Source: Siphonodentalium dalli
Lineage: Eukaryota > Mollusca > Scaphopoda > Gadilida > Siphonodentaliidae
Assembly (NCBI GenBank): GCA_032622095.1
Contig: CP136061.1
Location: forward strand, 55,067,762-55,131,761
Direction of reading: 5' to 3'
DNA: 64,000 nucleotides
Shown in pieces: positions 1 to 64,000 of the stretch. Numbering within the stretch: the stretch's first letter is position 1; each line of letters opens with the position of its first letter. The notes under the pieces were generated by a model that was given only the letters and a program-made list of their open reading frames with translations, had not been told where the DNA came from and did no database searches. Made by a program: the position numbers and the translations under genes.

Positions 1-229
1 ATTAAACCAATAACAATTATAATGACTTCAGCCCATCTGAAGATATCACTCTGCAGCACAAATGTCCAAGTCTAATGTTAATACCATGTGATGTTTATTG
101 CTTTCTTTATCAGATTATTTGCGCATCAATTGGCATAAGAGACATCAGAAAATAATATAGCCTTATCAATAGCTAAGTAATTCAAAGGCATGGGTTGGAA
201 TTTGTGAATTGGGTTTAAAGTCGCTCCAA

Positions 230-690
230 ACAAATTTACCAGTACATAACACAAGATTATGGACCGATTTAAACCAAATTTGGTGTGGTGACTCGGGGTA
301 CCCTTAGCAGAGTTATAATGGTGTTAGTTTTTCAAAAAATTTTACTTTAATTTTTTTTTTTTTATTATTTAAACAAAAAATATTTTATTATATATTATTT
401 TAATTTATTTATTTATATTCATTTTTTTATATATATAAATTGAGTAAGGAAATCAATCTAAACATTTTTTTTTTTAGCAAATAATTTTTTTCAAAAAAGG
501 GCCATAACTCAGTTAAGTAGTTTGATCTGTATTTTGGGCTGAGAAACTCACAGTCGCACATACCAAATTTCGTTGCGATCAGATAGAAAATATTTGAGTT
601 ATCGCACCATGCGTAAAGTGTCTACGTACAGACAGACGCACGGCAAGTGGTCAATCCAGACAACGACACTATGTTTACCATACTATGGTA
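230..690. repeat. Dispersed module repeat (CCAAATTTGGT / GCCATAACTC type)
   Basis: The segment contains GACCGATTTAAACCAAATTT, GGGCCATAACTCAGTTAAGT and TGGTCAATCCAGA. Related copies lie at 52420-52640 (same orientation) and 25980-26440 (opposite orientation). The middle is A/T homopolymer. There is no coding potential. The first 230 bases of the window and 690-836 show nothing recognisable. Confidence 0.7.
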
Positions 691-841
691 TGGGTAATCA
701 TAAAAACAAAATGTAAAATCCAAGATAGTCATGTATTTTAATGAATTTTCCACAAAAAAATGATGGCTTACATCTATTTAAGCTCATCCGAAATATCCAT
801 AGAAATTTTTTGACAAACAGATGAGGGATGTGGCCTGTATG

Positions 842-2135
842 CACTGGGGGGAAACTGTTTCACAAGAATCGATTCTATCGCCTATCGGGTTCCGTCTCTA
901 TCGAATTAAGTCCCGTCTCTTTCGCAACTTGAAACAAATGTTTTCAATGTGTTGACCTCCATTTATACACTAAATGTTAAAACAGAACGTATTTTACAAA
1001 AACTATCGCTAGATTGTGTCTTTGTGTGTAATTATTGGTGATAATAATGCGAAGTCGGCTATTTTTTTTGCACACTTAGAAGCGTAATGTGTTTGTGTGC
1101 ATTTCCTTTGTAAATTAAGCAGCATTTTGATGCTCCTTTTATCGGCCTTTTTACCTTTTAATTAGACTGAAATATGTCTTCTTGTATGATCGAACATCAG
1201 AACACGATTACAGCACATGGCTCCTCGATGGCTCCTCACAGTAAAACACCCTCAAATTAATCCATCAAAAGAAGCAACGCAATGTTCCGATTCTAATGTG
1301 ATTTTTATGTTCACGATCGGTTCTTTCGCCCCCCTATTTAATGCAATATTATATTCGACCAGATAGTTCATTTGTGTTTCTAGTTGCCATATTACCATAT
1401 ATGGTTCAAACTATAGTCACAGCAACACCAATATGAGGTTTTCAGTAGTCCCAAAGCATCATAGGTTGGATATTAAAGATTATCGGTCGATCATCTTTAA
1501 TATCTGACCTATGATCGTTTGGGACCACTAAAACTCATCTATTGATTTACTTTGGCTACATTTTAAACCATATATGACCATGTATTGTCATTGGGCAACT
1601 ATAGATGTACAATCAAATAATCTGATCGAATATGAATGTACTGTAAACAGGAACGAAAGAACCGATCGTGAACATAAACATCACAATAGAATCGGAACCT
1701 TTTGTTGCTTTTTGAGGCACTAATTTGAAGGACTTGTACGGCGAGGAACCGTCGGGAGGTAGTGTGTTATAATTATCTAATGTTCAACCATAAAATTTGA
1801 CAAGTTTCAGTCCAATTTAAAGTTGACAAGGCCGATAATCTGAGCATCAAAGTGCTGCTTAATTTGCATGGGAAATGCACCCAAATGCACTAAGTCTCTA
1901 ACTGCGCACAACATGCAGCCGATTTTGCATTACTGTCACCAATAAACACGTATAAAGACATAATCTGTCGATTGTTATTGGAGAATACATTCTGTTTTGA
2001 CATTCAGTCTATAAACAACGGTCAAAACTTTGAAAATATGTTTTATAAATCGCGAAAGAGTCGGAACTTAATTCGATAGAGACGGAACCGGAAGGGCGAT
2101 AGAATCGATTCTGGTGAAACAGTTTCCCCCCAGTG
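842..2135. mobile_element. 1.3-kb foldback DNA element with 5-bp target duplication
   Basis: The left end reads CACTGGGGGGAAACTGTTTC and the right end is its reverse complement. The two halves are homologous inverted arms almost to the centre near 1487, for example CGATCGGTTCTTTCG near 1314 against its inverse near 1660, and AATTAAGCAGCATTTTGATG near 1115 against its inverse near 1850. The element is flanked by a direct repeat GTATG at 837-841 and 2136-2140. No transposase is visible. A 5-bp duplication and a CAC start are compatible with Transib-type elements, but that assignment is only inference. Confidence 0.85.
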
Positions 2136-2140
2136 GTATG

Positions 2141-3113
2141 GTGTGCTGAAGGATTTAGTCTTGCAAAAAAAAATTCTAGTTTTCAAATACACCTACTTCC
2201 AGTATTTTCATCTGATGAGATTGTTTCTACCCTCTTCTCTGTGACATGTGATTCACCATCTGGCTGGTGCAATTCTGTGAGAGAATATGTGGAGAAAACA
2301 GAAGTTTATATTTGTGACATACATAATTTATCTGTCACTGAACATGTCTTCAGTGACAGAGTATAGATATGAATTTCAATAATACACACTTTCAATGTTG
2401 GCCCTCAATGGAATAAGGTGTTGATAGGTTAACTGGATCATGGATAATCAGTGTTTGCTAAGTGTCACTGACCTTATTACTGCATGGGATCTTCTTGATC
2501 TTGACCAGTTGTTATTCTGTGGGACTTTAAAGACATGATTTTGAACCACTCCCATATCTGGTCCACTAAATTCACTTGAAAGAACCCTGCCTTGACCAAA
2601 CAAGTGTTATCGCCATAGGTTCATGATGAACCGTTCATCCAGTTATCCCATCAACATGCTATAACTTTTTTTAGGTGAACTAATAGAAGAACTTACAATT
2701 CGGAATAATAGTACAGGGTGGAAAATCTCCAAAATCATAATAACAGTACAATTTGGAACAATAGCACAGGGTACTTAATTATAAGAGTACCAGATATTCC
2801 CTATACTAGTACATAGTTTATCATGTGTTTATCTCTCACATTTACAATAATTTATTGTAAATATTAACAATAGACACTAGTGAATATAAAGTTAAATATG
2901 TACCCATTAACTGCAGTAAACATGTATACTTCTATTTTTGAGCAGTTCATACTGACATTTTATTAATCAAAGAATTAGGCAGGTTCACATATCAGACATG
3001 GTAAAAATTATTAAACGTACAGGGCCAACTAAGGAACGTATAGGTGCACATTTCAATTGAAAAAAAAAATAAACATACATGTATGACTATAGGCACTCGA
3101 GAGTAACAGTTAC
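2141..3113. other. AT-rich stretch, no gene recognised
   Basis: The short open frame at 2133-2366 begins inside the end of the foldback element and has no recognisable domain or splice context. No tandem or inverted structure stands out. If the - strand coiled-coil gene continues downstream, its next exon could lie here, but none was recognised. Confidence 0.4.
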
Positions 3114-3182
3114 CAATTTCTTGCTGTTTATCTTGCTGTTTCTGTTCATCTTGCTGTTTCTTTTCCTCTAGTTTCTTCTGAG
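3114..3182 (-). CDS. Coiled-coil gene, downstream exon B
   Basis: The exon is bounded by CTTTTTAG on its 5' side and GTAACT on its 3' side. It reads two bases, 22 codons, one base. The product is Q/K/E-rich with a repeated QQD-QKQQDKQQ pattern. Confidence 0.5.
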
Positions 3183-4157
3183 CTAAAAAGTTTGAAGAGT
3201 TTCATTTCAGTATGGTACATGTATAAGATTTCTTTTCAAATCTATACATTTGAACTTGAGACCAAGAAAATATATCTATTCAAGCCTGCTAAGTGCAAAT
3301 ATTATGCAATTTTCTCCAATTTAACAGGGCTGCACATATCAAAGGAATAAGGCAATATCAAAGAATGAACACACATAACTCATAAGCCAGTGCTCCCTTA
3401 CATTTTATTTTATCAATTTAATATTGTTCTTGAGATATATTTATGGTTTTACCACTATGGGTGAAATTAGTTAGTCCTTATTGTTTATTTTAACGGACAC
3501 CCACAATACAGCAGCTGCCAAAAGCCATTTCCAAAAAATTAAAATTTATAATAATATTGTAAATCCAGTTTCAGATATTAAAAGTTATGAAGTCAACAAT
3601 TAATTTCTTCAGATAAAGTCAACAGTTTAAAAATAATAAAGTCTTCAATTTAGTTAAAATTTCAGATTAAGTCTCCCTAAATTTCCTGAAGTCTCCCTAA
3701 ATTTCCTGGAGGGAGACTTCAAGTCTCCCTGTTCTGAACCTCTAGCCTGAGGCCTGGGGTGAATATCTGAAAAGTGTGCAATTTGAAGTTACGACCATTA
3801 GCCTTATAATTACAGAAGTGTGTGCAACAGGAAAAAAACAAATAATATTTTTTTCTATTAAAGTATCATAGTACTTATAAAGAGGTACATGTATCTGAGG
3901 CTCCCTATGGGATATATGGGAGACTGGCACAATATATTTAATGCTGCACCAGTCATGAAGGTGTTAAAAATGCACCAAGTCAAATCTCAAATTTTAAATT
4001 GTGAAACACTATAATTAATGACATGGTTAAAAATATTTTAACAATTAATGAAAATATCACAACTTCGGGTAAAAGTACTGTAACAAACAACATACCACAA
4101 AATAATTGAACATTTCTTGATTCCAGTTCTTTGACATTGTCCTCCAGTTTTTCTTTG
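3114..4157 (-). CDS. Partial coiled-coil protein gene, two exons
   Basis: I do not recognise the protein. Two - strand exons are visible. Exon A (4157..4096, 62 bp) follows a CATTTTAG acceptor, ends at a GTATG donor, and encodes KEKLEDNVKELESRNVQLFC. Exon B (3182..3114, 69 bp) follows a CTTTTTAG acceptor, ends at GTAACT, and encodes QKKLEEKKQQDEQKQQDKQQ then EI. Exon A ends in phase 1 and exon B begins with the two bases needed to complete the codon, so they join in frame. The sequence is charged and Q/K/E-rich with leucine spacing, typical of a coiled coil. About 28 bases upstream of each exon are nearly identical, so the exons look like products of an internal duplication. The gene's start, end and remaining exons were not found. 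Confidence 0.5.
3183..4095. other. Intron of the coiled-coil gene with short local duplications
   Basis: An AAGTCTCCCTAAATTTCCTG phrase is repeated at about 3672-3708, followed by its inverted partner GGAGGGAGACTT. Near 3895-3965 there is a degenerate end resembling the TTAA-element family (CTCCCTATGGGA, then ATGCTGCACCAGTCATGAAG). There is no other gene content. Confidence 0.4.
4096..4157 (-). CDS. Coiled-coil gene, upstream exon A
   Basis: The exon is bounded by CATTTTAG and GTATGTTG. It reads one base, 20 codons, one base. KEKLEDN here corresponds to QKKLEEK in exon B. The open frame runs on into the intron, so the exon call rests on the splice signals and the phase match with exon B. Confidence 0.5.
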
Positions 4158-5361
4158 CTAAAATGTTTTAAGAGTTTCATTTCAAGATAGATATTGGATA
4201 ATTTCAATCTTTCAAATTAATGATATGAAGCAAGGAACACTCAGGACGCTCAAGTCGCTGATAAACAAATGCCAATGGTCCAGCCAATGACATATACTGG
4301 AAATAGTTCATTTATAAAGGATCTCAGTTGAGTTTCTATTTAATACCGGTATATGGAATTTATTAACCGAGTTCATTAAATTTGATTTGAGCAAAGGTTT
4401 ACCGAGGCTCAAATCGAATTTACATGATTAAATAAATGCAAAGTTTTTATTGAAAACAACAATCATAAACTTCAGCGATCACAAGTCATTTAAATTATGA
4501 TGTGACATCATCGCACGCACTAATATTACACGTGTGTCTTACCAATAATTATGAAGCTGGTTTTGTGAATTAATTACATGTATGTGATAAATTAGAAATA
4601 TGTTTCCAGAGTGCCATAATATTGGATACGGTACAAAATTCATGGAAATAACTTCTTTATGGTTTTCTTTGTTTAAATGTTATCACCCTACTACTATGTG
4701 TGACATAATTATTATTTCGACGACACTAATATTTATTGTTACAGCATGTAAAAAAAACATTTTAAATGTCGCATACCAAACACGACTACATAATTATTGT
4801 TTCATTGCTTTACTGTGACCAGCAAACATGCGAAAGTGCTGCATGTTTTTTATCTGTACATATCGGTCTAATTTGTCATGTGCTGAGAGCAACATAATGT
4901 ACAACACAAATTTGTCGCTTTCAACGTGAACAACAAAACATCTGACATTATCACATTTTTTGTGGCGCACCGAAAGCGACAAATTAGGTTCGAAAGCAAT
5001 GAAACATCAACATTTTGTCACTTGTAAGTTTATTGCATGACAAATTATGTAAAATGTCACATGTTTTCTTGCATTCCGAAGGCGACACAACCTCACAAAA
5101 CTTCACTTGCAACAAAATGTGCGACATAATGTTTTGTCAATTTGAACTCGCGATGACTAATGTTGCATTAGCAAATGCTGAATTTGTATTCATCCAAACC
5201 TAATTTCAATTATCAGATTATCTAAAAATCTTAATTTTTTTTATTGAGAAGTTGTCTCCAAATTGTGATAGGCCTAGAAACACAATTAAAATGTCAACTG
5301 GTCAACTAGTCTGACTCAGACCTGGTAATATGGCTAATGGGGTAAGCCATGATCAGCAGAT
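4158..5361. other. AT-rich region with a probable foldback core
   Basis: GTTTCATTGCTTT at 4799 faces GAAAGCAATGAAAC at 4993, and TTTGTCGCTTTC at 4911 faces GAAAGCGACAAATT at 4972. These point to a small inverted-repeat element, but its ends were not defined. No exon of the coiled-coil gene was recognised here. Confidence 0.35.
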
Positions 5362-5920
5362 CAGGTCAGGCACATCCTTAATTCCACTATTATAGTGATA
5401 TTCCACTATTATAGTGGTATTTGACCATTACCGTTTTGTTAATTTGATAAAAGTGGGATAATCCAAAAGCATATTTGCCACCAATATTATTCAAAATCAG
5501 ATCGCACTAACTCGATACCATGCATATAGTTTGTCCAGGAGCATTATTATTATTATTAATCAATCATGACGACACACGATAAGCAACTCAATTTAATAGC
5601 ATGTAATTAGTCGAAATATTGTTATGAAGGAGCGATTGAGTCATCCTGCTATTGTCATTTAGAACTGGATATATTAGTAATAGTATAATATTATTGAATA
5701 TCAAAGCTGGCGCAAGAGATTGCACAACGAATTTTGTCGGAAGACTGTTCATATTCGCTGCGATATTGTTATGACTTATGGGTGACATTTGGCTGTGCAC
5801 TGGTATGCGCCGTCTTCTATTCCCTACGCAAATAAAGGAAACATGAATATGTTATAGTCAAATATCACTATAATAGAGGAATATCGCTATAATAGTGCAA
5901 TTCAGGATGTGCCTGACCTG
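5362..5920. mobile_element. Inverted-repeat DNA element with ~60-bp ends
   Basis: The left end CAGGTCAGGCACATCCTTAA and the following ~40 bases (CACTATTATAGTGATATTCC...) are matched in inverse by the sequence ending at 5920. The CACTATTATAGTG phrase is itself palindromic and occurs twice in each end. No coding region is seen. The right edge coincides with the insertion point of the MULE at 5923. No clear target duplication was found for this element. Confidence 0.75.
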
Positions 5921-5922
5921 TG

Positions 5923-6945
5923 GGGTCCGTGACTACCCGCCCCCGAGACAACCCGCCCCCTTTCACTCTGAGACAACCCGCCCCCGGACAACCCGCCCCC
6001 AAAATTCAATTAGCGGTAATCAGTGGCTAATTAGGAGGTGTGGTGGGATTATGAGATGTTTGTTTAACGAAACTGGGTTGTTTTTTTTTTATAGATTTTT
6101 ATTTGATTTAACAACATGGACAACAATACATACACATGTAATATAATATAACTTGTGAACACAAAAATGCATCAACGATAATATGTTTATTTATTAATGA
6201 ACGAAATTTAAAAACGGAATGAGCGAAGATTAAAAACAAAATTTAATAAGTTTAACAAACGAACAATGATTAATTTGGGGCTGGTGCCTCCTTCTGCAGA
6301 AGTGGGGCCATGGTATAGAAATCTAAGCCGGTCCCCATTGTATTCTTTCGTCTATGCCATGCTTCGATGTCGTTGTTGGTGCGGACGTCATACGAGTATA
6401 TGCTCCAACTCTATGGGGGGATGATGAGCTCATGATCCACTGGCGCTGCATGTAGTCTAGGACCTTCAGACGTTCTGTCATAGTACTCCTGGAACGTTTC
6501 TCTTATTTGTGGAGCCGGGAGGAAGTGAAGAGCCAGCAACTGACGGATGAAGTTGTGCAATGGACCCTTCTGGCCATATGCCGTCATCAGTGAGATGAAT
6601 CCCGACCACTAAGTGTTGTGATAACACACCGTGATAATGAACCATTTGCATCAAATGTTTGTTTTGAAAGCACCCATTTTAATTAGTCTTCACTTAGGCC
6701 TACCTTAAGTGCCGTTCAGTTGTCAAAACATTGTGTCATTCTTTATCCCAGTCCACGCATTGACATAATTAATGAATAAACACATGTTTTGTTGATCAAA
6801 ATCTTTAATAATATATCATCAAAGAACATAAAAGAACATAATCACTATTAACTATTTCTGGACAACCCGCCCTCATTTATCGGGACAACCCGCCCCCAAA
6901 ATAGCATAGGGGCGGGTTGTCTCGGGGGCGGGTAGTCCCGTTCCC
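5923..6945. mobile_element. Mutator-like (MULE) element with GC-rich termini
   Basis: Terminal inverted repeats of about 37 bp are present: left GGGTCCGTGACTACCCGCCC then CCGAGACAACCCGCCCC, and right the near-perfect inverse. GACAACCCGCCCCC is repeated several times in the subterminal regions. GACCTGTG at 5915-5922 is duplicated at 6946-6953, an 8-bp target duplication in the MULE range. A decayed transposase lies inside on the - strand. The element sits in the last bases of the inverted-repeat element at 5362-5920, so it is the younger insertion. Confidence 0.85.
6270..6603 (-). pseudogene. MULE transposase C-terminal remnant, frameshifted
   Basis: Translated on the - strand, one frame gives GPLHNFIRQLLALHFLPAPQ and IRETFQEYYDRTSEGP. 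A shifted frame then gives WSIYSYDVRTNNDIEAWHRR followed by KN and a TAA stop at 6270-6272. The phrase RTNNDxEAWHRR-N after an LPAP region matches the C-terminal part of MULE transposases, which is common in metazoan elements. At least two frame changes are needed, and the DDE catalytic part is absent, so it is non-functional. Identification is from memory of the family. Confidence 0.75.
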
Positions 6946-6953
6946 GACCTGTG

Positions 6954-7685
6954 AAATTTCGAGATGCCGGCAACCAAAATGCTAATATTGTCCTATATAT
7001 CACTTTTTCAGTCACTGCGTTCATAAAAGAATTTGAACATACAAAGGTGGCAATAAAAAGACCAATGACGAGTCTTCTAAATCATCGTCATCATTGTTGT
7101 AAATCGAATCTAATCGATGTTGTAAAAATATTTAAGACTTCGTCGTTGGTCGCCATTTTAAGTTGTTGTTGTAAAATGACAGTCGTTCAAACTTTATCAG
7201 AACCATGGTTATCATTTTACGGTGAATACCGAGCTTTGCCGAATGCTGCACTGATACAACTGATTCTGTGTACAGTATAAGGTAGCCTCGCGTTACCAAC
7301 GAATCACACGCCCGTTCGTCGAATGGAGCAACTTGACTCTAACAATAACTATGGGTTGAAATTGAGCTCGTAGTTTGATTTTACTGTATCGTTGAATGAC
7401 GAGAATAGTGCTGTAAATTTACTTGGCAGTTTGGAGATGGGCGAATGTGGTTTACAACTTCCATATATATGGTGATTCCAACTTCAAATTGGAATTTTCC
7501 CAACGCTTGTTATCCGTGGTAGACCCCCATTTGGGTATTATCACCAGGCGCGTCAGTGCAAGTGAGAAGGAAGTTGAGTGGATAGTAGTGACAAGTTTGT
7601 CAGTTATAAGAATATCGTGTACAGATAAAAGCAACAAAGGTTGCTGACTTGCTGTTGGGTTTATGGTTGAAGGTGGTAAGCAGTC
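6954..7685. other. No gene recognised
   Basis: Open frames of 109 codons at 6951-7280 and 74 codons at 7423-7647 lack recognisable domains and splice context. No repeat structure was noticed. Confidence 0.4.
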
Positions 7686-7689
7686 CTCC

Positions 7690-8600
7690 TGAACTGGTCA
7701 GTCAGGGTCAGAGCGCTTACTTAGATCAGACGGGAGTTGATTCCAAAGTTTTGCTGTGCTTGGGAAGAATGAGTGTCTAAAGTAATTTGGCCCAGTGTGA
7801 ATTCGACGACACGTGTCAGCATTGCTATATCTGCTATGTCTGAGTGGTTTCTGGAGGTAATCTGGAATAGTGATATATACTCATCTACTATATTACTTGG
7901 TTATGGACTATTTTACTGAAGAGGGATAATTTTGAGATGGTTCTTCTGTCCTCAAGGGGTTTCAGTTTTAATTCTTCCCTCATTTTTGACAGACTTGAGA
8001 ATCTTGAATAGTCAATAATAATCCAACGGATGGTCCGGTTTTGTATTCGTTCAATTTTAGTTATGTTTTCTAAAGTATGAGGGGACCAAATTGCAGCGGC
8101 ATATACTCTAACTTTTGTCTAACCACGGCCTGATAAGCTGCTTTCTTGAGTGCCTTATTTTGTGTTTTAACATTCCTTTTTAGGAATCTCAGGGACTGAT
8201 TTGCACTTAAAGTTGTTCGTTGTATGTGGGCATTGAACCAAAGGTTGCTTGTGAGGTCGATTCCAAAATATCGCGTATTATTAACATGATCAAGTACCGG
8301 TACTCGAGAGTGGAGGATGCATGTAATACAAAATTATGGGTTTTGCTTTGCGGCTGACTGAAGACTTTTTGAGGGGTTAACGGCCATATTCCAATTTTGC
8401 TCCTATATGCCTGTTGTTTGTTTAGGTCGTTTTGTAATTGTTTGCGTTGTGTCTTTTGCGTTATTTATAGTCATGTATATATAGTTTAGTGTCATATCAA
8501 CAAATAGGCGTGTTTGAGAGGTAATGTGGTTTGGTAAATCGTTGATGTAGAACAAGATAACACATAGTAGCCTAGGGCTATTCCACACATAACCAGCATG
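7690..8600 (-). pseudogene. Non-LTR retrotransposon reverse-transcriptase fragment
   Basis: On the - strand, shifting frames give FYINDLPNHITSQTRLF with a following D-M-T in place of ADDT, then TINNAKDT, later LRFLKRNVKTQNKALKKAAY and AVVRQKLEY, and finally HSFFPSTAKLWNQLPSDLS. These match the order of RT motifs and the C-terminal LWNQLP signature of jockey/CR1-like LINE proteins. Several frameshifts and stops make it a dead 3' fragment. No poly(A) or target duplication was located. Confidence 0.75.
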
Positions 8601-9059
8601 TTATAACATGTCAATTTGCATGAAGAAGACACGATTACCCATTCGGAAATAAATTTATGTATGTATCCGCACGTCAACTAGCACAACATACCGTATTCTT
8701 GCTGATGGCGATCGATATTTTTCATCGTCTTAATCCGAAATTAATTTGCGACCGCCACTTGTCGGGACATGAAATTAAAATATCCAACAACACCAGTTGC
8801 AAATAAAAAAAAACGATTGAAATTGTTCTTATCGAACCGGTTAATGTGTAATATAATATTCTGGGATCTTATGTTTAATCCAATTTGCTACTTTTTATCA
8901 AACGTTTTGGCCGAAATGGCTGTAACTTGTAAATTGCAAGTCCCTGGTTTTACACCGCTCCCCAAAATGGACTTTGCCCCATGGAGCCACGTCTCTGATG
9001 CATACCGGCGAATATATACATGCAGTGTCCCTTGGACCCAGCCAACCATGCAGGTGCGA

Positions 9060-11100
9060 GTTGGCTCGGGACGAGCTGGCCCAGTCTGATTGGACCGAGT
9101 GACCCATGTAGCCCGGTGGCTTAGGGTCAAAATTTAGCAAAATCGTGACAGACCGGATTAAAGCATGAAACTTTGCCGATATGTAAAATGGAATATGGGG
9201 AAAAAATTTGGAGGGGGGTGCCCGGGCTGCGGGTTATGGTTCAGGAGAATTTCTTGTTTCCATGGTAACGTCATAACATATTTGGGGAAAAGTGAAAAAA
9301 TGCCCCAGTATGGAAACAGTTAGACTTGTGTTTGAATAAATGATGTGAACTCATAGTGCAATCAATGGTTCATCAACTGAACTGGGTCACTAGGACATGT
9401 AGGGTCAAGGTCAAACACTAAGGTCAAGGTCATTGGAAAATATATCATTTTTCTGTCTATTTTTTATTGATGGTCTCATATGCCGCCAACCCTAAAGCTC
9501 TAGTCATAAAGGCATTCCCTTTCATAAATGCACAAAAAATATGTCATCACCACTATGTTCAATTTGGTATATGATATACTTTATTTCATATGGTCATTGT
9601 TTACTTTTGATAACCTTAAGTTTAGATCATCACATTTTTTAGATACCACTTTTTATGGTATTTGTGCAATTACGGCCTGGACTATGCTAAAGATAAATCA
9701 AGTAAATTTTAATTTGACCCTCACAAATAAATATTAAATATAGTCATACGACGTAAATATAGAGCGATTGTGTTGGGTTAATATTAATATTAGAGTTTTT
9801 GAGTTGAGTTGGTAATTTTAATACATAACATACATCTTGTTGCCATGGCTATTATATTTGCATTTGCATTGCCATCGCGTGACCTTTTTGACATCTTGTG
9901 ACGTCATCAGTGATATAGAGTATTCCAATACCTACAAAATGACACATCACCTGTTAAATTCAATCTCAATGACATCCCCATAAATGGGATACTATCCCCC
10001 CGTCATAATGGTAACACATTAGGGTACATAATAATACAAAAGAAGTTAAGTTATGGAGTGGGTGCACCAGGGGTCCTACCAGCTCATGGACTAATGCAAC
10101 AAATTGAGGTAGGTTAATCATACAGACAAATAATATGACCTAAAGTGATAAAGACAGCATTTTTTTTACAATGACCTTGACCTTTCACAATGACCTTGAC
10201 CATTGAGATGAGTACTGGCGGTCCGTTATGGAGAATATATTTATATAAATATTATTATATAACTATATCCACCAATAAGTCCACTGCTATCACCAATATA
10301 CTTCATATATGATCATTTTCCAGAATTTTCAGATATCACACACTGTTGCTATGGTAACATCATTTTTCAGGAAACTGAGTGATATGAAGCGTGTCAACGT
10401 TGGTTTCCAATGTCTCCAGTATATGGGCTTTATGAAAAAATATGTTGCTGAAAATCCACAAAACATTTTACGAAACCCATTTTTTTATTACAAATGACAG
10501 GCTATTACCATGGCAGTTGGCAGCTCAGATGAAAAATTCTGAAATTTCAGGCCCTGATTATGACAATTCAAACAGTTCAAACTGGAAAAAAGAATACATC
10601 TATAAGGCAGTTCATACACCAAATTGAAGGCAAGAAACCTTCGATTCTACATAAATTACATGGTTTGGGTTAATTGCGAAATAGGGACATTTAGGGGCAA
10701 GTGAATGCTGAATTACTAGTTGTAAATGAACAAATTACTAAATGACCTTGACCTTAGTGGATGACCTTGACACAAATGCCTCTCCCCATTTATATTATGA
10801 AGTGGCCAACCACTTGTATTCTGAACTTAGATACTAATATCAAATATAGTACCAATTAGTTTAACAGAAACAGGTATTTTCCTCCAATTTTCCAGATGCT
10901 GTTGCCATGGAAACCAGATTTATTCCTCACCACGATCTGGTAGTCCGGGCACCCCCCGCCAAAAAGATTACCCTATGTTCAAAGAACATATGTACCAAAT
11001 GTCATGCTTTAATCCGGCCAGTCACGATTTTGGTGTTAATCCACTGGGCTAATGGGAGAGCTGGCCCGTTTCCATCTCTCGTAACGTTCGGTGTCCGCGC
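9060..11100. mobile_element. Element with ~200-bp inverted arms and AAGGTCA-rich core
   Basis: Left arm (about 9070-9270) and right arm (about 10895-11090) are inverted copies. Shared phrases include AATCGTGACxGxCCGGATTAAA, GGGGTGCCCGG and GTTTCCATGG. The core has no convincing gene. It contains clustered TGACCTTGACC/GGTCAAGGTCA repeats near 9403-9440, 10170-10205 and 10741-10773. Exact ends and target duplication were not resolved. Confidence 0.65.
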
Positions 11101-11340
11101 ATACATGTATGTATTTTTTTTTTTAAAGAAGTCAGCTGAATTTTTGCCAGGCCGCTAAATATTACAGGTGGTGAAAAATAACAGATTAAAAAAATTCGAA
11201 ATCTGATTATTCGATCTGAGCTTTGGAGGGTGCATGATTCGTAGTCTCAATTAAAAAAAATTTACCCCCCCCCCCCGAAACCAAATAAATCGTAACTTAG
11301 TGTCATTATTAAATCCGACTATGTATCTGTAATTGATTGA

Positions 11341-12480
11341 TTAGCATAATATTGGAACGCCGGATGCGAATTCCGTGTGTTTGCCTTGTCTTTGTACAAA
11401 GCTGCATGTCGGCTGATGTATTGTACGTTTCTTATGGATTTCCTTTTGCAGTTTGTTTTTGTGTCCTCTTGTGATTGTTGAGTATGGTTTCTTTGCTGAT
11501 GGTAGGGCTACTGTATCTATTTTATTTAATACTTTGTACATCTGTATCATGTCGCACCTCTCTCGACTGTATTGGAGTGTCGGTAATCCAAGATGTTTAT
11601 TTCTTCCCTCGTTGTCTAGATTTTGCATATTATTGGTAGTTGTTAATTTAGAAGATCTTCTCTGGACACTTTCGATTGATATCTGGTGTTTTCGTGGGTG
11701 CCTGTTCCATATAGATGAGGCATACTCAACCATAATTGGTCTGAACAATGCGGGATTTATATATAGAGTACGTCCTTAGCATACCATCGTCTTGTAATTG
11801 AAGAATCTTCTAATCAGTCATATTCTTTGATTCGCTTTGTTAACTACTTTTAAGATGTGTGAGTTGAATGATAGTGCTGAGTCAAATATATAACACCAAT
11901 GTCCTTCTCAGATTCAGTTGGTTGTATATGTATTTCTTTATTTGATTCTTTTATGTTGTAGCTGAATTTTGGGTTGTCTCGACCTATATGGAGTACTTTG
12001 CATTTGGCTGCATTAAATCTCATGCAGGAGCCATTTTTCTGACCAATCCGATAAAATTTTTTATCTAAGTTTTGTTGTAGTTTTATTTTGTCTTGAATAT
12101 CCAGGATATCTCTGGATATCTGTGTATATTTTGGTGTCGCCGGCGAACAGTTTGCATCGTGATTTGATGTTTTGTGTTATATCGTTGATATATATAAGGA
12201 AGAGTGTTGGTCCCAAAATTTAGCCCTATAGGGGAATTCCACTGGTAACATCTGATTTTGCTGATAGTATTCCATTTACTCTGACCGACTGTTTCCGTTC
12301 CGTTAGGAAGTTGTTTATCCATCGATGTACATTTCCTTGGATCTTGTTTGCATGTAGTTTTGCCACGAGTCTTCTGTGTGGTACTGTATAGAATGCCTTA
12401 CGGAAGTCGAGGTATATATTATATAATATCGATGCTTTTACCTTCGTCGATGTATGATGTCAGGTCGTCTTGTACTCCAA
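11341..12480 (-). pseudogene. Non-LTR retrotransposon reverse-transcriptase fragment (second copy)
   Basis: The - strand encodes, in shifting frames, DFRKAFYTVPHRRLVAKLHA, then FLTERKQSVRVNG, LIYIN-like text, a degraded ADDT box (LFAGDTKIYTQI), and a longer open part (11748..11341) with PIMVEYASSIWNRHPRKHQI and ESVQRRSSKL. These are in the expected order for the RT palm, thumb and C-terminal region of LINE proteins. At least three frame breaks are present. It is a different subfamily from the 7690-8600 fragment, judging by sequence. Confidence 0.8.
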
Positions 12481-13140
12481 TAGTTGTGAAACGCAGGATC
12501 TTTTAGTATTTCCATATATGGAACTTTTGAATTATTAATGACTTCCATATATCAATCGTCACCCTCGTCGAAACGGCTCACCTATTTCAGAGGAATCAAC
12601 GGAAAGTACCGAGGATTGATCCGATTGTTCCATATATATGAAAGCAGGAAAACCACGGAACCGGACCTGGTGCATGGATCCAATATGGTCGCGAGTTAGT
12701 GACAAGGCGTATTGAGTATCTACCTACAAGGACAGTGTGTTAAATTTGTTTTGGACAGATATGTCATAGTAAATCTGTACGTGCTTGAAATATAGCAAGG
12801 CACACAAGACGATATTTAAGATATATAGGATAATCTATATACATGTATATAAAATAGTAAGATATGGCGGATATTATAACGGCGTTATTATTTCAATTTT
12901 TGTTATTTAATAATTTGTTATTTAATTAAAAAAAAATGTTTTTGTTAAATTGAGCAACGATTTCAATCTAAAAGAAAAAAAAAATTTAATTTTTTATTTC
13001 CGTTTTTTTTTTTTTTTTTAAACAAAGTGTTTGAACGATAATAATTTGCGCGAAGCCAGGGAGTATAAATAGACGCGCACAATGGCATGAATGCATGGGG
13101 CCGCCTCTAAAAGGTTCGGTCTGACCCAAGCACCTTAGAC
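12481..13140. other. AT-rich, no gene recognised
   Basis: A/T homopolymers occur near 12920-13020. GTATAAATAG at about 13064 resembles a TATA box but is not followed by a recognisable exon. Confidence 0.35.
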
Positions 13141-14470
13141 TCCACAACCGTCCAATCTCACTCAGGGATGTGGATAGAGGGTGTGTGAGAGGGTGTGTGT
13201 GTGTGTGTGTGTGTGTGGGGGGGGGGGGGTGTCTCACCCCCCCCCAACTTTGGTAAAAATTTTCAACAGTTGGAAATTTCATTTCACACCAACAACGGGT
13301 TGAAAATGTTCTTGTCGTTTGATTTTCAAACAATTTATTGGGGGGAAATAATTGTTTATGGACCAATATTTACATATTTTCCTATTTTTTGTCAAAATTT
13401 TGGACTGAAATGGTCATTAGTTGGAAATTTTCCAACCTTAGGGGGGGGGGGTGACAGGTTGGAAATTTCCACCACTTGGAAAGCTTGTGTCCTGGTCCTC
13501 CCCCGTGGCTAATCAAAACTGCTACTAAATTTAAGAAAACAATATTGTCATACATTTGGTCAACATTGTCATTGGAATTGTCATCATTTGGAAATTTTCC
13601 AACCTAAGTGGGGGGGGGGGGGTGTCAGGTTTGAAATTTCCAACTCTAAGAAGACTTGAGGCTAGTCTAGATGCTAGGATTTTGCGATTTTCTTGTTCAG
13701 ATTTCAAATTTTTCGAACACCGGGCCGAACCATGGTCGGCCCGGTGTGTCACTGTCCCTCCCCCGTGACCAATACAAAACTCCTAATTAGTTTAACAAAA
13801 CAATAGTTTAGTACATTCGGTCAAACTTGTGGACTGAAATTGTCATCAGTTGGAGAATTTTCCAACCTAAGAGGGAGTATGAGGTTTGAAATTTCCAACA
13901 CCAGGGCCCTGGGGAGCTTCAGTTGAGGCCAGTCTAGATGCTAGGATTTGCGATTTTCTTGTATAGTTTTCCAAATTTTCTCACACCGGGCTGAACAAAC
14001 ATGGACGGACACAATGTCCTGGTGTCTTACCCGTAGCCGTGTGCATTTGTCTGGAGTAGGCTACTAGATGTTAGGATTTATGCAATTCTCAGGTTAAAGT
14101 ATCTGAATTTTCTTATACCGGGCATATAGAACAACATAGTTTATGAATACATAGGATATTATGCCTGAGGACTGATGTGCAAGGGGCCCGGTGCAAATGG
14201 AATTGTGCAAAACTTGTGTTTGGTCTGTGATTCTGATTAAAGGGGGGGGGGGGGTGCAAAACTTGTGTTTGGTCTGTGATTCTGATTCAAGGGGGGGGGG
14301 TGCAAATGGAATTATGCAAAAAGTTGTGTTGGTGTGATTCCGACTCAACGGGGGGGGGGTGCAGTTGGAATTTCCCAAGGTGGACACCCACCAACGGAGA
14401 CCCTCTAGCCACATCCCTGATCTCGCTATTCGCTCAGACTCAGACTCCACAACCGTCAAACCTCGATACT
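13140..14470. repeat. G-run / TTGGAAATTTTCCAACC repeat element
   Basis: A (GT)n tract at about 13189-13217 runs into poly-G and poly-C. Phrases around TTGGAAATTTTCCAACC plus a G-run recur near 13250, 13420, 13590 and 13860. The ends carry inverted phrases (GACTCCACAACCGTCCAATC near 13139, ACTCCACAACCGTCAAACCT near 14444; GGATGTGG and CCACATCC). Related sequence lies at 28498-28700 and 44575-44765. Open frames here are low-complexity artefacts. Confidence 0.6.
14188..14365. repeat. Short minisatellite, ~3 units with G-runs
   Basis: About 65-70 bp units each contain TGCAAAACTTGTGTTTGGTC or a variant, then TGTGATTCTGATT, then a run of 9-13 G. The G-run length differs in each unit. Confidence 0.65.
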
Positions 14471-14625
14471 CTCATCAAGTAGCGAGATTGGACTGTTGTG
14501 GGGTCTAGGATGACCTGCGTACGTACCCGTGGGTACGAAGTAGTAGTACCGACTTCCTATTTTAGTAGATTCCCCTAGGGATACACTTTAAGTCAGATCG
14601 GTCACCTAAAAATAGACATTAGGAT

Positions 14626-14641
14626 ATATATATAAAATAGA
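14626..14641 (+). promoter_or_regulatory. TATA-like element upstream of AMN1 exon 1
   Basis: The tract ATATATATATAAAATAG lies about 55-70 bases upstream of the AMN1 start codon. The position would suit a TATA box only if the 5' UTR is very short or the start site is just downstream. The surrounding DNA is generally AT-rich, so the call is weak. Confidence 0.2.
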
Positions 14642-14695
14642 TTGATGACAGATTTGTAAAAATAAAAATAATAATAGTGATTTGGTGGCACAATC

Positions 14696-14763
14696 ATGGC
14701 AGATATCAGTGGAATTGGAAGTGGTATATCAACAGAGAGACAAATTTCAACGTTGTTGAAACT
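14696..14763 (+). CDS. AMN1: AMN1 exon 1
   Basis: The ATG lies in the context CAATCATGG. The exon encodes MADISGIGSGISTERQISTL then LK, plus two bases of a split Leu codon, and ends at a GTAAGT donor (14764). The start was chosen because QISTLLKLSIRSIM, formed with exon 2, aligns residue for residue with the vertebrate N-terminus and no upstream in-frame alternative was seen. Confidence 0.8.
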
Positions 14764-17700
14764 GTAAGTTCGCAAATACCTAACATCGCAAGTTCACTCA
14801 AGACTCAAGAGTTCAGAACTTACTTACTTAGTTACTAACTTAACACCACCCATAGGGCCATACTAGTATTACAAATGGCAATGGCAATACCATGCTCGCA
14901 GGGGTGGCGCCAAGGGGGGGTCAGGGGGGCTACAGCCCCCCCCCCCCCGTCGGGGATGGTCAGCCCCCCCGTCGGGGATATCTGCCAAATTCGTCGGGGA
15001 GATAAAATTATGCAAAGACGATAAACATTGGAAAATCCGCGACTCGAAACACGTGCACTGGTGATTAACAAATCGACGTGGGCGTGCAGAGTTAATGAAT
15101 CACATTACCAGAGTTCTATTTTTAGTCCGACAGACTCGACACGAGTCACTCGTGAGACTACCGTGAGTCATATCGTATACTTATTAAATTCGTGCATGGA
15201 ACTATAGGGTTAGGGTGTCATAGATGCCGTCACCATCCTCGTGTGTGTCGTGTTACATGTATTACAAATTCCACACAGACTCACACTGCCGAATCTTCCC
15301 TTTCCCGTTCCCTATGCGTCGCCGAAAAAACAGCCCTGTAATGGGTGTCAAACAAGAAGACCAAATATTATTTGTTCATCCGTCTTTGTAAGTTGATCCA
15401 ACTACCTGTGGCGAAAGATTTACGGTGAGTTAACTTAAGATCAATTCCATATTGTCATTACTATTGTATATGGTGATTTTTTTTTCCAAATACTCAAGTA
15501 AAAGTGACAATTATGATCCCTTAGAACAGTGTGTATGTTGACACCAGAACACTCCAGAATCGATCTCAGGCTATGTATTTTCAAAATTTTCCAAACCCCC
15601 CGTGCTATAGGGGACACCCCTCTCGCGCTCTCCCCGGGGCTGCCTTCGGCAGCCGCCGATGACCTTCGGTCACCGGTCTAGCCCCCCTGTCGGGGACCAT
15701 AGCCCCTCCGTCGGGGAAATCCTGGCGCCACCCCTGCATGCTCGTGATGCGTGATAACATACCATGGTAAATTTTTCCATGGAATTTTGGCGGCATGGTA
15801 AAATTTACTGTGCAACTTACGATGGAATTTTTTACCATGGTGAAATGTAGTTGTGTGGACCCAAACTATTCAAACAGAGCTAGACGCTCTCTCGATAATA
15901 AAAGTCAGGTTTACGGACTAGGTGAAATCACAGTTATCGGAAGATTTTATCAAAATCCGCTGATATTGATAAGTACACATACCGTTACTTTAATAATAAT
16001 ATAGACAAGTATGGAAAGCGACGACTGTGTGAGATTGACGAGTCACCATCCGAGATTGTAACGTCTTAGCTAATCTGTGCTTCTAATTATAGCCTGTGAC
16101 TCAGATGGCGACTATTCAGATTTTCAATTTTTGTGTTGTTGGAAATTCACATTAATAAATGTTGCAATAAACAGCAATAAATGCCAAATCATTTCGGATT
16201 TGCTGTGTTATTACTTTCAAGACATATATACATGTAGGCCTATAGTTGATTGAGTGGAAGAAATATTTTTACAACTGATACATTTCTTATGCTGAAATAG
16301 GACTTGAAACTAGTTGTGGGAGACTGGGAGTCCAGTTGACTCTGAATCCAGTAAATTGGCAAGCTTTCCATACTTGTCTATATATTTTTATTATTGAAGT
16401 AATGGTGTGTGTATTTAATATTGGATTTTGATAATAATTTCCAACAACTGTGGGTGAAATGTAGCATATGCTCATGGTAAAGTTTACTGTGGTATTTTGG
16501 CTGCATGGTAAAATTTACTGTGCAACTTAATTACCATGTCCATGATATTTTTTACCATGGTTAAATAAACTAGTTTATGGTATAATATTTATAAATTGTA
16601 GAATGGTACTAGTAGTTTACTATGGGAGGCCATTTTCACATTGAATGTCAGATTGATTAAATAATTGGACTTAAGTGCAATTTATTGCGCTTAAGTACAA
16701 TTAAGTGCGCTTAAGCACAATTAGTTTAACACAAATGAAATTCAATTGTGCTTAATTGTGTACTAGTATTGTGCTTAAGCGCAAATTCAACCATCTTGGA
16801 TTTTACTCTTTGCATGACTAAATCCTTTGGCATGGGCCACAGGTCGTACCTTTGGTCGGATCATTATGAACGAGTCATTTTGTGGTTATTCGGCCAAAAA
16901 ACATTGCCGCCAGCAGCCATCTTGGATTTCAAAATTCAATCCATTCGCACGGGCTACAGGTCGTACTGTTCATCTGATAATCATGAAATTTGTCATGGAT
17001 GTTAATATTTACATGTAGATGGGAACGAGTAATTTTGGGGTCGTTTGGCCAGAAAACATGGCCGCTGGTAGCCATCTTGGATTTTACTCTTTGCATGACT
17101 AAATCCTTTGGCACGGGCCACAGGTCGTACCTTTGGTCGGATCATTATGAAATTTGTCATGACTGTTAAATTGACATTGACCTGTAGATGGGAACGAGTC
17201 ATTTTGGTATCAATCGGCCAAAAAACATGGCCACCAGTGGCCATTTTGGATATCAAAATTCAATCTATTAGCACGGGCTACAGGTCGTACTGTTTGTCTG
17301 ATCATCATGAAATTTGTCATGGATGTTAATATTGACATGTAGATTGGAACGAATAATTTTGGGGTCGTTCGTCCAGAAAACATGGCCGCTGGCAGCCATC
17401 TTTACTCTTTGCATGACTAAATCCTTTCATACAGGCTACACGTTGTACCTTTGGTCAGATCATCATAAAATTTGTTATGGATGTTAACGATGACATGTAG
17501 ATGGGAACGAGTCATTTTTAGGTCATTCAACCAAAAAACATGGCCGCCAGCAGCCATCTTGGATATTACACTTTGCATGACTAAATCCTTTGGCATGGGC
17601 CACAGGTCGTACCTTTGGTCGGATCATTGTGAAATTTGTCATGACTGTTGACATTGACATGTAGATGGGAACGAGTCATTTTGGGGTCATTCGGCCAAAA

Positions 17701-20700
17701 AACATGGCATTCGGCAAAAAAAACATGGCCACCAGCAGCCATCTTGGATTTTACTCTTTGCATGTCTAAATCCTTTGGCACACCCTACAGTCCACTTCCC
17801 TCATCCGATCATCTCCAGACTTCATATTAATCTTGATATTGATCTACTTGATGGAAGCTATCAAATGTTTTTGAATTTCATTGGAAAACATAGACGCCAG
17901 CAACCATCTTGATTTTACTTTTATATATATATCTCTTCATGTTGATAATCTAGTATTACTTAGACATTTCAACTTTCCGCATTCCTAATTGCTCCATTGA
18001 CTGTAACACATGAAATTATTCCCTTTCCAAGTTGAGCTACAGTGTCATTAACACTTTCATATTTATCTTATCTTCTGTATATATTAGTTGGGGCTACTCG
18101 CGATACCATTACTTTCTCTATTAGTCAGGGCGACTTTTCTCTTCTTTTCAATTTTCGAGTATACAGGCACACCATATGAGGGAAGCAAGCCCTCAGTGAC
18201 ACCACATTCACGCTATATGACCATGGAAATACTATTGATCTGTGCAAGAGATGCTGATTTAATAAAAAAAACACTAGAGCTCAAGGACTGAGATACCAAA
18301 GCTCCAGGAATGATCGAGACACCAATTTTTGGGACAGGGATACTGATAATATGAAAATGTTAGGGTTTTTTCCCCCCTGATTTAAGTCAATAAGTAAACC
18401 ATATTCATGAGGTAAGCAAGCCCTCATGCAGTTACACCAGATGCATGCTATAGTATATTACCATAGTAATGGCCCAAATATGTGCAAAAATACATTAAAA
18501 ACATCACATAAAAATACAAAAATTACTTGAGTTCCGGGAAGGATACATCAATTCTTTGGATGCTGATATTAATATGTAATTAGGGTTTATCATTGTTTAA
18601 CACATACTCACAGTTGACTGATGAGTACTCAGGTTAATTAAAACAGGTTAAAATTTGGCCATTGCTCCTCTTGTGTTGCTAGGTGATACACCAGGTCATG
18701 ACAATAGTTTATGGGTAGGTTAGATAGTAGTTACAATTACGCTTAAGCGTAAATGCCCTAGTTGTGCTTAAGCACAATATGTGGTATTTGCGCTTAAACG
18801 CAATTGATTGCGCTTAAGCGCAATTATTTGCGCTTAAGCACAATCAATTGCACTTAAGCACAATCAATTGCGCTTAAGCGCATTTCATTATTAAATGTGA
18901 ATTTGGCCTCCCATAATTGTATAGTGCTTAAGCACAATTATCGATCATCATAAACAAAACCCTCTTAATTCTTATAGAATAGTCTGCAGGATGACTATCC
19001 AGCCAAACTGATTATGAGCCTCATTTAATCCTCGAGGGGTGAAAACTTGTTATGGCTATTGCATATAAAGATGTAAGTAATTGTGCTTAAGCACAATTGT
19101 ATTGCGCTTAAGCATAATTGAATTGTGCTTTAACATAATTGTATTGCACTTAAGCACAATTGAATTGCACTTAAGCTCAGAAAAAGAGACAGAAAACACC
19201 TCTTCTGCATAATGTGCTATTGTGAAATGGAGTTAATATCGCTCATGTAAAGTACCAAAGTACCATGGTAAAGCATGGTGCTTTTTACATGGGTTGGTTC
19301 CAGTCAGAGATGGATTGTGTGAATACATGTAACTGAGTTCTACATTCCCTATAGTATTAATGAATTTAATGTTATGTGGCCGTTAGTAACACATCCTGTG
19401 ATTTTGAATGAGGTGAGGGAAAACCATGCTGTACATGTATACCATATGGTAGTACTATGGTAGTTTTTCTTATAAGTGGTGTTTTCAAAATTCCTGACAC
19501 AAGTGATCTAATTTTATTAGCAAGCTGTTAGCTATTTTATACCATAGTAATCTAATATGTTAAATTAGAGAAGGTAGCACAATATCACTGTAGTACCATA
19601 GTAATACCACACTAACATGGTACTATGAGTATCATGTTAGAGTACCATGGTGTTTTTTTTATCTGGGATACCTTAATTGACCCCAATGAAATAAAACTTA
19701 CCCTAGTATTACCATTGTAAATTGAAATTTACCATGGTATGGTAGTGCATGGTATGTGGAACCTTACCATGGCAAATGTATATTTACCGTGGTATTATGA
19801 TCGTTTAACATGGTATGTAATAGTTATATAAGATGAGAGAATAGTAAAATACCTTGGTTTACATAGTAATATATAACTTACCATGGTAGGGCCAAAAAAA
19901 AAAAAGATACTATGTTTGCGCACATCGACCCACATTTTTTTTTTTACTGTTTTTACCACCAATGCACATACATATTGATGATCATTAGTGTACAAAACAC
20001 ATGGTTTCTAACACATCCTTTTTTAAAGTGACCATGAAGTGACATCTGGACCTCAAAAGTTAAAACTCCAGGTGTGTGATGGGTTGTGGATTGATGGGCT
20101 GATTTTTGTGATTTTAATTTCCTGAGAGTGGATCTCAGGCCTGCTTTTTGCCTTGTTTGGGACTTATGGAACATAGGAACACTATCAACAGACATGGTTG
20201 ATGTGTATCGGTATATATATAGAGAGGTTATCACCACACATGGTAGGGGTGTAGCTACTGTTTCCAAAAACCAGGCATGGCAGGTTGGGTGTACATGTAC
20301 TGGCTACCTGCAGACAATGGGATGTAGTCGTCACATTACAAGTACTGGTATAATGGCGGTGCATGTATTATGGATAAAAATTATCATAAAACGTTAGTGA
20401 CATCAATTTCGTACCAAGTAATATAGCCAGAATGATGAAAATGCGGTATGTGAATAAAAAATCACAGACTTAAGCATAAAGCAAGTTTGATCTTTTATTC
20501 TATCAGTCTTAATGTATATTTCCACTGTGTTGTTCAAGTAATACTTTCCCCACAACCTGTTGAGTTGGCATTTTACTTCACTTTGGCCAAGATAGTTCAA
20601 TATTTCTGCAGCTGGATAAAGAATATAAAGATTTCCCTACCTACCTATCCTAATTTTTTCACTCCATTAACGGAAACATACAATCTTTTTTTTTTGCAGA

Positions 20701-23700
20701 TTGAATGACCAAAACAAGCTGGACAATTTCATTAACTCTTTACTGGCCCTGCAATCTCTGTCGAACGTCAATAAATATATGTTTAATTCAATATTTCAGG
20801 TCAATCAGAAGTATAATGGATAGTGTCGATAAAAATTTGGATGAGATTGAGAGATTACCACTGAATATAAAGAACAGGGTTCTTAATCTCATGTCAAAAA
20901 GAGGAACTCTCACAGATTCTAACATCCATAAGGTGAGAACTATTATGCAGAAAACACAATTCAGTTTAAGGCCACATCAATTTTATTAGTTGTTTTACAA
21001 ACATCAAGGAAAAAAATCTCTTGATGGAGGAGGAACAAATATTAAAAAAAAACCCTGGTAGGCCTTGACATACTGATTGGCGGATTATTCCACATGATCA
21101 CTGGTGAGTGCAAATCTCATATATTCTAGAGGTGCTATGATTATTGATGTTGATAATCGATAATCGGTCATCAATAATCAACTATAATCGATTAATCGTA
21201 GCTAATGACATCAGTGGAAGTACATAATATGGCCTATTGGCTGGGTGCTGGTTAACTGCACTGTCGCTGGTTGTTTGAGGCATCGGCTGATGTAATTTTA
21301 CGTCAATAAAGTGCATGATAAACCACTGTTAATGACCAATGAACACAATGAATTCAATACCAGCACAGTTCTCGGCGATGTTATAATATTTGTGAGTTCA
21401 TTAGAACGAACGTAGCGATTAATTTCAGTGTTATGAATAGCCAAACATACAAACAATATAAAAGTAGGAATGCACGATGGATGGCCGGCGGTTCCTAAAA
21501 CAAGGAAACTATAAGTTTCATCAAACTTCCAGAGCATGGATAATAATCACAAAGGTGTGCCCCCACCCGCAAATTGCAGGACTCAGAACAAGTTAAGTAT
21601 TTGATAATATCGAGATTCATCGCAGTATACTAAGTATACTTATGCAAACAAAGTATACTCACAAATGACATCGCGGAGAACATCGCTGACTAAAATGGCG
21701 TAGGTTCCCTGGTTTCTAGAGAATGTCAATCAACTCCCCATTGGTCCAATCAGATTCAAGGGCGAGTGCATTCAGTTCATTGAACACGGTGACAGTCGGC
21801 ACATTTCAAAGACATAGTGTCGCCTTTCAAGTATAAATATACAATGACGTGCCATAAGTTCAAAAGTGCCTCCAAAATGTAGAATATACAATGACCCGAA
21901 GAGTAACCATGTCGCATCATCAAATGAACTGCCGACTGTTTGCAACATAAGTTAGTAGTACTCATGTTTTCGGTATCTCATTGATACGTGACCAAAGGTT
22001 GTTAACCCTTTGGTTGTAGATTAAACTGTGTAAAACAAACAAGGTATTCAATAATACACGGCATTGTCCGACGTCAAAATAAATAATGCAGATTAATCGA
22101 CAATGGAAATGGTAATCGATTATCGGCTTTATCAACGGTTCATCGATTATACGATTAATAGTGGCACCGCTAATATTAAATTTAAATATTTTTTTGCGAA
22201 TAAAAATAATTGAAACCAACAAATTAATACCTCAATTATTCTCGTTTTCCTATGTCATCATGACTGTTAGAATGGTTTGGTGAGAAGTTTTACACAAACT
22301 GAACACCGTGGGCATTTAAATAAAAAAAAATTAAAAAAAAAAAATGCATTTTCAATAAAAAAAGTTGTCCGCAGGTTCGTATGAAGTTAGAGGTTAAATG
22401 CATCTGTGCCAACTTTGGATCTCTATATACATCAGTAATCATAGGTCATGTTTGAATGAGCTTCAGTATGCTCAGTGAATTTTTCGGGCATCTGAATACA
22501 TGTAGGTCAATAAATACCTGAAATAACTTTCTATTAACATTAAATGTTCCAGAAAGACACATTGAAGTCATAAAAATTACCACTTTGAATGCAATATTCG
22601 GGGTTCGAACATCTGTTACGCTATTAATTTTCCATCAGGTTCCGTATCAGTAACAGATATTGCGCAAGTGTCCATACATTTATGCGCTGCTTTCTTTTCA
22701 TTTTAATCATCAAAATTATGTAGTACCATAGCGATGACACTAGATTTTTCATCTATTATATATTTTGGAACTTCTGTGTGTATGTATGTGTGTTATTGAC
22801 TTGAAAACTGCCTGACCGATCCGACTCAAATTTCGTATATAGGCCTACTTTGATCCGGGGAACAACATGGGCAGGTCCAATTTCACGTGTGGTCGTCGTG
22901 TCCTTGACCTTGACCTCGCTCATATACGCTCATATAGGTATGTTTCTGAACCTCGACCTATCTGACTCAAATTTAGTATGTAGGCCTACTTTGATCCCGG
23001 GAACAATATGGGTGGGTCCAATTTCACGTGCGACCGTGTCCTTGACCTTGCTTATATACGCTCATATAGACATGTTTCTGGACCGATCTAACAATAGTTT
23101 TTTTTTGTCCCCCGACGTTTCCGTCGGAGGACTATAGAAATGACCCTCGTCCGTCCATCCGTGCGTCCGAGATTGGGTACCTTCATGGTGTAATCAACTC
23201 CTCCTACAGTTTTAAACGTAGAGATTTGAAACTCTGGGATATTGTTCCTAACATGTTGGTGATTTGCAACATCTATATAGCTAATCAAAAATAATTTTTT
23301 TTCCATATTTTTGGGGGGGTTTTCGACTTAGAAAATTTGGAACATTTTTGCCTTTTGGATGAGATTGGGTACCTTCATGGTGTAATCAACTCCTCCTACA
23401 GTTTTAAACGTAGAGATTTGAAACTCTGGGATATTGTTCCTAACATGTTGGTGATTTGCAACATCTATATAGCTAATCAAAAATATAATTTTTTCCATAT
23501 TTTTGGGGGGGTTTTCGACTTAGAAAATTTGGAACATTTTTGCCTTTTGGATGAGATTGGGTACCTTCATGGTGTAATCAACTCCTCCTACAGTTTTAAA
23601 TGTAGAGATTTGAAACTCTGGGATATTGTTCCTAACATGTTGGTGAATTGCAACATCTATATAGCTAATCAAAAATATAATTTTTTCCATATTTTTGGGG

Positions 23701-26700
23701 GGTTTTCGACTTAGAAAATTTGGAACATTTTTGCCTTTTGGATGAGATTGGGTACCTTCATGGTGTAATCAACTCCTCCTACAGTTTTAAATGTAGAGAT
23801 TTGAAACTCTGGGATATTGTTCCTAACATGTTGGTGATTTGCAACATCTATATAGCTAATAAAAAATATCATTTTTTCCATATTTTTGGGGGGTTTTCGA
23901 CTTAGAAAATTTGGAACATTTTTGCCTTTTGGATGAGATTGGGTACCTTCATGGTGTAATCAACTGCTCCTACAGTTTTAAATGTAGAGATTTGAAACTC
24001 TGGGATATTGTTCCTAACATGTTGGTGATTTGCAACATCTATATAGCTAATAAAAAATATCATTTTTTCCATATTTTTGGGGGGTTTTCGACTTAGAAAA
24101 TTTGGAACATTTTTGCCTTTTGGATGAGATTGGGTACCTTCATGGTGTAATCAACTGCTCCTACAGTTTTAAATGTAGAGATTTGAAACTCTGGGATATT
24201 GTTCCTAACATGTTGGTGATTTGCAACATCTATATAGCTAATACAAAAATGTAATTTTTTCGCGTTTGTATGCGTTTGTTCATCGGGTTATTTTGTCCAA
24301 GAAATTTTGCCAAGAAATTTTGCGGTGGTTTGCAACATCTATATACTATATAACATTGTTGCAAATAGTATCCTTCTAACAAATCCAATCATGAAGTTTA
24401 CCACTCGAGTCGGGGGACATGTGGTCTGCGACCTTTTATCTTTTCAACGTTGACTTTTCACAAAGAAATCCCTAAATAGCCCAGACGAAGTTGGGCACAT
24501 CAGCTAGTCTATTATATATTTTGGAACTTCTGTATGTATGTATGTATGTGTGTTGAAAACTGCTCGACCGAACCGACTCAAATTTGGTATGTAAGCCTAC
24601 TTTGATCCGGGGAACAATATGGGCGGGTCCAATTTCACATGCGATCGTGTCCTTGACCTCGCTCATATATGCTCATATAGGCATGTTTCTGGACCTCAAC
24701 CGATCCGACTCAAATTTGGTATGTAGGCCTACTTTGATCCCGGGAACAATATGGGCAGATCCAATTTCACGTGCGAGCATGTCCTTGACCTTGACCTCGC
24801 TCATATACGCTCATATAGGCATGTTTCTGACCGTTCGAACAATAGTTTGCCCAGACGCTGTATATTCTGCCCAGATGGAGGCGATCACAAAGAAATCCCT
24901 CATTAGCCAGGACGAAGTCGGGCACATAAGCTAGTCTCTTATATATTTTGGAACTTCTGTTTGTCTGTCTGTGTGTGTGTTATAGACCTGAAAACTGCTC
25001 AACCGATCCGACTCATATTTGGCATACATTGATCCCGGGAACAACATGGGTGATTCCAGTTTCATGTGCGACCGTGTCCTTGACCTTGCTCATATAGGCA
25101 TGTTTCTGGACCTCCACCGATACGACTCAAATTTGGTATGTAGGCCTAATTTGATCCTGGGAACATTATGGGCAGGTCAAATTTCATGTATAGCCATGTC
25201 CTTGACCTTGCTCATATAGACATGTTTCTGGACCGATCGAACAATAGTTTGTCCAGATGCTGTATATTCTGCACAGACCGAGGCGATCACAAAGAAATCC
25301 CTAAATAGCCCAGATGATCAACTAGTGTTGCATAATTTTAGATGTTTTTTTATTCTAGCTTCTGAATACAGGGTTGTATGTTTTGGATCTGAGCGAATCA
25401 GATGTGACAGATAAGGCATTAGTTCATCTCAGAAAATGTCCTAATTTGAAAAAGATAGATCTGAATTCAGCAAAAGTCAGTCGAACTGATATCACAACAC
25501 CAGGTATGGTTCCCTAATCTGATAAAACGAAACATTAAATCAAAATATGTCATTGTTCCTAGATTCCGAAATTTATTATGTATCTTATCCTAATACTGGT
25601 ACTACCATACTATACTGGCAGTCTGGCAAGGTATATTTCTCATTTCGAAATGCACAGATCATTTAACGAGATGCTTTTGAGGTTGACAATTTTTAAAAGA
25701 TAGGGCCTAGTCCTATACACTTGTCGTGTGTTAATTAAAGTTCAATCATGGATGCGATGCGACGGGGACATTATTCACTTTAATCAGCACATCATGCTGT
25801 CAATTTGTTAGCTACAATAACAGAACAATACTGATCAATCAACCATGTCCGCAAATAATATATAGTCACAATGTTTCATTTCTGATTTCGTCCGATACCT
25901 ATTATCCAAGGGCGAAAGGACCAGACCAGAAAATACTGGACTATAGCTTGGACTTGTAGGTTGGACTGGTCATAGTGTCGACGTCCGGATTGACCACTCG
26001 TCGTTCGTCCGTCTGTCTGTCCGTCTGTCCGTAGACACTTTACGCAAAATGCGATAACTCAAACATTTTCTTTCCGATCGGAACCAAATTTTGAATATGT
26101 GTTTCTCAGGCCAAAATACAGATCGAGTTCAAATATGGCTTTCATCCGACTTTTTTTTTTAGAGTTATGGCCCTTTTTCGACTTTTCAAATTTTTTTTAT
26201 CTGATTGGAACCAAATTTGGTATGTGAGTTTCTCAACACAAAAAACTAATTGAGTTCGAATATGGGTTTGATCTGATTTATTTTAAAGGATTTGTGACCC
26301 TTTTTCAAAAATAAAATAAAAAAAAAAAAAATTATAGATTGAACTCCTTGCTCAATTTAACAACAAAAAAATTATTATAACTTTTTTGTTAACTTTTATA
26401 TTAATAATAAAAAAAAAAAAAAAAAAAATAGTCATTGACACTTTCATTTGTTTGAATTTTATACCATTAATTAGGTGTGATGTCCTGTTTTGAAAATAAG
26501 AAGATTTTATTGCAATAGTTGCATGTAATATAATGATATTAATAAATTACTAACATCAAATATCCATAGTATATGAGACTACCTTTAATAGATGTCATTC
26601 CAAGTGAAATATGTTATTAATTGAGTGATGACATATGGTTCAGACCTCTAGTGGTGGTTAGATGAAGGTAAAGATAAACAACTGCTCACTGGCTGGCGAA

Positions 26701-29700
26701 TTGTTTAATCCTATCTGTTAAATTGATTAATGGCAGTATGAGACTCTTGCTATAATGTACATGGACTCTTCCTCATATCTCTTATCTATGGTTATCTTTG
26801 CACACTATTCACTTCTAATGATTTTGGTATTGACTGATTAATTGATTTTTGAAAAATATATTAACCCGTCAGACACATGCTTTCAATTTGAAATTAAAAT
26901 AATGGCTTATAGCCAATATGATTTATCTATGCAGTAGGTAACAGGCAGATAAATTTACATGACTATTGTAGGTGATGCCTTGTTTTGAAAATCAAGATGG
27001 TAGATGTTGTTAATATTTCCAGGAACCTTATTTTCCCATTTGTTCATATTGTCATGGTTGATTGAATTTTGGACTTCAAGCTACTTGTAAAACATTGTAA
27101 TGTGTGAAACCATTTGATTGAGGGCTACTTACTTTCTGTATATGAACTATGGTAATCTGTTTCGATTCAGGGGTCATAAGGGCCAGCGTCCTCATCATAT
27201 TATGTCTGTATAACATTATATAGATAACACTTGTGTTTTGTATAACCCCTGTTATGAAACACTTAATCTTGCATGTACCTAACAATATAAGCATTCCTTA
27301 TTACACAGATCAGATATGATCATATCTGTCCATGTTTTATAAACAAATAACAACTGGGGAGGGGGGGGGGGGGGTAGTAATTAAAGTACAATTTAAATAT
27401 GAGATGTTCTAAGCAGTCTGGCTTGTCAACAAATTATAATTTGTCTTTAGAAGTGAATGAATTTTGAATATCTGGCATGCCAAAAGAGGCAGAGAAAGGG
27501 ATTTATCACATTTTTTCCAATGTGCTAACTTACGGTGAACTCCTAAACATATCCTCCAAAATCACTAAACCGTTGGATCTCACAGTGAGAGGTCTTTGGG
27601 TGAATAGGGAAAGAGTTATGAGATTAAAAACTACTCCTCCCCCACCCCAAACACTTTAACCCCGTCTTAAGACAAATTATTTGAGCAAAGTTTGGTACTG
27701 ATGTATGGATTCCTGTGATCATATCTTTGAAAAATTATCAGTTATAGCTAATTGCTATCGCCAAGGTATGGGTTAAACATCTGCCGATCGTGATCGGCCT
27801 CTCGTTTAGTTTAGTTTCTCTGTATCCCTAAATTGGCAGACGACACATTGCATAATCAAGGTTCCCAATGGGTATACATCACTATATTCATCATGTGTGA
27901 ACTTGAATCTGGGTCTATGTGTCCCATAGCAGATGAGGCCATGCAGAATGAGGTCCCCAGAGGGTGAATTTAGTGATGCTAGCCCACTCTGCGGGATAGC
28001 GTCACTAAATTCACCCTCTGGGGACCTCATTCTGCAAATGAGAGGCACACTGAACTCAGGCTTGACCATATTAATTTTTCAGGTATTCTGTCCATTGCTC
28101 AGTATTGTCATAAGCTTCAGGCCGTTTATTTGCGGAGGTGCTTAAATGTGACAGATGAAGCAGTTGTCGCGATCGCTCAGAGCTGTCCTGATCTAAAGGA
28201 ACTCAACATTGGGGGATGTAAGCAGATAACAGATAGAAGTCTGGAAGCACTCGGACAGAACAGTCGCAATCTCAAATGCATTGATGCCTCCAAAACTAAT
28301 GTAAGTATAAAACGTAAATAATTTATTCATATGATGAGATGGCCTCGTTTGTTGAACTTATTATCTGAACATTTCCTAAGGGATAACTACTCATGAATGA
28401 GTATTTAGTATAAAAATGGTTAATCTTCAAGACTCAAAGACCCTAATAATTTCATGTTCTTGTCACTTTATGTGGATTCAAAATAGGTAGATAACAGGGA
28501 TGTGGCTAGAGGGTCTCCATGGGTGGTACTCACCTTAGAATTTCCAACCCCCCCCCCCCCCCCCCACCTTGAACCAGACCGAAATTCCCAAGTTCAGGAA
28601 ATTCCATTTGCATCTTCCTCTTGAATTCCTACTGTTAACTCAAGGTTTCCAACTGTAGGAAATTTCTGACCTGAAACCTCGTCTATGGTTGGAAAATGAT
28701 GGCCAATTCATAGACTTAGCTCAAATTTAGGAGATTTTTCATAAATAAAAACTTGTTATTTTAACTGAAATTAGAGCCAAATAATACGAAATAGCATAAT
28801 AAAATTTTAATATTCAACACTTTAGCAAAAATATAAAGCTTAAGTTTCACCTTAAATAAGTTTATTTGTTTGTTTGGATCTGCACTCAACAGCCAATTGT
28901 TTATTTTGTCCATGCTCACTTTGAATACTTATATACTGATTTTATGTACTCTATGTGAAAAACCCAGATCCGTTCTAGAGGAAACCTGGATTAGGTTACA
29001 AGAGGCCCAGTGAGACATAGCAACTCTGGTTAACTTAAAATGTTAAATGTAAATCCAGTTTCTTGTGAAGATTTTGTCCAAGGTTTATATGTTCTTGTAA
29101 TATGGTCTTGGTTTTCTGTATGTCATCCTCATGTGTTATATGTCTAAAAAACAATTATATGGCTGTTACCAGAAACACACATATTTTTGTCTGTTTCGGC
29201 TGATGAATCATTTGACAGTTGCTTCTTTTGGAAGCAAGAATTGAGATGTAACTGATGAATACCGAAACAGCTACATGTATTTATTTTCTTCCCAACCATG
29301 TAATGTGTTTATTTGATATTTGAAATGTTGTTCTCTACGAGTTATTCCTTTATGACAGATCACAGACATGGGAGTGTACAATTTGGTTAGTGGATGCCCA
29401 TCACAGACACTCAAGGTTAGTAAGTACGAGAATAGGAGTGTAGTCAGAACGAGAATAGGAGTGTAGTCATACGAGAATAGGAGTGTAGTCAGAACGAGAA
29501 TAGGAGTGTAGTCAGAACAAGTTCCCTAACCAGCTCCCCTGACAGATGTTTAACCTTTTCATGACAGGAGTTTCCTGAAATTTTCGCAAACCAAAGGGAG
29601 CCATGCATATATAAGAGAATACATTGGCCGAACAATATTTACCTTGGCCTTGTAAGTCAGTGCATTCTCTTATATATATGAGGCTTCCTATGGGAGACTC

Positions 29701-32016
29701 GCATATATGGGCATTTTTCAAAAAATGTGGCCGATTTGGGTATTCAAGAATCAAAAAATTATTTCAACGAGAAAACATATTTTAGCCGCTTTTCGTGGTT
29801 GAGGGTATCCAGTAGATCAGAGGATAGTAAAATGCAACCTTAATCACCTCTAGATCCTGTCCGAATCAGGTCCAATGACGATGCACACACACCTAGTGTC
29901 CCTACTGTTGCCATTATGTTTTTCAATGTAAATATGATTTTGAGTGATATAATAGAGGTGGAAAGTAACATATGCGCAACATGTGCATTGTGTGGTAATC
30001 AGAATTTGCAAAAATAAACACCAAAATATGATGAGTATAACGAGTTATGATAATGTATATGTGATATGCATAAATTTCCGATATCCAGGTATCGAGTTTT
30101 CTCGACCTGGAATGGTGTGCATTTCTGTTTGATTATGGCCATATATTTTTCCGAAGATTAAGGTAAATACTCCACAATTCTATCGGGATGAGGGAATCCA
30201 ATTCAAATCAATCTCGATACGACAGAAAAACTCGACGGTAACATATGGGACAAGCCAATAACAGGAGAGACACTTGAGGTAACAGAAGGGACAGTTTTAT
30301 TATGAACATACTTGTGGAAACATTATTTCCAACAATAAAACAAAATGTCACTTTCCATATGTGAACGAGACCCAACTGGACCAAATGCGTACCAGACCTG
30401 GAAACAAAATGTATTAAACGATAGTCTGATGCATATTAGCCCATCATTTGGTAACAGGAAGGACTGGTCGTAACAGGAAGGACACATACAATGTATATAC
30501 CAAATGTGACCAACAACACAATATAGTATGCGATCCGGCATAGGATAACTAAAAGCTAACGTTCTGATCGTCAAATATAGGTGCAATTGATGAAATTTAT
30601 GACATACACGCCGCAATTGGTCTCCGGTAACAGGAAGGACATTAGAGTAACTATAGCATATTGGCAATTCATATTTGTTGTCAGACTATAACCGTGGATT
30701 TATTTTTCGTATGATGTATTATTGCAGAACTGTGTGACAATTTTAACTATAAACAGAGATCACATACTGGTAATGGCATATTGATACAATACAGAGTGAC
30801 AATAAGCAAGACACACATGAACATTGTGTTTAAATATAGTATTGAAATGATAATACAATAATACATTTCGCACGATGTTAATTGACACCATGCGCAAAAT
30901 TTGATAAAATTACCTTCGTCCGACGCATACATGCGTACATCTGTTGTATCGTGAACAAAATATGTTTTGTTTGAAATTCCACTAATCAGGGGGAGGGGTC
31001 AGGAAAAAAATTCCGGATGCTAGGCGCTTTTTTATTTTTCTGCCCTGTTGGTACTCACCACCCCCTAATTTTTTTCCAATTCTGTGATAGGGATCCACCC
31101 CTCCAAACTGCTTCAAATGGCTATTTACTCAGTTCTCATGATCTTATCTGATCAATGTTCCATATAATGATTATAGAAGCATTCCTTCTTTTATTTACCA
31201 ACAAGACTAATGTTTCAAAACAAGTCTCCAATAAATGTGGGCTGTATGGTATGCTGGTGGATTGACATTTAAAGTCCAAGATGACAATGTTTGTTTGAAA
31301 CAAATTTTGGGGAAAACATGGAGGCTCCCTTCTAGAGGTCACTTCGAAGATCCATATGAAGTTTTGGTGACGATTGGATGAGAAATGTAACCTGCAAAGT
31401 GCGCTAAAGGATTTGGTCATACAAAGAGTAAAATCCAAGATGGCTGCCAGCGGCCATATTTTTATTAAAAAGGTCATTCAAATTTGGCAACTCCCATCTA
31501 GAGGTGACCCCAGATCTATATACCGAATATCGTTGAAATCGGTCAAAGTTTGTTCTAACACCTTTGTTTTATTTTATTATGTTTTTTAGAATATTCTATT
31601 TTTATTTGAAGAGTTCAGTGAAGAGTTTACATTTTTTTTAAGAATCTATTTTTGTGTTGTTTTCATTTATATCAGGTTGAATAAATCATTTTTATTAGAA
31701 CTATTTAAATCTGAGCCTTTCTGTGTCAATGTGCATTGATAGATCCTTGATGAAAACATTTAGCAGGCTGACCTTTTTATTGCCACTTGGTGTCATCCAT
31801 CATTATTAACTGATGGTGAACTCAAACCCCCCTACCAAGAGTTAAGTACATACCTATTATATACATGTAATAGAAGCATTCTTAAAACCTTATGTCCCAT
31901 CATTTTGAAGACAATTGATTCGAGGAAAAAAGTTACAGGGCCAGGAAAAAATGTGTCAGTCGGACTGCTGAAAGATTCACCCACCCACCCGCCTAGTGTT
32001 CGGAAAAAAAATGCAG

Positions 32017-32048
<32 letters not shown>

Positions 32049-35000
32049 ACCTGCTGTAACTGGCTTTAAAATAAATTTTGATTTGGTTACTAGACAAGTT
32101 TGGATTGAACAACTTCTGACGTCTGCAGCATTGCAGGTGGTCATGTGCAATGGTAGTGCACCTTTTACTACTAGTACATGTATGTTGATAGCTAATATCC
32201 AGTTAACACCGTTCGCTCATTGCTATTTGTTTACACACGAGTAGCGGTCTCGTTAAATACTGATTATAGTAAACTCTGTATATTTCGTGTATGTCGTAGA
32301 TGAATAATGGAATCGCTGCGGAATGATGGAGATACTTTGGAATTAGAATATAGTACCTCACAATTAAATGACTTTTCACATACATGTACATGTACCTTGT
32401 GCATGACCGCAGTAATTCAATTTCGTGAGTTTTTGAAATCATAGCATATGAGCAGGTCTACCAGCACCATAGCATATTAGCAGGACCACTTGATCAGGTG
32501 TGTGTCTATATCTGACAGTTTACACGGGTTTGTGTTGGGCATGGGAATTGGCCCTAAGTGAATTTATGTGAAAACTGTTTGATCATTGCAAATGAGCACG
32601 TATACTTTCATTTACTGGATCTCAATCAAGTATAATAGAAAACATTCTATATCAAAATGAGTGTGTGGAAGACAGAAATGGAAGGCGTTCTGCAAGGAAA
32701 TACAAATATATGTCAATTCACTGCCAAAAATAACAACTGTGTAATCTATTGTCACTGCTGTTACCGAAATGTCCCTCCTGTTACCACATCCAGCATTATC
32801 GGACTGAGACAGGAATGATGAGTAAAATCTGTGAAAATATTGATGTTATAAGCCAGGAACCAGAGCATGGTGATGTCAAAATCATTACGACATGCAAACT
32901 AATACTTACGCATGCCATTTTTTAAAATTTTGTCCATGCTGTTACCAAAGTGTTCCCTGCTGTTACAATTTAAAAGGTAACAGTAGGGACGTTTCGGGTT
33001 TATAAAGGGGATTCCCACCGGTCGTCCATTGTTATGTAACAAAATGTATGTGTTGCCCCACGGGGATCACATTGGACAAAACTAAGAAGAGAAACATTTG
33101 TGTAATAATAAACTCACAGACCTGTATCTATCGGTAACAGTAGTGACACACTCCCAATGTACTCACCTGTCTGATGAATGATACTGTCAATTACGGGCAA
33201 ATTAATTGCACCGACCAGTGGATAACATTTGTTTAGCCATGTGTATTGATGAGTAGTACTGGAAACCAATTTGCACTTCCTCATTCGCCAATGCCAGGAC
33301 TGTTGTATTATGTGTTTCTCTCTTGGTAACAGTAGGGACCACCAATCGTGGGACAGATTTGTGACCTAAATTATGTTACTTGACTTGGTAAAAATTGTGC
33401 ATATTTTGTGATTTTATGATCGGGCGTGTTACATATGATGCAAATTGTCTAATAAAGTGGTATTTAATGGTCATATTTTATACAAAAATGTCTGTTTTTG
33501 GGGAGATTTCGGAAAATGGGACAGGCATAATTGGCCATTTTGGCCATATTACGAGCCTCTGGATTGTAGAGATATCAAGGAGCGGATGATATAGGGTCTG
33601 CAACATGTCGACCCCATCCCATATTATATCTCAAAATGAAAAAATGTGATCATTAATAAACTTTTCTAAAAATAAATGGTGATGGACAGAAATAGGCCAC
33701 TTTTTTTGAAAAATGCCCATATAACAAAATGCACTGACACATAATCTTTAATGCTGCATCAGCGGGACTCCCGCCATGAAAGGGTTAATGTTCCGGTCCA
33801 AGAAAGCCACTTAGTAAATCCCACAATGACGGCTTAAGCTGTAAGCATAAGGGAGACCACGAAAACTGTCAGACCTCAAAATATGGTGCTCGACATTTAC
33901 AGAATGAGGTCCCCAGAGGGTGAATTTTTGTGACGCTACCCAGCATCACTAAATTCACCCTCTGGGGACATTCTGCTTAGGCCTCATCTTCTCTGGAAAG
34001 TATCTTTATTATCAAATAAACAAGATTTTTAGTTTCTTTTTTAGTTGAGTTTCTCTGTATTCCGATATTGGCAGGTGACACAACGCATAACCGAGGTGCC
34101 CAATGGGTGAACATCTCCATCTGGAAACTTAACTCATAGGTCTCCGATAGCAGATGAGGCCATGTAGAAAGAGCTCCTCAGTGGATGAATTTGGTAATGC
34201 TAGCCCACTATGCAGGGTAGCGTCATTAAATTCACCCTCTGGCACCTTATTCTGAGGCCTGACAGCTGTTCTTACTGTCTCTTTGTCAGATTGCTTCTTC
34301 ATCATGTTGTTTATGTTGAACAGCATTATCGAGAGACCATATTTTGTACCAATCAGTCTTCTGAAAAATCCTGTTATACTTACCACAAATGACCAGAACT
34401 GTTGGCAGAACTGTTGGTTGAATGACAGTAACATAGTCTGACGTTGATGGCTTGTAGCCTAAAATCGAGTTGCAAGCAACTCGGTTGAAATAGACTCCAA
34501 TTAAAGGGGGTACTGTACGCCATTTTCAATAAATTTCTGGTGATAACAATGATCTAATATCGATAATATATAGAAACATAAGTAATTTGAGTCGAAGATG
34601 TATTCTGTAAATGCTCAGGTTAATAGGCTATCTTAAAATCAAAGTTAATAATTTGATATAAATTTCATTTATGACTGGAGCCATAAAATGGTGTAAAGTA
34701 AATTACGAATTTCCGTGTGCAAGACGTAATCAAATTAATTGAGGGATACTGGATTCGTAAACGGATGGCACACGCGATCGTTTAAAACATTATGATGATA
34801 CAGGGAGAAAGCCCAAGCCACTCACTGACTAGTGACGATACAATAACTTAAATGTGTATATGGGACTAGTATGCATATAATATATCTTTTATTTGATACA
34901 TTTGGTTGAAAAATGTACAAAAATTACTCGACAACGACAATTTGTATTTTTGCATTCCGGTAAATTTGTCATCCGTAACACTACTTCGTACTCAACAGAC

Positions 35001-38000
35001 TTTCAAATAATGAAAAAATTGTCAGCTTATTCTTCGACTCGGAGACTATAGAAACCAACAACAACATTTGGCGTACAGTACCCCTTTAAGCTTGAGTTAT
35101 GAAAAGCTACACTAACTAATCACAATATTTTTTATTTTGATTCCTTGCAACTTGTGCCAGTTTGGAATCGGAGAAAAAAAACATCTTTGTTCTCTCCACT
35201 ATGCAAATGAAAAATAGTTTGTTGATGCAGGGATTTCCTCTGAAGATGGGTTCAAACTGCACTCATATCTGTCCACACCCAAAAAATAAATTTACAGTTG
35301 CTAGCATTTTGCACTTTCTCACTACTGTCAAGAATGCTTCTGTTGCGAATATTGAATCAATGTTGAACTCTTTATTATCTGTAGTTTCCACAAGGATTGA
35401 CCATTTTTTTCAGGAGGTTCATATTACCTGCTACATTAATCTTACTGATGTGGCAGAATTTACTATTTTTCAGAAGGTTCATACATGTATTAGGGCCCTG
35501 CCAGTCGGGGGTTTTCATTTCGATTAAAATCTCATTGGGTAAGAGATTCAAAATCTCGAATCTAATCACTATATCGAGTGTATCAACAGTGAAGAGGTGG
35601 AACAGTTTAGGAGACACTTAAACTGTATCAAACTGAAAACCTCTTAACAACTGATCACCAATGGATTTTATGTTACCTAACCATATTAATGTGTCTTCTG
35701 AGCAATATGCATGCATCTCGTTTTCCTCATAAATACTGATGGATGTGAATCATTGAATGCGATGAGTGGTGGATGCAGAGTAACTCTTTATAATGTGCTT
35801 TCGAACATTCGTAGTCAGCAAAATTTGTCAATTTCAGTGTTATATTGAAATCTGCCATTGTATCATTCTGAACTCGTTGACCTATGGTAGTATATAGAAT
35901 GGAGACTTCTGTTGTTTGCACATTCAACTCTTGGAATCCTGGAGTCATGTTGGGTTTACATCATTCTTATGAGATTATTATGAATTAAATAATTGGGCAG
36001 TCTGTTTATAGATCATTTTGAGACATTGTTATTTTAATGTGCATGCATTTGCTAGTATTGTGCAGTTTCTTAGCAAAAGAGCATGTTGTAAGTACTCTGT
36101 AGTCTACAGAAACCATCAGAATGGAGTCAATTCACCGGAGAGAACAGATTCGATAAAATTCTAATCAGGGCAGCCAATTTCGAATCGAATCGAATCAGAC
36201 AAATAATTCCGAATCGATTCGCAGGCCCCTAGTTCATTTAAGCAGCTGTCTTAATCTAACTGATGAGGCTCAATATAATATTTTTCAGGAGGTTCATGCA
36301 AGTGGCTGTCTTAATCTTACTGATAAGGCAGAATATAATATTTTTCAGGAGGTTCATATAAGCGGCTGTCTTAATCTAACTGATGAGGCTCAATATAATA
36401 TTTTTCAGGAGGTTCATATAAGCGGCTGTGTTAATCTTACTGATGAGGCAGAATTTACTATATTTTTCAGGAGGTTCATATAAGTGGCTGTCTTAATCTT
36501 ACTGATGAGGTAGAATATAATATTTTTTCAGGAGGTTCATATAAGCGGCTTCTTAATTTTACTGATGAGGCAGAATATAATATTTTTTTCAGGAGGTTCA
36601 TATAAGCGGCTTCTTAATTTTACTGATGAGGCAGAATATAATATTTTTTTCAGGAAGTTCATATAAGCGGCTTCTTAATTTTACTGATGAGGTAGATTAT
36701 AATATTTTTTTCAGGAAGTTCATATAAGCGGCTGTGTTAATCTCACTGATGAGGCAGAATATAATATTTTTTCAGGAGGTTCATATAAGCGGCTGTGTTA
36801 ATCTCACTGATGAGGCAGTGGAAGCAGTCACTCAGATGTGTCCGAAAATAAGTCTGCTCATATTCCACGGCTGTCCAAAAATGACAGGTAATAACTCTAA
36901 AATAGATTCAAGGGTACTAGATAGTAATTTTTAATTAAATATAAGGCCATTGAATATAAATAAATGACTAGATTTTTTGGAAAATTGGGGCTGACGGGCA
37001 AATTTTATTGATTTAAAATGTTATTCTTGCTAACATAATTGTTCACGGTCAGTTTTTATCCCCCGCCAAATTGAAAATAGGAATGGTTTCCGTCCGTCCG
37101 TCCCAAATTTGTAAAAGTCATATAACTTGAACAAATTTCAACGGATTTCAAAGAATTTTGGTATATGAGTTTTATTGATTTAAAATGTTATTCTTGCTAA
37201 CATAATTGTTCACGGTCAGTTTTTATCCCCTGCCAAATTGAAAATAGGAATGGTTTCCGTCCATCCCGAATTTGTAAGAGTCATATAACTTGAACAAATG
37301 TCAACGGATTTCAAAGATTTTTGGTATATGAGTTCACCTGACCATTACCTAGAATGAGTTCGCAAGCCAGGTCCGGCCGGATATTTTTACCGGAGTTATT
37401 GGACTTTGTTTATTATTTTTGTCGAATTTACCAAATAGCAAATAGACGACGTCACAGGGCTTATTTCCACAAATCTCAACGGATTTCAAAGATATTTGGT
37501 ATATGAGTTCACCTGACAATTACCTAGAATGAGTTCGCAAACCAGGTCCGGCCGGATATTTTAAGCAGACTTATTGGACTTTGTTTATTTTTTTGTGTGC
37601 AAATGGACGACGTCACAGGGCTCATTTCCAGAAATGTCAACGGATTTCAAAGATTTTTGGTATATGAGTTCACATGACCAGTATCTAGAACGAGTTTGCA
37701 AACCAGGTCCGGCCAGATATTTTCAGCAGAGTTATTGGACTTTGTTTATTATTTTGGGTGCAAATGGACGACGTCACATGGCTAATTTCCACAAATGTCA
37801 GTACCTAAAATGAGTTCGCAAGCCAGGCTTTTTGACAAAATCCCACCTCTTGTTTAGCACATTCTGAGAACGCAAACATTTTTGAGAATGCACTTCCCCA
37901 ACTGCACAATTCGGTGGGTGATACCGCCGTCTGCGACTGCTTGTAGAATTGAAGCAGTATCTTACAATAATTATACCCGCATAATTTTCTGTAGTATTTT

Positions 38001-40797
38001 TCCATTAGCTAAGAAAGAGCAAAATTTGATAATTACACTAGGGGCGGATCATGTCAAAGTGACAGTTGAGCATTTGCCACGTCGACACGCAAATTCGAAT
38101 GTCACAATAAAGTGTCCAATGTGTAATGATATATCCAACTCAAAATACCTTGTTGTGTTGATATGTTGATATGTAATTATAAGCAATAATTTCTGTTATA
38201 AATATAACTACTGTTTGTCTTTAAACTGTGTAATTACATTAGGAAACAGAGATTATTCCTACCAAAGGTACGAACTGCAGCCTGTGCCAAATTTAGTCAT
38301 GCAAAGAGTAAAATCCAAGATGGCTGCTGACGGCCATGTTTTTTAGCCTAATGACCCCAAAATGACTCGTTTCCCATCTACATGTCAATATTAAAATCCA
38401 TGACAAATTTCATAATGATCCGACCTGTAGCCTGTATTGTTGATGCCTCACACATGCACACACACACGGACCACGGATACCAAGCCATGGCAACAGCTCA
38501 AACTCTGCTAAGTAAAGTTGAGCTAAAAATAGATAAGACTATTTCTTCATTACCAATAATCCCTCAGTTACCAGTTACAGCAAGTTGAACTCTTTGTTTA
38601 CATACACTTATGTTACAGTAGAGCGAAATATGTCCACAAACACCGCTATTTTTTCCCCAAGTTATCCTATGTAGTCACGAAACAAAGAATACAATTAATA
38701 ACTATTTGATGAAAATGACGAGATTGCATTGATTGTAATCAGACACATAGAGATGTGTATTCTCTAGTTAACTCCTTCGTAGCTAAACTGAGATCACTCT
38801 ATCATACGTGTTTTAGACTTAAAATGAAAAAATATATTACTTGCACCATTGTACATATGTTCTGGTAATTACATTAGTGAGTAAAAATTTAACACATTGA
38901 AGCACCAAATTTTGTGATATTATAAAGTTATTATACAATGTTGTGTACAGTATGTGTTTTTCTTGTACGAGTCCAGGTTGTGGTAAAAAGTTATATTGGA
39001 CGAGTGACACACAGTGAGTCATATTGGACTGCGTGTCTCGTCCAATATGACTTTTCACCACAACCTGGATGAGTACAAGAAAAACTCATACTGTACACAA
39101 CATTGTATAATGACATTTTTATTATCCATCTGTATGGTTATCCAAATTTTGGGAATAAAACTTTTGTGGTTAGTTTTGGTATTTGTTGGCACTTAATTCT
39201 CTATAAAAGCCTGTATTTTGATCATCAGAAAGCATGATTTGGAACAGTAAACACGGAAAAAAAACTCATTGCGGAAGTGAAACGTCTGCTTTTTCCACAA
39301 GTTTTGTGCGCGCATCACAATTTCACGATTCATTTCGCAATCGAGTTAATTCGTGACATCACAGAGTCCCGATAAAAAAGTCATATTGCACACTTGGGAG
39401 TCCAATATGACATTCGGGAGTCCAACATGACTTTTTCCCGCATTATCACATGGCGGCTTTTGCCCAATCAGAACTAGTGCTAGTTAAGGGATGGATATAT
39501 TACATGCTAGTTCCTAGAAATACAGTGTTATTGCTGTTCCATATATACGCATCTCGTTGACGTTCGCATCAACTATGAAACTGGAACTATAAAGTAAAAG
39601 CATCATCACACATGACAAAACAAGCCCTGTATATGCCTAAATAAACCTTGTAAGCCTGTAATTTTTAATGCACAGATTATAGGACAGGTGATGTGCAATA
39701 AACACAGAACGATATGTGTCAGGGCATAAAATCCATTTAATTTTGCGAGAATCACTGAAAAGCACTGAAAATTGAAAAGTTTCGCGAGAATCATTACAAG
39801 AATCGATTCTGTGATTCTTGTCAAATCTTGAGGCCTGCATGTGTTAATGGGTTTGTTGAAGTGCCATCGTGGAAGGACACACTTGTCGTTCTGTGTATAT
39901 ATATAACGTTCGATCAGTTCAACATTTCATAAAAAAATGGGAATAAGACAATAATTGAATCGAATCTTGAGGCCTGCATGTGTTGTTAATGGGTGTGTTG
40001 AAGTGCCATCATGGAAGGATAGAACTTGAGGCTGCATGCCGTATCAACAAACCCATCAACACACTTCTGTGTATATATATAACATTCGATCGGTTCAACA
40101 TAAGACAATAATTGAAGTGATGCACATTTATTCTCTTATAGGATTTTTCGGTAATAATTCCAGACATAATGACAAAGTAAAATGCATGACATAGAGTAAC
40201 TTCCTTGCCGATGATCGCCGGCAACATCAGAATGAAAATGTTGAGATTGATCTGATATATTGATTTTCCGACCAACATTTATGTGGTCATCTGCGCAATC
40301 TTGACCAAGAGCTGATAATTTTGATAAAAAATAGACTTTCAAGAGTAGAGAAACATGGGCCTATGACTACGATTGAAGACCTAAACGTAGTAAATTGGAA
40401 GTACATGAATAACTGTCAAAAATTTATTTCTTAGTTGGGAATGTAGTGTCTGGAGATGTAGATCTAGTGCTGAAATGATTATCCAACTAATCGACAACAT
40501 CATGATTATTAAATTAGTCGATCCCTAAATCTACTAGTCAATTCGTCGGGGAAAAACCACTACTTATATGCTGTAGGCCTGCAGGCCATGTACAAATAAT
40601 GTGAGTTTTATGTATTTTTGCCATGTTAATATTACCACGCAATATTGAAGTGAGCTTCATAATTTCAATAATTGTATGCAAGCACTACAAAATATGTGTA
40701 CTACAATATATTTCCAGAACAATCGAGGATGGCATTAGAAGAACTGTCATTTGATGACTCACGGAAGATGAAGCAAGTCACATGGACAGTTTACTGA
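14696..40797 (+). CDS. AMN1: AMN1 homolog, leucine-rich-repeat protein, 7 exons, 270 aa
   Basis: CDS exons are 14696-14763, 20800-20932, 25359-25503, 28083-28300, 29359-29415, 36776-36887 and 40718-40797. All introns are GT-AG and every phase agrees, giving 270 residues; vertebrate AMN1 is about 258. Exons 1-2 align without a gap to the vertebrate N-terminus (LPLNIKNRVLNLMSKRG against LPPNIKDRLIKIMSMQG). Exons 3-6 hold cysteine-type leucine-rich repeats (CLNVTDEAVVAIAQSCPDL, CKQITDRSLEAL, CVNLTDEAVEAVTQMCP), and the protein ends KQVTWTVY as in vertebrates. There is no F-box, so it is not an FBXL protein. Yeast Amn1 antagonises the mitotic exit network; the animal protein is poorly characterised, so function here is family inference. 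Introns total about 25 kb and are packed with mobile elements. The gene looks intact. Confidence 0.93.
14899..15736. mobile_element. Non-autonomous hAT element in AMN1 intron 1
   Basis: Both ends carry CAGGGGTGGCGCCA as an inverted repeat, and CATGCTCG is duplicated at 14891-14898 and 15737-15744. The 8-bp duplication and CAGGG-type end are hAT features. Subterminal CCCCGTCGGGGA phrases recur at both ends. There is no transposase. It lies 135 bp after exon 1. Confidence 0.88.
15755..16570. mobile_element. Foldback element with TACCATGG-rich ends
   Basis: ATGGTAAAATTTACTGTGCA occurs at both ends (15795 and 16505). The body is inverted: TATAGACAAGTATGGAAAGC near 16002 faces GCTTTCCATACTTGTCTATA near 16363, and the outer parts around TTATCAAAATCC face GGATTTTGATAA. 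The boundaries are approximate. Confidence 0.65.
16668..16790. repeat. CTTAAG-centred palindrome cluster 1
   Basis: Several copies of palindromes of the type TTGTGCTTAAGCACAA or TTGCGCTTAAGCGCAA lie close together, some decayed. The same motif recurs at 18735-18940 and 19080-19178. Confidence 0.75.
16790..17830 (-). repeat. Tandem array of ~130-175 bp unit (AAGATGGC family), ~7 copies
   Basis: On the - strand each unit reads AAATCCAAGATGGCTGC, GGCCATGTTTTTTGGCC, a GAATGACCCCAAAATGACTC block, CCATCTACATGTCAAT, CATGACAAATTTCATGATGA and TACGACCTGTAGCC. About seven units are seen, of unequal length. Open frames through it are by-products of the repeat. The same unit occurs at 38250-38520, 43083-43893, 47340-49190 and 49563-49790. 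Confidence 0.85.
18165..18610. repeat. Degenerate direct duplication
   Basis: GAAGCAAGCCCTCAGTGACA near 18182 and GTAAGCAAGCCCTCATGCAG near 18413 begin two related ~235-bp stretches, each with CCAT-TAT and ATACTGATAAT-like phrases followed by TTAGGGTTT. Confidence 0.45.
18735..18940. repeat. CTTAAG-centred palindrome cluster 2
   Basis: About eight palindromes of the form (A/T)TTGYGCTTAAGCRCAA occur within 200 bp, most separated by only a few bases. Confidence 0.85.
19080..19178. repeat. CTTAAG-centred palindrome cluster 3
   Basis: Four intact and one decayed member of the palindrome family lie in about 100 bp with ~22-bp spacing. Confidence 0.8.
19255..19900. repeat. TACCATGGTA-rich stretch in AMN1 intron 1
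   Basis: Many copies of ACCATGGTA, ACCATAGTA and similar near-palindromes occur throughout. They are related to the ends of the foldback element at 15755-16570. No boundary was resolved. Confidence 0.5.
20800..20932 (+). CDS. AMN1: AMN1 exon 2
   Basis: The acceptor is ATATTTCAG and the donor GTGAGA. The exon completes the split Leu and then encodes residues 24-67, including DEIERLPLNIKNRVLNLMSK and GTLTDSNIHK. It ends on a whole codon. Confidence 0.92.
21128..22155. mobile_element. Inverted-repeat element, probably hAT-like, in intron 2
   Basis: The left end TAGAGGTGCTATGATTATTG and the right end (inverse TAGCGGTGCCACTATTAATC) match, followed on both sides by ATAATCGATAATCGGT-type sequence. 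Ends of this style are typical of hAT elements. I did not find a matching 8-bp target duplication. The open frames inside have no transposase motif. Confidence 0.6.
23107..24418. mobile_element. GTCCCCCGAC-ended element with satellite core
   Basis: GTCCCCCGAC at 23107-23116 and its inverse GTCGGGGGAC at 24409-24418 bound the element. The left end also forms a hairpin with GTCGGAGGAC at 23123-23132. Next come CCGTCCGTCC-type repeats and then the 191-bp array. It interrupts a unit of the surrounding tandem repeat, which fixes it as a later insertion. Confidence 0.7.
23170..24250. repeat. 191-192 bp satellite, ~6 near-identical copies
   Basis: Copies start near 23170, 23362, 23553, 23744, 23936 and 24127 with GAGATTGGGTACCTTCATGG and differ by only a few bases. 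Differences include the length of a G-run after CATATTTTT. Because 191 is not a multiple of three, the open frames through it change frame from copy to copy, which argues against protein coding. Confidence 0.93.
25359..25503 (+). CDS. AMN1: AMN1 exon 3
   Basis: The acceptor is TTTATTCTAG and the donor GTATGG. The exon encodes residues 68-115 (LLNTGLYVLDLSESDVTDKA, then LVHLRKCPNLKKIDLNSAKV and SRTDITTP), the first recognisable leucine-rich repeats. It ends one base into a Gly codon. The exon begins about 35 bp after a tandem repeat array ends. Confidence 0.92.
25980..26440 (-). repeat. Dispersed module repeat, inverted relative to 230-690
   Basis: CCGGATTGACCACTCG, a (GTCC/GTCT)n tract, GTAGACACTTTACGCAAAAT, GCGATAACTCAAA, GGAACCAAATTT and GAGTTATGGCCC occur in the reverse order and strand compared with 230-690. 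Confidence 0.7.
27795..28035. mobile_element. Truncated copy of palindrome-bounded cassette, next to AMN1 exon 4
   Basis: The last 93 bp (27943-28035) form a near-perfect palindrome starting GCAGAATGAGGTCCCCAGAG and ending with its inverse. The upstream ~150 bp match the spacer of the complete copies at 33901-34255 and 53203-53577. The outer left palindrome is missing here. Confidence 0.8.
28083..28300 (+). CDS. AMN1: AMN1 exon 4
   Basis: The acceptor is AATTTTTCAG and the donor GTAAGT. The exon completes Gly116 and encodes residues 117-188, the central cysteine-containing LRRs (ILSIAQYCHKLQAVYLRRC, LNVTDEAVVAIAQSCPDLKE, LNIGGCKQITDRSLEALGQN). A mobile palindrome ends only 47 bp upstream of the exon. 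Confidence 0.95.
28498..28700. repeat. Poly-C / AATTTCCAACC repeat fragment in intron 4
   Basis: GGGATGTGGCTAGAGGGTCT, AGAATTTCCAACC, then a run of about 20 C resemble the 13140-14470 family and the copy at 44575-44765. Confidence 0.55.
29359..29415 (+). CDS. AMN1: AMN1 exon 5
   Basis: The acceptor is TATGACAG and the donor GTTAGT. The exon is 19 codons, ITDMGVYNLVSGCPSQTLK, matching the vertebrate VSDSGVIALVSG-C segment. It is short, but its position, phase and sequence all fit. A minisatellite begins a dozen bases past the donor. Confidence 0.9.
29428..29520. repeat. Minisatellite just after AMN1 exon 5
   Basis: About four copies of a ~23-26 bp unit, GAGAATAGGAGTGTAGTCAG plus AAC, start 12 bases after the exon 5 donor. 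Copies are nearly identical. Confidence 0.9.
29554..33784. mobile_element. 4.2-kb TTAA-flanked DNA element in AMN1 intron 5
   Basis: TTAA at 29550-29553 and 33785-33788 flank inverted ends of the form CC(C/T)TTTCATGxCxGGA. Further homologous inverted sequence follows (GGGCATTTTTCAAAAAA near 29709, inverse near 33705). TTAA targets and CCCTTT-type ends are typical of piggyBac-like elements. No transposase is visible; the open frames are short. Both arms carry many copies of a GGTAACAGTAGGGAC-like motif. The core includes one AAGATGGC fragment (about 31380-31450) and a ~33-base poly-C run (32019-32048 region). Confidence 0.75.
29890..33345. repeat. Interspersed GGTAACAGTAGGGAC-like motifs (~11 copies)
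   Basis: Copies or close variants lie near 29896 (inverse), 30238, 30278, 30450, 30469, 30625, 32755-32795 (inverse, twice), 32938-32970 (inverse, twice), 32980, 33132 and 33325. They fall in two clusters, in the left and right arms of the TTAA element, with none seen between about 30660 and 32750. Confidence 0.8.
33901..34255. mobile_element. Palindrome-bounded cassette, complete copy
   Basis: A palindrome at 33901-33976 (AGAATGAGGTCCCCAGAGGG and its inverse) and a second at 34163-34255 bound a ~190-bp spacer containing TAGTTGAGTTTCTCTGTATT and CCCAATGGGT. The layout is the same at 53203-53577. Confidence 0.8.
34505..35085. mobile_element. 581-bp TTAA-flanked inverted-repeat element
   Basis: The ends are AGGGGGTACTGTACGCCA and its near-perfect inverse, flanked by TTAA at 34501-34504 and 35086-35089. 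The interior is AT-rich and non-coding. The end sequence differs from the CCCTTTCA group, so it is a separate family. Confidence 0.85.
35405..35490 (+). repeat. Two decayed copies of the AMN1 exon-6 acceptor unit
   Basis: TTTTTTTCAG followed by GAGGTTCATATTACCTGCTA, then TTACTGATGTGGCAG, then TATTTTTCAGAAGGTTCATA. The resemblance to exon 6's start is clear. They are separated from the main array by the element at 35491-36231. Confidence 0.8.
35491..36231. mobile_element. hAT-like element inserted in the exon-6 acceptor array
   Basis: The left end TAGGGCCCTGCCAGTCG and the right end (inverse TAGGGGCCTGCGAATCGATT) are related. AATCGAATCGAATCAGAC lies inside the right end. Array copies lie on both sides. 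A perfect 8-bp duplication was not found; GTTCATAC and GTTCATTT are near the two edges. Confidence 0.55.
36232..36775 (+). repeat. Tandem array of exon-6 3' splice site plus exon start, ~9 copies upstream of exon 6
   Basis: Units of 60-62 bp each contain a T-rich tract, CAG, GAGGTTCATATAAGCGGCTG, a TTAATCTxACTGATGAGGCAG stretch, then AATATAATATT. Copies begin near 36232, 36291, 36352, 36412, 36473, 36534, 36595, 36657 and 36718. The tenth is the real exon 6. None of the upstream copies contains the rest of the exon or a 5' splice site. The last spacing is 61 bases, so using the preceding acceptor would shift the frame. Confidence 0.93.
36776..36887 (+). CDS. AMN1: AMN1 exon 6
   Basis: The acceptor is ATTTTTTCAG and the donor GTAATA. 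The exon encodes EVHISGCVNLTDEAVEAVTQ, then MCPKISLLIFHGCPKMT, plus one base of a split Glu codon. It is the last and only complete member of a tandem array of acceptor-plus-exon-start copies lying immediately upstream. Confidence 0.93.
36990..37835. repeat. Tandem repeats of ~165 bp in AMN1 intron 6
   Basis: Two copies of a unit starting TTATTGATTTAAAATGTTAT (37005 and 37171) are followed by about four copies of a unit with TATGAGTTCACCTGACCA, GAGTTCGCAAGCCAGGTCCG, GACGACGTCACAGGG and CAACGGATTTCAAAGAT. All share the CAACGGATTTCAAAGATTTT phrase. Confidence 0.85.
38245..38530 (+). repeat. Single AAGATGGC-family unit with conserved hairpin end
   Basis: One repeat unit (38290-38420) is followed by GGATACCAAGCCATGGCAAC and AGCTCAAACTCTGC-TAAG-TAAAGTTGAGCTAA, the same terminal hairpin that ends the longer arrays. 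Confidence 0.75.
38931..39111. repeat. Large palindrome with TCATATTGGAC motifs
   Basis: The left arm 38931-39004 and right arm 39038-39111 are ~74-bp inverted copies with few mismatches. The 33-bp centre contains GACACACAGTG and another GTCATATTGGAC. The motif recurs inverted at about 39388-39430. Its origin is unknown; it may be a small mobile hairpin. Confidence 0.85.
39828..40110. repeat. Direct duplication in AMN1 intron 6
   Basis: CTTGAGGCCTGCATGTGTTA, GTTGAAGTGCCATC, TGGAAGGA and CTGTGTATATATATAAC then TTCGATC-GTTCAACAT occur in order at about 39828-39930 and again at about 39965-40105. The second copy has a small inverted insertion. Confidence 0.75.
40718..40797 (+). CDS. AMN1: AMN1 exon 7 (C-terminus and stop)
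   Basis: The acceptor is TATTTCCAG. The exon completes the split Glu and encodes QSRMALEELSFDDSRKMKQV then TWTVY and TGA at 40795-40797. The terminal KQVTWTVY is identical to the vertebrate ending. Confidence 0.93.
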
Positions 40798-40923
40798 AGC
40801 ATGATTTACACAGGACCTGTATAGCACTACTTTTATCATTCCAAAAATGATAATGAACATCCTAGAAATTTTATTATCAGAATTATATAATGAGGCGTGA
40901 AACAGCGTATCATCCCTAGTATA

Positions 40924-41600
40924 CAGTAATGCCCTAAATAATCGACTCCTTAACCACAGCAGAATTATGGGTAATTTTTCAGGATTTTGTCTGAAATATG
41001 GCTTGTTGCCATTCATCCGAAAGCTCTGAGAAATATGGGTAATTCTGCTGTGGTGAAAGGCACGGGCAGCGTTCGTTGCAGAAATATTCATATTTGTTGA
41101 AATCGCCATCAAAAGAAGGAATATTAAAATATATATAGTTTTGTTCATATGCCAAACACAATCAGCGCGTAAATAGTATGTTGTCATCAAGACGTACGAT
41201 GGTGTACGTAAACAAGAGCCTGCTCACAGAAATTTTGCTTCTGTTTACATAACACAGCGCAATTATGTTGGTTAATCACACACAAATGATATAAACGCTC
41301 TTTATTATTTCCATATCGGGAAACAGTAACAAATAACGCTCTTTATGTTTGCCATATCCGGATCTAAACAAAAGCCAGATTCAGTAACGTTTTTTGCTTT
41401 AGTTTACTTAACAAAGGCAAAAATTTGACAATAACATACTGTTTGTGCCATATTTCTGATTGGTATAAGAACAAAGTCTGTCTATATTTTACTATTATTT
41501 CTGTTTATGGCAGTTTTTGACGGAGGTGAATATTTTAACAGCATACCCACCGCCAACACCGCCCGGATCTTTAAGGAGTCGATTATTTAGAGCATTACTG
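40924..41600. mobile_element. 677-bp inverted-repeat element in the AMN1 3' region, TA-flanked
   Basis: The ends read CAGTAATGCCCTAAATAATC then GACTCCTTAA, with the near-perfect inverse at the right, flanked by TA at 40922-40923 and 41601-41602. CCACAGCAGAATTATGGGTAA and its inverse form an inner pair near 40955 and 41035. The 41270-41540 part is homologous to 46412-46640. A TA target suggests a Tc1/mariner-like origin, by inference. Confidence 0.85.
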
Positions 41601-41768
41601 TAGTGCTATTTTGATAATTCCCTGAACTGTGATATTCATCATTCCATAGTTGTTTGTACCATTCACATTTATGATTGCTCTAATTTGTTCACGTGTTACA
41701 AAGATATAACTGACATATGCCACATAAAGGCAGTGTCAGGATAATGTGAACATGTTATTTATTTATTA

Positions 41769-41774
41769 AATAAA
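41769..41774 (+). terminator. Candidate AMN1 polyadenylation signal AATAAA
   Basis: This is the first canonical AATAAA I see downstream of the AMN1 stop, followed by T/G-rich sequence. If it is used, the 3' UTR is about 1 kb and contains the whole inverted-repeat element at 40924-41600. A weaker upstream signal cannot be excluded. Confidence 0.35.
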
Positions 41775-41869
41775 AAATGTTTGTTTATTAAATTGTCTGA
41801 CAATTTTGTGTTGAAGCAGAATACTCTCAAGAATATATTGGCCAATATTCTTCACCACTAGACCTTTAA

Positions 41870-42694
41870 CCCTTTCAGTGCCAGATCTTATCGGCCCTAA
41901 TTTACAGTCTGTAAAATCGGCCATTAAAAAATTAAATAAAATAATGTATTTTTTTTGGGTTGAATTTTTGTTGGGTATGCTTAAAGGTACTCAATCCGAA
42001 CAGAGGGTCCCCATCTCAACAGATTCCAACAACAACAATTCGATCAGAGGGTCCTATATTACTATTTCTTTGGCTTTGGGGGTAAAAAATATTTGATTCG
42101 AGTCGAGGAACCCATCAAACAAAGCTCAGAGTTATTAGATATTGATTTTTCAAATTTGTTATTTGCTCGAGATGAGTACTAATAATTGCCGTCAATTTCG
42201 TAACCTGCTCGAGTGTACACCAAAACACTATTCAGACAAGGATGGATAACTCTAAAATCAAGTGGTAATAATAACGCAATTTTGACTGCATTCTGGGCCA
42301 GAAAGTATTCCCGATAATGAAAAAATAATAGATTTCTAAAATCGATATCTAACAAATCTGAGCTTTGATGGGTGACTTCCTCGACTCTAAATCAAATATT
42401 TTTGACCCCCGAAGCCATTGAAATAGTAATTGAGAGGAGTTTTATCGGATTGAGTACCTTTAAGCATGCTGTAACGAATTTAAAAACAAACTGGATAAAA
42501 TCTTAGGGGCATGTTATAACTCAAAACTATCACCAAGTATTCATAGTAATAATTTTGATGCCCATGAAAAACGTAAGATTCCCTGGCACTAAACCTACAA
42601 AATAAGTCTGTTAAAGAATATAATAATAACAAATGATGAAAAATTGTTAGGCCAATGCATTCTCTTATATATGCGAGGCCTGGCACTGAAAGGG
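41870..42694. mobile_element. TTAA-flanked element with nested foldback
   Basis: The ends CCCTTTCAGTGCCAG and the exact inverse are flanked by TTAA at 41866-41869 and 42695-42698. Inside, ATGCTTAAAGGTACTCAATC at about 41978 faces its inverse at about 42467, defining a second nested inverted-repeat element of ~490 bp. The nested part resembles 53700-53880. Confidence 0.88.
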
Positions 42695-42801
42695 TTAAAA
42701 GTGCACCAGTATGTCAGGGTTAATGGACAAAACTACTGGACATTCTGAAACTAGATTATCAAGACCATTTAGTCTTGAATGTCCAGTAGCGAGTACATTA
42801 A

Positions 42802-43007
42802 CACTTCCATTTCTGGAGCTTCCTGAAATGTTTCAAAAACCCTGTACCCACAGGGAGCCTCGCATATATAAGAGAATGCATTTACATTGACCTTGTAAGC
42901 CTGTGCATTCTCTTATATGAGCGAGACTCGCATATATAAATATAAAAGAGAATGCAATGGCACAGGATTTTTAATGCTGAGTCAGCAGAGCTCCCATCAT
43001 GAAAGGG
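42802..43007. mobile_element. Short TTAA-flanked element of the CCCTTTCATG family
   Basis: TTAA at 42798-42801 and 43008-43011. The right end is CATGAAAGGG; the left end is decayed. Internal CGCATATATAAGAGAATGCA and ATGCTGAGTCAGCAGAGCTC match both the 4.2-kb element in intron 5 and the end at 49498. Confidence 0.75.
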
Positions 43008-43082
43008 TTAATGGACTCAAAAGAGTGTTATGTCTCAATATGATAAGTACCCTGGTATGCAAATGAGCAGCATGCCTCTACC

Positions 43083-43893
43083 TACAAGGAAATAAATTGC
43101 TCCCATCTACATGTCAATATTAACATCCATGACAAATTTCTTGATGATCAGACGAACAGTAGGACCTGTAGACCGCGCCAATGGATTTAATTTTGAAATC
43201 AAAGATGGCCGCAAGGGGTCATGTTTTTTGGCCGAATGACCCCAAAATGACTCGTTCCCCATCTACATGTCAATAGCCATGACAACTCTCATAATGATCT
43301 GACAAAAGGTACGACCTGTAGCCTGTGCCAAAGGATTTAGTCATGCAAAGAGTAAAATTCAAGATGGCTGCTGGTGGCCATGTTTTTTGGCCGAATGACC
43401 CCAAAAGGACTCGTTCCCATCTACATGTCATTGTTAACATCCATGACAAATTTCATGAAGATCCAACCAAAGCTACGACCTGTAGCCCAAGCCAAAGGAT
43501 TTAGTCATGCAAAGAGTAAAATCCAAGATGGCTGCTGGCGGCCATGTTTTTTGGCCAAACGACCCCAAAATGACTCGTTTCCCATCTACATGTTAATATT
43601 AACATCCAAGACAAATTTCTTGATGATAAAACGAATAGTACGACCTGTAGTCCGCGCCAATGGATTTAATTTTGAAATCCAAGATGGCCACCAGCGGCCA
43701 TGTTTTTTGGCCGAATGACCCCAGAATGACTCGCTCCCATCTACATGTCAATGTCAACATTCATGACTAATTTCATAAAGATCAGACCATAGGTACAACC
43801 TGTAGCCCGCACCAAAGGAAATTGTTGACTGACACTACGGACGCCAACCCATGGCAATAGCTCAAACTTACAAAGTTGAGCTAACAATGGCGA
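43083..43893 (+). repeat. AAGATGGC-family tandem array, ~4 units, with hairpin end
   Basis: Units are centred near 43205, 43361, 43528 and 43680, and a final unit runs into CCATGGCAATAGCTCAAACT and TACAAAGTTGAGCTAA. The left end was not identified. Confidence 0.85.
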
Positions 43894-44087
43894 CTCGCAG
43901 AGCGACAAAAACACGTGCAATTTAGGACTACTTCACCATATTGTCCCTTAAAGACGAAAAAGCTAATTATGTCCCTCCTCACGTTGGTCATTATTGAAGA
44001 CAGTTCTGATCGCGACTGTACTAATTCATTCAGGGCGTGCTTCAAATTATTGACATAGCATGTAACGTCAGCATGGCACATGCTCAA
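43881..44087 (-). CDS. Possible first exon of an unknown gene
   Basis: An open frame starting at an ATG (44087) reads MSMCHADVTCYVNNLKHALN then ELVQSRSELSSIMTNVRRDI and ISFFVFKGQYG. The helical, non-repetitive composition looks more protein-like than other spurious frames here. After about 51 codons a weak donor (TATG then GTGAAG, near 43934) is present, and the frame then runs into a repeat end before its stop. No family was recognised and no partner exon was found. It may equally be chance. Confidence 0.2.
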   Translation of the reverse strand: MSMCHADVTCYVNNLKHALNELVQSRSELSSIMTNVRRDIISFFVFKGQYGEVVLNCTCFCRSASRHC

Positions 44088-44334
44088 CCAGAAACTACAC
44101 GTGCATTGTAATGAGGTCAGTTGTTGAATCTATTTCGTATGGATCCACGCGATTCAACTTCATATTACACGGGATATATCACACAGGTGTATTGCCATGC
44201 TAAAATATAATCATACCAGACTGTTTGGACGATGCCAATAACTTCTTTTTAGGTTGTTATAACTGCGTTTTACATTCAATACTACGGTTGTATTGTGTAC
44301 GTTTATTAAAGCATGCATATAGCGCTTAGATACT

Positions 44335-44460
44335 AGAATGTTTTTGTTTGTTTTGACAATCGGTAAAAGCCGATGTTCAACTGCGAGTTACGATTAATAT
44401 CCGATGGGCTATTATCGGCCGATGGCGATTCCGATTATCGGAACATCACTAATTACCATA
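44335..44460. mobile_element. Solo end of a hAT-like element
   Basis: GATTCCGATTATCGGAACAT then CACTA resembles a common hAT terminus (TAGTGATGTTCCGATAATCG when inverted). No partner end was located. Confidence 0.35.
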
Positions 44461-44879
44461 TATCCAAACAAGACAGTCAATGACTGGGGTTGCTCACCAG
44501 ACTGCGACTCTGGAGACCACAAGTCAGAACTTTTCATATATCACTTTAAAAGTAGATCTAAACAGGATATGTGGCTAGAGAGACTTCACGCATGTAGATT
44601 GGTGAACATCCACCTTGAAATTACCAACTGTACACTACTGATCACCCCCCTCCTCCAGCTCAATAAGTCCCCTCCCGACCGGGCTCCAGACTCTCAAGTC
44701 TTAGGTTGGAATTTCACAACCGACACAAACTTTCTCAATTGTTGGAAATTTTCCAATCTCACAAGTGCCTTTTTATAAAACCATTTAGACATGTTTGAAG
44801 CCAAATATCCACGGACCCAAAATACCATACATGTATGTCAGATTAATCAGTCAGGTGGTTCCAAGGTAGATGTTTTAAT

Positions 44880-45420
44880 GAATTTGGTATTTCAAAGATT
44901 TTATTAGACACAAAAGTGTTAACTCCCCATAGCCCCGCCATTTCTTGACAGGTTGACCTCATTTAAAAAAATCTGAATCTCAGTCACTAAAGGATCCTCC
45001 ATACTATATATAAGCTAAATAGTCCAACCTCTCTTGAGAAGACATTTTAAGAATTACTATAGAGACATATAGTTATGTCCCTGGTAACCACCCTATTTAA
45101 CCTGGTGACCCCATCTGAATAAATTTGAATCCCAGACACCAAAGAACCCTTCATACTAATACTAAATATCAGTAAATTAGACCCGATAGTCCTTGTGAAG
45201 GAAGCATATTAAGAGGGAAACTGTCCTTAGCTTGGCCCTTATTTAACCAGGTGACCCTATTTGTTAAAATCTGAATTGCAGTCAAACAAGGACATTCCAT
45301 GCTAAATGAGCCAACTATTTCTTGCAAACATATTTTAACAATTACTATGTGGTGAAAGTTATGTCTCTGCCCTTATTTGACTTTGTGATCCCATTTTCAC
45401 AAATCGACACATGCTATTTG
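44880..45420. repeat. Degenerate tandem repeats with TTGACCT-GTGACCCCATTTGAA modules
   Basis: Phrases ACCTGGTGACCCCAT, AATTTGAATCCCAGACACCA and AAGAATTACTATAGAG recur about four times with ~125-bp spacing. Related modules occur at 47120-47260 and 49190-49440; the latter ends in GGACGGACAGACGGATGACG. Confidence 0.6.
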
Positions 45421-45819
45421 CAGGCTTGCTGTTGAAAGATTTGAACAATACATATGATAGATTGTTGGATGTAATTGGGATTAATGACCTCTAGCATATG
45501 GCCAGAGAATGTTTATACATATGTCAGATTTAACTTGACATGCATTGGCTTACATACAGTTGGAACCAAAAGTAATACTTCTTATTAATGATTCTCTGTC
45601 AAATATTTGAGTAAATATCATTATTACCACCAGGGAATGCAAAAACAATAGCAGCATTGCATCACTTGTATTCTGCAGCCCAGTTGTCAAGACTAATTAT
45701 CTTGTCAGTGACAAATGTGCTGCACAATACTGCCTCTTTAAACATGGGGATGTCTGCTCTAATTACTTTTAAATTACCACAGCTGTGCTGTGTGGAGATC
45801 TCAAATATAATATAGCCAT

Positions 45820-45965
45820 GTAGTCAATATCATTTAATGGCAGGGACCTGACTAATGACCAGACCTCAGAGATGTTGTGCTATTGACACAGAAATGTAAA
45901 AGTATAATGCTGCCATGTAGTCAATATAATTTAATGACAGGGACCTGACTACAGTGGGTGCAGGG
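45820..45965. repeat. Local direct duplication
   Basis: CATGTAGTCAATATCATTTA with ATGGCAGGGACCTGACTA recurs ~98 bp later with two small changes. Confidence 0.7.
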
Positions 45966-46350
45966 GTTACAGCTAGCAAGGGATAGCTCATGTGCAGATG
46001 CAAAGAGTTAATAATTTCTCAACTGGAATACAGAGTAATGACAGTTTGACAGATACAAACACATCTGCAAGGCACCAATTGTATCAGGTGTCAGGTGGCT
46101 ATATCATCTCATTCAATAACACAGTGGGTGCTCAGTGGAGTCAGCTCTTAAAAACTTTCATACTGCATGACAAACAGATGAGTTATAAAGGGTCATAACT
46201 CTGTAAAAATATATCGGATCAAACCCATATTCGAACATGATCTGTATTTAGGGGTCAGAAATCCATATACCAAATTTGGTGTCGATCAGATGAAAAATGT
46301 TTGAGTCATCCTAGCTTGGATGAATTATATTTAAAAACAAGAGTGGAAAG

Positions 46351-46859
46351 GGTTAAAGGTATGGTTGGCCTTGGCGGTGGGTATCCTGTGAAAATATTTA
46401 CACCCGCCAAAAAAAAGCCACAAACAGAAAGAACATCAAAATGTAGACAGACTTTGTCCGTATACAAATAAGAAATATCGCATGAACAGTATGTTATTGT
46501 CATCTGTTTGACCATTGTTATGTAAACAAAAGCATAAAAAGTTACTTTTTTGGTGTTTGTTTATATTATGATGGTAAACATAAAGAGCGTTCTTTGTTGG
46601 TGAATTCCTGATATGGAACTAATAAAGAGCGTTTATGCCATTTGTGTGTGATTTATAGCCAGTAGCATTGTGCTGTCTTCTGTAACACAATCAGGCTCTT
46701 GCTTACGTAAAATATAGTAGGTCTTTGTGATAACATGCTGTTTACGCGATGGTCATGGTATATATGAACGAAACTGTATGCGTTTTAATGTTTTTCTGTT
46801 TACGGTGATTGGAACAAATATGAATATTTTCGACAACTAAGGCCTCATGTGCCTTTAAA
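46351..46859 (-). mobile_element. Inverted-repeat element related to 40924-41600
   Basis: The left TTAAAGGTATGGTTGGCC and right (inverse TTTAAAGGCACATGAGGCC) ends are weakly inverted. GGCGGTGGGTATCCTGTGAA, AAAGAGCGTT and ATAAAGAGCGTTTATG match the other element in opposite orientation. No protein coding is evident. Confidence 0.55.
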
Positions 46860-47278
46860 GAAACAATACCAAAATCCATACAGATGAAGATGAAGAACGT
46901 GCCAAGAAAGACCTAGGTAAGAAATACGAGGCAGATCAGAAGAAATTTTTTTGACTTGGATGCATCAGATAGCATTTGTGTGCAGGGTTAATTATTTTCT
47001 AAACTGATTAACCAATCGATACCAAAAACTATACAGGTGAGGGGGAGGGGTGTCATTATAAACCTACATATCAAATATGAACACAATCGGACAAAAAATA
47101 CTTAGGTTACAGCATTGGATAGCTCATGCCTATGTGTGGATTTTTGTTTTTAGAGTTATGTACCTGGCTCTGGCCTATTTGACCCAATTTGAACAAATCT
47201 CAAACCCAATCACCCTCCATACCAAATATAAGCTAAATCGGTTCAATGGTTCAAAAAAATGAAAGTGTCAATGACACT

Positions 47279-49184
47279 GTAGCTCAACTTTGTAAAGAAG
47301 GTAATTTTTTGTGATGAGCAATGAATAGAGAGATTAAAAAGGAGTGTAAAAATGAGCAGTAAAGGATTTAGTCATACACAGTAAAATCCAAGATGGCAGC
47401 TGGCGGCCATGTTTTTGGCCGAATGACTCGTTCCCATCTACGTGTCATTATTAACATCCATGACAAATTTTATGATTATCAAACTAAAGGTACGAACTGT
47501 AAAGGATTTAGTCATACAAAGAGTAAAATCCAAGATGGCTGCCGACGGCCATGTTTTTTGTCCGAATGACCCCAAAATGACTCTTTCCCATCTACATTCC
47601 AATTTCAACAGCCATGAAAATTTCCGTGCTAAAGGATTTAGTCATACAAAGAGTAAAATCCAAGATGGCTGCTGGCTGCCATGTTTTTTGGCCGAATGAC
47701 CCCAAATTAACTCATTCCCATCTACATGTCATTGTTAACATCCATGACAAATTATATGATGATCAGACTAAAGGTACGACCTGTAGCCCATGCTAAATGA
47801 TTTAGTCATACAAAGAGTAAAATCCAAGATGGCTGATGGCGGCCATGTTTTTTGGCCGAATGACCCCAAAATAAATTGTTCCCATCTAAATGTCAATATT
47901 AACATCCTTGACAAATTTCATGATGATCAGACGAACAGTACGACCTGTAGACCGTGCTAATGGATTGAATTTTGAAATCAATGATGGCCATGTTTTATGG
48001 CCGAATGACCCCAAAATGACTCGTTCCCATCTACATGCCAATATTAACATCCCTGACAAATTTTATGATGATCACACTAAGGGTTCGACCTGTAGCCCGT
48101 GCTAAAGGATTTAGTCATACAAAGAGTAAAATCCAAGATGGCTGCTGGCTGCCATGTTTTTCGGCCGAATGACCCCAAAATGACATGTTCCCATCTGCAT
48201 GTCATTGTTAACATGTTTTTTGGCCGAATGACCCCAAAATTAATCGTTCCCATCTACATGTTAATATTAACATCCATGACAGATTTCATGATGATCAGAT
48301 GAACAGTAAGACCTGTAGCTCGTGCTAATGGATTGAATTTTGAAATCAAAGATGGCCACTGGCGGCCATGTTTTTCGTCTGAATGACTCGTTCCCATCTA
48401 CATTCCCATTTCAACAGCCATGAAAAATTTCATGATGATCAGACTCAAGGTACGACCTGTAGTCCGTGCTAAAGCATTTAGTAATACAAAGAGTAAAATC
48501 CAAAATGGCTGCAGGCGGCCATGTTTTTTGGCCGAATGACCCCAAAATTACTCGTTCCCATCTACATGTCAATATTGACATCCATGACAAATTTCATGAT
48601 GATCAGATGAACAGTACGACCTGTAGCCCGTGCTAATGGATTGAAATCAAAGATGGCAGCCATGTTTTTTGTCCAAATGACCCCAAAATGACTCGTTCCC
48701 ATCTACATTCCAATTTCAACAGCCATGACAAATTTCATGATGATCAGACTAAAGGTATGACCTGTAGCCCGTGCTAAAGGATTTAGTCATACAAAGAGTA
48801 AAATCCAAGATGACTGCCGGCGGCCATGTTATTTGGCCGAATGACCCAAAAATGACTCGTTCCCATCTTCATGTCATTGTTAACATCCATGACACATTTT
48901 ATGATGATCTGACCAAAGGTACAACCTGTAGCCCGTGTCAAAGGATTTAGTCATGCAAAGAGTAAAATCTAAGATGGCTGCCGGCGGCCATGTTTTTTGG
49001 CCGAATGCCCCAAAATAACTCGTTCCCATCTACATGTCAATATTAACATCCATGACAAATTTCATAATAATCGGACCAAAGGTACGAACTGTAGTCCGTG
49101 CTAAAGGAAATTGTTGACGCATCACAGACGACGGATACCAAGCCATGGCAATAGCTCAAACTTAACAAAGTAAAGTTGAGCTAA
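47279..49184 (+). mobile_element. Inverted-end element with ~12-unit AAGATGGC tandem core
   Basis: The left end TAGCTCAACTTTGTAAAG (47279) is matched in inverse by the right end ...AAAGTAAAGTTGAGCTAA (about 49168-49184). The right end is also a hairpin with AGCTCAAACTT just upstream. Between them lie about twelve units of 127-170 bp containing AAATCCAAGATGGCTGC, GGCGGCCATGTTTTTTGGCC, CCATCTACATGTCAAT and GTACGACCTGTAGCCCGTGC. This structure recalls pearl-type elements of bivalves, which have flanks around ~160-bp tandem cores; that comparison is from memory. Confidence 0.8.
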
Positions 49185-49497
49185 AAAGTCATTCTAAGAA
49201 TTACTATGGAGGAATAGAGTTATGGCCCTGCTTTCGCAACTATTTCACCCAGTGACCTCATTTGAACAAATCTGAATGTGATTCACCTAGGGAACATCCA
49301 CACCAAATATGAACCCGTTACGTCTTACGGTTCTGGAGGAGGAGATGATTCTTGACGGACGGACAGACGGATGACGGACGAGGAGCGACTATAGCTCCAC
49401 CGGGGACTTCGTCTCAGGAATGTTCCTTTACCCAGTTTTGTAACACATTCGATCACAAGAAATCCCAAATGCTTTATTGGAGATGAATTGATGAATT

Positions 49498-49560
49498 TAC
49501 CCTTTCATGACAGGAGCTGCGTTGGTGCAGCATTAAATATTCTGCACATATATCAAGAGA
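49498..49560. mobile_element. Solo end of the CCCTTTCATG (TTAA) family
   Basis: ACCCTTTCATGACAGGAGCT, GGTGCAGCATTAAATATTC and AGAGAATGCACTGGCTG match the termini of the intron-5 element and the 42802-43007 copy. No partner end was found. Confidence 0.55.
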
Positions 49561-49562
49561 AT

Positions 49563-49790
49563 GCACTGGCTGTCAAGGTAAATATGTTTTATGGCCGATC
49601 GACCCCAAAATGACTCGTTCCCATCTACATGTCAATGTCAAAAGCTATGACAAATTTTATAATGATCCGACCAAAGGTATGACCTGTAGCCCGTGCTAAA
49701 GGAAATTGTTGACGAATCACACACGCACACGGATGACGGATACCAAGCCATGGCAATAGCTCAAACTTTACAAAGTAAAGTTGAGCTAAC
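49563..49790 (+). repeat. One-unit AAGATGGC-family copy with hairpin end
   Basis: It starts inside a unit at ATGTTTTATGGCCGA, and the copy ends CCAAGCCATGGCAATAGCTC then AAACTTTACAAAGTAAAGTT then GAGCTAA. AGCTCAAACTTTAC / GTAAAGTTGAGCT forms the terminal hairpin. Confidence 0.8.
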
Positions 49791-50142
49791 TAGAGGTGTG
49801 ACTGTCCCAATTGGACTACGGATACCCCCCTGTTTTTAAAATACTAAGATGTTTTACATGTCAGTAAACATTTAGTTAAAATTTAGTCAGGAAAAGAATT
49901 ACGGATACAAGGCTGTTGGTTCTGTTAATTCAGGAGGTAAATCATTTGAGAACTATAAATTAGTGTATCGTATTGTGATTTGTATCATAGTGTGACCAAG
50001 TATATCATTGGCCCAACTACTTGGGGGCAAGACTATTCGCTGTTGCCTTCCAAGCAACCTGTTGCAGTGTTCCTCATCACTTTAAGATCAATAAATAGGA
50101 AGGTTTTGTTAGTTTTTTTTAATATTTTATTTTTCTGCACAC

Positions 50143-50163
50143 TTAGAACATGATCATCTGGCC
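50143..50163 (-). CDS. RPL36A: RPL36A terminal coding exon
   Basis: Six codons and a stop, GQMIMF then TAA, directly after CTTCTCTTTTCAG. It is recognised only because its phase and sequence complete the eL42 tail. Confidence 0.8.
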   Translation of the reverse strand, partial: GQMIMF

Positions 50164-51694
50164 CTGAAAAGAGAAGAAAATAGAAATATTAAGTTTAACT
50201 ACATAAGACCATGTTCACACTGTACTGCCTTTGTGGAATAAATTCAAAGGACTTTTCAACTTTAAAGTCTACATCAATTTTTAAGGACTTTCTATCTAAA
50301 GCATACAATTCATCTGTTTCTTACTTGCAACATGGTGACAATCACCGATTAATGGCGATTATTATAATAGTAATAGAGTGCACCCTTCTTCTGGGTGTTA
50401 GATAATTTATAAAACAGGATTTATATTACTTTTGAGTTAGATATCGGACAATGATTCTGAGGAAAGCCAGAAAAATTTCACCCTGTACATTTAGTACTAA
50501 TATTTAGTATCTAACCAAATTTCTACCTTGAAGTTAAATAATGGAGAATTAAGAACACAAATGAAATTGGCCATTTTAATTTACTGAGTTCAATGGTTTC
50601 CCTTAAGATGCATGATAGCACTCTCCTCATGCCTGATTTTGTAGTGCCATTTGCAGACTATGTAGATTCTCGAAGGGCAGACAATACACAAATTCATGAC
50701 CTGCACTTTAATTTAATCCCTTGGACATATTGCTATCTTTGATAAATACATTATTATAAAATGGCCATAAGTTTTGCATCAATGAGCATGTTGGGGAGAG
50801 TCATTCCATGGAAACATCCACAGAACACGCCAGAAATAGTTATAAATATAGAAATGAGAACACCTAGTCACAAGTTTCTCTTTGAGCAATACCACATTTC
50901 TGATAGAAGCACTAAACAAATTATTAAAAGGTGTGCGTATTACATATCTTACGAGTTAATCGGAACTCTGTCCACATGGACAGGTAATAAATGTTCTTGA
51001 TATAGGCTAAAGTATGTACTGTATTTTCACTGAGTAGGCCTAGCAGAATTGGGCTAGTGAAAATCGAGAACCCGATAGACTACCATCAACTACAACAACC
51101 ATGACCGAAGATATAATAACACTTTTAAAACTGTATAGCGCAATGTATTAGTATTTCGGGCAAAATATCTGACATTATACAACAAATATCGTCTAAAATT
51201 TGTCACTGAAAACGATGACCTGAATAAAATGTAACGTCATCCACGATACATAACTCTCATTAAGAAGGAAAACCCATTGACAAACCCTGTTGAACAACCT
51301 TTTGCAAATAAAGAGCTCCAACCACAGGTTGTTCCTTCAACAACTGGTCATATTGTCCGTAAAAATCATTTTGGAACATCCTTTGGAAAGTGTTTCCATA
51401 AAATATGATACAGGTCAGGAAAGTTGGCACACGGACAGCATAAACCCATGGAAAGTTGGCACTAAATGAGTTAAGAACAAAACATATTTTATTGAAACAT
51501 GTTACTGAGAGCTTCTTTCTCTGAAGAAAACAACTGGCAGCATAAACTGAATTGCTATTTGTGATATGTCATCTTACCTTCTTTTTCTTGTCACCACCCA
51601 GCTCAAAGTGCTTGCATCGCTTAATAGGGAGCTGTTTCCTGTATTTGCATATTGTGCATTCCATACGCAGCACTATTTTCTTGGTGGTCTTGGC
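50143..51694 (-). CDS. RPL36A: Ribosomal protein eL42 (RPL36A), last two coding exons
   Basis: eL42 is a small zinc-binding protein of the large ribosomal subunit near the E site. The penultimate exon (51694..51578, 39 codons) follows a TTATCCAG acceptor and encodes [20 protein letters not shown] then [19 protein letters not shown]. The last exon (50163..50143) follows CTTTTCAG and encodes GQMIMF and TAA. CxxC in ECTICK is the C-terminal half of the zinc site. The text matches the eL42 C-terminus closely; most family members end GQ(M/V)IQF, so the Met before the final Phe is unusual. The intron is ~1.4 kb, so this is not a processed copy. The upstream ~60-residue part was not found up to the window end and may lie beyond 64000. 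Confidence 0.9.
50164..51577. other. RPL36A last intron
   Basis: The sequence is AT-rich and unique-looking with no recognised repeat. Ribosomal-protein introns often host snoRNAs; no convincing C/D or H/ACA boxes were identified by eye. Confidence 0.5.
51578..51694 (-). CDS. RPL36A: RPL36A penultimate exon
   Basis: It begins and ends on whole codons; the donor is GTAAGA. It includes the conserved core [14 protein letters not shown]. Confidence 0.92.
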
Positions 51695-51867
51695 CTGGAT
51701 AAGAGTTCAGTACAATATATATACAGAGCAGACATTCAGATCATATAAACATCGGTCACGGTTTATAAAATGTCATTGTAAAAATCACTGGGAGACCTAG
51801 GATACTTGAGGCTAGGATTAGCATTACACCAGCTAGGAGGATGTCGACCGGTCTCATTTCAACTCTG

Positions 51868-53025
51868 GGCATACCCCCCACTGTGCAAATTCAAACATGG
51901 GGAAAGTACTAGGAACCCAATTGCTGAGGACCTCTGCAATTCTGTCCCCCTGCAAGATCAGTCATTCAAATAATGGTTAAATTAATTGGGATAAACCTGA
52001 TTTTCGCCCCAATTCAAGAGAGTGTGGCAAGAAACTTGTACATGGATACCAACAATTATTGAAAACGGTTCATTTGTTTGAGTTCTCATGCTGGACGGAA
52101 AACATTGTAGAAAATTGAAGGACAAAAAAATGTAACAAAGTTTTTTTTTAAAAGCAGTTGTGATGGTGAAACTCCATACCACATTTCTTCAGATCCAGTA
52201 CCCCACAGATGAGATATCTATGCAGACAGACTAAAAAAAATGCGAGACTGATCACAATTGGCAGATGTTTAACCCATCCCTTAGCATTGGTAAATTACTA
52301 TGATCAGAATTGACTTAGTAGCAATATGATAAAAACAACACACACTGTATGCAAATATTAAACAAATTTCCCTGTGTTATCTGGTGTTATCAGAAATAGT
52401 TTTTATTTTTTTATTTTTTATTTTTGACCGATTTAAACCAAATTTGGCATGGTGACTCGGAGTAACCTTGGCGGAGTTATGATGGTGTTAGTTTTTCAAA
52501 TTTTTTTAGCTTAAAAAAAAAACAAAAAAATTAAATAAATATTTTTCAAAAAAAGGCCACAACTCAGTTAAAATTAGTCGGATCGAATCCATATTCGAAC
52601 TAGATGCACGAACGACAAGTGGTCAATCCGGATGATACTTTGGTATGGGTAAACATAAAAATGATTTCCAGATAAACAAAGGTTAACTCGAGAATGGAAA
52701 CAATGAACGTCATTTGCCCCTCTTTTGAAAGCAGTCACGATGGTGAATCTCCATACTAAAATTTCATCGGATAACCCACAGCTGAGATATCTGCATGGAC
52801 GGACCCAAAAACCCACATCTCCAGCTAAAGAAGGATAACTCTAGAATGGAATACGTGAACAAAGTCCTTTGCCCCCTTCTGAAAACAGTCATGATAGCAA
52901 ACATCGATATGTAATTTCATTCAGATATAATAACCCACGGCTGAGATATATGCCCGGACTGACAAATGCAGTCAATCTAGTATATGCCCCCCTCCCATTT
53001 TCTTCAAAAAGTGGGGGTATAATAA
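51868..53025. mobile_element. Element with ATACCCCC / GGGGGTAT ends and repeat core
   Basis: The left end has GGGCATACCCCCC, then CAAATTCAAACATGGG. The right end has GTCAATCTAGTATATGCCCC followed by GTGGGGGTATAAT, which is inverse to it and also forms a hairpin. The core holds three degenerate units with GAAAGCAGTCATGATGG, CTGAGATATCTGCATGGAC and GGATAACTCTAGAA. It is homologous to 59167-59898. It lies upstream of the known RPL36A exons. Confidence 0.7.
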
Positions 53026-53202
53026 TTTTTTTTAGACATCAACTGAAAAGCAGTGAATAAAACATGTTAATTAAATCATGGGGATCCATTATTCGTTGAA
53101 TCGGCAATATATCAGTTTAACTACATGGCAATATATCAGTTTAACTACATGGCTTTGCATGATAGGTTGATTGAATTCGGATCAGTTTATATATGCAAGA
53201 AA

Positions 53203-53577
53203 CAGTTGAGGTCCCCAGAGTGTGAATTTAGTGATGCTATCCCACCTAGCATCAGTAAATTCACCCTCTGGGGACGTCATTCTGCTAAGGCGTCATCTTC
53301 TCTGGAAAGTTTCTTTATTATCAGATTTCTAAAGAAACTTCTTCACATTGATTCTATTTCTTTCTTAGTTTAGTTTCTCTTTTTCCCACACATTGCATAA
53401 TCAAGGTTCCCAATGGGTATACATCACAATATTCAACATTTGGGAACTTCAAACTGAGTATGTCTCCCATAGCAGATGAGGCCATGCAGAATGAGGTCCC
53501 CAGAGGGTGAGTTTGGTGATACTAGCCCACTATGCGGGATAGCATCACTAAATTCACCCTCTGGGGACCTCATTCTA
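53203..53577. mobile_element. Palindrome-bounded cassette, second complete copy
   Basis: Palindromes at 53203-53285 and 53486-53577 (GTCCCCAGAG...CTCTGGGGAC) enclose a ~200-bp spacer matching 33977-34162, including CCCAATGGGTATACATCAC and CCATAGCAGATGAGGCCATG. Confidence 0.82.
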
Positions 53578-53699
53578 CAAATGACAGGCTTGGCAAGAAA
53601 CATGTTTGTTTATGTGAAAACAAGACAAATCTGATGAGCTCATCACTGAAACTGGGATATACATGACTGAGTGCTAGTTTTATCAAGTAGAACATGCCC

Positions 53700-53890
53700 T
53701 TCTAGAATTAAAGATACCCTGTCGGGTAGTGTCTGATTTAACAGAACTAAATTACCATTTCTTCTGCTTCGGGGTAAAAAAGTATCTGATTTGAGTTTAG
53801 GAACCAACCCCACCCTTCAAAGCTCAGAGCTATTAGCTTTTGATTTTTAAAATCTATTTAATTTCTACACCTCGAATTGTTGTCAAAACG
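53700..53890. repeat. Fragment related to the nested element in 41870-42694
   Basis: GGGGTAAAAAAGTATCTGAT, GAGTTTAGGAACC and CAAAGCTCAGAGCTATTAG parallel the phrases at 42080-42145. Confidence 0.55.
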
Positions 53891-54207
53891 AGAGTTGGTC
53901 GGTTGCGTTTAGCGGTGAACGGAAATGATTGCCGGATTAAATAGTGACGAAAATTAGTGCCATAAACAAAATTGACAGATATGGATAGTCGTCATATGGA
54001 TACATACATGTAGGTAGACTTATTCCCAGTTCAGTCATCATGTTTCATGCATGAACATAGACAAGTTATAATACCATGCATATTACACATGAAAGAAGAT
54101 GTCTGTTTACATTTTCGATGACACGTTCTGGGGAAATCCAGTTCAAACTTGGCATCACCATATATGGAATTGGAGGTGTAGACTCAACTCAAGTAATTCT
54201 GTTTTAT

Positions 54208-55076
54208 TAGTGTTGAAACGATTAGTGAATTTCAGAGTCGACTAGTCGAGACCCAAAAGTCACGTTGCGTCGACTAGTCGGTACCCGATATCAAAACTTT
54301 CAAACATAACATGGTACGGAAAATTCATCGTACATGGCGTACACCGATGACTGATGCAATGACGGTCTATTGCGTAGCGCATTTCCCTGCATAGACACCA
54401 ATTTATTTGGGAAATAATACTGTAAACATCTTGATATTTATCCAACACACTGAATGTAATTATATAATTAGACATGTGGTGGATAATGATTAGAAACTCG
54501 ATCATTTATACAGGTTTTAAATTTAATATCAGCGTTCGAGATTTCGTTTTGTCACGTGATCAACAATAAAATGTTAATGTTAAATAAGCCCTATAGAAAA
54601 GGCTATGTTGTAGAATACGATAGCCAGTTCTTAATGTCAGTATCATTTATATACGGTAGCAAAAATGACGTCACCTTAAGCGACCTTCAATTGATCAATT
54701 GAAATATACACAGTGTATAGATCAAAGCGGTCTCCGACAAACGATAAAGCCGCGTCAATCATTGCCATCATGTCGCAGTGATGTCTTTGACCTCATACGA
54801 CGAGTGAGACATTGTGTTGTCAATTTCATTCTTTCAATTAATAGTCGGGTCACCGTGTGTGTCTATACTAGTAACACTGTCAATTCCGGGTGCCACCAAA
54901 CGTTATACTTACCGTAACTTACGCGCAGTTAACACCGTTTATGTCGGAATCGATCTTGAAAACGTTATACATGGAACTAATACACTATGTTCCAACTAGT
55001 CAACAGCAAAATTCAGAGTCGACATTCTGACATTTCAGAGTCGTCTACGACTAGTCGATTAATCGTTTCAACCCTA
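54208..55076. mobile_element. hAT element with 8-bp target duplication
   Basis: The ends TAGTGTTGAAACGATTA and inverse TAGGGTTGAAACGATTAATC are flanked by TGTTTTAT at 54200-54207 and 55077-55084. Subterminal GTCGACTAGTCG phrases recur at both ends. No transposase remains; the 81-codon - strand frame is not recognisable. Confidence 0.9.
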
Positions 55077-55084
55077 TGTTTTAT

Positions 55085-56530
55085 TATGGGCATCTTCCTT
55101 TTTTATTCTGGCCTCCTGTTGCTTCAGGCCTTAAAACCCATAAAAAAATTCTAGAATCAAAATATAGCGAACCAGCTGCCTTTTACGAGAATCAAACTAA
55201 AGTTTGATTTAAATTTAAAATTCTCACAGATCTTAAGCCCTGTGCTTGATTGGAATGTTGAAGTAACACACTGACCAACCGTTTCCCCGTTGTGATGTGC
55301 GTTTGGCCGTTGTGGTGTGGCGAAACGCCGTTGTACGGTGTTTTTGGCGAAATTCGCAAGCGGGTAAAGGAGGGCTGATCACCAAAATCGGGATGGAGAG
55401 TTAATGTGCATATTTATAATAATGAGACCCCCACAGCCCTGAAGAAGGATATTATACCCAACGAATGAGCGCTTCCCTGGCTCTCTGTTTGTACGGCTGA
55501 GAAATAGCCTACACAAAATGCCAGGGTGGGCATTCTGACAATGGTTCCTCGACATGAAAGCCTTATTTGCTCACCCCTGAACACAATTTGACACCCCGCT
55601 GGTATTCTCCACGTAAGAAAAATTATCCCCGATCATGCTGGTAACGGCCCCAATTCTCCAATGGCCTAAATATTCAATAAAATCCCAATCGAAGTGGGTC
55701 AACAGCAGCGAAAAATGACAACGCCGTTGTGGTTTTCATGGCAACAACGTTGTGGTCGGGCTGGTTTTTCGATTTTCGGCAATCATGCAGTATTTTGATG
55801 TTTTTGAGACCAGAACAAGGTGTTTCACGCCTATTTCGTATTGTGTATCCAAAATATTACATGTATTATCCGTATAAGCAATGTTTACTCGTGCATACAC
55901 TCATGCCACGTAACCTGTCCCCATAAACACGTTTTTGTGCTCCAAATCGAACAAGTCATGCATTTTCACAGCCAGTTATGAGGTGTTATGAACTGCCCGT
56001 TAAGTGTCCATATATGCGGGACATTAATCTTCATTTTGACTTGTATGCTGTATGGTTTTGGTATATTTATTGTGAATATACGACCGAAAAGTTGGTTGAA
56101 ATTCTGTATATCAATCAGGTAGTCCAAGTCTTCTCGTACCAGCTAGGATATTTGTATGGCGATTTGCTGGTGTTTAGTCCGAGATCGCGCCCTATGCCTT
56201 CTTATGACACGAATTAATGACCCGCTCAAATAAAACCACAATTATATGAAATAAAATATCACAATTGCGACAATAAACGGATATTTTCCGCAGAAGACAT
56301 GCTATTTGATCTGAAACCCACATCAGTTGTGAATTGAAAGCGGTAATTTAATGTGAAAAGAGACATTTACCGCACTGTTTACAAATTTTTAAAAGTATGC
56401 GAACTCAGTTGACCTCGCGAACTGTGTTCGGCATTTTCCATTGAAAATATTCCGTAGATTTTCGACTAACCACGCAAATTACGATGAATTCTCCATTGTT
56501 ATCGTAATTATGTGTGTCAATAAATAAAAA
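55085..56530. other. No gene or repeat recognised
   Basis: Around 55285-55340 and 55715-55760 there are several CGTTGTGGT/ACGCCGTTGT phrases of no clear meaning. The short open frames here (for example 55729-55926 and 55978-56217) lack domains and splice signals. Confidence 0.4.
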
Positions 56531-58170
56531 ACAAGAGCTACGCTGGGCGTGCAAAATACGCCCTCTCTTGGGTCGGCGGAAACTGGTAAAAAAGGGGCAT
56601 AACTCTGGTAAAAATTGGCGGACGGAACTCAAATTTGAACTTGACCTGTGTTTTGGTGGGAGAAAGTAATATACCAAATTATCATTGAATCCGATAAGCT
56701 CTAGTAAAGTTATCATCCGGACAACAAATTTCAGGGATTACATCAAATAAGGGGCATAACTCCGGTGAAAATTGGCGGACGGAACCCAAATTCGAACTTG
56801 AGCTGTCTTTTCTCCTAATAAACACACATACCAAATTTGATTGAAATCGGTTCACTCTAACTAAAGTTATCATCCGGACAACAAATTTCAGGGATTTTCT
56901 AAGTCAAATTACGTCAAACAAGAGCTACGCTGGGCGTGCAATACACGCCCTCTCTTGGGTCGGCGGAAACTGGTAAAAAAGGGGCATAACTCTGGTAAAA
57001 ATTGGCGGACGGAACTCAAATTTGAACTTGACCTGTGTTTGGTGGGAGAAAGTAATATACCAAATTATCATTGAATCCGATAAGCTCTAGTAAAGTTATC
57101 ATCCGGACAACAAATTTCAGGGATTTTCTAAGTCAAATTACGTCAAATAAGGGGCATAACTCCGGTGAAAATTGGCGGACGGAACCCAAATTCGAACTTG
57201 AGCTGTCTTTTCTCCTAATAAACCCACATACCAAATTTGATTGAAATCGGTTCACTCTAACTAATGTTATCATCCGGACAACAAATTTCAGGGATTTTCT
57301 AAGTCAAATTTCGTCAAAAAATGGGCCATAACTCTTGCAAAAATTATCGGATTAAAACGAAATTCGGACTTGAGCTGTATTTCGATATATGTAATCCACA
57401 AAAAAACGGGTTTTGCGTATAAACATTCCAAAATCGAGTTATCATCCGGAAACCAAAAAACATAAGAAAAACTGAATTTTCTGAGTCGAAAAAGGGGCAT
57501 AACTCTGCCAAAAATGGTCGGACAGAACCCAAGTTCGAACTTGACCTGTGTTTTGGTGGGAGAAAGTAATATACCAAATTTGGATTCATTCCAATAAACT
57601 ATACTAAAGTTATCATCCGGACAACAAATTTCAAGGATTTTCTAAGTCAAAAAACGTCAAATAAGGGGCATAACTCCGGTGAAAATTGGCGGGCGGAACC
57701 CAAATTCGAACTTGAACTTACTTTTCGGCTAATAAACCCACATACCAAATTTTATTAAATTTGGTTCACTCTAACTAAAGTTATCATCCGGACAACAGGT
57801 TAACGGACGGACGGACGGACGCCCGCCCGGACGGACGGACAGACCAATACTATAATACGGCCTTTTTTTCAAAAGGGCGTATAAAAAGGGGCCATAACTC
57901 TCGCAAAATTCTCGGATTAAAACGAAATTCGGACTTGAGCTGTATTTCGATATATGTAATCCACAAAAAAACGGGTTTTGCGTATAAACAAAAAGGGGCA
58001 TAAGAACCCAAGTTCGAACTTGACCTGTGTTTTGGCGGGTGGAACCCAAATTCGAACTTGAACTTACTTTTCGGCTAATAAACCCACATACCAAATTTTA
58101 ATAAATTTGGTTCACTCTAACTAATGTTATCATCCGGAAACCAGGTTAACGGACGGACGCCCGGACGGAC
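56531..58170 (-). mobile_element. GGGCGT-headed element with ~165-bp tandem core (two heads)
   Basis: The head ACAAGAGCTACGCTGGGCGT with ATACGCCCTCTCTTGG occurs at 56531 and again at 56918. Units then repeat GGGGCATAACTCTGGTAAAA, GGACGGAACCCAAATTCGAA, CATACCAAATTTGATTGAAA and AAAGTTATCATCCGGACAAC. The core ends in (GGAC)n and AATACGGCC...AAAAGGGCGTATAAA at 57800-57890, inverse to the head. Some units are degenerate after 57890. Open frames on the - strand are repeat artefacts. Confidence 0.85.
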
Positions 58171-58680
58171 CCACATTTTGCCCCTTATGTGTCTACAAAC
58201 TTAAGTGGCTAGAAAAAATGGTGTGACCTATGTGACTACTTGTTTTTACGTGGTTTCAAAAGGGGTTCTCACAAATTGCTACTTGCGAGGCTCCAAATCA
58301 AGTGTCAATGTATTCTGTGACTTATGGTTGGCGCAATTGAAGTAGTCAGCAGATTGTATTTTTTCAACCCTTCATTCACAATTTAGAGAGTTCATTAAGA
58401 AATAAAGCGTGATTAAGAAAAATATTGTATATTTGTAAATAAGGTTGCTAATGTTGCTAGCCACTTAAGCCGTCCGTCCGTGTCCATAGAACACTGGTTG
58501 GACATCCATATTGATGGACAAATTGTTTCAATTTATTAAAGGACAATTTTTTCAAGTGACTTTCTCAGGCCACTTAGATCACATTTCAGCTGTCAAATGA
58601 GTCCAAATGGTATTTGAATGGCTTCGAAGACACATTAGTGGCATTTTGTGGGAACGGACGCCCGGACGGGCGTATAAAAC
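58160..58680. repeat. GTGGCTAGCCAC-type segment within GGACGG repeats
   Basis: AAGTGGCTAGAAAAAATGGT near 58203 and GCTAGCCACTTAAG near 58455 with (GTCC)n, then GGACGCCCGGACGGGCGTAT at 58656. A related arrangement with TGTGGCTAGAAATGGTAATG and GTGGCTAGCCAC is at 63480-63970. Confidence 0.55.
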
Positions 58681-58843
58681 TATGTAATCTTCATCATAAA
58701 AATGATTTTTGGAACATGAACAAAATTGGGCTACCACAAAAATCTCCCGGATTGACATTTTCAAAACTTAACAGGTCTGGTATGCATGAAATTCTGTTGA
58801 AATATGATTAACTGTGACCAAAAAAATTTCCAGTGTAATCCAA

Positions 58844-59011
58844 TTTTATAAATAGTAATAACTTATGGGAGAAAGATAGAATGATAGAATGCAAGGTGCC
58901 ATCAGACATGGGTGATAGATCTGGGGTCATCAATGCTCCATAATAGAACTGTGGTTACGACAATTCATCATTTGGCACCTCGATTTTAGTCTGAAAACTA
59001 TCAAGATAAGT
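58844..59011. repeat. Long direct repeat, copy 1
   Basis: ATAACTTATGGGAGAAAGAT, AAGGTGCCATCAGACATGGG, TGATAGATCTGGGGTCATCA and CATCATTTGGCACCTC recur almost unchanged at 59985-60158. Confidence 0.88.
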
Positions 59012-59166
59012 TTTCATTTAATTTTTATCTGGAAGTGAATATACCTCTGTAAAAAATTAACAAGAGCATTGCAGGGACATGGCTAAATACGTCTGTTAGT
59101 TTGCATGTAAAATTGTTATTAAATAATGTGTATTCTAAGTTGAAAAAGAGGTTGCACTAGCAGGCT

Positions 59167-59898
59167 GGAATACCCCCATGTAGTGCCAATTCAAACATGG
59201 GCAGGTAGGAAACCTAATGCTGATGACCTCTGTTATTCTCTCCTCTGTAAGATCAGTTAATCATATAATGGTTAAAATCATCCGCAGAAGAGCCGGACAG
59301 ACAAATTACAAAAAAAATTGAAAAATTGACAAACTAAAGGCCACAATTCAGGCAAAACAAAATCTGAATAAACCTAACTCAGGCAAAAACAAATTGGGAT
59401 AAACCGAAATTTCACACATTATGGCCAACAAGTGTTACATGTATACCAAATATTATTGAAATTGGTTCATATTTGTTTTAATTATCAAGCCGGACGAAAA
59501 CAAATCAGAGAAAGTTGACGAAAGGGCCTTAACTCAAACAAACAAAATGCAAACAAGGTCATTAGGTACTGTTTTGAAAGCAGTCGTGATGGCAAACCTC
59601 CAAACAAAATTTCAGTCAGATCTGATAACCCATGGCTGAGATATCAGCACTAAAAGTCCAAAATTCCAGATAAATAAAGTACTACTCTAGAACGGAAACG
59701 TTCACAAAGTCATTGGCCACTATATTGAAAAGCAGTCATGATAGCATTAGCAAGCAAAGATCCATACCATTTTATTCAAACCATTCACCAAAGGCTGAGA
59801 TATATCCCTGAACGGACGGACAAACGGGCAGAAAAACAAACCATTCAGTCAATCCAGTATACCCCCTCCGAATTCTCTTCGAAGAGTGGAGGTATAAT
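59167..59898. mobile_element. ATACCCCC-ended element, second copy
   Basis: It begins AATACCCCCATGTAGTGCCA and ends with GTATACCCCCTCC / GGAGGTATA as a hairpin. Core phrases are GAAAGCAGTCGTGATGGCAA, CTGATAACCCATGGCTGAGA and CTCTAGAACGGAAACG. It lies between the two long direct repeats. Confidence 0.72.
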
Positions 59899-59984
59899 TA
59901 TCAATGATAACTTTATTTTTGTATGCATGTCAACCCAAGTCATTCTGCTAAAATAGGAGTAAACTGTAAACAAAAACATTTTCA

Positions 59985-60158
59985 GTGTAAAAAAAGCAAT
60001 AACTAACGGGAGAAAGATAGAATCATAGAATTCAAGGTGCCATCAGACATGGGTGATAGATCTGGGGTCATCAATGCTCCATAATAGAACTGTGATTACG
60101 ACAATTCATCATTTGGCACCTCAATGATTTTAGACTGAAAACCTTCCAAGATAAGTTT
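59985..60158. repeat. Long direct repeat, copy 2
   Basis: It is nearly identical to 58844-59011, with small indels near its end. It is followed by another degenerate CTGAGATATCTGCGTGGAC unit to about 60360. Confidence 0.88.
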
Positions 60159-60365
60159 TGATCAGATCTGATAACCCCTGGCTGAGATATCTGCGTGGAC
60201 TGACAAAAAATCCAAAATTCCAGATATATAAAGGATAACTCTAGAACGGAAAATATTAACAAAGTCATTTGCCGCTCTTTTGAAAGCAGTCATAAAAGCA
60301 AACATCCAAACCAAATTTTATACAAATACGATGACCAAAGGTCGAAATATATATACCTCAATGGA

Positions 60366-60450
60366 CTAGGGTTGCCACGACTGAGTTTTCATAATCGACT
60401 AATCGACCGTTATAATCAACGGTTAGTCGATTAATCGTTCATATATGCGG
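60366..60450. mobile_element. Solo hAT-like end
   Basis: AGGGTTGCCACGACTGAGTT, then ATAATCGACTAATCGACCGT and its partial inverse resemble hAT termini. No partner end was found. Confidence 0.35.
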
Positions 60451-60806
60451 CCCATATTACACCCAGGTAAATATGTGATAACTGCAAAATTACAATGGCT
60501 ACTTTACATCCAGACTGAACACAGTTATAAACTGTCAGTCAGCAGGCTTGTCATTCTGAGGCCCCCGCCCATCATCAGCCAACTAAACTCAAATTTGCGC
60601 AGGCAGGTAAACGTCCTTCTCATCGCTGTTCCCGCGGATGAGAAGTTTTAAAAATATCTGTCCAGTCAATCAATGTTCCCCGTGAACATGCATCGCGGTG
60701 CCATTGAAAGCGAGTGGAATTGTTGCATACTTTTGGAAAACGGACTATAGTTAATTTTAAAGAGAATCCCATTGTGTATCGATTGCGTCACCTAACATAT
60801 ATATAG

Positions 60807-62328
60807 TAGAGATGGGCGGTTGTGAAAATTTGCCTCGGTTTCGGTTGTGGAAAAAGAGTTGAGTCTCGGTTTCGGTTTTTATTAATAAAAATGACTAATG
60901 TGAACAAAATCTAATTATGCTTCATCATATTACAAAGAAAACACACCAATTTTATCACCATAACTTGTGAGGTACATGTCCTTTTATAATTGTAAATTAT
61001 GTATCATATTGTTACTATTACATGTATGAGGGTATCACCCCCCCCCCCCCCCTTTTCGGTACGCGGGATTCAGGGTGTTTTGAAGCCGTACGCGGGATTC
61101 ATACCCCCGAATTAACTGGTATTCGGGTTCAAGCAAAACATCTTGGACGCAGGTTTTGATGGCGCAAAATAATATTTTGTGCTAGTTATCTGTGTGAATG
61201 AGTGGGTAGAATAGCTTCTTGGGCATATTCAACCACCATGCCATCATAAAGTATCATTAATCGTATCATAACGGCCTCATAATACTCTACTCCAATATCA
61301 TGTCAGGTATAATGGATCATAATGTGTCTATGTAACTTCTGCTTGTATCTGTCTGATATTAAAACAGTCAATTTGTATGTCATTTATCGCATATTATTTC
61401 TAAACATGTATTCAGGATTCACCCCCCAAAATTAACTGGTATTCAGGATTCAGGGGGGAGGGGGGTGATACCCTCATGTATATTGTTAATGTCCATGTCG
61501 AGTGGCAGCGCTAGAATGCAAGTGAGTCTGTATTGTGTATGACTGCAATTCAGCATCATATGATCATAAGTGTGAAATAATATAATGATCATTTATATTG
61601 GCATAAAACTAATGTGTGTGACTAGATATGTGTATAGTTATGATTTGAAAAATAAAATTTGAAATAAACAAAATGAAAATAAAACATGACTAGAATCTCT
61701 CAATCGCATTATCTGGCTATATGCCTATTAATATATTTAGGGAACATAATACTGCACACACTATACATGCATCCAATACAAGTCACCTGAATGAGTGCTA
61801 TTTCTCAACAGTTTACCGACAAACGGTATAATTCATTCCGGCATAACATTTTTAATCAACGGCGCACAAATATATTTGACGATTTAACATCCAAACAGTG
61901 ATAGAAACTAATAGGGGATGCGGGTAACAATCATTGATACCTTTTGATATCGTATCCTAGTTATCAAATTCACCTTTCAGAGTATTTGTACGGCCTTAAT
62001 GATTAAAATAACATGAGAAATAAACTGACTTGTGTTGTGTTTACTACGGCGAAAATAGGTGTACACGGAAGCAACGTAATTAATTCGTCGCGCGATTTCA
62101 CCATGCGAACCCCTTTCTGCATATATTACAGGCGGCACACTTAGATTTCTTATCGTTCTTTTAAAAATATTTCCACACAGGACTCGTTTGTTCGTCGTGC
62201 TCTGCCATGATTACAGGAAGTTGTGAAAACCGAAACTACGGGTTTTCCCCAACTTACCACGGTTGTCATTTCCGGTTTTTCCCGACAACCGAAACCGAAC
62301 TGATTCCACGGTTAACCGCCCATCTCTA
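60807..62328. mobile_element. 1.5-kb hAT element with 8-bp target duplication
   Basis: The ends TAGAGATGGGCGGTT and its inverse are flanked by ATATATAG at 60799-60806 and 62329-62336. TTTCGGTT/AACCGAAA phrases are abundant in both subterminal regions. No transposase frame is visible. A second element is nested at 61028-61475. Confidence 0.9.
61028..61475. mobile_element. Inverted-repeat element nested in the hAT
   Basis: GAGGGTATCACCCCCC and its inverse form the ends, flanked by ATGTAT on both sides (61022-61027, 61476-61481). AATTAACTGGTATTCGGGTT near 61112 and AATTAACTGGTATTCAGGAT near 61430 are direct copies. Confidence 0.7.
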
Positions 62329-62560
62329 ATATATAGCACTTAATTTGATTTCGGGGGCTTAGGTGTCTACTGTACTTCTAGTTTTGTTATTCAAAGTGCG
62401 TGCAGCGCGGTTACCACTTTATAGAATGTAATGCATGTAGCACTAATAAGTGATGACACACGCTTGTTACTGATAAATGTCCAGTAACTTTGAACATTCC
62501 ATGTCCCGCGAACTTTGTGACTTTGTCAATAATGGTGAAGTTTTACAGTATGAAATTTGA

Positions 62561-63465
62561 ACAAGAGCTACGCTGGGCGTGCAATATACGCCCTCTCTTG
62601 GGTCGGCGGAAACTGGTAAAAAAGGGGCATAACTCTGGTAAAAATTGGCGGACGGAACTCAAATTTGAACTTGACCTGTGTTTTGGTGGGAGAAAGTAAT
62701 ATACCAAATTATCATTGAATCCGATAAGCTCTAGTAAAGTTATCATCCGGACAACAAATTTCAGGGATTTTCTAAGTCAAATTACGTCAAATAAGGGGCA
62801 TAACTCCGGTAAAAATTGGCGGACGGAACCCAAATTCGAACTTGAGCTGTCTTTTCTCCTAATAAACCCACATACCAAATTTGATTGAAATCGGTTCACT
62901 CTAACTAAAGTTATCATCCTGACAACAAATTTCAGGGATTTTCTAAGTCAAATTACGTCAAAAAAGGGGCCATAACTCTCGCAAAAATTATCGGATTAAA
63001 ACGAAATTCGGACTTGAGCTGTATTTTGATATATGTAATCCACAAAAAAACGGGTTTTGCGTATAAACATTCCAAAATCGAGTTATCATCCGGAAACCAA
63101 AAAACATAAGAAAAACTGAATTTTCTGAGTCGAAAAAGGGGCATAACTCTGCCAAAAATGGTCGGACAGAACCCAAGTTCGAACTTGACCTGTGTTTTGG
63201 TGAAAGAAAGTAATATACCAAATTTGGATTCATTCCGATAAACTATACTAAAGTTATCATCCGGACAACAAATTTCAAGGATTTTCTAAGTCAAAAAACG
63301 TTAAATAAGGGGCATAACTCCGGTGAAAATTGGCGGGCGGAACCCAAGTTCGAACTTGAACTTACTTTTCGGCTAATAAACCCACATACCAAATTTTACT
63401 AATTTTGGTTCACTCTAACTAAAGTTATCATCCGGACAACAGGTTAACGGACGGACGGCCGGACG
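62561..63465 (-). mobile_element. GGGCGT-headed tandem-core element, second copy
   Basis: It starts with the same head (ACAAGAGCTACGCTGGGCGT) and five ~165-bp units in the same order as 56918-57800, with very few differences. It ends in (GGAC)n at about 63447-63468. Confidence 0.88.
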
Positions 63466-64000
63466 GACATACCAACAAATGGGTAGATATGTGGCTTCGA
63501 CCTATGTGGCTAGAAATGGTAATGTGGCTTTAGTTTTTATGTGGCTTCTCAAGTAGCCATAAAATTTTAAGTGGCTATCAAGTAGTAGATAGTGATAAAA
63601 CTCCAGATTATGGATTCATAACATGTTGGAATTATAGCAGAAGAAGCTGATTAAAACTCAAAAACTTGCTCACAGCAACTGGGACAGTGGAATAGGAGAA
63701 ACTGACAGGTCCGTGATTGGGTGGCTAGCCACATAAATGTCTTGTCAGTGTCCGACATCTCCTATTGACGGGTCATGGATGTCTAAATCGATGGACTTTT
63801 TTTCTCCAAATTTTGAGTGACTACAAAATTAAATAAGCTGATTAGGCCAAATAGATCATTTTAGAACGTCCATCTGAAAGCTGTTACGTGGCTAGCCACG
63901 CAACGGAAGTTATGCACATAAATATCCATTTTACACAATCTTAGCCACATAAGTAGTCATTAGTAAACACGGACGGACCAATACTATAATACGGCCTTTT
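63466..64000. repeat. GTGGCTAGCCAC segment and outer end of the GGGCGT element
   Basis: CCTATGTGGCTAGAAATGGT, GGTGGCTAGCCACATAAATG and CGTGGCTAGCCACG resemble 58200-58460. The final bases CACGGACGGACCAATACTAT then AATACGGCCTTTT match the outer end at 57830-57865. The window stops inside this end. Confidence 0.6.

Follow-up and report, generated by a model that had tools for sequence, protein, structure and literature searches.

Minisatellite-like tandem duplications that span an intron/exon boundary are a named kind of sequence in amphioxus genes, where they are called 'mirages' (PMC3087553, PMC3902484). In the amphioxus globin gene BflGb6, the array lies at a 3′ boundary and has three or six units depending on the haplotype, and splicing was found to be regular by RT-PCR (PMC3087553). 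Mirages likewise occur in amphioxus PGBD5, Adh and TnC (PMC3902484).

An array with the same organisation was found in an intron of an AMN1 homologue, within a window of 64,000 nucleotides (the whole stretch of DNA that was analysed). It has in common with the amphioxus mirages (BflGb6, Adh3, TnC and PGBD5) a tandem unit spanning the intron/exon junction, the 3′-boundary type (acceptor plus exon start, with many units keeping the AG), and an authentic exon that is outermost, the edge units being excluded from homogenisation. Amphioxus and the present genome each carry such duplications at 5′ as well as at 3′ boundaries. The unit is 60–62 bp in AMN1, compared with 150–160 bp in BflGb6. The host is a different animal from amphioxus, with a genome of 2.2 Gb in nine chromosome-sized contigs; the amphioxus genome is about 0.5 Gb and has more chromosomes. 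Arthropod cuticle (PF00379), hemerythrin (PF01814) and mollusc haemocyanin (PF14830) families had no match in this genome, although such a result is no proof that they are lacking. Given its structural features, the AMN1 array can with good confidence be classed as a mirage minisatellite, and one that is most likely neutral or almost so. It is of a kind already described in amphioxus, and adds to it from a different animal.

Extra splice signals created by tandem duplication in or near exons are also a feature of two other sets of cases: internal tandem repeats that alter exon/intron structure in humans (PMC2812944), and introns gained by tandem duplication (PMC2891723, PMC4974935). Those cases involve changed exons or new introns backed by transcripts, whereas the AMN1 array is described from the genomic sequence of one assembly.

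Organisation of the AMN1 gene and its array

The AMN1 homologue lies on the + strand of the window, and the array units, the insertion among them and the minisatellite at the other end of the intron are given on the same strand. Six coding exons were found by homology to human AMN1: 20800–20935 (MDSVDKNLDEIERLPLNIKNRVLNLMSKRGTLTDSNIHK), 25359–25509, 28083–28302 (...LRRCLNVTDEAVVAIAQSCPDLKELNIGGCKQITDRSLEALGQNSRNLKCIDASKTN), 29359–29415 (ITDMGVYNLVSGCPSQTLK, with donor aag|gttagt at 29416), 36776–36887 (112 bp, EVHISGCVNLTDEAVEAVTQMCPKISLLIFHGCPKMT, with donor cag|gtaata at 36888) and the last coding exon, 40718–40797 (EQSRMALEELSFDDSRKMKQVTWTVY). The array is carried by the 7.36 kb intron between the exons at 29359–29415 and 36776. 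The exon downstream of it was called exon 6 in the preliminary description; by homology it is the fifth AMN1 exon in the window, and would be the sixth only if there is one further 5′ exon. A separate tandem array (23169–24261), of 5.7 copies of a 191-bp unit that are 98% alike, lies within an upstream AMN1 intron.

By TRF, the array extends over 36232–36818 with a period of 61 bp (9.7 copies, 91% matches, score 900). Each unit has an AT-rich linker followed by 5–7 T and CAG, after which come ~43 bases from the start of the exon, slightly fewer than the ~45 first described. The junction CAG|[GA]A[GA]GTTCAT occurs after positions 35413, 35473, 36288, 36348, 36408, 36470, 36531, 36592, 36653 and 36714, and at the true site after 36775, so that an initial estimate of about nine copies becomes ten upstream copies plus the true exon, counting one unit split by an insertion. 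The spacings of complete units (60, 60, 60, 62, 61, 61, 61, 61 and 61 bp) bear out, together with the TRF period, the originally proposed arrangement of 60–62 bp units with T-tract, CAG, exon start and AT-rich linker. Units and true exon part ways after ~43 bases (GAGGCAG|AATATA in the units, GAGGCAG|TGGAAG in the exon), and the full coding exon is reached from the copy at 36776–36887 alone, as had been claimed, the other copies being intronic. The unit spans the intron/exon junction including the splice signal, and the original description of the array as an exon boundary turned into a minisatellite is apt.

The leftmost unit (35396–35473) has an acceptor-like sequence, ttgaccatttttttcag|GAGGTTCAT..., and is diverged. 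The second is cut by the insertion, with its first bases at 35474–35489 and its remainder at 36232–36288 (GTTCATTTAAGCAG...CAG). Eight complete units (60–62 bp) then occupy 36289–36775, their T-tract and CAG ends falling at 36348, 36408, 36470, 36531, 36592, 36653, 36714 and 36775.

The insertion is probably a non-autonomous element of hAT type (35490–36231, ~740 bp), with inverted ends of that type (TAGGGCCCTGC and GCAGGCCCCTA). About 40 places in the genome were scored for it among 1160 first-look candidates, and these are mostly full or partial copies with 72–85% identity. One other copy (L011) has a plausible 8-bp target duplication; no clean 8-bp duplication is visible flanking the element in the window, where the left flank ends ...AAGGTTCATACATGTAT and the right begins GTTCATTTAAGC. 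When joined, both halves of the interrupted unit form one 60-bp unit, showing that the element landed in a pre-existing array. The greater age of the array had been argued from two decayed copies beyond the element; the conclusion holds, and the copies themselves are really one complete unit (35414–35473) and the first bases of the split second unit. Neither the array unit nor the exon has a sequence match elsewhere in the 2.2 Gb, nine-contig genome; the array thus arose in place, and AMN1 retrocopies, considered as a guide to the acceptor used, were set aside.

Splice potential and turnover of the units

The upstream copies were originally suggested to be decoy acceptors that tune AMN1 output. 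They would capture splicing and lead it into stops and NMD, thereby setting the AMN1 level, with copy number as the tuning element. Acceptors were scored unit by unit with an approximate generic acceptor matrix, which gives 6.92 for the true AMN1 acceptor and 3.6–8.3 for the gene's other acceptors. Among the upstream copies, the five closest to the exon (36470–36714) score 6.86–7.03 and the next three 4.69, while the pair beyond the insertion reaches 7.53 and 9.12 (the latter at 35413). Seven of the ten upstream acceptors are therefore near or above the true one, and the values at 36470–36714 and 35413 indicate that sequence strength alone would not silence decoys. Reading from any of the ten runs into a stop within 14–65 codons, ahead of the donor at 36888, so that the predicted early stop is general; the predicted frame shift is not produced at every spacing, as the 5′-side units are 60 bp. 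From the nearest upstream acceptor, the stop lies ~86 nt ahead of the exon end, beyond the usual NMD limit of ~50 nt. Near-equal acceptor scores and premature stops make the decoy idea possible on sequence.

The evolution of the copies points the other way. Differences across their exon part, by codon position, amount to 19, 9 and 17 differing cells, without an excess at third positions, and three units have a 1-bp, frame-breaking deletion in this part; the copies are evidently without coding constraint. CAG is intact in 11 of 11 copies, which would also fit selection on the acceptors, but by a simple column count this invariance is within chance (P about 0.14). Invariant columns in the T-tract are partly an effect of the alignment, in which length differences of 5–7 T are pushed into linker columns. 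Identity is often highest between adjoining units (up to 96%) and is lowest for the isolated leftmost unit (35413; 66–80% to the other units), a pattern to be expected of ordinary minisatellite turnover, with concerted evolution inside the array that leaves out its edges.

Similar arrays in unrelated chaperonin genes (see below) also count against tuning by decoys, as do the amphioxus mirages, which leave splicing undisturbed by RT-PCR (PMC3087553, PMC3902484). With no sign of selection and the same anatomy at unrelated genes, a regulatory decoy role appears quite unlikely. Slightly less probable still is the more specific proposal of a poison-acceptor bank of variable copy number, in which the bank would set the amount of productive AMN1 mRNA and copy-number differences between individuals would change output.

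The array might instead supply material for a new exon or intron, if one of its units gained a donor and so became a micro-exon; intron gain from mirages has been proposed for the amphioxus globins (PMC3087553). A C-to-T change in two units has created donor-like GAG|GTAGA sites. The unit at 36471–36509, followed by GAG|GTAGAA, would be a 39-nt in-frame micro-exon (EVHISGCLNLTDE), and that at 36654–36691, followed by GAG|GTAGAT, has 38 nt. These candidate donors are weak, scoring 4.3 (36510) and 5.9 (36692) where the authentic AMN1 donors (36888 and 29416) reach 6.8–7.2, and we consider such a role highly improbable. Least probable of all is that copies were collapsed, expanded or invented in assembly: the copy number of such arrays is often misassembled, as happened to BflGb6 itself in the amphioxus draft (PMC3087553), but numerous substitutions and indels distinguish the units, and the array has a hAT-type element within it, which argues that it was not invented, although its exact count could still be off.

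Boundary-spanning duplications elsewhere in the genome

A base rate was obtained from 20 exons of the chaperonin TCP1/CCT family (PF00118) of the same genome, with 430 bp flanks. Kinase loci were left out, because one near-identical tandem kinase array took all the places. This kinase array (L048–L077, G000:C2:149826753-150603706) comprises ~90 protein-kinase reading frames of 281 aa, near-identical and for the most part intact, spaced at roughly 2–3 kb with 252-bp tandem repeats in between.

Tandem duplications spanning a splice site were found in three of the 20 TCP1/CCT exons, at donors in L091 and L094 and at the acceptor in L092. The last has the anatomy of the AMN1 array: an acceptor (TATTTCAG) with ~72 nt of exon is present twice (L092:317–505, 73% identity), and the duplication is specific to this locus in the genome. 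Immediately upstream there is a third trace of the unit end, shorter than the other two copies. In L091 (509–635), a 63-bp segment occurs twice, each ending GAG|GTAAGT, which gives the CCT exon a second full donor. The exon end in L094, ...IIRAFRKATHM|GTAAGC, is repeated as 39-bp units along 533–972; outside this array, its sequence has a single further match in the genome, a weaker one 5.6 kb away. The first extra units of L094 are in frame (VSVIRAFRKATHM), and use of the alternative donors (ATG|GTAAGC) would add 13-residue repeats.

The array-bearing AMN1 intron has a second minisatellite at its other end (29418–29518, 4.4 copies of 23 bp), which is unique in the genome. At the donor it begins 2 nt into the intron, and touches the exon boundary without spanning it. 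Its first unit includes donor positions +3 onward and a donor-like GTAAGT 4 nt 3′ of the real one.

Overall, local duplication covers five of ~64 boundaries (2/11 in AMN1, 3/40 in CCT and 0/~13 internal boundaries in Ras), a small sample in which boundaries are the edges of HMM matches. The same self-match measure puts ~9% of flanking DNA under local duplication, and TRF 2–12%. Enrichment of arrays at exon boundaries was accordingly discarded, there being no preference in this sample. The simplest account is that the genome has much local tandem duplication, which at times catches a splice junction.

Origin and significance of the AMN1 array

As a mirage minisatellite, the AMN1 array would have begun with the tandem duplication of a ~60 bp segment across the intron/exon junction, and would then have been enlarged and partly homogenised via slippage or unequal exchange. 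As no more than the acceptor and the exon start was duplicated, extra copies fall on the intron side, and because the outermost copy keeps the complete exon, AMN1 stays readable. Given the 7.4 kb length of the intron, splicing most likely relies on exon-wise recognition of the full exon of 112 nt, which has a donor and an intact coding sequence. The upstream copies would mostly be removed as intron, and occasional use of the nearest ones may give frame-broken, NMD-prone transcripts. We infer this mode of duplication, the dominance of the true site and little effect on AMN1. For the most part the array is probably bypassed in splicing, and a few leaky isoforms targeted by NMD are possible. It is one of several such arrays in this genome, and most likely a harmless by-product of tandem duplication.

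Arrays like this one, with evenly spaced acceptors of almost equal strength, offer a natural test of how a single site is chosen by the spliceosome among many. They equally test whether alternative splicing or intron gain draws on tandem duplication. Of more use is the finding that boundary-spanning arrays, the mirages of amphioxus, are present in three of 20 sampled exons of an apparently different animal. Mirages may be frequent in any genome with frequent local tandem duplication, and gene annotation there will be error-prone.
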